From an uncultured Lachnospiraceae bacterium (GTDB taxonomy: Bacteria > Bacillota > Clostridia > Lachnospirales > Lachnospiraceae), in assembly GCA_902760415.1 (NCBI GenBank), contig CACWGK010000016.1, positions 1 to 34,518 on the forward strand: a stretch of 34,518 nucleotides of DNA. The letters run 5' to 3'. The translations under genes and the position numbers were made by a program. The notes beneath the pieces were generated by a model. That model saw nothing but the letters and a program-made list of their open reading frames with translations, searched no databases and had not been told where the DNA came from. This document shows, in pieces, positions 1 to 34,518 of this stretch. How positions within the stretch are numbered: position 1 is the first letter of the stretch; each line of letters begins with the position of its first letter.

Positions 1-1114
1 TTGAAATGTTTAGAGTTCCATTTACGGATTCGACGCGGCTTCGAATATTTTCTAGTCCCATTCCATAATCATCAAAGTTCTCTGAATTAGTTTCATTATT
101 TTTATTCTTGGCAGATTCATTTGCACTGCCAGAATCGATTGTCTGATCTAAACTGTAGTCATGGATGATCAGCTGATACATAGAGGGATGCTCATTCAGC
201 TTGATATCTACATCCGTGTTTGTGCTGTGCTTGATAATATTTGAGATACACTCCTTTGAGATACCGATTATCGCGTACTTAACAGGTCGAGGCGTATCAT
301 TTCCTATATCAAGATCCATGTTGACATTAAACTTATCTCTAAGCACTTTAGCCATATCTGATATGTTCGCCTTCACATCGATAGAATCATCGTGAAGATC
401 ATGTACGCTGGAGCGGATAGAGTTCATCGCACTGTCGAGGGTTTCTCTGACGCCCTCAAGCTCGGTGTGGATAGGTTCTTCCTTATGGATTGCGAGAAGA
501 GCCCCCATTTGAAGGATGGCGCGTGAAAGCGTGTGTCCTACGTTATCGTGTATTTCTCTGGCTATTCTGTTACGCTCCGAAAGCTGAGCGTTATAAATCT
601 CTGTATCTCTCGCGTTGAGCAGTTCAGTGTTCTGGGACCTGAGTCGGCTGGTCTTCTCGGAACTGTCGTCACGCATTTTCTTAAGATCCTTTGAGTATTT
701 GCCTATCATTTCAGATTTGATACTCATTATGATCGAGAGAAATGAAATGATCAGCACGAGTAGTCCTGAAGGAAAGCTGAAGTTCATTAGAATTGCAATT
801 AACCCGAGCAGAAAGGCGAAGTAGTTTCGACTCCAGGCGATGTCATATATGATGAGCGGGATAATTGCTATAAGTGGCGGAAACTTTAGGGCGCCTATGA
901 CCAGCGCGGTCTCGATAGAGAATGCGGCCTTTTCCTTCATATCAGAAAGCTTCATCGAATAGTCAGGTTGCTCTCTCGATAAGAGATAGTAATTGAAAGA
1001 AGTGCAGATTATAGCGATATATAAGCATAAAAGGTAGTCTGTACCATTTACAAATAGAGATATGGTATAGACTGTAAGTGCTAAAAGTATTACTTTGTCG
1101 ATTAATCTGCTCAT
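1..1114 (-). CDS. Sensor histidine kinase, HisKA_3 (NarL/DesK/LiaS-like) type, 3' end outside the window
   Basis: Reading leftward from the ATG at 1112-1114, an open frame runs off the window at base 1, giving about 371 residues without a stop. The first ~130 residues are hydrophobic with five or six likely membrane segments, followed by a charged linker (KYSKDLKKMRDDSSEK). The dimerisation/phosphoacceptor motif ERNRIAREIHDNVGH places the phosphorylated His at about residue 189. An N-box (KECISNIIKHS) and a G-box (DYGMGLENIRSRV) of the HATPase domain follow, so only the extreme C-terminus is missing. Kinases of this class phosphorylate LuxR/NarL-type response regulators; a partner would be expected just beyond the left edge. 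The ligand is unknown. Whether it controls the nearby ABC exporter is only a guess from proximity. The start lies 7 nt from a good -10 box and has no visible ribosome binding site. Confidence 0.9.
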   Translation of the reverse strand, partial: MSRLIDKVILLALTVYTISLFVNGTDYLLCLYIAIICTSFNYYLLSREQPDYSMKLSDMKEKAAFSIETALVIGALKFPPLIAIIPLIIYDIAWSRNYFAFLLGLIAILMNFSFPSGLLVLIISFLSIIMSIKSEMIGKYSKDLKKMRDDSSEKTSRLRSQNTELLNARDTEIYNAQLSERNRIAREIHDNVGHTLSRAILQMGALLAIHKEEPIHTELEGVRETLDSAMNSIRSSVHDLHDDSIDVKANISDMAKVLRDKFNVNMDLDIGNDTPRPVKYAIIGISKECISNIIKHSTNTDVDIKLNEHPSMYQLIIHDYSLDQTIDSGSANESAKNKNNETNSENFDDYGMGLENIRSRVESVNGTLNIS

Positions 1115-1121
1115 GGCATAT

Positions 1122-1150
1122 ATTATATCAATTATTTTTTTGAGGTTAAA
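1122..1150 (-). promoter_or_regulatory. Promoter of the sensor kinase gene
   Basis: On the minus strand, TTTAAC is followed by a 17-nt spacer and a perfect TATAAT (plus-strand 1122-1127). Transcription would begin at or within a base or two of the kinase ATG, implying a leaderless or near-leaderless message. Seen by eye only. Confidence 0.5.
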
Positions 1151-1245
1151 CCCTTTTTGTTGTGCTTTTGTTGTTCTTTTGATGTGTATTTCGTGCAAAA
1201 TATTTCAGAAGATGTATATCTATACTGAAATCACAGCTGTGTGAA

Positions 1246-1274
1246 TTGATGGATACAGGAGTCTGTGATATCAT
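1246..1274 (+). promoter_or_regulatory. Putative promoter of the choline-binding-repeat protein gene
   Basis: TTGATG, a 17-nt spacer and TATCAT form a plausible sigma-A promoter 40 nt before the start codon. A near-palindrome TCACAGCTGTGTGA lies just upstream at 1231-1244 and could be an operator. Both are visual calls. Confidence 0.45.
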
Positions 1275-1313
1275 ACAGTGGATAAAATATAAAAAACGTG
1301 GAGGTAAACGTAA

Positions 1314-2363
1314 ATGAAGAAAATGAAGAAACTTGTAACTGCTGTTGTACTTGCTGCGGTCATCTTCATCTCAAGTATCGCTCCAGCTTCATTTGATGCA
1401 AATGCTGCATCAGGTACTTGGAAGAGCGATTCAAATGGTTGGTGGTATGAGTATTCAAATGGTAGTTACGCAAGTAGTACTTGGCTTCAGATTGGTGGAA
1501 GTTGGTATTACTTCAAGTCGAATGGTTATATGGATGCAGGTGGATACCGTGATGGCTACTGGCTGAATGGTGACGGCTCATGGGATACTAGATATTCTGG
1601 TGGCAAGTGGGCAAGCAACAGCACTGGCTGGTGGTATACAGACTCTTCAGGTTGGTATCCAACAAAACAGTGGCTTCAGATTGATGGAAGCTGGTACTAC
1701 TTCAAGGATAATGGCTATATGGCAGCTAACGAGTGGGTAGACGGCTACTATCTTGATTCAAATGGTGTTTGGGATCCAAATCATACTAAGTACAGCGGTG
1801 CCTGGGTAGATGCATATAAGGCTGAAATCGAGAAGTTTGCATCTAAGAACAAGGAGACTAAGTATGGAAAGATCAGATATAATCTTATCTATATCGATAA
1901 TGATGATATTCCTGAACTTGTATGTTCAAAGGTTGGTTACTTCGTAACTGTGTATACTTACTACAACGGTAATGCAAAATGTATCATGGATAACTGGGGA
2001 TATGGTGCCGGTGGTAATTCTGGATACAATTACGGAAAAAAGACAGGTATCGTATCAAATGAGAATTCTGATATGGCTGGTGCTCTTCACTATACAACTT
2101 ATTGGAAGCTCGAAAATGGTGAGCTGAAGCAGACAGAGTACTATCTATGTACAGCTATGTTTGATTATAAGAAGTATGGCGCTGATTGGAATCATGCTGA
2201 TGATGCTGATTATCACTACTACAAGATTCTTTCCTCTTCAAAGGGTAAGAAGAGTGATTACCAGGAAGTATCTAAGACAGATTTTAATGCTCTTAAGTAT
2301 AATTCAGATGTATACATAACAGGCGGCTGGACAAAGGACGAAATCTACGCTCAGTTCCAGTAA
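1314..2363 (+). CDS. Secreted choline/cell-wall-binding-repeat protein
   Basis: A 349-residue exported protein. Residues 1-32 form a signal peptide (MKKMKKLVTAVVLAAVIF, cleavage likely after DANA). Residues ~33-160 hold aromatic-rich choline-binding-type repeats: GWWYEYSNGSY, TWLQIGGSWYYFKSNGYM, GWWYTDSSGWYP, QWLQIDGSWYYFKDNGYM. Such repeats attach proteins non-covalently to teichoic acids or other cell-wall glycans. Residues ~160-349 are a second domain that I do not recognise by name; it contains the phrase YNLIYIDNDDIPELV, common in clostridial extracellular proteins of unknown function, and I see no enzyme motif. A clear GGAGGT ribosome binding site at about 1301-1306 fixes the start. The gene is single, with its own promoter and a strong bidirectional terminator. 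A wall-associated surface role is likely; the C-terminal function is unknown. Confidence 0.88.
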   Translation: MKKMKKLVTAVVLAAVIFISSIAPASFDANAASGTWKSDSNGWWYEYSNGSYASSTWLQIGGSWYYFKSNGYMDAGGYRDGYWLNGDGSWDTRYSGGKWASNSTGWWYTDSSGWYPTKQWLQIDGSWYYFKDNGYMAANEWVDGYYLDSNGVWDPNHTKYSGAWVDAYKAEIEKFASKNKETKYGKIRYNLIYIDNDDIPELVCSKVGYFVTVYTYYNGNAKCIMDNWGYGAGGNSGYNYGKKTGIVSNENSDMAGALHYTTYWKLENGELKQTEYYLCTAMFDYKKYGADWNHADDADYHYYKILSSSKGKKSDYQEVSKTDFNALKYNSDVYITGGWTKDEIYAQFQ

Positions 2364-2373
2364 ACCTGAACCC

Positions 2374-2429
2374 AACATAAAATGAGTCACTTTTTACGTC
2401 CGACGTAAAAGTGACTCATTTTTTATGTT
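2374..2429. terminator. Bidirectional terminator, copy 1 of the TGAGTCA/ACGTYCGACGT hairpin family
   Basis: The arms AACATAAAATGAGTCAC and its complement enclose ACGT-CCG-ACGT, and the stem is almost fully paired. T runs lie on both sides, so it can serve both the rightward surface-protein gene and the leftward ABC operon that converge here. Two related copies lie at 21075-21119 and 28646-28688. Confidence 0.85.
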
Positions 2430-2440
2430 AAAGGGGGTGG

Positions 2441-3622
2441 TTATGCTTTGTTATCTCCGAAGAATCTTGTGAATACCAGTCCGATGGAGAGGCATACCAG
2501 TCCGAAGAGCAGCTGCATACCGAAGTTTCCTGCTACATCGTTAAATGTAGCGCCTTCGTACCAGATCTGTTTAAGTCCTACTGAATACCAGTAGTTTGGA
2601 GTAAACTGTCCGACTTTAGCGACTTTATCACCAAGTAGACTCAGATCTACAAATGTTCCGCCTAAGAAGGAAAATGATAGTCCAAGAATACATGTTATAT
2701 AAGAGTTAGGATTTGCTGATCCCTTCTTTGCTACGCCTAGTGGAAGACTTGTTATCATAGATAGTAGCATAGTGATACTAAGTGTATAGATAAATGTATT
2801 TGCTATGGAAAGATACCAAGGCGTGGTAAAGAGGAGAGGACCATTATTTCTATAGCTAGCTATTATATCTAGGATAACAGTTACAAGGACTGCGATAGTA
2901 GCACATCCAAGTACAAGCGATATATTTCTACTTGTCATTTTATAACTGGATATTATGGTTCTGTTCTTCTTCTCTGATTCGTTGAAGCTCATCACTACAG
3001 GAAGTACACCTGAGAAGATAATAGTCATGATTCCAAATGGAAGATACTGAAATGTAGAATATATCTTTTCTGATGTTACTGCCTCTTTCTTCTGCATTTC
3101 AACAAACTTTGAAGTGTCCATAGTATCTATACATTTTGATGATGCATCTGTGAGAGATACTCCGGACTTCATATAATCCTTAACAGAGTTTAGATACTGA
3201 TTTATCTGCATATTTATGAAGATTGCGTATGGCATAGAGTCATCATAAGTTGTTTCTAGAAGACTGTCTGCGATACTCTCATCTGATGCTTCAGTGAGCT
3301 TTGTGAAGTTTTCTCCAAAGCCTTCAGGTATTTCGATATATTCTCTGATAGTGAGATAGTACAGCATATCCTTAATCTGCTCGTCCGAATAGGTACCTTC
3401 CTTGAGGTTATGCTTTGAGTCAAGGAACTTAACGAGCTCTTTTGATACTTCTGAATTATCGTTATCTACCACAAGAATTGTATATTTATTTAAGGTTACT
3501 TCTTCGTCTGGTTTCTGCCCAGTAGTCATCATGAGTAGCATGAATATGATAATGGCGCTATATATAGCAAGCGATATCTTATATTGTCTCATAACCTTAA
3601 AGAAAGTCTTAAATATCTGCAT
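2441..3622 (-). CDS. ABC-2 type transporter permease (second permease of the operon)
   Basis: A 393-residue integral membrane protein with the ABC-2 permease layout: one N-terminal membrane segment (~15-35, AIYSAIIIFMLLMM), a long extracytoplasmic loop (~36-190), then about five membrane segments (~190-390). The loop starts with the phrase YTILVVDNDNSEVS, similar to the YhgE/Pip and ABC2_membrane_3 type (compare 'VVDxDxS' in such proteins). It is the last gene of a leftward operon: ATPase (6043-5096), permease (5082-3667), then this gene after a 44-nt gap. An AAGGAA ribosome binding site precedes the ATG at 3622. With its partner it probably forms a heterodimeric export channel for a peptide, drug or lipid; the substrate cannot be read from the sequence. 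Confidence 0.85.
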   Translation of the reverse strand: MQIFKTFFKVMRQYKISLAIYSAIIIFMLLMMTTGQKPDEEVTLNKYTILVVDNDNSEVSKELVKFLDSKHNLKEGTYSDEQIKDMLYYLTIREYIEIPEGFGENFTKLTEASDESIADSLLETTYDDSMPYAIFINMQINQYLNSVKDYMKSGVSLTDASSKCIDTMDTSKFVEMQKKEAVTSEKIYSTFQYLPFGIMTIIFSGVLPVVMSFNESEKKNRTIISSYKMTSRNISLVLGCATIAVLVTVILDIIASYRNNGPLLFTTPWYLSIANTFIYTLSITMLLSMITSLPLGVAKKGSANPNSYITCILGLSFSFLGGTFVDLSLLGDKVAKVGQFTPNYWYSVGLKQIWYEGATFNDVAGNFGMQLLFGLVCLSIGLVFTRFFGDNKA

Positions 3623-3666
3623 AGCGATTCCTTTCTGTATTTATAACAATCTATTAAAGAATTGTA

Positions 3667-5082
3667 TTATAACGACTTGTATGATGAGCGACGGGAGAGT
3701 AGACAACCTATAAGAAGCATTATGCCGCTGGTGATCAGTATGTACATTATTGCTCTATAATATCTTGGTCCAACACCGAATACATTTAGTGAATAAAATG
3801 CATCTGTTATAACGGCTGAAGGATTGATTCGGTTAAACCAAGGTGCCTTCTGCTCAACTATCATTTTCATGTCGCCGTACATAAGTCCTGACAAGAATCC
3901 GCCTCCCAGCATGATAACCATGAGGATTGCTTCTTTCTTATCACCTGATAGCTTACCGAAATGAGCTATCATAAATCCAAGTGTGTCTCCAACAAGGCTT
4001 GCAAGAAATGTTGTTAAGTAAATGTAGGAGATATCACCACCAAAGTTTATCTTCAAAATGTATATAAGGTATGTGAGTGTGAAAAGTATTATTACAGTCT
4101 GAAGGACTACGACAGCAGTAAGCTGAGCAAGTTCGTGAATCAATTTCACAGTTGGTGAGCAGTCTATTCTGATACCTGTATCTGACTGGTTTGCCTGGCT
4201 GTTTACGATAAGACTGAGGGAAGCCATAGCGCCCATTATAGCAACCATTGCTATAAGGTTATAGAAGTATGAAACGAATGGATCCTTATTCTCACCGGCC
4301 ATCTTCTTTGCTTCAATGAAGTCTATTGATTCAGTGCTTTCGTCCATGATCTCGTCAGATTTTTCCAGATTAGAATTATCGTTATTTATTGTGTCGATTG
4401 CCTTACCTACTTCAAGCTTATATTCACTGATAATAGTAGATAGGATGCTGTGCTTAACTCCATTTCCATTTACCAGAAGATGAATATCTGTCATTGAATC
4501 TACAGTAATGATACCGGCGATGTCGCCATCTGAGAGAAGCTTCTCTGCTTCTTCGTGAGAGGAAACCTGGACCTGCTTTACCATCTTTGTTCCTTCGTCA
4601 TATTTTAAGTCTTCGATGACTTTGATGAAGGGGAGATCAGATGCGCTTATGTTATCAACCTGTGATTTATCACATTTGAGATATTCATAAGGGAAAAGGT
4701 CTAGATTATAATCCTTCATATCCTCGTAGCTCTTAACGGCTTCTATGTTATCTACGACTTCCTCTGATAAAGGCTCTTCCTTGTTAAATGTCTCGCCCAT
4801 AGCCTCGGCTGTGGCCTTTTCGGTATAGTAATCTTCGAAGTCCTCAGAGATTTTATCTTTATCCAGATTTGAAAAGGCTTCCAAGGTTTTATATTCATTT
4901 ATCGCACCATCTGTAACTTCGATTACAACTGGTATGGTCTCACTCTTCTGAGAACTATATATTGTGCTGAATGCGAAGTAGAAGAGTGTTCCAAGTACAA
5001 GTGGAAATGCAAATGTCCAAATCATATATGTTTTTGATCTTATGAGCTTCTTGAGCTCGGCTATACATATTCTTCCAAACAT
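3667..5082 (-). CDS. ABC-2 type transporter permease (first permease of the operon)
   Basis: A 471-residue permease with an N-terminal membrane segment (~18-42, MIWTFAFPLVLGTLFYFAF), a ~220-residue extracytoplasmic region rich in acidic residues, and about six C-terminal membrane segments (from YFYNLIAMVAIMGAMASLSL onward). The motif GGGFLSGLMYGDM in the C-terminal half resembles the conserved ABC-2 'GGxxxP/SGxM' stretch. The start is set by GAGGAT upstream and lies 13 nt after the ATPase stop, so the two genes are translated from one message. The large extracellular insert and pairing with a second non-identical permease are typical of clostridial exporters of unknown substrate (antimicrobial peptide or lantibiotic defence is common, but not shown here). 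Confidence 0.85.
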   Translation of the reverse strand: MFGRICIAELKKLIRSKTYMIWTFAFPLVLGTLFYFAFSTIYSSQKSETIPVVIEVTDGAINEYKTLEAFSNLDKDKISEDFEDYYTEKATAEAMGETFNKEEPLSEEVVDNIEAVKSYEDMKDYNLDLFPYEYLKCDKSQVDNISASDLPFIKVIEDLKYDEGTKMVKQVQVSSHEEAEKLLSDGDIAGIITVDSMTDIHLLVNGNGVKHSILSTIISEYKLEVGKAIDTINNDNSNLEKSDEIMDESTESIDFIEAKKMAGENKDPFVSYFYNLIAMVAIMGAMASLSLIVNSQANQSDTGIRIDCSPTVKLIHELAQLTAVVVLQTVIILFTLTYLIYILKINFGGDISYIYLTTFLASLVGDTLGFMIAHFGKLSGDKKEAILMVIMLGGGFLSGLMYGDMKMIVEQKAPWFNRINPSAVITDAFYSLNVFGVGPRYYRAIMYILITSGIMLLIGCLLSRRSSYKSL

Positions 5083-5095
5083 ATTTTTATCCTCA

Positions 5096-6043
5096 TCAAT
5101 CTTTGTCGCGAAGTTCTTTTCCTGTTATTTCCAGGAACACATCATTTAGTGTAGGCAGCTCAGAGTAGATTCGTTCGTAGTTCACATTGTTCTCTGAGAG
5201 ATACTCTATAACGTGAGTAATGTTATGCTTGCCACCGTTACATTTGATGGTGAGCTTATCGCTCATGTACTGAACATCGTATACATGGTTAAGTTTCTTA
5301 ATAGCTTCGATATGCTCAGCAGGAAGTTTTCTGATATCGACGATTACATTTTCTGTATTCTTGATCTTGCCCTTAAGTTCTTCGCTGGTTCCGGATGCAA
5401 CCTCCTTACCCTTATCCATAATGAGGATTTTTGAACATATCTGTTCAATCTCTTCCATGTAATGGGAGGTGTAAATGATAGTTGCACCGTTCTTGTTGAG
5501 CTCGATTACTCCTTCGAGGATTTTGTTTCTCGACTGAGGATCAACTGCGACTGTTGGCTCATCCAGGATTATCAGATCAGGCTTATGAGCGATTCCGCAG
5601 GCGATGTTGAGACGTCTTAGAAGACCACCTGACAGCTTCTTAGGATAGAACTTTCTAAAGTCGTTTAGATCAACGAACTTAATTGCGTCCTCTACGTACT
5701 GGCGTCTAGTTTTCTTATCTCTTATGTATAGTCCGCAGAAGTAATCGATATTTTCGTATACTGTAAGCTCATCGAAGACAGCTACGTTCTGACATACAAC
5801 GCCGATCCTCTTTTTCAAATCTCTTCTGTTAGGTCCCATTTTCTCGCCGAAGAGCTGAACCTCTCCCTTATCATATTTTAGAAGAGACAGGAGGCAGTTG
5901 ATGGTAGTTGTCTTACCAGAACCGTTAGGACCGAGCAGTCCGAATATCTCGCCTTTCTTAATCTCGAGACTGAAGTTATCCAGAGCAATCAGCTCTTTAT
6001 ATCTCTTTACCAGATTACTAATCTTTACAACTGTTTCGCTCAT
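5096..6043 (-). CDS. ABC transporter ATP-binding protein
   Basis: The nucleotide-binding subunit of the adjacent ABC-2 exporter, 315 residues from the preferred start. The core shows Walker A (GLLGPNGSGKTTT), Q-loop (VVCQNVAVFDELTVYENI), signature (LSGGLLRRLNIACGIA), Walker B (LIILDEPTVAVDP) and the H-loop (IIYTSHYMEE). The ~90-residue C-terminal extension is typical of DrrA/CcmA-like export ATPases. An in-frame ATG five codons upstream (6058) exists but has no ribosome binding site; the sequence AGGGAAAG sits just before the ATG at 6043, so I chose 6043. First gene of the three-gene leftward operon. The signature helix has LL instead of the common QK or QR after LSGG, a minor variation. Confidence 0.92.
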   Translation of the reverse strand: MSETVVKISNLVKRYKELIALDNFSLEIKKGEIFGLLGPNGSGKTTTINCLLSLLKYDKGEVQLFGEKMGPNRRDLKKRIGVVCQNVAVFDELTVYENIDYFCGLYIRDKKTRRQYVEDAIKFVDLNDFRKFYPKKLSGGLLRRLNIACGIAHKPDLIILDEPTVAVDPQSRNKILEGVIELNKNGATIIYTSHYMEEIEQICSKILIMDKGKEVASGTSEELKGKIKNTENVIVDIRKLPAEHIEAIKKLNHVYDVQYMSDKLTIKCNGGKHNITHVIEYLSENNVNYERIYSELPTLNDVFLEITGKELRDKD

Positions 6044-6084
6044 ATCTTTCCCTTTCATTGTTTGATATTAAAAGTTTTTATATA

Positions 6085-6125
6085 CAAAAATGGTGTCATA
6101 GGTTTCTCACCTACTGACACCATTC
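6085..6125 (-). terminator. Rho-independent terminator of the PH-domain-like gene
   Basis: Read leftward, AATGGTGTCAGTAGGT, a GAGAA loop and ACCTATGACACCATT form a near-perfect stem followed by TTTTTG. It lies between the stop of the gene at 6216-6614 and the start of the ABC operon, so it separates the two minus-strand units. Confidence 0.8.
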
Positions 6126-6157
6126 TATCAAATCATATTTTTTCTTGTAGTGAACAC

Positions 6158-6185
6158 TGTCACAACTCTTAAGTGACAAATGTCA
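6158..6185. promoter_or_regulatory. Cluster of TGTCA/TGACA half-sites upstream of the ABC operon (possible operator)
   Basis: TGTCAC and GTGACA are arranged as an inverted repeat with a 9-nt spacer (6158-6178). It overlaps a second palindrome TGACA-AA-TGTCA (6174-6185). The region is the only non-coding stretch between the upstream gene and the ABC operon. The regulator is unknown. Confidence 0.35.
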
Positions 6186-6215
6186 TATTATCGAAAATCT
6201 ATTAAAGCAGCGTTA

Positions 6216-6614
6216 CTAATGATGATAATCATCGTCAAAGTCATCTGCGAATCCATCGTGATCATGATCTGTCATGAACTCACGGCCGGAGATACGTTTA
6301 CGCTGTCTCTCTTCCTCAACGAGCTGAGAGAGTTGCTCCTTAACTTCCTTAGCATTCTTGATATTCTTCAGTTCGAAGCATTTCATGGTCTTATCTGAAC
6401 TATCGACCTTGATTGTTCCCATCTTGAAGATACGCTGTCCGAAGGAACGAGTCAGTGAGATATCAAGAATACGGTAGAGTCTTACCTCGTCTTCCTGCTT
6501 TGAAAGTATACCCTTCTCGATGAAGAGTCGCTCATCGTCGAAGCTATATACGGTGAAGGACCATGGCAGTCCGCACCAGTTTCTTTTTCTTTCTCTAAAA
6601 AGTATTTCTCCCAT
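6216..6614 (-). CDS. Small bacterial PH-domain-like protein (bPH2/DUF304 type) with acidic/His tail
   Basis: A 132-residue protein. The region ~18-90 (SFTVYSFDDERLFIEKGILSK ... VRLYRILDISLTRSFGQRIF ... GTIKVDSSDKTMKCFELKNI) has the pattern of the bacterial PH domain seen in YdbS/YdbT-like proteins: an alternating beta pattern and a central 'I.DI...RSF.QRIF..GTI.V' phrase. Unlike YdbS it has no membrane segments. Residues ~90-110 form a charged helix (AKEVKEQLSQLVEEERQRKR). The C-terminus is rich in Asp and His (DHDHDGFADDFDDDYHH) and might bind metal, which is inference. AGGGAGG precedes the start. It is monocistronic, with its own extended -10 promoter and a terminator. Confidence 0.75.
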   Translation of the reverse strand: MGEILFRERKRNWCGLPWSFTVYSFDDERLFIEKGILSKQEDEVRLYRILDISLTRSFGQRIFKMGTIKVDSSDKTMKCFELKNIKNAKEVKEQLSQLVEEERQRKRISGREFMTDHDHDGFADDFDDDYHH

Positions 6615-6659
6615 AATAACCTCCCTAAATACACGCCGCGTCGCATATGAATAATTAAA

Positions 6660-6688
6660 ATTATAACAAGACTCATTTTAACACATAA
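6660..6688 (-). promoter_or_regulatory. Promoter of the PH-domain-like gene
   Basis: On the minus strand an extended -10 box (TGTTATAAT) lies 17 nt from a weak -35 (TTATGT), 46 nt before the ATG at 6614. It forms the leftward half of a divergent promoter region with 6720-6748. Confidence 0.5.
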
Positions 6689-6719
6689 GAGGGGTACAAC
6701 GAAAGAACTTTTCCGCCCC

Positions 6720-6748
6720 TTGTGATTACTGCCGTATTGTTGTATATT
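6720..6748 (+). promoter_or_regulatory. Promoter of the lipoprotein-pncC pair
   Basis: TTGTGA, a 17-nt spacer and TATATT lie 42 nt upstream of the lipoprotein start. The match to the sigma-A consensus is good. Visual call. Confidence 0.5.
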
Positions 6749-6790
6749 CGTACTAGAACTCTAAAGGTTGTTTTTAAAAGAGAGGTTAAT

Positions 6791-7024
6791 ATGGTTAAGA
6801 AGTTTAAGAAGATGATTATAGCAGCTATGCTTGTTCTGTCTCTTGGCACAGTTACAGCTTGCGGCGGAACAGGTTCTGATGTGAGCGATGAGAATAATGA
6901 TGTTCTGGAGCGTGAAGTTGAGCTTGGTAACAGGCTTAAGGAGAAGGCGAAGGACAATGTAGAACAGCAGGGAGAACAGTCAGAGCAGACTGACGATATG
7001 CTGGATAATATCCCTACAGAATAA
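6791..7024 (+). CDS. Small putative lipoprotein
   Basis: A 77-residue protein from the ATG at 6791. Upstream in-frame codons exist, but only this start has a ribosome binding site (AGAGAGG) and it places a lipoprotein signal at the N-terminus: positively charged MVKKFKKM, hydrophobic IIAAMLVLSLG, and lipobox VTAC with the Cys at residue 24. The mature part is about 50 residues, highly acidic and glutamine-rich (LEREVELGNRLKEKAKDN, QQGEQSEQTDD), probably a helical or disordered peptide tethered outside the membrane. No family recognised. The stop is 20 nt before the amidase gene, so the two are likely cotranscribed, though a functional link is not obvious. Confidence 0.75.
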   Translation: MVKKFKKMIIAAMLVLSLGTVTACGGTGSDVSDENNDVLEREVELGNRLKEKAKDNVEQQGEQSEQTDDMLDNIPTE

Positions 7025-7044
7025 GCTGGCTGACAGGAGCGGAC

Positions 7045-7521
7045 ATGGAAAAAGATATAGAGTATAAAGTAGTGGAGCTTCTTATAAAGAAAGGGTTCCA
7101 TATAACATTTGCAGAGTCCTGTACAGCAGGACTTGCAGCAGGACGCCTGGTAAATGTACCAGATGCATCGAAGGTACTGGACGTAAGCTTCGTGACTTAT
7201 GCAAATGAAGCTAAAGTGAAGTACGTTGGTGTAGATGAGGAAACTATCGAGAGATGCGGCGTTGTAAGTGAAGAGGTAGCTGGGCAGATGGCGCGTGGCG
7301 CGGCAGAAGCTATGGGCGCTGAGGTTGGAGTTGGAATCTCGGGAATTGCAGGTCCTACTGGAGGCACTGCTGAGAAGCCTGTTGGTATGGTATGCTTTGG
7401 AATCTGTATCGACGGAGAGGTATCAACTTATACAAAGCAGTTTGGTAACATCGGACGTAACGAGGTCCGCGCATGTTCTGTTGACTTTATATATGAGAAA
7501 CTTGCAGAACTGCTCAAATAA
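7045..7521 (+). CDS. pncC: CinA C-terminal domain protein (nicotinamide-nucleotide amidase PncC type)
   Basis: A 158-residue stand-alone CinA C-terminal domain. Hallmarks are FAESCTAGLAAGRLVNVPDASKV near the N-terminus, SFVTYANEAKVKYVGV, VVSEEVAGQMARGA and GISGIAGPTGGTAEKPVGMVCFGI. In characterised members this domain deamidates nicotinamide mononucleotide to nicotinic acid mononucleotide, recycling NMN from DNA ligase into NAD synthesis. The N-terminal CinA/MoCF-like domain of the fused competence protein is absent, as in E. coli PncC (YgaD). AGGAG lies 7 nt upstream of the ATG. It is the second gene after the small lipoprotein. The family is confident; the exact substrate is from family knowledge. 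Confidence 0.9.
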   Translation: MEKDIEYKVVELLIKKGFHITFAESCTAGLAAGRLVNVPDASKVLDVSFVTYANEAKVKYVGVDEETIERCGVVSEEVAGQMARGAAEAMGAEVGVGISGIAGPTGGTAEKPVGMVCFGICIDGEVSTYTKQFGNIGRNEVRACSVDFIYEKLAELLK

Positions 7522-7577
7522 GTGAAATATATTAAAAGATTGAAAAAATACATGCATAAGTAACGATAGTTAGTGAT

Positions 7578-7603
7578 TTGACAAAAAACGGTCAAAATAT
7601 AAC
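7578..7603 (+). promoter_or_regulatory. Tentative promoter of the giant surface-protein gene
   Basis: A perfect TTGACA is followed by TATAAC after only 14 nt; the same bases form a small inverted repeat (TTGAC ... GTCAA). The short spacer makes this doubtful. A TATTAT at 7667-7672 is an alternative -10. The 191-nt gap holds nothing else that I recognise. Confidence 0.3.
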
Positions 7604-7712
7604 AAAAAATGGGCACAATAGTCGGGGGTTTAATGTTAATTTAATTTATTGTGTGGGAATTATTCATATTATTTGGAAGGAAAAATAAAAGTAGAATGGG
7701 GAAAAAGCAATT

Positions 7713-10700
7713 ATGAAAAAAGCAAAAAGACTGATTTCATTTATTATTAGTATGGCGCTAATATTATCTGAAACAAGTGGCTTATCATTTCCGACATATG
7801 CGGAAGGGAAGTCAGTGAGTACTTTAAGTACGGAGGCAACTCCTGCGGATGCATCCAGCACAGATTCAGAAGAATCTGAGAAAGGTCTATCAACGAATGT
7901 AGACGGAATTGAAGTATCCGTAAATGATGTGAACAGCGTTCTTCCAGAAGGAACCTATATTGAGGTAACTAAGCTGGATGATAATGATGCTCTCAAGATG
8001 GCAAAGGAAGCTGCAGGAAAGACAGAAGATGGCACGGAACTTGTTCGTGATGCTGTCGGCGTAGATATTAATTTCTATGATTCTTTCGGAAATCAGTTCG
8101 AACCATCTGACGATGTTGAAGTCAGCATAGATATCAAGGACTATAGAAGTCTTGATATAGAGGATAAGTTTACAAATCCTAGTTACGATGTTCTTCATAT
8201 TCCAGAAGAAGGCGAACCAGAGTTCATCGAGAATAAAGCTTCCGATGAAGAGGGAGTTGTCTTTGAGTCGGATGAGTTTAGTCCATATATTCTCACCGCA
8301 TCTCCTATAAATCTATACCGTGCAAAACAGCCTTCTATAGATTCTGGTTTTTCTGACTATACTCCATATATAACAACACATGTTCTTTCTGTAGATGGAA
8401 AAGAGATACTTACAGGTGATACTATCGAGCCTACAACAGGTTTCAAGCTTGAGTTATCATTTAACCTTAAGTTAAGTGATATGTCTAAGAACATTACCGA
8501 TTCTACAGATGGTCTTCATTACTACTTTGTTCTTCCTGAACATATCTCTATAGGAGATAAGGGAGACAGTGATAATCAGATTCCACTTTATAATTCCAGA
8601 AATGTCCAGATAGGACAGTACTTTATTAAGTCATCCACTGATGGAGATGTTATGTATGTAACATTTCCTGGATTTTATGATGATGTAACAACTTACTTTG
8701 ATCTTAGTGCGTCTTGGTCTGATACTGAGGACAGGGATGCAATCGACGTTGCTTGGAGCGACAGAACAGACAAGTATTTTATCAACAGAACATCACTCAT
8801 CATAACAAAGGAACAGACACACGCAAGACGTGATGAGGATGGAATAACAAGAAATAGATTTACTGTATCTATTAAGGCAAAGGACGATCTAAATGATGTA
8901 AAGAATGTCAGCTTTAAGGATGAAATGACATCTCAGCACATGGTGGTTGATCCTTCTGCTATAGATGATGGAAATGGAAATAAATATGCATATAAGATAA
9001 CTTCTTATGCGGCAGATGGAACAATAGTTGGCGACCCTACATATCTTTCTGCTTCAGAGGCGGTGACAACTGATGCTGGTGAGAAGGGGAAGCTTACTAC
9101 ACTTGAACTAAGTGGACTTACAGTACCTAAGGGCGGAAAAGTAGTTGTGGAATATACAACCTACATACCTCGCGAGGTGAAGCGTCTTATGGATGCAAAT
9201 GGAGAGGACGATTCTCTCGAGAATAAAGCATCTGCTTCGCACCCTGTAACTAATCAGACTACTCAAGAGGTAGAAAATCCATGGATCACATCTGAAGTAA
9301 CCGATAAGGTCATATATAAGAAAGAGTGGCTTTTAAAGGATGCTAAAAATGATGATCTAGTAAAGATTACTGATGTCGATAATACGGAATATATCGCTAT
9401 GGATTATGACGTCGAGATTAATACGCTCAGAGAGTACACCATGGCTGGAGCACTTATTCGCGATGTAATAAGTAATTCATTTTATGATACTACAAATATT
9501 AAGTACACAAATGTAACCTACGATACAAAGAATCTGGCAAATGAAGCGCCAAAGGTAACTATAACAGTAAAGGCAAATACTGTAACTGAGAAGCAACTTA
9601 CATGGATTACACTGGATTCTTCTACTTATAATAATTTCCTTACAAAGATAAATGTTAAGGATCCGCTGAATGCTCTAGAAAGACTTAAGAGTGATGCGAG
9701 TCTTGCTGATGTAAGAACAAGTCTTCAAAATGCTATTACTGCAGCTAGGTCTTCATTCTCAGGGGATTATTCAGATTATCTCTTTACAGATGCAGATTGT
9801 CATGAGTTTATATGGCTTACTCCAGAAGATCCAAAAGATCCTGTGACAGGTGAAAGAAATGTTGCTACATTTAAGCTTCACTACCATACATTATCTGGAC
9901 TGGGAGTATCATCATTTTCGAATAGCGCTTCTCTTAGGTATCAGGAAATGGATCCTGTTATCTTTGGAGCGATAGGCTATCCGGGAGATTACAATCTAAA
10001 AAAGAGACAGATAGATATTAACAAGTATAACGAAGGCGTATATCTTGGAGAAGATGGAAACTTCTATATAGATTGGACTATAAATGCATCTGTGCCAGCT
10101 AATTCACGTGGCTGGGAAGATGTTATGCTTATAGATGATTTACCAACATACGTTGTTGGCGATGGAGATAACAAGATTGTCTATTCTGATTGGCTGAAGG
10201 GACTTGCTGGTCCTGATGTTGATTCCATTAATAGCGGAGTATTCAAGTTCTCTACAGAGTCTGATAGAGATGACGTAAAAGCGATTGTGAATAGAGCTAA
10301 GGCTGGACTGAATAACGGATATTGGAATGGATATTCAGAGACCGAAACTAGTACTTATCATAACGGAATATTTTACGAAAGACCTGATTCAGAGTGGATA
10401 GATTACCTCTCGAAGTGGGGCTCTGACGCATTTAATGCAACGATTGTAGCAAGGGGAACCTACTATCATGGCAAGGATCTTGCTGCTGGTCAGTTTGTTG
10501 TAGAGACAGATGGAACGGATTGGGTTAGTAAGGTCAAGAAGGGTGACACAGGAACAATCAGTACATATTCTATATACCTTGGAGATTTTCCGGGAACTGA
10601 GAGTGAAGGCTACACCGTACAGATTAAATATACTACTCAGGTGAATCCACTTCTGGTTAAGAGACTTCCTGATATATTACAGAGTACTGGTCAGGAGGTT

Positions 10701-13700
10701 GTTACACTTACAAATACTGCAAAGGCATATCATAGCTATGTAAAGAGAGATAGTGAGGGTAATATTCTTGGCCGAGCACTTATGCAGGGCGGATCAGCTG
10801 AAGGCTATCTAGGAGAACTTCAGTCTTCATACTGGCTTGGTTCTGGAGATGCCAAGGACTGTATCGTTAAGGATATGACTAGTGAATACAATAAGACTAC
10901 TGGAACTGTAGGATATAAGTCGTATCTCAATAAGCACAAGCAACTGAGTGCAAGTAAAAATGTATACACAATCCAGGACGCAATGAATGTTCCGGGTGTT
11001 CTATATACGAATATTAATCTTAAGTTCCCTCAGGGAGTACAAAGCGGAGCGACCATTATACAGAATGGTAAAGTTGTAGATGCATACAAAAACTATGTGA
11101 AAATTGAGGCAACTTCCTCCGATACACATTCTAATAAGCTCACTATTACATTTGATAATCGTGATGAAATGTTCCAGGATGCACAGGGGATGTTGGCACA
11201 GCTAGAGCTTACATACGATGCTGACTTTAGTAAAAATTCAGTTTCAACAGATGTAACCCTAAGTAATTCTGTAGTACTAAGTGAACGTATACCTACTGCT
11301 AACGCCAATGAGTTCACTACTAAGCTGATTGATCAGGCAGAGGTAGAATATACTATTGATAAGGCGCTGGATAAGTATCTCGACAAGGATAATCTTCCTT
11401 CAGAGAGTAATAACTTTACAGCTAATTACTATATCCTTGTGAATCCTGAATCTACTAATGCTAAGGAGCTTGCAGCGCTTCCAGTAGGAGATACATTTAC
11501 TGTCAGAGATACTATGGGCAGCAATATGGATCTTATACTGAGGTCTGTAAAGGTAAGTCAGATTGAGGGTGGAGTATCTACTGATATCACAAGCTCTTGT
11601 CAGAGTTCATACAATGCACAGAATAAGATTCTGGATGTAAAGCTCGCTAAGAAGAGCGATACCGCAACCTACAAGATTGAGTATAAGGTAAATGTAACTC
11701 ATCTTGCTAAGGACGGAGAAACTTATCTCAGAAATAAAGCAGAGATATTAGGTACAACAGTTAAGAAGGATGAGTTAAATGATCGTGTCAGCATCCTGAA
11801 TAGTCATGAGAGTTCAGATGCGTCCAACTATATGATCCGTATTCAGAAGTATGATATGGATGATATAACTAAGAAGGTAAATGCTTCATTTGACATCTAT
11901 AAGTACGATAATGGTTGGAAATGTCTGACAACTGGCGCTGACAAGATATATTCATCAGATTATCCGATTGAGACAACAAATGGTAAGGTTGTTATTACAA
12001 ATAAGATTCCTGATAATAAGCCTCATCAGCTTATTGAGAAGGACACTTGGTATAAGCTTGTTGAAAGAAGTACAGATCCTGGATATTCAGTAAATAATGA
12101 ACCTCTTTACTACTATGTATCACAGGATGGTCAGACTCACAGTAATCCTCCATATGGAGTGACAAATTATTCTATAGCAACTCTTCTGACGGGTAAAAGT
12201 GAGAATGAGATAGAGGAAGATACTCTTCCAACACTTCTTTTTGGTAACAGAAAGCTTGGCTTTAGTGTAGAGAAGACTGACAAGGGAACAGGAGATATTA
12301 TACCAGGCGTTGAGTTTACTATATATTCAGATGAGCAGTGCACTACAGAGATTGGTAAAGAGACGACGGATACAAATGGTATAGCAGACTTTGTAGATAT
12401 TACAGTTCTGGATGCTGCTGGAGACGGAGCTATCTATCTTAAAGAGACAGCGACAGTTCAGAACTATATTCAGAACACAAATACATATAAGGTTACATTT
12501 GAAGCTGGACAAGTAACAAGTGCAGTCAACATAGATGATGCTTCAGATAAAATGGCGGTTGATTCGAAGGGCATTTTGAGTAAGGTTCATTTCACAAATA
12601 TATCAGACAGTAATAAGCTTGTTATAGCAAAGACAGTTGAGTCTAAGTCTGACATATATAAGAATGTGGATTTTGAGTTCTTTATAAATCTTACTGATGC
12701 TGATGGAAAGACTCTTACAGGCTCTTATGAGTATCGCAAGTTCTACGCAGATGGAACTGCGGATGTACTCCCACTTACAATTGTTAGTGGTGGATCAGTA
12801 AAGCTGAAATCAGGCGAAAGAATTGAGATATATAATCTTCCGACTGGAACAAAGTATAGAGTAAGTGAGTCGGCAGAAAAAGATTATAATGTTTCACTTA
12901 CTGTTACTGATAATGTTGGTTTAGATAGAAAAGTTGGTTATTCAAGCTGGACAACTGGTACTGTGGAACAAGGAAGTGCGGATGTCGTAACATTTTTAAA
13001 TAGACGTAAGACTTCACTTATTGTAACGAAGGAAGCTTTACTTAAGGATGGAACTGCACTGAATATTCCAGATGGCTTCACGGTTACATTACGTACAGAT
13101 AATAATCATACTGGACGTGTGTGGGCTACTGCTCACTATGACGCTGCGACAGGAAAGTTTGTAAGTGACTCCCTTGCAGATGAGGGAATGCAGTTCTTCA
13201 CAACATTTGAAGATGGTACAGATATTGTAGGTGGATTCAGAATTACTGGTATAGATACATTGAAAGATATAGCAGTTGTTGAGTCAAATGCGGATATCGC
13301 CGGATATGCTTATAAGCTAACAGATGCAAATGAATATAATGCTAACAGCAAGTGGAGCGGAGCTGATTCTGATAACAGAACTGTTGCACTGAAGAATGTT
13401 TATTATACGTCATATGCAGAAGTTAATATGACAGCGAATAAGACACTCATTGGTAGAAAGCTGGAAGCAGGTGAGTTTGACTTTGCGCTTTATACTGTGC
13501 AGGGTGATAGCTACTCAAAGCAGATTAAAACTGGTATTAAAAATGATGCTACTGGAAAGGTAGATTTTGGAAGAATCACTTATTCACTGGATGATCTTGG
13601 AACTGAGACTGCGGTCGATAAGTATTATAAGATAGTCGAGAATAAGGGAACTAATCCAGGCGTTAGCTACGATGATAAGACGGCAGTATATGTGAAGGTT

Positions 13701-16454
13701 CATTTGCATAAGGAAGTGGATGCTACTTCTGGCGAAGAAAGAATAGTAGCTGATGAACCAGTTTACTCAAGTACTGATATGAGAGGCGGTTTAGCGGGCG
13801 ATGGTGTAAAACCTGACTTTGTAAATTACTATGATGCAGATGGTCATCTTGAACTAGGTATTAGTAAAACTATGCTTGGTAAAGATGTGAGTGCTGGACA
13901 GTTTGAGTTTAATCTTACTGAGTATACGGATGATACATTTACAACTGTCAGACCTGATATGCCAGCTCCTCTTTCTACTTGTAGATCAACTCAGCTAAGT
14001 GCTGGTGCCTCTTCTGAGATGAAGTTCTCTGCCTTAGATTATGCTATAGTAACAGACCATAATTCGGGCAGTGTGATCATTGATGAAGTAAGAAATCATT
14101 ACTACATTATAGAAGAAGTTATCCCAACTGATGCCGAGACGAAGACCCTCCTGGATGGAACTACTGTAAAGATGAAGGATAACATTATCTATGATGATAC
14201 TAGATTTAAGCTGGTTGTTATAGCAACAGATGATAAGCAGGGTAAAGTTATTCCTAAGGTTTATAAGATAAATGATGATGGTAAGACTGAGGTTGTATCG
14301 GAAGCAAACTTTGCATCGACATTTAGCTTTACGAATAAGTATTATGCTGAAGGTACAGTGGATATTAGTTTAACTAAGACACTTACTGGACGTGATACAA
14401 AGAGAGGCGAGTTTGGATTTACTATCGCCGAATATACAGATGCTTCTTACTCAACTAGAAAGCAGGACAGCGCAGGAAAGGATATCGAATATTCAGCTAG
14501 AAGTGCGGCTGCTTCAAATGCAGTGCCTCAGGTGATTCCATTTGGCAGTATCAGGTACGACATAGATGATGTGGGCACGCATTACTACAAGATGTCCGAG
14601 AATCAGCCTAGTGGTGCTGTGGTATCTACATCTGATGGAAAGCTGAAGAAGGATGGAGTAACTTACGATAATACAGAATATGACTTTAGAGTAGAGGTTA
14701 CTGATGCAGGTAACGGAAGCCTTAAGACAGATATAGTTGATGATAACGGCAAAGATATTACGAGTGCTCCAAGCTATTTTGAGTTTAATAATACTTATGC
14801 AGCTGCTGGTGAGATTACATTAAGAGGTAATAAGACTCTGAACGGTAAGGATACGACAAACTCCCGCGATATGAAGGATGATGAGTTTAAGTATTCTGTA
14901 GTTGAGTATACAGATGATACCTATAATACTAAGCTTGGAAGTGCGATTTATACAGGCTCAAGCAAGGCGGATGGCACTATAGCATTTGATACTATAAGCT
15001 ATAAGGTAGATAGTAAATCAAGTGATGTTGGAAAGCATTACTATAAGATTACTGAAGATATACCTACAGGCGCTGTAGATAATGGGGATGGCTCTTATAC
15101 ATATAAGGGCGTTACATATCCTGAACAGTCCTGCAAGGTAGTTGTAGAAGTTACAGATAACGAAGACGGTACTCTTAAGGCGGCCCTTTCTGGTGAGGGT
15201 ACGGATGCAAGTTTCATAAATCTCTATGCGGCTTCAGGAAGTACTGATATCAGTCTTACTAAGCAGACCGTGGGTGCAAAGGGAAATGTCTATAACGGCC
15301 TTGAAGCAAAGCAGAAGAACGGAGATTATAAGTTTGAGTTCGAGCTTTCAGAGGTTACGAGCGGTGCAAATGGTGAGAAGACCGAAACTGTTATTGAGAA
15401 GGTGATCTCAGGTTTAAATGAGAAGATAAGTTTCTCTAAGCTTAACTATAATCTTGATGATCTGGGTGAACATACTTACAGAGTTAAGGAAGTAACAGGC
15501 AAGGTTCCTGGTATCACTTATGATAATACTGTATATGAGATTAAGGTGACTGTAAGTGATAATCAGGATGGTACACTTAGTATCGATAAGCTACTAACTG
15601 ATGCTGAGGAGATTAAGTTTACTAACTTATATAATGCTTCTGGAGAAGTTACATTTAAGGGTACTAAGACTGTAAGTAACCTTGATAAGAATATAAGTGG
15701 TCTTGCTCTTAAGGACGGAATGTTTAGCTTTACTGTGAAGGAAGCTGGCAGTGACGGAAATGTCGCAGCTGATAGTAAGGACGTGGCAACTGGAAAGAAT
15801 AACAAAGAAGGCGGTATAGACTTTACTTCTATCAAGTATGATCTTAGTGATGTTGGTACGCATACATATATCATAAGTGAGTCTTCGGCAAATCCTGTCT
15901 CAGGACTTATCTATGATGCGAGTCCGGTTAAGGCTACAGTTGAAGTTACAGATAATGGCGACGGTACTCTTGCTGCAAATGTTAAGTACGAGAAGAAGGG
16001 TGTTGCAGCGGATATAGCTTCATTTATAAATGATTCATCAGAGTTAAAGGTTAAGAAGACTAATAGAGATGGAGCGGGTCTTGCTGGTGCAGAGTTTAAT
16101 ATAACAACTAAGGATGGTAAGGTTGTTACAAGCTTCACATCAAATGGCAATCTGAATCAGATATACGGTCTTGCTCTTGAGACTGATTATATCCTGGTTG
16201 AGACAAAGGCTCCTGAAGGATATCAGACAGCTGCAAATGTAAACTTTAGACTGGATAAGAATGGACAGCTTTATGTAGAAGGTGCAAAGGCTGATCAGAT
16301 AACAGTGGTTGATGATAAGGCTTCGATGGATACTTCAAGACATATTCCTACAGGCGATGCCATGAATATGATTCTAATACTTATGCTCATGTTTGCATCA
16401 TTTGCAGGTGTTCTCTTTATATTGAAAAAGAAGAGGGATTCGAAGTGTTCATAA
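7713..16454 (+). CDS. Giant pilin/adhesin-like surface protein with CnaB/SpaA and Spy0128-like isopeptide repeats and an atypical sorting signal
   Basis: A 2913-residue exported protein. Residues 1-30 are a signal peptide (MKKAKRLISFIISMALILS ... YA). A Ser/Thr/Ala-rich linker (~33-60) is followed by a ~1450-residue region of large beta-rich repeats of the type found in streptococcal and clostridial adhesins. A SpaA/CnaB-like domain lies at ~1513-1600 (VEKTDKGTGDIIPGVEFTIY), then a DUF7601-like domain at ~1633-1760 (KTVESKSDIYKNVDFEF). Six tandem Spy0128/FctA-like domains follow, with putative cross-link lysines at K1910, K2052, K2222, K2374, K2517 and K2652. A final CnaB-like domain (~2778-2870, KKTNRDGAGLAGAEF ... 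LVETKAPEGYQ) precedes the C-terminal signal: HIPTGD (2877-2882), a hydrophobic helix (~2884-2905) and KKKRD. The motif lacks the X of LPXTG. No sortase or second pilin gene is in the window. A wall-anchored adhesin or fibre is the likely role; the ligand is unknown. Confidence 0.9.
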   Translation: MKKAKRLISFIISMALILSETSGLSFPTYAEGKSVSTLSTEATPADASSTDSEESEKGLSTNVDGIEVSVNDVNSVLPEGTYIEVTKLDDNDALKMAKEAAGKTEDGTELVRDAVGVDINFYDSFGNQFEPSDDVEVSIDIKDYRSLDIEDKFTNPSYDVLHIPEEGEPEFIENKASDEEGVVFESDEFSPYILTASPINLYRAKQPSIDSGFSDYTPYITTHVLSVDGKEILTGDTIEPTTGFKLELSFNLKLSDMSKNITDSTDGLHYYFVLPEHISIGDKGDSDNQIPLYNSRNVQIGQYFIKSSTDGDVMYVTFPGFYDDVTTYFDLSASWSDTEDRDAIDVAWSDRTDKYFINRTSLIITKEQTHARRDEDGITRNRFTVSIKAKDDLNDVKNVSFKDEMTSQHMVVDPSAIDDGNGNKYAYKITSYAADGTIVGDPTYLSASEAVTTDAGEKGKLTTLELSGLTVPKGGKVVVEYTTYIPREVKRLMDANGEDDSLENKASASHPVTNQTTQEVENPWITSEVTDKVIYKKEWLLKDAKNDDLVKITDVDNTEYIAMDYDVEINTLREYTMAGALIRDVISNSFYDTTNIKYTNVTYDTKNLANEAPKVTITVKANTVTEKQLTWITLDSSTYNNFLTKINVKDPLNALERLKSDASLADVRTSLQNAITAARSSFSGDYSDYLFTDADCHEFIWLTPEDPKDPVTGERNVATFKLHYHTLSGLGVSSFSNSASLRYQEMDPVIFGAIGYPGDYNLKKRQIDINKYNEGVYLGEDGNFYIDWTINASVPANSRGWEDVMLIDDLPTYVVGDGDNKIVYSDWLKGLAGPDVDSINSGVFKFSTESDRDDVKAIVNRAKAGLNNGYWNGYSETETSTYHNGIFYERPDSEWIDYLSKWGSDAFNATIVARGTYYHGKDLAAGQFVVETDGTDWVSKVKKGDTGTISTYSIYLGDFPGTESEGYTVQIKYTTQVNPLLVKRLPDILQSTGQEVVTLTNTAKAYHSYVKRDSEGNILGRALMQGGSAEGYLGELQSSYWLGSGDAKDCIVKDMTSEYNKTTGTVGYKSYLNKHKQLSASKNVYTIQDAMNVPGVLYTNINLKFPQGVQSGATIIQNGKVVDAYKNYVKIEATSSDTHSNKLTITFDNRDEMFQDAQGMLAQLELTYDADFSKNSVSTDVTLSNSVVLSERIPTANANEFTTKLIDQAEVEYTIDKALDKYLDKDNLPSESNNFTANYYILVNPESTNAKELAALPVGDTFTVRDTMGSNMDLILRSVKVSQIEGGVSTDITSSCQSSYNAQNKILDVKLAKKSDTATYKIEYKVNVTHLAKDGETYLRNKAEILGTTVKKDELNDRVSILNSHESSDASNYMIRIQKYDMDDITKKVNASFDIYKYDNGWKCLTTGADKIYSSDYPIETTNGKVVITNKIPDNKPHQLIEKDTWYKLVERSTDPGYSVNNEPLYYYVSQDGQTHSNPPYGVTNYSIATLLTGKSENEIEEDTLPTLLFGNRKLGFSVEKTDKGTGDIIPGVEFTIYSDEQCTTEIGKETTDTNGIADFVDITVLDAAGDGAIYLKETATVQNYIQNTNTYKVTFEAGQVTSAVNIDDASDKMAVDSKGILSKVHFTNISDSNKLVIAKTVESKSDIYKNVDFEFFINLTDADGKTLTGSYEYRKFYADGTADVLPLTIVSGGSVKLKSGERIEIYNLPTGTKYRVSESAEKDYNVSLTVTDNVGLDRKVGYSSWTTGTVEQGSADVVTFLNRRKTSLIVTKEALLKDGTALNIPDGFTVTLRTDNNHTGRVWATAHYDAATGKFVSDSLADEGMQFFTTFEDGTDIVGGFRITGIDTLKDIAVVESNADIAGYAYKLTDANEYNANSKWSGADSDNRTVALKNVYYTSYAEVNMTANKTLIGRKLEAGEFDFALYTVQGDSYSKQIKTGIKNDATGKVDFGRITYSLDDLGTETAVDKYYKIVENKGTNPGVSYDDKTAVYVKVHLHKEVDATSGEERIVADEPVYSSTDMRGGLAGDGVKPDFVNYYDADGHLELGISKTMLGKDVSAGQFEFNLTEYTDDTFTTVRPDMPAPLSTCRSTQLSAGASSEMKFSALDYAIVTDHNSGSVIIDEVRNHYYIIEEVIPTDAETKTLLDGTTVKMKDNIIYDDTRFKLVVIATDDKQGKVIPKVYKINDDGKTEVVSEANFASTFSFTNKYYAEGTVDISLTKTLTGRDTKRGEFGFTIAEYTDASYSTRKQDSAGKDIEYSARSAAASNAVPQVIPFGSIRYDIDDVGTHYYKMSENQPSGAVVSTSDGKLKKDGVTYDNTEYDFRVEVTDAGNGSLKTDIVDDNGKDITSAPSYFEFNNTYAAAGEITLRGNKTLNGKDTTNSRDMKDDEFKYSVVEYTDDTYNTKLGSAIYTGSSKADGTIAFDTISYKVDSKSSDVGKHYYKITEDIPTGAVDNGDGSYTYKGVTYPEQSCKVVVEVTDNEDGTLKAALSGEGTDASFINLYAASGSTDISLTKQTVGAKGNVYNGLEAKQKNGDYKFEFELSEVTSGANGEKTETVIEKVISGLNEKISFSKLNYNLDDLGEHTYRVKEVTGKVPGITYDNTVYEIKVTVSDNQDGTLSIDKLLTDAEEIKFTNLYNASGEVTFKGTKTVSNLDKNISGLALKDGMFSFTVKEAGSDGNVAADSKDVATGKNNKEGGIDFTSIKYDLSDVGTHTYIISESSANPVSGLIYDASPVKATVEVTDNGDGTLAANVKYEKKGVAADIASFINDSSELKVKKTNRDGAGLAGAEFNITTKDGKVVTSFTSNGNLNQIYGLALETDYILVETKAPEGYQTAANVNFRLDKNGQLYVEGAKADQITVVDDKASMDTSRHIPTGDAMNMILILMLMFASFAGVLFILKKKRDSKCS
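13419..16035 (+). repeat. Six tandem Spy0128/FctA-like protein repeats within the giant surface protein
   Basis: Each ~135-170-residue unit starts with a KT(L/M/V) phrase (NKTLIGRKL, SKTMLGKDV, TKTLTGRDT, NKTLNGKDT, TKQTVGAKG, TKTVSNLDK). Most then have a D-(V/L)-G-x-(H)-Y/T-Y phrase ending in a Glu (YYKIVE, YYIIEE, YYKMSE, YYKITE, TYRVKE, TYIISE). Each closes with an aromatic-x-Asn phrase (FVNYY, FTNKY, FNNTY, FINLY, FTNLY, FINDS). This Lys-Glu-Asn pattern matches intramolecular isopeptide bonds of streptococcal pilins. DNA identity between units is low, so the array looks old and is unlikely to recombine. Confidence 0.7.
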
Positions 16455-16464
16455 CACTTATAAT

Positions 16465-16494
16465 GTGGCAGAAAAAGTAACGCTGTGATATAAT
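16465..16494 (+). promoter_or_regulatory. Promoter of the three-gene zinc-ribbon/TPM operon
   Basis: An extended -10 (TGATATAAT, 16486-16494) lies 18 nt from GTGGCA (16465-16470). Predicted transcription starts near 16500, exactly at the base of the hairpin at 16500-16534, so the message would begin with that hairpin. Confidence 0.5.
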
Positions 16495-16499
16495 TTTAT

Positions 16500-16534
16500 G
16501 TCGAAGGGTTGAAAAGCCCTTCGGCATATTTTTT
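16500..16534 (+). terminator. Rho-independent terminator of the giant surface-protein gene
   Basis: GTCGAAGGGT, a 6-nt loop (TGAAAA) and GCCCTTCGGC form a 10-bp stem followed by ATATTTTTT. It lies 45 nt after the stop codon. It overlaps the predicted start of the next transcript. Confidence 0.75.
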
Positions 16535-16561
16535 AGAAATTAGTTTAGGGAGGTAAGTATT

Positions 16562-16732
16562 ATGGCAGGTTTAGATGATCTTAAAAATGTAGCTGATAAG
16601 GCTGGGGATCTTGCAAAGAAAGCAGAGGATGCAGCAAAGAAGGCAGGCATCACAGAGAAGGATATTGATAAGGCAAAGGACAAGGCCATCGATGTAGCAA
16701 AGGATCTTCTTGATAAGAAGACAGGTAAATAA
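16562..16732 (+). CDS. Small 56-residue Lys/Ala/Asp-rich amphipathic helical protein
   Basis: The frame from ATG 16562 to TAA 16730-16732 encodes MAGLDDLKNVADKAGDLAKK and onward, 56 residues, almost entirely heptad-like repeats of Lys, Asp and Ala with one break at AGIT. AGGGAGG precedes the ATG at good spacing, and the stop is 11 nt before the next gene, so this is a translated first cistron rather than a random frame. The composition recalls MT0933-type 'antitoxin' and LEA-like proteins, which are also short and KAKD-rich, but that likeness may be compositional only. No toxin gene is adjacent. Function unknown; it may act with the zinc-ribbon membrane protein encoded next. Confidence 0.75.
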   Translation: MAGLDDLKNVADKAGDLAKKAEDAAKKAGITEKDIDKAKDKAIDVAKDLLDKKTGK

Positions 16733-16743
16733 GGAGTTAAAGT

Positions 16744-18453
16744 ATGATTCAATGTCCGAATTGTGGAGGACTCCTTAAGTTTGATGTTGCATCTCAACAG
16801 ATGAAGTGCGACTCCTGTTCCTCTCTCTTTGATCCATATGCATTTGAAGCTAGTGGTGCTGAAGAGAGTACGGACTACGATGTAACTATATTTAGATGCC
16901 CACAGTGTGGTGGTGAGATAACCTCTACCGATGAAACTGCTGCGGGCTTTTGTAGTTATTGCGGTTCATCAAATGTCCTGGAGAGCAGGATATCCAAGGA
17001 GAAGAGACCACAACTTATTATTCCATTTAAAAAGACTAAGAAAGATTGTACTAATGCATTCGAGAAGTTCGTAAAGAGAGCAATCTTTGCACCTAATGCA
17101 TATAGAGCGGCAGGAAAGGCAGATTCATTTAGAGGAATCTATATGCCTTACTGGTTATATGATATGTCGCAGAGGGGCGATATAAATGTAGCATGTTCCG
17201 ACTCTCATCGAAGCGGTGATTATATCATTACAGATCACTACATGATGCGTGGTAAGCTGGATTGCTACTATAACGGCGTGTCTTATGATGCATCGTCATC
17301 TTTTGCGGATGATATAAGCAGTGATATAGCTCCTTATAATGTTAAGGATATAACGAAGTTCAGCCCATCATTTCTTTCGGGTTATTATGCTGATATAGCA
17401 GACGTTGGTTCCGAGGTATATAAGAATACAGCCATCGACCTGGCGCGTGAGAGTACATATAACTATTTGAGAAAGAGCAGTCCTATGTCGAAGCATAGCT
17501 TTGATACACCGAAGGAAAAGGTGAAGGAAGGTTTTCATACAAATGTAAATGTAACTCGTTCTGCTATGTTCCCGGTGTGGTTCATGTCGTACCGTACGAG
17601 AGATCGTGTGGCTTACGCAACGGTTAATGGTCAGACTGGTAAGGTTTCAGCGGATGTACCGATGAGTATTCCTAAGTATCTGGTGTGTGCTCTGGCGATT
17701 GCTGCAGTTCTTTTTGCAGTATTCCAGATGTTCTTCACCATTACTCCTAAGATACTTGTTCTAGTTGTTGCCCTGATTGGTATGATCAGCGTTCTTCTAT
17801 ATGGTTCTGAGATGAAGAAAATCATCTCTCTCGAGAACTATGATGATGACATGGGAATGCTCGACAAAGAAAAACGTGTTGAAGAGAAGAAACGTGCAAG
17901 AGTACAGGCTCAGGCAGGTGCTACGTTCGATGGAGTTCAGGGCTCAGGAACAGATGCGTATGTTGTGACTAAAAATGATCTAGCCCGCGCTAAGCGTGAG
18001 AAGGCAAAACAGAAGAAGGCTAAGAAGGATTCTGCTGGATGCTTTGTATGGCTGATTGTTGGTATCTTTATATTTATGGGAGGAGGCTCCTTCTTCTTTG
18101 CGTCGCTAGGAGAGATTCTTGATACGGGTAATCTGGGACTTGCAGGAGCGCTTATAGCGTTAATATTCCTTATCGTTTCAGTTATTAGCACCATATCATC
18201 CTGGAAGAATCTTTCTCAGATGAAGACAAAGAAGCTTATGCCGGCCTCTGTCTGGTCTACAGTTAGTATACTTCTGATAACTATTATAACAGCTACCAAT
18301 TCGATAAATGATACGCTTTACTATATCATTTCTATCATAGCTATGGTGGGTGTGCTGCTGAATATCATAGGTATTATCGGAAATTATAATCTTCTCGCTA
18401 CGAGACCATTACCTCAGTTTGAGATGTATCAAGGAGGTGATGACCGTGCATAG
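16744..18453 (+). CDS. Membrane protein with N-terminal tandem zinc ribbons (TFIIB-type zinc-ribbon family)
   Basis: A 569-residue protein. Two Cys4 zinc ribbons open it: CPNCGGLLKF ... MKCDSCSS (residues 4-25) and RCPQCGGEIT ... GFCSYCGSS (~57-77). A ~230-residue soluble domain follows (IPFKKTKKDCTNAFEKFVKRA, YMPYWLYDM, MFPVWFMSYRTRDRVAYATVNGQTGKV). About six membrane segments come in the C-terminal half (~310-365, ~440-465, ~475-500, ~515-560), with a charged cytoplasmic linker of Lys/Arg (~370-430) between them. Proteins of this layout are common in Firmicutes and often mislabelled as helicase PriA-like because of the zinc ribbon; no helicase motif is present here. Its stop overlaps the start of the TPM gene by 8 nt, which suggests that the two products work together at the membrane. 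Confidence 0.8.
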   Translation: MIQCPNCGGLLKFDVASQQMKCDSCSSLFDPYAFEASGAEESTDYDVTIFRCPQCGGEITSTDETAAGFCSYCGSSNVLESRISKEKRPQLIIPFKKTKKDCTNAFEKFVKRAIFAPNAYRAAGKADSFRGIYMPYWLYDMSQRGDINVACSDSHRSGDYIITDHYMMRGKLDCYYNGVSYDASSSFADDISSDIAPYNVKDITKFSPSFLSGYYADIADVGSEVYKNTAIDLARESTYNYLRKSSPMSKHSFDTPKEKVKEGFHTNVNVTRSAMFPVWFMSYRTRDRVAYATVNGQTGKVSADVPMSIPKYLVCALAIAAVLFAVFQMFFTITPKILVLVVALIGMISVLLYGSEMKKIISLENYDDDMGMLDKEKRVEEKKRARVQAQAGATFDGVQGSGTDAYVVTKNDLARAKREKAKQKKAKKDSAGCFVWLIVGIFIFMGGGSFFFASLGEILDTGNLGLAGALIALIFLIVSVISTISSWKNLSQMKTKKLMPASVWSTVSILLITIITATNSINDTLYYIISIIAMVGVLLNIIGIIGNYNLLATRPLPQFEMYQGGDDRA

Positions 18454-19279
18454 TAGAGTTAAAGATTTTAAGATGCTTACTAGAATTGTGGCAATCCTTG
18501 TTACAGTTTTTATGGTTGCAGTATCATTTATTGCTCCATCTTTTTCGTCCTTTGCAGGGGCTGATACCAATACAGAAGAGACTGGCTATGTAAATAAGTC
18601 CACGTCTTATGAAGCGGTTATCATAGATGAAGCAGGACTTCTTACTGAAGGTGAGAAGAAAAGTCTTTTCGAAGATATGCAGCCTATAACTGACTACGGA
18701 AATGTAATGTTCTATACGATAGATAAGAATAAGGGCACTACTATCTATGAGGGACAGCGTAGGCTTGAGGAACGCTTCGGTAGTTCCCCAAATGGAACTG
18801 TGTTCATAATAGATATGGCTAATCGTGAACTTTCCGTATATAGTGATGGTGCGATATATAGAACCATTACCAGAGGTAAAGCTTCGACTATAGTATCAAA
18901 TGTTTATAGACTTGCTTCAAAGGGCGATTATTATGGATGCGCCAGCGAAGTTTTTAAGGAAGAAACGGCTATGCTCCAGGGGGCCAAGGTTGCGGCACCT
19001 ATGAAGCTTGCTTCAAATATTCTGCTCGCTCTCATGCTTGGTATGCTTTTTGCATTCGGAATAGTGAAGGCATTTTCTATTATTCCAAAGGCTTCTGAGA
19101 AAGAGCTTCTAGCAGCAATACAGATGAAGCAGAATTTAGAAGGCTATAACAGAGCATTCACACACCAGACTAGGAGATACGATCCACCTAGTTCATCATC
19201 CTCCGGCGGCGGAGGCGGCGGTGGTGGAGGCGGTGGCGGAGGCGGCGGCGGAGGCGGCGGTGCTAGCCACGGTTTCTAA
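18446..19279 (+). CDS. TPM-domain membrane protein with poly-glycine C-terminus
   Basis: 277 residues from the GTG at 18446. An ATG at 18440 is in frame, but AGGAGG at 18432-18437 leaves only 2 nt to it, against 8 nt to the GTG, so the GTG is preferred. A hydrophobic signal/anchor (LTRIVAILVTVFMVAVSFIA) is followed by a TPM domain (~45-180; VIIDEAGLLTEGEKKSLFEDM, NGTVFIIDMANRELSVYSDG). A second membrane segment (~192-212) comes next, then a basic stretch and a tail of 19 consecutive glycines ending ASHGF. TPM domains (Psb32/YgcG family) are extracytoplasmic and some act as phosphatases or in complex repair. Gly-rich tails are usual in this family, though a pure run of this length is striking. 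Coupled to the zinc-ribbon gene. Confidence 0.85.
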   Translation: MHSRVKDFKMLTRIVAILVTVFMVAVSFIAPSFSSFAGADTNTEETGYVNKSTSYEAVIIDEAGLLTEGEKKSLFEDMQPITDYGNVMFYTIDKNKGTTIYEGQRRLEERFGSSPNGTVFIIDMANRELSVYSDGAIYRTITRGKASTIVSNVYRLASKGDYYGCASEVFKEETAMLQGAKVAAPMKLASNILLALMLGMLFAFGIVKAFSIIPKASEKELLAAIQMKQNLEGYNRAFTHQTRRYDPPSSSSSGGGGGGGGGGGGGGGGGGGASHGF

Positions 19280-19323
19280 GCATGTCACGATGAGTAGTTA
19301 AATAACTAATCATATAACCAATT

Positions 19324-19363
19324 AAATGACCAATTGAGAGTATGTCTCAATTGGTCATTTTTT
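19324..19363 (+). terminator. Rho-independent terminator after the TPM gene
   Basis: AAATGACCAATTGAGA, loop GTATG, TCTCAATTGGTCATTT: a 16-bp perfect stem followed by TTT-G-TTT. It ends the three-gene operon; AAA on the 5' side gives it weak bidirectional character. Confidence 0.85.
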
Positions 19364-19408
19364 GTTTCATTTTGACTTGATTTTGTTGCTTTTCTTGACC
19401 GGTCCTTC

Positions 19409-19437
19409 TTGCCTTGACTCCCTAAAAGTGTTATAGT
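19409..19437 (+). promoter_or_regulatory. Putative promoter of pyk
   Basis: TTGCCT, a 17-nt spacer and TATAGT, 53 nt before the pyk start. A nearby TTGACT (19414) matches the -35 consensus better but would leave only 12 nt to the -10. Confidence 0.45.
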
Positions 19438-19490
19438 TTTCATATCTATGGCCTGTTTGGATTAGCTATTTAGGGTAGGAGATATTCAAT

Positions 19491-20915
19491 ATGAGAAAAA
19501 CAAAGGTTATATGTACTATAGGACCAGCAAGTGATAATGAAGAAACAATTCGTAGGCTGATTGAAGAAGGTATGGCTGTTGCCAGAATGAACTTCTCTCA
19601 TGGAACTTATGAGGAACAGAAGAGAAAGTTCGATCTCGTCAAGAAGGTTAGAGGCGAGCTTCGTCAACCTATTGCTATAATGCTTGATACAAAAGGACCT
19701 GAATATAGAATAGGAACTTTTGAGAATCATTCTATAGAACTAAAGGATGGAGATACATTTACCTTCACAACTGACGATGTGGTTGGTAATCAGGAGAAGG
19801 TATCTGTCAGCTATAAGAACCTGATAGATAACCTTGAGGTTGGAGATAGAATCCTTGTTAACAACGGACTCGTTATCTTTGAGGTAACTGAGCTGTCTGG
19901 CAGCGACGCTATCTGCAAATGTATCGCAGGCGGAGTTCTGTCTGATAAGAAGTCAATGAACTTCCCTAACAAGGTGCTTGATCAGCCTTTCCTTAGTGAA
20001 CAAGATAAGAGTGATCTTCTCTTTGGTATTCAGAATGGTGCTGACTATGTGGCAGCTTCATTTGTATCTACTGAGAAGGATGTTCAGGAGATGAGAGAGT
20101 TCCTTGATCAGAATGGTGGTAAGGATGTTGAAATCATCGCAAAGATAGAGAATCGTTCAGGTGTTGAACATGTCGAAGAGATATGTAAATATTCTGACGG
20201 AATCATGATTGCTCGTGGTGATCTCGGTGTTGAGATTCCGGGCATGGAAGTTCCTTCAGTTCAGAAGTATCTTATCTCTAAATGTCGTATGCTTGGCGTT
20301 CGAGTTATCACAGCTACAGAGATGCTGGAGTCTATGATTAAGAATCCTCGACCTACTCGTGCTGAGATATCTGACGTTGCAAATGCTGTCTATGATGGTA
20401 CGTCTGCAGTAATGCTCTCAGGTGAGACTGCTTCAGGAAAGTATCCGGTTGAAGCGCTTAGAGCTATGGTTCAGACAGTAGAGTTTACAGAGACTAAGAT
20501 TAATTACAAGAAGAGATTCCATAATGCTGATTTCGAAGTACGAAGTACTCTCGATGCGGTATCACATTCAGTATGTACCATGGCTATCGATGTGGATGCA
20601 AAATGTATCATAGTCAATTCACTTAGTGGAAGAACGGCACGAATGGTAAGCCGTTTTAGATGTCCAGTCGATATCATAGGTATGACAACCTCTGCAAAGG
20701 TATGGCGTAAGCTGAATCTTTCATGGGGACTTACTCCTGTAATGTGCGGAATGTATGACAGCATGGAAGAAATGTTTGCTAATTCCGTTCAGGAGGCAAA
20801 ATCAGCTCTTGGACTTGAGAAGGGCGATAACGTGGTAATAACTGGTGGTATGGTAAATGGTACCAGTGGAAATACAAATCTTATCAAGGTCGAAGAAATC
20901 GACCGTACTTGGTAA
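19491..20915 (+). CDS. pyk: Pyruvate kinase
   Basis: A 474-residue glycolytic enzyme that transfers phosphate from phosphoenolpyruvate to ADP. Visible landmarks are TKVICTIGPAS at the N-terminus, the ARMNFSHG motif with R32 and N34, MLDTKGPEYR (K68), the B-domain (~70-170), AKIENRSGVEHVEEI with the proton-transfer Lys at ~218, GIMIARGDLGVEIP (metal ligand Asp) and ITATEMLESMIKNPRPTRAEISDVANAVYDGTSAVMLSGETASGKYPVE. The C-terminal regulatory domain ends NLIKVEEIDRTW. There is no extra PEP-utiliser domain of the Bacillus type, so the length is that of the short form. E replaces the more usual Q in ATQMLESM, and Y the usual I in KGPEIR. Monocistronic with its own promoter. Confidence 0.97.
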   Translation: MRKTKVICTIGPASDNEETIRRLIEEGMAVARMNFSHGTYEEQKRKFDLVKKVRGELRQPIAIMLDTKGPEYRIGTFENHSIELKDGDTFTFTTDDVVGNQEKVSVSYKNLIDNLEVGDRILVNNGLVIFEVTELSGSDAICKCIAGGVLSDKKSMNFPNKVLDQPFLSEQDKSDLLFGIQNGADYVAASFVSTEKDVQEMREFLDQNGGKDVEIIAKIENRSGVEHVEEICKYSDGIMIARGDLGVEIPGMEVPSVQKYLISKCRMLGVRVITATEMLESMIKNPRPTRAEISDVANAVYDGTSAVMLSGETASGKYPVEALRAMVQTVEFTETKINYKKRFHNADFEVRSTLDAVSHSVCTMAIDVDAKCIIVNSLSGRTARMVSRFRCPVDIIGMTTSAKVWRKLNLSWGLTPVMCGMYDSMEEMFANSVQEAKSALGLEKGDNVVITGGMVNGTSGNTNLIKVEEIDRTW

Positions 20916-20978
20916 AAGAGTCATTATGACGGAGAGTCATTGATAAATAAAAATCCATAATAAAGGAGGTGACGGTTA

Positions 20979-21104
20979 ATGGAACATGATGCGAAACAGG
21001 ATATAGATTATCACTTGTGCATTTATATCATGAATTACGAAGAACATATCATGCCATATAGTCGTCACCGTGATAAAATGAGTCACTTAGCACGTCCGAC
21101 GTAA
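20979..21104 (+). CDS. Possible 41-residue small protein running into the hairpin element
   Basis: ATG at 20979-20981 follows a textbook ribosome binding site (AAGGAGGTGA, 20962-20971) at 7-9 nt. The frame encodes MEHDAKQDIDYHLCIYIMNY and onward and stops with TAA at 21102-21104, inside copy 2 of the hairpin family: the last residues (KMSHLARPT) are encoded by its left arm and loop. No family recognised; no signal peptide; the composition is His/Tyr/Met-rich. GGTGACG in the ribosome binding site can pair with CGTCACC at 21063-21069, so translation might be gated by RNA structure. It could also be a chance frame behind a regulatory RNA; the perfect Shine-Dalgarno sequence is the main support. 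Confidence 0.4.
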   Translation: MEHDAKQDIDYHLCIYIMNYEEHIMPYSRHRDKMSHLARPT

Positions 21105-21119
21105 CTGCTGACTCATTTT
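21075..21119 (+). repeat. Copy 2 of the TGAGTCA/ACGTYCGACGT hairpin family
   Basis: AAAATGAGTCA, 6 nt, ACGT-CCG-ACGT, 6 nt, TGACTCATTTT. The outer 11-bp and inner 4-bp stems are perfect, while the middle 6-nt segments do not pair. The T tract is short (TTTT then AATATC), so as a terminator it would be weak. It lies downstream of pyk and the small ORF. Confidence 0.75.
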
Positions 21120-21162
21120 AATATCTTCATAGCGCTAGAGGGCGCGTGGCTTAGTATGTTCT

Positions 21163-21197
21163 GGTAGTGTGGCCTAATAGCCGTACTGCCACTTTTT
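21163..21197 (+). terminator. Terminator or attenuator in the mgtE leader
   Basis: GGTAGTGTGGC, loop CTAATA, GCCGTACTGCC form an 11-bp stem including G-U pairs, then A-C-TTTTT. It lies 73 nt upstream of mgtE. Upstream bases GTGGC (21146-21150) can pair instead with GCCAC (21188-21192), which would break the lower stem, so an attenuation switch is possible. It does not resemble the M-box magnesium riboswitch as I know it. Confidence 0.5.
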
Positions 21198-21270
21198 ATG
21201 CCTGTAAATTAAGAAGTATTCCAGAAAATTAGCTGGTAGGGCATGGAATTAACGTTATGGAGGTTTTATT

Positions 21271-22623
21271 ATGGATGAGAAGATCATAGAACTAGAATCA
21301 GTCATGGAACTCCTTGATGGGAGACGTTTTGCGGAGCTTAGAGAGCTCCTTAGAGAGGCGAATCCTATCGATGTTGCACAGCTTCTGGGTGAAGTTCCTG
21401 ATGAGAAGCTTCTGCTTTTATATAGACTGCTTCCGAAGGAGGACGCGGCTGATGTGTTCTCGGAAATGGAGCATGAAGAGCAGGAGACTCTGATCAGAGC
21501 CTTCAATGACCGAGAGATTCGAGAAGTTCTCGATGAGATGTACATCGATGATGCCGTTGATATGATAGAGGAAATGCCTGCAGTCGTAGTAAACAAGATA
21601 CTCCGTCATGCAAATCCTGAGACAAGAACAGAGATAAATGAACTATTAAAATATCCTGAGGATAGTGCGGGCAGCGTTATGACCACCGAGTATATGAGCC
21701 TTCGAAGCAATATGACGGTGGCAGACGCATTTGAGAGAATCAGAAGAACAGCCGATGAGAAGGAGGATATCTACACCTGTTACGTAGTAAGTCCTTCCAG
21801 AAAACTTGAGGGAACTGTCAGCCTGAAGGATATGTTCCTGGTGTCGAAGGAAACTCTGATCGGCGATATTATGGAGACAAATGTTATCTCTGCCAGGACC
21901 TTGGACGACCAGGAGGAAGTTGCTAAGGATATGGCTAAGTATAATCTTACTGCTATTCCGATAGTGGATCAGGAGCATCGTCTTGTTGGTATCGTAACCG
22001 TCGATGATGCTATCGATGTCATTCAGGAAGAGAATACTGAGGATATCGAAATGATGGCGGCCATCACTCCTACTGATAAGCCATATATCAGTACAGGCTT
22101 CTTTGAAACTTACAAGAAACGTATACCATGGCTGCTGCTTCTCATGATATCAGCAACATTTACAGGCGCTATCATCACAAAGTATGAAAGTGCACTCGGA
22201 AAGTATGTAATTCTGACAGCTTATATTCCTATGCTGATGGATACAGGCGGAAATGCGGGCTCCCAAGCTTCGGTTTCTATAATTCGTGGTCTGTCACTTG
22301 ATGAAATCGAGTTTGGCGATATCTTCAGGATACAGGGCAAGGAACTTCTGGTTGCACTGCTGTGCGGCTCCACTCTTGCTGTAGCAAACTTTGTGAAGCT
22401 TATATTCTTCGATAAGGTTACGGTGGTTATAGCTCTAGTAGTTTGTTTCACTTTGCTACTAACTGTATCTGTAGCAAAGTTTGTAGGCTGTTCGCTTCCT
22501 ATACTAGCGAAGAGGGTGGGCTTTGATCCGGCAGTTATGGCGAGTCCATTTATCACAACCATAGTAGATGCGATATCGCTGATAATATATTTCCAGCTGG
22601 CTTCACATATACTTGATATGTAA
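21271..22623 (+). CDS. mgtE: Magnesium transporter MgtE
   Basis: A 450-residue magnesium channel/transporter. The N domain (~1-125) carries acidic superhelical repeats (EVPDEKLLLLYRLLPKEDAADVFSEM). Two CBS domains follow (~130-250; EDSAGSVMTTEYMSLRSNMTVADAFERIRR, NLTAIPIVDQEHRLVGIVTVDDAIDVI). Five membrane segments occupy ~280-450 with the family motif MDTGGNAGSQASVSIIRGLS and the final-helix VDAISLIIYF, whose Asp matches the pore Asp of Thermus MgtE. In the family, magnesium binding to the cytosolic N and CBS domains closes the pore. GGAGG precedes the ATG. The possible attenuator upstream may add RNA-level control. No terminator separates it from the TetR-family gene 60 nt downstream. Confidence 0.96.
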   Translation: MDEKIIELESVMELLDGRRFAELRELLREANPIDVAQLLGEVPDEKLLLLYRLLPKEDAADVFSEMEHEEQETLIRAFNDREIREVLDEMYIDDAVDMIEEMPAVVVNKILRHANPETRTEINELLKYPEDSAGSVMTTEYMSLRSNMTVADAFERIRRTADEKEDIYTCYVVSPSRKLEGTVSLKDMFLVSKETLIGDIMETNVISARTLDDQEEVAKDMAKYNLTAIPIVDQEHRLVGIVTVDDAIDVIQEENTEDIEMMAAITPTDKPYISTGFFETYKKRIPWLLLLMISATFTGAIITKYESALGKYVILTAYIPMLMDTGGNAGSQASVSIIRGLSLDEIEFGDIFRIQGKELLVALLCGSTLAVANFVKLIFFDKVTVVIALVVCFTLLLTVSVAKFVGCSLPILAKRVGFDPAVMASPFITTIVDAISLIIYFQLASHILDM

Positions 22624-22683
22624 AGGCCTGACGTAGTATTTAAATGTACCTGCAAAGAAGCAGTTACAGAAGAAAGGCACTAT

Positions 22684-23280
22684 ATGAAAAATGATGAAAT
22701 GAGAGATAGGCTTCTGGCATCACTAAGAAAATTAGCTCAAAATTCGCCTATAGATAAAATTACTGTAAGACAGATTTCAGAAACTGCTGGAGTTACTACA
22801 CAGACATTTTATAATTATTTCCCTGATAAGTATGAACTAATACAGTGGGCATATAGAAAAAGATTGGATAGACTCCTTGATGAACTGCTAAGTCATAAAA
22901 TAGATTTTGAAGGATTTCTTCGTGGTTATCTCTCAAATTATAAAGAAAATGCAAGATACATTATAAATGCCGCTACGAATGTGAAGGGGCAGAATTCTTA
23001 CGTTAAAGAATCATCGCTATACTTTTGTTCCTGCATTGAGAAGGAAGTAAGTAAAGAGTTAGAAGAGGACGAAATACCACTAAATTATAAGCTTATTATA
23101 GAGATGTATGTTGCTGGTTTTTCAAATCTCGTACTTCATTGGCTGGATTCAGAAGATATAGAGATGGAGGATATAATAATCGCACTTAAGGAGTCGGTTC
23201 CTATAAAGCTTAAAGAAGTATTTATTGATAAATTTACTGGGAAAAATAACAGTTCACACAATCTTCACAATTATTATTAG
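22684..23280 (+). CDS. TetR/AcrR-family transcriptional regulator
   Basis: A 198-residue regulator. Residues ~8-58 are a TetR helix-turn-helix (LLASLRKLAQNSPIDKITVRQISETAGVTTQTFYNYFPDKYEL), with the recognition helix around TTQTFYNYF. The C-terminal ligand/dimer region (~60-190) ends with the phrase MYVAGFSNLVLHWLDSEDIE, like the DhaS-type TetR_C_7/8 groups. The ribosome binding site is modest (AGAAAGG). The stop codon TAG (23278-23280) lies inside the left arm of the CIRCE operator, so the end of this gene and the start of the heat-shock unit are fused. Targets are unknown. The codon use is more AT-rich than the neighbours, mildly suggestive of separate history. Confidence 0.9.
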   Translation: MKNDEMRDRLLASLRKLAQNSPIDKITVRQISETAGVTTQTFYNYFPDKYELIQWAYRKRLDRLLDELLSHKIDFEGFLRGYLSNYKENARYIINAATNVKGQNSYVKESSLYFCSCIEKEVSKELEEDEIPLNYKLIIEMYVAGFSNLVLHWLDSEDIEMEDIIIALKESVPIKLKEVFIDKFTGKNNSSHNLHNYY

Positions 23281-23303
23281 CACTCACTATTGACGAGTGC
23301 TAA
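23277..23303. promoter_or_regulatory. CIRCE operator (HrcA binding site)
   Basis: TTAGCACTC, nine bases, GAGTGCTAA is an exact match to the CIRCE consensus. HrcA bound here represses heat-shock genes at normal temperature. No hrcA gene is in this window. Confidence 0.97.
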
Positions 23304-23318
23304 TAATAGTGATATAAC
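23290..23318 (+). promoter_or_regulatory. Sigma-A promoter of hsp20, overlapped by CIRCE
   Basis: TTGACG, 17 nt, TATAAC. The -35 box lies in the last bases of the CIRCE spacer and its right arm, so HrcA binding would block RNA polymerase. It predicts a leader of about 80 nt before the hsp20 start. Confidence 0.8.
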
Positions 23319-23341
23319 ATAATCATCAAGAAAGTAAAGAC

Positions 23342-23395
23342 CATACAGAAAGCCCTCCTGGAATAAAGCGACCTTCTGTATGACTAAGAAGGAGG
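23342..23395 (+). promoter_or_regulatory. Structured hsp20 leader with anti-Shine-Dalgarno loop (possible RNA thermometer)
   Basis: CATACAGAA (23342-23350) pairs with TTCTGTATG (23374-23382). The loop contains CCTCCT (23354-23359), the exact complement of the ribosome binding site AGGAGG (23390-23395). Loop-to-site pairing would make an H-type pseudoknot that hides the ribosome binding site. Confidence 0.45.
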
Positions 23396-23403
23396 AATGA
23401 TTT

Positions 23404-23889
23404 ATGTATTATCCAAGTTTATTTAATGGCGATTTTGCGAGTGATCTGTTTGATGAGGTTCTTAACTTCCCAGTTGATTATGGTAAGAGACTTAGAAATG
23501 AGATGCTCGACAAGAAGAGATGTACTACCGATATTAAGGAGTACGATGACAAGTATGAGCTCGAGATGGAGTTCCCTGGATACGATAAGGCAGATATCAA
23601 AGCAGAGCTTAAAAATGGCTATCTTATAGTAAGTGCAGAGCATGTAGAGAAGAAAGATACTACTGCAGATGCTACCGAAGAGACAGAAGCTGCAGAGCAA
23701 AAGGCTGAACCAAAGTATCTATGCCGCGAGAGATTCCACGGTAAGGTAGAGAGAAGCTTCTATGTTGGCAAGGATCTCACTAAGGAAGACATTACTGCTC
23801 AGTATGCAAATGGTGTTCTAACACTTGTTATACCTAAGAAGGTTTCAAGACCAGAAGGCGAGAGCGAGATCATATCGATAACAGACTAA
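23404..23889 (+). CDS. Small heat shock protein, Hsp20/alpha-crystallin family
   Basis: A 161-residue ATP-independent chaperone that holds unfolding proteins. The alpha-crystallin domain spans ~40-150: CTTDIKEYDDKYELEMEFPGYDKADIKAEL, KNGYLIVSAEH, the ERFHGKVERSFYVGKDL stretch and the signature AQYANGVLTLVIPKK. The C-terminal IxI-type anchor is IISITD. An acidic Ala/Glu/Thr-rich insert (~78-100, TTADATEETEAAEQKAE) widens the loop between strands. AAGGAGG precedes the ATG. Control is read directly from the DNA: CIRCE over the promoter, and possibly an RNA thermometer in the leader. Monocistronic with a strong terminator. Confidence 0.95.
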   Translation: MYYPSLFNGDFASDLFDEVLNFPVDYGKRLRNEMLDKKRCTTDIKEYDDKYELEMEFPGYDKADIKAELKNGYLIVSAEHVEKKDTTADATEETEAAEQKAEPKYLCRERFHGKVERSFYVGKDLTKEDITAQYANGVLTLVIPKKVSRPEGESEIISITD

Positions 23890-23924
23890 TATATCGTACA
23901 TTTATTAATAGTTTCGACGAGTTT

Positions 23925-23959
23925 AGTGCCCAGGTGAAAGCCTGGGCACTTTGTTACTT
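23925..23959 (+). terminator. Rho-independent terminator of hsp20
   Basis: AGTGCCCAGG, loop TGAAAG, CCTGGGCACT: a 10-bp perfect GC-rich stem, then TTGTTACTTTT. Confidence 0.85.
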
Positions 23960-23998
23960 TTATACAAGATAGAGGCTTATTCACTATCTTGTTTTTTG

Positions 23999-24028
23999 TT
24001 GTATTTTACCTTCTAACTGTGGTAAAAT
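23999..24028 (+). promoter_or_regulatory. Putative promoter of the DUF3137-DUF1858-ileS unit
   Basis: An extended -10 (TGGTAAAAT) lies 18 nt from a weak -35 TTGTAT, 39 nt before the GTG start of the next gene. Visual call. Confidence 0.4.
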
Positions 24029-24067
24029 AGGGCTGTTTGGAATCTTTTATAAATAGGGATTAGAGAA

Positions 24068-24946
24068 GTGGAAAAAAGGAAGTTTATAAAAAGAGTCGAG
24101 AAAAATATCGGTATCAAGAAAATAAAGAACCAGATAAATGCCATTAGTGCCCTGTTCGTGTTCCTTGTAGTTGCTGGTGCATTTGCAATATACATGAACC
24201 ATAGTGGTGTGTGGCTTTCTTATGGTATTATCGTAGCTGCTGTATCTATGATCATTCTGGCGCTATTCGCGTCGTATCGTATCAAGCTTCAGGTAAAGCT
24301 TAATAACATGAAGCTGGATTATAGAGAGTTTATAGTTATGCCTTATGCTGCAAGATACTTTGAAGGCGGCATATTCAACAAGAAGGGCGGACCTACAGAG
24401 CGAGAGATTATAGCGACTAATATGTTCTCTGATACTTCAGAATATAGATATTCCTCAATGAATGAGCTGAAGGGTTCTCACAAGGATGTTAAGTTCATGA
24501 ATGCGGATGTCTTCGAGGATTGTGATGTAAATGATGCTCACATCCGAGGAAGATTTTTCGAGATAGATATAGATACTAAGAATATCAACCCTGTAGTTCT
24601 GACGTCTTCGTCAGCACCTGTGCTGGATTGTCAGAATGAGAGAGTACATCTCATCAAGCCTCAAAATGAGGTTATCGACAGAATGTTTAGAGTATATGCA
24701 TTTGACGAGAAAGAAGCAGATAATCTGCTTACTGAGAATATGATATACAAGCTGAGACAACTGGTTGGACTTCAGCTTGGAAAGATATTCCGAATATGCT
24801 TCGCAAATGGCAAGATATACCTCTACTTCACTACAGAGTCTAACACTTACGAAGAGGTACTTACGAAGAAACATGATGTTGAGAACGAGCTGCTTAAGGT
24901 TCGTGAGAAGTTCATGGTAGTAGGCAAGATTATCGATATTCTATAG
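24068..24946 (+). CDS. DUF3137-like membrane protein
   Basis: A 292-residue protein starting at GTG 24068, supported by AGGGA 8 nt upstream. After a basic cytoplasmic N-terminus (KRKFIKRVEKNIGIKKIKNQ), two membrane segments lie at ~28-46 and ~52-68. The remaining ~220 residues are soluble: REFIVMPYAARYFEGGIFNKKGGPTEREI, VFEDCDVNDAHIRGRFFEIDID, PVLDCQNERV and RICFANGKIYLYFTT. This layout and the IYLAI-like 'NGKIYLYFTT' near the end match the DUF3137 family, whose function is unknown. It precedes the DUF1858 gene by 53 nt and may be cotranscribed with it and ileS. Confidence 0.7.
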   Translation: MEKRKFIKRVEKNIGIKKIKNQINAISALFVFLVVAGAFAIYMNHSGVWLSYGIIVAAVSMIILALFASYRIKLQVKLNNMKLDYREFIVMPYAARYFEGGIFNKKGGPTEREIIATNMFSDTSEYRYSSMNELKGSHKDVKFMNADVFEDCDVNDAHIRGRFFEIDIDTKNINPVVLTSSSAPVLDCQNERVHLIKPQNEVIDRMFRVYAFDEKEADNLLTENMIYKLRQLVGLQLGKIFRICFANGKIYLYFTTESNTYEEVLTKKHDVENELLKVREKFMVVGKIIDIL

Positions 24947-24999
24947 ATTCTGGAAATGTTCTGGAAGTTATCACATATAGATGGAAAGAAGGAAAGATT

Positions 25000-25395
25000 A
25001 TGGCAGAAGAAGTTTTTAATGCTGGAAATGTAGATGCTAAGAATATCACATCTAAGGTGATGGATGGGATGACTGCATCAGACGATGGAAAGTCCTTAAA
25101 TCTCGGAGGAGATAATAAGACTGAGAGACCAGATCCATCAACACTTAAGGTTGATGAAGATGGAATTATTGAATATGTTACACCTGATATGATCATTGGA
25201 GATATTATCAGATGGTATCCAGATGCTTCACTTGTTCTTATGAAGTGTGGAATGCACTGCATTACTTGTGGCGTATCACAGTACGAGTCACTTGATCAGG
25301 CTTGTGCAGTTCATGGTCTCTATACAGATGACGTTGCTAAGGTCGTAAATGATTACCTCACACAGACACTTGGCGACAAGAAAGAAGAAAACTAA
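25000..25395 (+). CDS. DUF1858-domain (hybrid-cluster-associated disulfide type) protein
   Basis: A 131-residue protein. Residues ~58-125 form a DUF1858 domain: VTPDMIIGDIIRWYPDASLVLMKCGMHCITCGVSQYESLDQACAVHGL, which keeps the Cys pattern CGMHC-x2-CG and the downstream AC-x-VHG. In other proteins the domain is found alone or beside hybrid cluster proteins and is thought to take part in redox or Fe-S/NO chemistry. The N-terminal ~55 residues are polar, probably disordered, and unlike the domain proper (usual stand-alone length is ~65-75), so this is an extended form. Ribosome binding site GAAGGAAAG. The stop is 18 nt upstream of ileS, implying one message. Confidence 0.85.
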   Translation: MAEEVFNAGNVDAKNITSKVMDGMTASDDGKSLNLGGDNKTERPDPSTLKVDEDGIIEYVTPDMIIGDIIRWYPDASLVLMKCGMHCITCGVSQYESLDQACAVHGLYTDDVAKVVNDYLTQTLGDKKEEN

Positions 25396-25413
25396 TACTG
25401 AGAGGAAAAATAA

Positions 25414-28400
25414 ATGTACGATAAAGTATCGACAAAGCTTAACTTTGCTGAAAATGAAGAAAAAGTTCTTAAGTTTTGGAATGAAGAAAAAATCTTTGAA
25501 AAGAGTATAGATGAGAAGAAGGATCTTCCAACATATACTTTCTATGATGGCCCACCAACAGCTAATGGTAAGCCACACATTGGTCACGTTCTTACACGTG
25601 TAATCAAGGATATGATTCCACGTTATCAGACTATGAAGGGTCACAAGATTATCCGTAAGGCCGGTTGGGATACTCACGGACTTCCTGTTGAACTTGAAGT
25701 AGAGAAAGAGATTGGAATAGACGGTAAAGAGCAGATTGAAGAATACGGAATCGAACCATTTATTGCAAAATGTAAAGAATCTGTATGGCAGTATAAGGGT
25801 ATGTGGGAGCAGTTCTCCGGCAAGGTTGGCTTCTGGGCTGACATGGATGATCCTTATGTAACATATCACAATGACTATATCGAGTCTGAGTGGTGGGCTC
25901 TTAAGAAAATCTGGGATATGGGTCTTCTTTATAAGGGATTCAAGGTAGTTCCTTACTGCCCAAGATGTGGAACTCCACTTTCATCTCACGAAGTTGCTCA
26001 GGGTTACAAGGCTGTTAAGGAAAGATCTGCTGTAGTACGTTTCAAGGCAAAGGTTGCTGAGGGCGAAGAGCAGTATTACTTTCTTGCATGGACAACAACT
26101 CCATGGACACTTCCTTCAAACCTTGCACTCTGCGTTAACCCAGAGGAGTCATATAGTAAGGTAAAGGCTTGTGATGGATATACATACATCATGGCTGATG
26201 CTCTTCTAGATACAGTTCTTGGACCTCTTGCTGAAGAGAAGGTTAAGAATGAAGATGGAGAGCATGTTAATAAGTACGATACATCTATTACAGATGGTAA
26301 GGCATATATCAAACTCGAATCCTACAAGGGTATTGATCTTGAGGGAAGAGAGTATGAGCCACTTTATGAAGGTGCTGCAGCAAGCGCTGCAAAGCAGCAC
26401 AAGAAGGCTCATTTCATCGTAGCAGATGATTATGTAACAATGTCAGATGGTACTGGTATTGTTCATATCGCTCCTGCATTTGGTGAGGACGATGGTCGCG
26501 TTGGTCGTAAGTATGACCTTCCTTTTGTTCAGTTTGTTGATTCAGAAGGTAACCTGACAGAAGATACTCCATTTGCTGGACTTTTTGTAAAGGATGCTGA
26601 TCCAAAGGTTCTTGTAGATCTTGATTCTAGAAACCTTCTTTTCTCAGCTCCTAAGTTTGAACATGACTACCCATTCTGCTGGAGATGCGATACTCCACTT
26701 ATCTACTATGCTAGAGAGTCATGGTTCATCAAGATGACAGAAGTTAGTGACCGCATGGTTGCTAATAACAATACAGTTAACTGGATTCCAGAAGGAATCG
26801 GTAAGGGACGTTTCGGCGAGTGGCTGAAGAACGTTCAGGACTGGGGACTTTCTCGTGACCGTTACTGGGGTACTCCACTTAATGTATGGGAGTGCGAGGA
26901 ATGTGGAAAGAGAGATGCTATTGGAAGTATCGAAGAGCTCCGTTCAAGAGGAAAGCTTGAGGATGGAAGCGAAGTTCCTGCAGATATCGAGCTTCACAGA
27001 CCATTTGTTGACGGCGTAGTTCTTACTTGTCCTGATTGCGGTAAGCCAATGCATAGAGTTCCAGAAGTTATTGACTGCTGGTTCGATTCAGGAGCTATGC
27101 CATTTGCACAGTGGCATTATCCATTTGAGAACAAGGAAATCTTCGAGGACAACTTCCCAGCTGACTTTATCTCAGAGGCTGTTGACCAGACCCGTGGATG
27201 GTTCTATTCACTGATGGCTATCTCAACACTTCTCTTCGATAAGGCTCCTTATAAGAATGTTATAGTACTTGGTCACGTTCTTGATAAGGACGGAAACAAG
27301 ATGTCAAAGTCTAAGGGAAATGCAGTTGATCCTATGGAGGCTCTCGGCAAGTATGGAGCAGATGCAATCAGGTGGTACTTCTATACAAACTCACAGCCAT
27401 GGCTTCCTAACAAGTTCCACGGAGATGCAGTTCTTGAGGGACAGCGTAAGTTCATGGGAACCCTGTGGAATACATATGCATTCTACACACTTTATGCAGA
27501 GATCGATCAGTTTGATCCTACAAAGTATGAGTTAGATACAAAGACACTTAGTGTAATGGATAGATGGCTTCTGTCAAAGCTTAACACTGCAGTTAAGGTA
27601 TTTGATCAGAATCTTGGATCTTATAAGATTCCTGAGGCAGCAGCAGTACTTACTGACTTCGTTGATGAGCTCAGTAACTGGTATGTAAGACGTTGTCGTG
27701 AGAGATTCTGGGCTAAGGGTATGGAGCAGGATAAGATAAATGCTTACATGACTCTTTATAAGGCTATCGTAACTATCTGTAAGGTGGCTGCACCTATGGT
27801 TCCATTCCTTGCAGAAAGCATTTATCAGAACCTTGTAAGAAATGTTGATAAGACAGCTCCTATCAGTATTCACCTTTGTGAATATCCTGAAGTAGAAGAA
27901 TCATTTATCAATGCAGAACTTGAGAAGAACATGGAAGCAGTTCTTTCTATCAAGACATTTGGTAGTGCTGCCAGAAATGCTGCAAATATTAAGAATCGTC
28001 AGCCTATCGCAACTATGTATGTAAAAGGCGAGACAGTTCTTGATGAGTTCTATATCGACATTATCAAGGATGAGCTGAATATCAAGAATGTTGAGTTTAA
28101 GGATGACCTTTCAGCATTCTCATCATATACATTTAAGCCACAGCTTAGAACTGTAGGTCCTAAGTACGGAAAGCTCCTTGGAGGAATCAAGGAATACCTC
28201 AGCAGTATCGAGGATGGAAATGCGGCTTATGCAAAGCTTAAAGAGGAGGGGGCTCTTAAGTTTGAAGTAAATGGGGAACCGGTAGAACTTACTGAAGAGG
28301 ATCTCCTTATCGATGTAGCAGAAAGCGGCGATTACGCAACATTTGGTGATAATAAGTTCACCGTTGTTATAGATACCAAGCTTACACCAGAACTTATCGA

Positions 28401-28647
28401 GGAAGGTTTCGTAAGAGAGATTGTATCTAAGGTACAGACACTCAGAAAAGAAGCAGACTTCGAAGTTACAGATCATATCACACTTTATATCGATAACAGT
28501 GAGAAGATTGCTGAAATCGTTACAAAGTATGCTGATAAGATTAAGGATGCAGTCCTTGCTGATTACATCATGCTTGGTAAGATGGCAGGATTTACTAAGG
28601 AACTCGACATCAATGGCGAGGAAGTAACATTCGGCGTATCAAAATAA
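25414..28647 (+). CDS. ileS: Isoleucyl-tRNA synthetase, type 2 (IleRS2-like)
   Basis: A 1077-residue class I synthetase that charges tRNA-Ile. The HIGH motif is at residues 55-58 in FYDGPPTANGKPHIGHV and KMSKS at 629-633 in DKDGNKMSKSKGNAVDP. The editing (CP1) domain lies between, with WTTTPWTLPSN. Cys pairs (CPRCG, CEECG, CPDCG) suggest bound zinc within the insert. The anticodon-binding domain includes MDRWLLSKLNTAV and NWYVRRCRERFW. The length and the TANGKPHIGHV version of the first motif point to the eukaryote-like IleRS2 group, which tends to be naturally insensitive to mupirocin (family knowledge, not shown here). No T-box leader precedes it: the upstream gap is 18 nt. A hairpin of the three-copy family begins on its stop codon. 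Confidence 0.97.
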   Translation: MYDKVSTKLNFAENEEKVLKFWNEEKIFEKSIDEKKDLPTYTFYDGPPTANGKPHIGHVLTRVIKDMIPRYQTMKGHKIIRKAGWDTHGLPVELEVEKEIGIDGKEQIEEYGIEPFIAKCKESVWQYKGMWEQFSGKVGFWADMDDPYVTYHNDYIESEWWALKKIWDMGLLYKGFKVVPYCPRCGTPLSSHEVAQGYKAVKERSAVVRFKAKVAEGEEQYYFLAWTTTPWTLPSNLALCVNPEESYSKVKACDGYTYIMADALLDTVLGPLAEEKVKNEDGEHVNKYDTSITDGKAYIKLESYKGIDLEGREYEPLYEGAAASAAKQHKKAHFIVADDYVTMSDGTGIVHIAPAFGEDDGRVGRKYDLPFVQFVDSEGNLTEDTPFAGLFVKDADPKVLVDLDSRNLLFSAPKFEHDYPFCWRCDTPLIYYARESWFIKMTEVSDRMVANNNTVNWIPEGIGKGRFGEWLKNVQDWGLSRDRYWGTPLNVWECEECGKRDAIGSIEELRSRGKLEDGSEVPADIELHRPFVDGVVLTCPDCGKPMHRVPEVIDCWFDSGAMPFAQWHYPFENKEIFEDNFPADFISEAVDQTRGWFYSLMAISTLLFDKAPYKNVIVLGHVLDKDGNKMSKSKGNAVDPMEALGKYGADAIRWYFYTNSQPWLPNKFHGDAVLEGQRKFMGTLWNTYAFYTLYAEIDQFDPTKYELDTKTLSVMDRWLLSKLNTAVKVFDQNLGSYKIPEAAAVLTDFVDELSNWYVRRCRERFWAKGMEQDKINAYMTLYKAIVTICKVAAPMVPFLAESIYQNLVRNVDKTAPISIHLCEYPEVEESFINAELEKNMEAVLSIKTFGSAARNAANIKNRQPIATMYVKGETVLDEFYIDIIKDELNIKNVEFKDDLSAFSSYTFKPQLRTVGPKYGKLLGGIKEYLSSIEDGNAAYAKLKEEGALKFEVNGEPVELTEEDLLIDVAESGDYATFGDNKFTVVIDTKLTPELIEEGFVREIVSKVQTLRKEADFEVTDHITLYIDNSEKIAEIVTKYADKIKDAVLADYIMLGKMAGFTKELDINGEEVTFGVSK

Positions 28648-28688
28648 TGAGTCACTTTCTACGTTCGACGTAACTACTGACTCATTTT
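28646..28688 (+). repeat. Copy 3 of the TGAGTCA/ACGTYCGACGT hairpin family
   Basis: AATGAGTCA, 6 nt, ACGT-TCG-ACGT, 6 nt, TGACTCATTTT. The first two A's belong to the ileS stop codon. The U tract is poor (TTTT then ACAC), so read-through into glgP, 31 nt downstream, is likely unless a promoter lies within ileS. Confidence 0.75.
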
Positions 28689-28719
28689 ACACTTATCAAT
28701 GGAACTAGGAGGAGGATTC

Positions 28720-31158
28720 ATGAAGAAAATCGCGAAGTTCGACAAAGAGGGGTTTAAGAAGGAAATTGCTTCACATGTCAAGCTGCTCTATCGTAAGACA
28801 CTTGAAGAAGCAACACCTCAGGAATTATATCAGGCTGTCAGCTATGCAGTTAAGGATGACATCATCGATAGATGGATTGCCACACACAAGGTTTATAAAG
28901 AAAAGAATGTTAAGAAGGTTTACTACCTGTCAATGGAGTTCCTTGTAGGACGTGCATTAGGTAATAACCTTATAAATCTTGGTTATTATGAAGAGGTCAA
29001 GAAGGCTCTTGATGAAATGGGTCTAGACATTAACGTTATCGAAGATCAGGAGAGAGATCCTGCTCTTGGTAACGGTGGTCTTGGACGTCTTGCAGCATGC
29101 TTCCTTGATTCATTATCAACGCTTGGATATCCAGCTTATGGATGTGGTATCAGATATCACTATGGAATGTTTAAGCAGGCAATCGTTGATGGCTATCAGC
29201 TTGAGGAACCAGATGATTGGCTTCGTAATGGATTCCCATTTGAGATAAAGAGAAATGAGTACGCTACCGAGGTTAAGTTCGGCGGATATGTTCGCGTAGA
29301 GAACAAAGACGGACGTAATCATTTCATTCAGGAGGGATATACTTCTGTACGTGCCGTACCTTATGATATGCCTATCGTTGGTTATGGCAACAATGTAGTA
29401 AATACACTTCGTATGTGGGATGCTGAGGCTACTCAGGAGTTCAACCTTAACTCATTCGATAAGGGTGAGTATGAGAAGGCTGTTGAGCAGCAGAACCTTG
29501 CTAAGACAATCAGTGAGGTCCTTTATCCAAATGATAATCATTACTCAGGTAAGGAACTTCGTCTGAAGCAGCAGTACTTCTTCGTATCTGCATCACTTCA
29601 GACTGCTATAAAGAAGTTTAAGGAAAATAACAAGAAGATTCAGGATCTTCCTAAGAAGGTAACATTCCAGATGAATGATACTCACCCAACTCTGACAGTT
29701 CCAGAGCTGATGCGTATCCTTATGGATGAAGAAGGTCTTGAGTGGGATGAGGCATGGGAGATCACAACCAAGACCTGTGCTTATACAAACCACACTATCA
29801 TGGCTGAGGCCCTTGAAAAGTGGCCTATCGAGCTCTTCTCCAGACTTCTTCCACGTATCTATCAGATCGTTGAAGAAATCAATAGAAGATTCGTTATCAA
29901 GATTCAGGAAATGTATCCTGGAGATCAGGAAAAGGTTAAGTCAATGGCCATCCTGTATGATGGACAGGTTAAGATGGCTCACCTTGCTATCGCCGGTTCA
30001 TATTCAGTAAATGGTGTTGCCAGACTTCATACAGAGATTCTGAAGAAGCGTGAGCTGAAGGATTTCTATGAAATGAATCCTAAGCAGTTCAACAACAAGA
30101 CAAACGGCGTAACACAGAGAAGATTTCTTGCGCATGGTAACCCACTACTAGCTAAGTGGTTAAATGATAAGATTGGTAAGGAGTGGATTACAGATCTGTC
30201 ACAGATCAGCAAGCTCAAGACCTATGTTGATGATAAGAAGTATCAGCAGGAGTTCATGAATATCAAGTACCAGAATAAGCTTCGTCTTGCTAAGTACATC
30301 AAGGAGCATAATGGTATAGAGGTTGATCCTAATTCAATCTTTGATGTTCAGGTAAAGCGTCTCCATGAATATAAGAGACAGCTTCTTAACATCCTTCATG
30401 TTATGCATCTTTATTCAGAACTGAAGGAGAATCCTGACTTCGATATGTATCCAAGGACATTTATCTTTGGTGCAAAGGCTGCGGCAGGATATAAGAGAGC
30501 TAAGCTTACTATAAAGCTTATTAATTCTGTAGCTGATGTAGTAAATAACGATGCATCTATCAAGGGCAAGATCAAGGTTGTCTTCATTGAGGATTACCGT
30601 GTATCTAACGGCGAGATTATCTTCGCTGCTGCAGATGTATCGGAGCAGATATCTACTGCATCACGTGAAGCATCAGGTACTGGAAATATGAAGTTTATGA
30701 TCAACGGTGCACTTACTATCGGTACTATGGATGGTGCTAACGTAGAGATCGTTGAGGAAGTTGGTCCTGAGAACGCATTTATCTTTGGTCTCAGCGCTGA
30801 TGAAGTTATGAAGTATGAGCGTGAGGGTGGCTACAACCCTTGGGACATCTACAACAACAACCAGAACGTTCGTAGAGTACTTACACAGCTCATAAATGGT
30901 ACATATAATGATGATACAGAGCTCTTTAGAGATCTGTATGACTCACTAACTAAGGAAGATATTTACTTCATTCTTAAGGACTTCGATTCATATGCAGAAG
31001 CTCAGCAGAGAGTGGATGCAGCTTATAGAGACCAGACTAAATGGGCTCGTATGGCTATGATGAATACTGCATGTTCAGGTAAGTTCTCGTCTGATAGAAC
31101 TATCGAGCAGTATGTAAAGGATATATGGAAGCTTAAGAAAGTAGAAGTAGAGATATAA
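28720..31158 (+). CDS. glgP: Glycogen/starch/maltodextrin phosphorylase
   Basis: An 812-813-residue GT35 enzyme that releases glucose-1-phosphate from alpha-1,4-glucans with pyridoxal phosphate as cofactor. Landmarks are VYYLSMEFLVGRALGNNLINLG, DPALGNGGLGRLAACFLDSL, YGCGIRYHYGMFKQ, MNDTHPTLTVPELMRIL, VNGVARLHTEILK, FDVQVKRLHEYKRQLLNILHV and the PLP site EASGTGNMKFMINGALTIGT with the Schiff-base Lys near residue 658. AGGAGGAGG 5-8 nt before ATG 28720 sets the start; an in-frame ATG at 28699 has no ribosome binding site. Its role is mobilisation of glycogen or imported maltodextrins. No other glycogen genes are adjacent. It may be read from ileS through copy 3 of the hairpin. Confidence 0.96.
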   Translation: MKKIAKFDKEGFKKEIASHVKLLYRKTLEEATPQELYQAVSYAVKDDIIDRWIATHKVYKEKNVKKVYYLSMEFLVGRALGNNLINLGYYEEVKKALDEMGLDINVIEDQERDPALGNGGLGRLAACFLDSLSTLGYPAYGCGIRYHYGMFKQAIVDGYQLEEPDDWLRNGFPFEIKRNEYATEVKFGGYVRVENKDGRNHFIQEGYTSVRAVPYDMPIVGYGNNVVNTLRMWDAEATQEFNLNSFDKGEYEKAVEQQNLAKTISEVLYPNDNHYSGKELRLKQQYFFVSASLQTAIKKFKENNKKIQDLPKKVTFQMNDTHPTLTVPELMRILMDEEGLEWDEAWEITTKTCAYTNHTIMAEALEKWPIELFSRLLPRIYQIVEEINRRFVIKIQEMYPGDQEKVKSMAILYDGQVKMAHLAIAGSYSVNGVARLHTEILKKRELKDFYEMNPKQFNNKTNGVTQRRFLAHGNPLLAKWLNDKIGKEWITDLSQISKLKTYVDDKKYQQEFMNIKYQNKLRLAKYIKEHNGIEVDPNSIFDVQVKRLHEYKRQLLNILHVMHLYSELKENPDFDMYPRTFIFGAKAAAGYKRAKLTIKLINSVADVVNNDASIKGKIKVVFIEDYRVSNGEIIFAAADVSEQISTASREASGTGNMKFMINGALTIGTMDGANVEIVEEVGPENAFIFGLSADEVMKYEREGGYNPWDIYNNNQNVRRVLTQLINGTYNDDTELFRDLYDSLTKEDIYFILKDFDSYAEAQQRVDAAYRDQTKWARMAMMNTACSGKFSSDRTIEQYVKDIWKLKKVEVEI

Positions 31159-31175
31159 TCCGGGTGAGATGAGAT

Positions 31176-31397
31176 ATGAAAGGTAGCACGGATTTTATGG
31201 AAGGATTCAGCGGAGAACTGACTCAGGTTAGTTCAAAGCTGAGTACTCTAGCTGAAGGTTCAATACTAATGACGAAGGAGTATGACGAGTTCGTTATGGC
31301 TCTGTGGGATGTCGGAGAAGTAGGCAAATGTGGATTAATCCATGGACATACACTTCACTATGATATCACTGGGGTTGCGAAACCTATCAAATTATGA
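31176..31397 (+). CDS. Hypothetical 73-residue protein between glgP and scfA
   Basis: Starts 17 nt after the glgP stop behind a weak ribosome binding site (GGGTGAG). The sequence MKGSTDFMEGFSGELTQVSS and onward is protein-like: an N-terminal helix, then LMTKEYDEFVMALWDVGEVGKCGLIHGH. No motif, signal peptide or membrane segment is visible, and I recognise no family. The scfA promoter lies in its last codons (31375-31403), so it is not part of the scfA transcript. It may be a small protein of the glgP unit or a decayed gene remnant; the support is the position, the open frame and a possible ribosome binding site only. Confidence 0.45.
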   Translation: MKGSTDFMEGFSGELTQVSSKLSTLAEGSILMTKEYDEFVMALWDVGEVGKCGLIHGHTLHYDITGVAKPIKL

Positions 31398-31403
31398 TAC
31401 TAT
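31375..31403 (+). promoter_or_regulatory. Promoter of scfA
   Basis: TTGCGA, a 17-nt spacer and TACTAT lie 37 nt before the scfA start codon. A good sigma-A match overlapping the end of the preceding small ORF. Confidence 0.6.
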
Positions 31404-31440
31404 TCGTGCGATAGAACATATAAAAAAAGGAGAAATAATC

Positions 31441-31590
31441 ATGGAAAGAATAAAGACACTTGATACAAGAGATCTTTGTGAGAGCGCTAAGAACGGCGGA
31501 TGTGGCGAGTGCCAGACATCATGCCAGAGTGCTTGCAAGACAAGCTGTGGTGTTGCAAATCAGAAGTGTGAGAACAAGTCTGAGAAGTAG
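31441..31590 (+). CDS. scfA: SCIFF (six Cys in forty-five) ranthipeptide precursor
   Basis: A 49-residue precursor: leader MERIKTLDTRDL, then the SCIFF core with CGECQTSCQSACKTSC. The six family cysteines are C21, C24, C28, C32, C36 and C43; an additional Cys lies at position 13 in the leader. The family is nearly universal in Clostridia. The encoded radical SAM/SPASM maturase (scfB, here at 32080) forms a thioether between a Cys and the gamma/beta carbon of a residue, recalled for C. thermocellum CteA as Cys32-Thr37. Here residue 37 is Gly, so the acceptor must differ (see findings). AAAGGAG precedes the ATG. The gene has its own promoter and terminator. Proposed roles include quorum sensing or regulation; the mature product is not known for this organism. 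Confidence 0.95.
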   Translation: MERIKTLDTRDLCESAKNGGCGECQTSCQSACKTSCGVANQKCENKSEK

Positions 31591-31635
31591 TTTGCCCGTG
31601 AAGTTGGGTTCATTACAAAACTGATCAGTGAAAGA

Positions 31636-31670
31636 ATACGTCACCTACTTCTAGGTGGCGTATCTTTTTC
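31636..31670 (+). terminator. Rho-independent terminator of scfA
   Basis: ATACGTCACCTA, loop CTTC, TAGGTGGCGTAT: a 12-bp stem with one G-U pair, then CTTTTTC. It should end most scfA transcripts before the maturase gene. Confidence 0.85.
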
Positions 31671-31681
31671 TGTATATGTTT

Positions 31682-32013
31682 CCGCGGCGATTCTTATCAC
31701 GTGTTTCAATACTCGCATTCTCGACTCAGCTCTCGCACAGGCGCGGTGCCCTAGCGGACGCCGGCTTGCTTTCTTCGAAAACAAGCTTCGGCTCGCTAAG
31801 CTCTCACTGCGTGCTGAGCACTTGTGAATCGCTAAGCGCCGAAACGGTTCCCGATTCATAGAATCGGGAATCTGTCTGAAAGACAGACACATTCTGCGTA
31901 GCAGAATCAATACTTGCTTGGCAAGTATTGCATATCACGAAGTGATATGGTGCAGACCGCTTATGGTCTCGAATGCGAGTTTGAAAACACGTTTATATAG
32001 AATCGCCCGCGAG
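31682..32013. repeat. 330-bp ornate inverted-repeat element with a hairpin array (possible structured RNA or non-autonomous mobile element)
   Basis: The terminal arms (31682-31724 and 31967-32013) are imperfect inverted repeats of about 40 bp sharing GCGG-CGATTCT, ACGTGTTT-CAA and ACTCGCATTC. Inside, a GC-rich half holds weaker hairpins (31760-31792; 31804-31827). Then come five nearly contiguous perfect hairpins, each with a 3-nt loop: 31848-31870 (10 bp), 31871-31887 (7), 31891-31907 (7), 31909-31929 (9) and 31931-31949 (8). A looser one lies at 31954-31969. No credible protein is encoded. It accounts for most of the 489-bp gap between scfA and scfB. Confidence 0.8.
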
Positions 32014-32079
32014 GGTACAAAAAAAACGACATAAAAAGTATTATGGACAAATGTAATCTTTTGTTATATAGAGGATAGT

Positions 32080-33528
32080 ATGGTACATCAGTATAAATTA
32101 AATGGATATAATATCGTTCTCGATACTTGCTCTGGTTCTGTTCACAGTGTAGATGATGTGGCCTATGACATTATCGAGATGTTTCCTGATAAATCAGAGG
32201 ATGAGATAGTAGAAGAGATAATGAAGAAGTACGGCGACAGGGATGACGTAACTGAGGAAGAAGTACGTCTCTGTATAGACGACGTTCGTACTCTTCGTGA
32301 TATGAAGAAGTTATATACTCCAAATGAGTATGCCCCACTTGCAGGTGAGTTCAAGAAGCGTAGTGGAGATGTTATAAAGGCACTGTGTCTTCATGTTTCA
32401 CATACCTGTAATCTCAATTGCGAGTACTGCTTCGCGGCTCAGGGTAAGTATAACGGCGAAAGAGCTGTTATGAGCTTCGAGGTAGGTAAACGAGCTATTG
32501 ATTTCCTTGTTGAGCATAGTGGAACAAGGCATAATCTTGAAGTGGATTTCTTTGGCGGTGAGCCTCTGATGAACTGGGATGTGTGCAAGGATATCGTAAG
32601 ATATGCGCGTTCTATCGAGAAGGAAGCGGGTAAGAACTTCAGATTTACCCTTACTACTAACGGAGTACTTATAGATGATGAAGTGATTGACTTCTGTAAT
32701 AAGGAAATGAGTAACGTGGTACTTAGTCTGGATGGACGTAAGGAAGTTCATGACCGTACACGTGTAGATTATCAGGGAAATGGAAGCTATGACAAGATAG
32801 TTCCTAAGTTCAAAAAGTTAGTTGATTCCCGTGGTGGAAAGAACTACTATATGCGCGGAACCTTTACTCATTTAAATACTGATTTTACTAAGGATATATT
32901 TGCTATGGCAGATCTGGGATTCAAGGAACTCTCTATGGAACCAGTTGTTTGTAATCCTTCAGATCCATTGGCGCTTACTGAGGAAGATCTTCCTGTACTT
33001 AAGGAACAGTATGAGATTCTGGCAAAGGAAATGCTTGACCGAGATATAAAAGGCGAAGGTTTTACATTTTATCATTATATGCTGGATCTTAAGGAAGGTC
33101 CTTGTATATATAAGAGAATATCAGGATGTGGTTCGGGAACTGAATATATGGCTGTTACACCATGGGGCGACCTTTATCCTTGTCATCAGTTTGTTGGCGA
33201 TGAAAAGTACAAGCTTGGTGATATCTGGAATGGTGTCTCAAATGTGGACAGACAGGATGAGTTCCGCTACTGTAATGCTTACGCAAGACCAGAATGTCTG
33301 GACTGCTGGGCACAGCTTTACTGTTCTGGTGGATGTGCAGCAAATGCATATCATGCAACTGGAGATGTGAAGGGTATCTATGAATATGGATGTGAACTAT
33401 TCCGTAAGAGGATTGAGTGTGCTATAATGATTCAAGTAGCGCATGATGCACTTGGTCTTGCACCAGTTGAAGGTGCTACGGCAGGTGGTACGGATTGTGA
33501 GGGTTGTGATTCTGATTGCAGCGCTTAA
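32080..33528 (+). CDS. scfB: SCIFF peptide radical SAM/SPASM maturase
   Basis: A 482-residue enzyme that cross-links the ScfA peptide. The N-terminal ~90 residues (MVHQYKLNGYNIVLDTCSGS, VDDVAYDIIEMF, VTEEEVRLCIDDV) form the peptide-recognition region typical of SCIFF maturases. The radical SAM cluster motif is C110-x3-C114-x2-C117 in HTCNLNCEYCFAAQGKY, and FFGGEPLMNW is the SAM-binding GGE stretch. The SPASM region (~345-450) carries many Cys for two auxiliary clusters: CGSGTEYMAVTPWGDLYPCHQFVG, ECLDCWAQLYCSGGCAANAY and YGCELF. A final Cys-rich tail reads DCEGCDSDCSA. It is separated from its substrate gene by a terminator and the 330-bp element, rather than directly following it. AGAGG precedes the ATG; no convincing promoter of its own was found. 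Confidence 0.95.
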   Translation: MVHQYKLNGYNIVLDTCSGSVHSVDDVAYDIIEMFPDKSEDEIVEEIMKKYGDRDDVTEEEVRLCIDDVRTLRDMKKLYTPNEYAPLAGEFKKRSGDVIKALCLHVSHTCNLNCEYCFAAQGKYNGERAVMSFEVGKRAIDFLVEHSGTRHNLEVDFFGGEPLMNWDVCKDIVRYARSIEKEAGKNFRFTLTTNGVLIDDEVIDFCNKEMSNVVLSLDGRKEVHDRTRVDYQGNGSYDKIVPKFKKLVDSRGGKNYYMRGTFTHLNTDFTKDIFAMADLGFKELSMEPVVCNPSDPLALTEEDLPVLKEQYEILAKEMLDRDIKGEGFTFYHYMLDLKEGPCIYKRISGCGSGTEYMAVTPWGDLYPCHQFVGDEKYKLGDIWNGVSNVDRQDEFRYCNAYARPECLDCWAQLYCSGGCAANAYHATGDVKGIYEYGCELFRKRIECAIMIQVAHDALGLAPVEGATAGGTDCEGCDSDCSA

Positions 33529-33620
33529 GTTATCTATTGATTCACTTACAACATGGATGAATAATGCGAGCAGTATTTATACGTGAATATTTTGGAGAGG
33601 GTATTCATATATATACTGTG

Positions 33621-33660
33621 AAAATGTGACAGATGGCCATTGGCCGTTTGTCACATTTTT
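33621..33660 (+). terminator. Rho-independent terminator of scfB
   Basis: AAAATGTGACA and TGTCACATTTTT flank an inner GGCC-ATT-GGCC hairpin; T run at the 3' end. The A run at the 5' side gives it bidirectional potential. Confidence 0.85.
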
Positions 33661-33691
33661 AATAACTAAGCTAGCGTTTGCAGCACTGTAT

Positions 33692-33720
33692 GACATTTTA
33701 ATTTACGACATTTTAATTAT
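33692..33720 (+). repeat. Two tandem 15-nt repeats upstream of the histidine phosphatase gene
   Basis: GACATTTTAATT occurs twice with a period of 15 (33692 and 33707), ending 21 nt before the start codon. It could be a duplicated operator or AT-rich promoter element; I could not place a convincing -35/-10 pair. Confidence 0.5.
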
Positions 33721-33741
33721 TTATAGGTGAGATAAGACAAG

Positions 33742-34293
33742 ATGCTATATATTATGAGACACGGAAAAACTGATTGGAATGAACTTCACAAGTTGCAGGG
33801 ACATACTGATATTCCCCTGAATGAAAAGGGACGTCTTATGGCTAAGGCAGCTCATGATGAATACATGGATGTTCATATAGATCTCTGCTTTGCATCCCCT
33901 CTTATAAGAGCAAGGGAAACTGCTGAGATATTCTTGCGGGGAAGAGATATTCCTATAGAGATAGACGACAGACTTAAGGAAATGTGTTTTGGCGAATACG
34001 AAGGGACAGAGAATTCCTTTCAGATTCCTGATTGTCCGATAAATGTTATCTTTGAAGATCCAGCTGCTTATAAGCAGTCTATAAGTGGATCCGAAACTTT
34101 TGAAGAACTGTTTGCAAGAGTAGATAGCTTCCTATCTGAGAAGGTGATGCCTGAAGTTAATAGCGGAAAAGATGTCCTGATAGTCGGACATGGAGCTTTA
34201 AACTCCGCAATCATAACCAGAGTAAAAAAACTTCCGATATCTGAGTTCTGGAGCAACGGCTTAGATCAATGTAAGTTGCTTCGTCTGATATAA
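33742..34293 (+). CDS. Histidine phosphatase (phosphoglycerate mutase-like) family protein
   Basis: A 183-residue member of the histidine phosphatase superfamily. The catalytic RHG motif is in LYIMRHGKTDWNELHKLQGHTDIPLNEKGR, with the phospho-acceptor His7. ASPLIRARETAEIF supplies the second Arg, EMCFGEYEG contributes the acid/base Glu, and DVLIVGHGAL the second catalytic His. This is the pattern of broad-specificity phosphatases such as PhoE/CobC rather than the longer glycolytic GpmA (about 230-250 residues). The substrate cannot be decided from sequence. The ribosome binding site is weak (AGGTGAGA). No cobalamin genes are nearby. Probably monocistronic. Confidence 0.9.
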   Translation: MLYIMRHGKTDWNELHKLQGHTDIPLNEKGRLMAKAAHDEYMDVHIDLCFASPLIRARETAEIFLRGRDIPIEIDDRLKEMCFGEYEGTENSFQIPDCPINVIFEDPAAYKQSISGSETFEELFARVDSFLSEKVMPEVNSGKDVLIVGHGALNSAIITRVKKLPISEFWSNGLDQCKLLRLI

Positions 34294-34302
34294 TCTTAGG
34301 CT

Positions 34303-34431
34303 GGCTATATGACTTGTTTTGAATGTGGAGTCACCCGTTAGAACTTTTAAAGTCGGTTGATTCATGCTATTAAGCAAGTTTTAGAAAGAGGTTTCGGCTA
34401 TATCAAGAGTTTATAGGAAGGAGTCACCCGT
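34303..34431. repeat. Degenerate 93-bp tandem repeat
   Basis: GGCTATAT followed 16 nt later by GGAGTCACCCGT occurs at 34303 and again at 34396, exactly 93 nt apart; a third GGCTATAT lies at 34470. The first copy has a decayed partner arm (GGTTGATTC), the second an intact one. The 225-nt end of the window holds no gene that I can support. Confidence 0.55.
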
Positions 34432-34465
34432 AGATTTAGAATCGACGGGTGACTCCTTCATTTTA
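34417..34465. terminator. Hairpin terminator near the right edge
   Basis: GAAGGAGTCACCCGT and ACGGGTGACTCCTTC form a perfect 15-bp stem with a 13-nt loop, followed by ATTTTAT. It lies 124 nt after the phosphatase stop and could end that gene or one entering from the right. Confidence 0.65.
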
Positions 34466-34518
34466 TAGTGGCTATATGCCGAAAGTCATCCGGAATAGTC
34501 GCAAAAACACCTTGAAAA

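Follow-up and report, generated by a model that had tools for sequence, protein, structure and literature searches.

A mobile, MITE-like palindromic repeat family of Lachnospiraceae that seems to be kept for its shape

Introduction

ERIC, BOX, RUP, bcr and similar repeats are imperfect palindromes found between genes. REP and BIME elements are small intergenic palindromes that are recognised, by RAYT, as hairpins in single strands. Integron attC sites have a conserved structure and act as folded single-strand DNA, as set out in the part of one account used here (PMC8632094). For MITEs, the criteria given in the part of a review drawn on here (PMC10969869) include short length, lack of coding sequence, inverted-repeat ends, insertion polymorphism, direct repeats from target duplication, a related autonomous IS and A/T-richness.

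Here we analyse a 330-base intergenic stretch (31682-32013) from a rumen-type gut bacterium of the Lachnospiraceae. Positions are those of the window, meaning the whole stretch of DNA that was analysed (34,518 nt). The original prediction, made from the letters of the window, offered three readings: a large structured non-coding RNA, a palindromic non-autonomous mobile element, or a folded single-strand substrate for a transposase or integrase.

Results

The stretch lies between two genes on the + strand, which we take, following the original prediction, to be scfA (31441..31590), encoding a six-cysteine SCIFF peptide, and scfB (32080..33528), encoding a radical-SAM maturase. In relatives, too, scfB comes after a similar peptide. 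The gap between the two genes is 489 nt long, and includes a hairpin with a T run (31631..31668, + strand), the native terminator of scfA. This is placed outside the element because a like hairpin is kept in orthologues that lack the element.

The element itself is built of several parts. The left arm of the outer palindrome (31682..31725) starts with CCGCGG and the right arm (31966..32013) ends with CCCGCGAG, both of these being family end motifs; neither arm is assigned to a strand. The conserved core module (31716..31862, + strand) is matched by the covariance model R1, described below, with 68.6 bits. Within it lies the motif that is most strongly conserved across the family, a hairpin running from CGCTAAGC to GCTAAGCG (31794..31838, + strand) with a TGA triloop, and the triloop hairpin proper, with its 4 bp stem, is present at 31811-31821 as had been proposed. 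An array of five perfect triloop hairpins (31848..31949, + strand) is an optional module within the core, and shifts the 3' part of the core, AGACCGCTTATGGTCTCG (31954..31971, + strand), downstream. The widest likely extent of the insertion is 31660..32044, also without a strand, from GTATCTTTTT to AAAAAGTATT, which resembles the GTATAC ends of some relatives; this is an outer estimate (at most ~385 bp) rather than a pair of fixed end points.

The five hairpins of the array have stems of 10 bp with the loop ATA (31848-31870), 7 bp with GAA (31871-31887), 7 bp with GTA (31891-31907), 10 bp with TTG (31908-31930) and 8 bp with GAA (31931-31949). The extent of the array, the loops and four of the lengths had been predicted correctly, the fourth stem being 10 bp and not 9. 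Triloop stems of 7 bp or longer number five here, far more than by chance (a mean of 0.03 and a maximum of 1 in 2000 dinucleotide shuffles); elsewhere in the 34.5 kb there are five in total. The imperfect inverted repeats said to bracket the array are also real: 31699-31725 and 31966-31992 are 81% complementary, and, further out, 31686-31694 and 31999-32007 are perfect complements. In the predicted fold, one long imperfect stem closes a multi-branched structure with the five triloop hairpins. The fold of 31660-32030 has z = -12.3 on the + strand and z = -11.3 on the - strand, with 0 of 100 shuffles as stable on each strand.

The 5' half is richer in GC than its surroundings, as had been noted (0.57, compared to 0.44 in the 3' half, 0.51 in the element and 0.40 in the window). 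No coding explanation was expected to fit, and a Pfam search up to E = 1 gave nothing for four small ORFs that overlap the element. A fold with z = -12.3 could be that of a structured non-coding RNA, either acting in trans or forming part of the scfA-scfB mRNA, whose gene has spread by duplication and whose fold acts as RNA. However, the two strands fold about equally well, and Rfam 15 gives no match: none for the window at gathering score, none inside the element when E-values up to 10 are allowed, and none for copies at seven other loci with the limit set at E = 1. The original prediction, too, had matched the element to no named large RNA or riboswitch.

A sequence search found 29 matching places in the element's own genome (2.65 Mb, 150 contigs), many of these being pieces of one copy. 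Over 261-265 bp, identity to the window copy is 94% for the copy on contig C132 and 92% for that on C112. Both contigs, together with C53 and C40, stop inside the element match, and the assembly therefore under-counts the element. The covariance model R1 was built from 39 diverse cores (alignment A1), and its E-values are rough, the calibration having been shortened. With this model, the own genome yields 11 cores, and 45 of 61 genomes of the genus have one copy or more, with up to 36 in one genome. In wider samples, where the genome counts each include the own genome, it finds copies in 3 of 246 genomes of the order sample, in 23 of 397 genomes (22 of 334 genera) of the family sample, and in 4 of 398 genomes of the phylum sample, one of which is from another family. 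Scanning named genomes by pattern gave at least 112 stretches; among the matches listed, all are from Lachnospiraceae or 'Eubacterium sp.', and their titles often refer to the rumen or another forestomach. Two places in LC2019 (L173 and L209) have cores that are 99% identical. Homologous copies in related genomes, whose absence would have told against the element, are thus abundant, and 31682-32013 is a member of a non-coding family of dispersed repeats. It is unlikely that the window copy is an assembly chimera, a concern raised in the original prediction, because glgP and scfB also flank copies at two other loci (L148 and L165).

Carriage by phages or plasmids was considered and rejected, since the window copy has no match in the phage and plasmid records searched, nor the exact core pattern any match in the viral contigs scanned. 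It is worth adding that at L013 (1084-1431 and 1484-1602) one element copy and the RNase P RNA gene are ~50 bases apart, and that another locus (L365, G616:C9, about 5780-8690) has almost 3 kb of repeated hairpin-bearing units, with several R1 cores on the same contig.

From the outside inward, the family has end motifs, arms of ~20-60 bp, the core and, in some copies, the hairpin array, and a like architecture is present in other genera. The end motifs vary by subfamily, being CCGCGG..TCGCGA (the window type), GTATAC..GTATAC, or GCCTCGC..GCTCGGC (the last by eye). When the fetched loci were scanned for GTATAC ends, a strict scan gave 0 pairs and a looser one 15 pairs, of which 13 enclose a core; 11 of these are 291-483 bp long, at 9 distinct places. 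The core consists of covarying helices and conserved unpaired letters, and both its fold and these letters are preserved across genera. The order of the hairpins is likewise preserved among arrays, and arrays are also found without a core. Composites occur with two head-to-head cores (11 of 101 gaps), and with a core joined to a second palindromic family.

Triloops account for 51 of 110 hairpins in element windows, compared to 11 of 67 terminator-like controls, and to 228 of 953 hairpins outside element windows, a set that still includes arrays. The closing pair is C-G in 45 of the 51 element triloops. C-GNA-G triloops are stable in DNA, which the C-G closing pairs fit. A core-less triloop array is found inside an apparent V-type ATPase operon (L253, about 9632-9730, in G005; by eye), and core copies lie between V-ATPase-like genes at L037, L160 and L190 (by eye). 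L069 (G028:C13) has tandem 238-nt units of triloop hairpins, in a genome with no R1 core.

The gaps of orthologous genes show that the element comes and goes. The scfA-scfB gap was compared at 27 scfB loci, and at 14 that were turned round, with several unparsable ones excluded. In G005, the closest complete relative (84% identity in the scfB stretch searched), the gap is 80 nt long and contains the terminator only and no element. G030 and G004 have copies of their own, that of G030 being in the other orientation. Upstream of purH, where a few loci have a different neighbouring gene, the core is present in 4 of the 30 loci read (G005, G012, G033 and G066; by eye). Here G000 has a short gap with no core, G083 an apparent scar of the right arm, and G006, G028 and G076 other or remnant palindromes (all by eye). 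Downstream of htpG, 22 of 30 loci were covered, of which 17 were readable. Two of these (G067 and G071) have in common an insertion that contains the core and is bounded by identical GTATAC ends; the core is absent from the remaining 15. G067 has two cores at this site, the second of which was apparently lost in G071 between 7-bp repeats (by eye). These three gaps are each occupied in some species only, and the element is therefore mobile. Both the empty orthologous sites that had been looked for and the dispersed copies bear out the second of the three original readings, that of a palindromic non-autonomous mobile element.

G403 has two copies of a ~680 bp composite with 14-bp inverted ends, which are 97% identical over 630 bp and have different sequence outside. 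A target duplication is unreadable at the GTATAC pairs, at htpG and in G403; GTATAC is itself palindromic. A host palindrome as the target of insertion was rejected, the arms being absent from the purH gap of G000 and the scf gap of G005. A different palindromic repeat family, AGCTATTTTCTAAATTATTCGAG..GAAAATAGAGCTATCG with arms of ~33 bp (by eye), occupies the scfA-scfB gap at L081, L085, L086 and L087 (G066, G033, G075 and G083), and in several copies the core family is linked to a similar palindrome.

Covariation, which the original prediction had named as a check, is present in both core and array. In 108 distinct cores from 100 fetched loci, in an alignment that was fitted to its structure and so leans toward pairing, 97.7% of cells are paired and 249 cells have double changes, whereas shuffles give 64 ± 8 and slid controls 19-43. 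In 24 arrays, where the structure was taken from the window copy and leans the same way, 95.2% are paired, with 98 double-change cells compared to 24 ± 4. In the outer arms, the sequence differs between copies and the pairing within each copy is retained. The pairing score within copies has a median of 18.3 (127/141 copies measured), whereas swapped arms give 9.0, with a maximum of 15.9; the score is at least 15 in 102 of 150 copies. At 18 distant loci from the family and phylum samples, the arms score above the top control (16.5, from windows of slightly different size) in 12 and not in 6.

For 18 pairs of copies at different places with cores 90-95% identical, the arms have mean identities of 0.62 and 0.74, and random arm pairs treated with the same aligner have 0.52. 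The arm identity is 0.47-0.73 in two pairs at 95% core identity, and 0.76-0.96 in five different-place pairs with 96-99% core identity. The arms of many cores in the 90-95% range come close to the random level, which had raised the possibility that arms are made new at each insertion. The five pairs at 96-99% share arms and rule against this; the arms therefore move with the element and afterwards change quickly. At the purH site, three differences between G066 and G033 are matched on both arms, with one extra unmatched change in G066. Related arms were compared among 50 copies in which 16 or more of the 20 inner pairs are formed. All 6 related pairs together have 15 changes that match and 15 that do not, where 5.5 matched ones would be expected, and the 4 independent pairs have 11 matched and 6 unmatched (3.7 matched expected). 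The pairing of arms, core and array is thus preserved while the letters change, and the element seems to be kept for its shape rather than its letters.

The main rival to recognition by fold is an ordinary MITE moved by a double-strand transposase, with the hairpins as passengers whose stems are kept matched by template switching during replication. In the part of the report used here (PMC8794818), template switching is described as creating and repairing hairpin stems with multi-base compensation, and as maintaining them, and it could give covariation without any recognition of shape. The compensated arm changes at the purH site and the matched changes in related arms (11 to 6 in the independent pairs) are consistent with this, as are symmetric mismatches and an apparent inversion of a loop (TTC/GAA) between the arrays of L195 and L215. 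However, the unpaired letters and fold of the core are kept across genera, the order of array hairpins is kept, and the arms lose their sequence yet keep their pairing, which repair alone need not yield. We therefore consider a plain MITE of this kind rather unlikely.

In an RNA helix, G-U is tolerated on the RNA's own strand, and A-C is not. The arms have 124 G.T and 147 A.C mismatches, and the embedded mismatches, counted in arms with scores of 15 or more, comprise 11 G.T and 27 A.C. The arms of 24 copies from other genera have 30 G.T and 32 A.C overall, and 11 of each embedded, while the arrays have 13 G.T and 8 A.C. Core columns taken at face value have 41 G.T and 5 A.C, which would point to RNA or to a strand-specific fold. 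Of these 41, however, 30 were judged by eye to be misregistered subfamilies (three columns) and 8 to be one inherited subfamily wobble; with these 38 removed by eye, there are 3 G.T and 4 A.C.

For orientation, 158 core matches were considered, with 15 repeats, 18 near contig ends and 12 lacking an ORF on one side left out. One match is inside a long ORF, and 112 were placed between ORFs, in 101 gaps. Relative to co-directional neighbours, all 112 placed cores give 43 in the same and 47 in the opposite direction, a count that is unsafe because head-to-head pairs force a balance. In the 90 single-core gaps, 33 cores point the same way as such neighbours and 37 the opposite way. The lack of a G-U excess in the arms and the lack of an orientation bias therefore favour folding DNA over RNA, despite the raw core count of 41 to 5. 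The structured-RNA reading, the first of those originally proposed, draws support from the strong covariation of core and array, from the conserved unpaired letters of the core and from that raw count. It is weakened by the orientation counts and by the lack of a G-U excess in arms and distant copies, and also by the absence of the core, at a given gap, from most of the loci read. We regard it as unlikely.

The same counts bear on the suggestion that the copies are bidirectional terminators, or hairpins that stabilise mRNA, recruited for regulation, with mobility incidental. The copies are intergenic and some of them persist at one site across species, as this would predict. On the other hand, co-directional gaps are not enriched (70 of 90 single-core gaps, compared to 399 of 482 ORF pairs without the element), there is no orientation bias, and the native terminator still stands beside the window copy. 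Such a role is very unlikely to account for the family.

The reading that we favour, and consider fairly probable, is that of a modular, non-coding, non-autonomous MITE-like palindromic element of Lachnospiraceae, moved in trans as a folded single strand or cruciform. Beyond the mobility observed, and the arms that pair without conserving their sequence, we infer a single-stranded form, its recognition and an enzyme. A folded single DNA strand or a cruciform would be the form recognised and moved, and an enzyme supplied in trans would read the conserved core and the shape of the helices. Recognition of this type would explain why the arms need only to pair, why C-G-closed triloops are common, and why orientation to genes is irrelevant. 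A folded single-strand substrate, the third of the original readings, is thus the best-fitting mechanism, though an inferred one.

When the flanking proteins were clustered, the 14 largest clusters included none that looked transposase-like (judged by eye from the first 70 residues), and at the 16 loci with the GTATAC pattern, 6 of which hold a core, no transposase-like frame lies between the paired ends. These results count against the favoured reading, as do the lack of a readable target duplication, the mismatch counts of the arrays (13 to 8) and the arms at 6 of 18 distant loci, which are no better than controls. An autonomous form was also sought by means of the GTATAC end, and none emerged: the one-mismatch pattern is found in 9 of 61 genomes, and its backwards control in more, and therefore only G071, which has the most matches (6), stands out. 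In this genome, a 134-bp stretch bounded by GTATAC and lacking a core (L306, 1501-1634) follows 14 bases after the end of a resolvase-type serine recombinase gene (851-1486; Pfam PF00239). This gene is the sole enzyme lead, a single and unproven case.

A further candidate was a REP/RAYT-type element, for which RAYT-like Y1 transposases present in the genus would be the enzymes. RAYT-like open frames of ~250 aa are found among element-bearing genomes, for example G005, G012, G033, G066 and G030. However, a comparison of 121 cores with 20 RAYT-like neighbourhoods gave just two weak 22-nt matches, and several copy-bearing genomes have no Y1 match (G000, G016 and G004, as well as G068, with 33 copies). 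A RAYT partner is accordingly not supported, and the reading is extremely improbable. RAYT-like genes at L261, L263, L265 and L269 lie directly behind a small XRE-like regulator gene (MTIGERV.., MTIPERI..; by eye).

Discussion

The family is strongly covarying and has no Rfam entry, and a single model finds it in 22 of the 334 genera sampled from a family that is prominent in the gut. It breaks metagenome assemblies, as seen in the four own-genome contigs that end within it, and could readily be taken for a structured RNA. Whether shape alone is enough for a mobile element to be recognised is a question for which the family provides a test case; should the covariation be due to template switching, the family would instead be a warning for covariation-based RNA discovery. 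We suggest, tentatively, that it may represent a new class of mobile DNA, spread over many genera of Lachnospiraceae, whose identity would lie in its fold (a conserved core of single-stranded DNA, arms for which pairing suffices, and a hairpin array) and which would be served by an enzyme in trans.

Among the papers listed in the literature searches, none dealt with palindromic or MITE-like repeats of Lachnospiraceae or described the element, and we treat the family as undescribed on the basis of this search and of Rfam. Compared to REP/BIME elements with their RAYT, it is much larger, has no RAYT beside its copies, and is present in several copy-rich genomes with no Y1 match. It differs from attC sites in that the ends of the window copy, the one inspected by eye, have neither RYYYAAC nor GTTRRRY, and in that it does not lie in cassette arrays. 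From ERIC, BOX, RUP, bcr and similar repeats it seems to be set apart as a composite of arms, core and array.

The closest resemblance is to MITEs. In the part of the review cited here (PMC10969869), bacterial examples such as QMITE of Coxiella and Chunjie of Geobacter are, like the present element, short, non-coding, intergenic and multi-copy, with inverted-repeat ends, stem-loop formation and truncated copies. The copies are non-coding and mostly below the 500 bp used for MITEs (291-483 bp for 11 of the core-bearing GTATAC pairs, at most ~385 bp for the window copy), the ~680 bp composite of G403 being an exception. Their terminal inverted repeats pair above controls at the median, and three gaps are found with and without the element. 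In contrast to MITEs, the element has arm sequences specific to each copy, a conserved structured core and a hairpin array. No related IS was found in the flanking-protein clusters or at the GTATAC loci, and no direct repeats were seen. Its GC content of 0.51, in a window of 0.40, does not match the A/T-richness of MITEs; in length, lack of coding sequence, inverted repeats and insertion polymorphism, the element behaves like a MITE.
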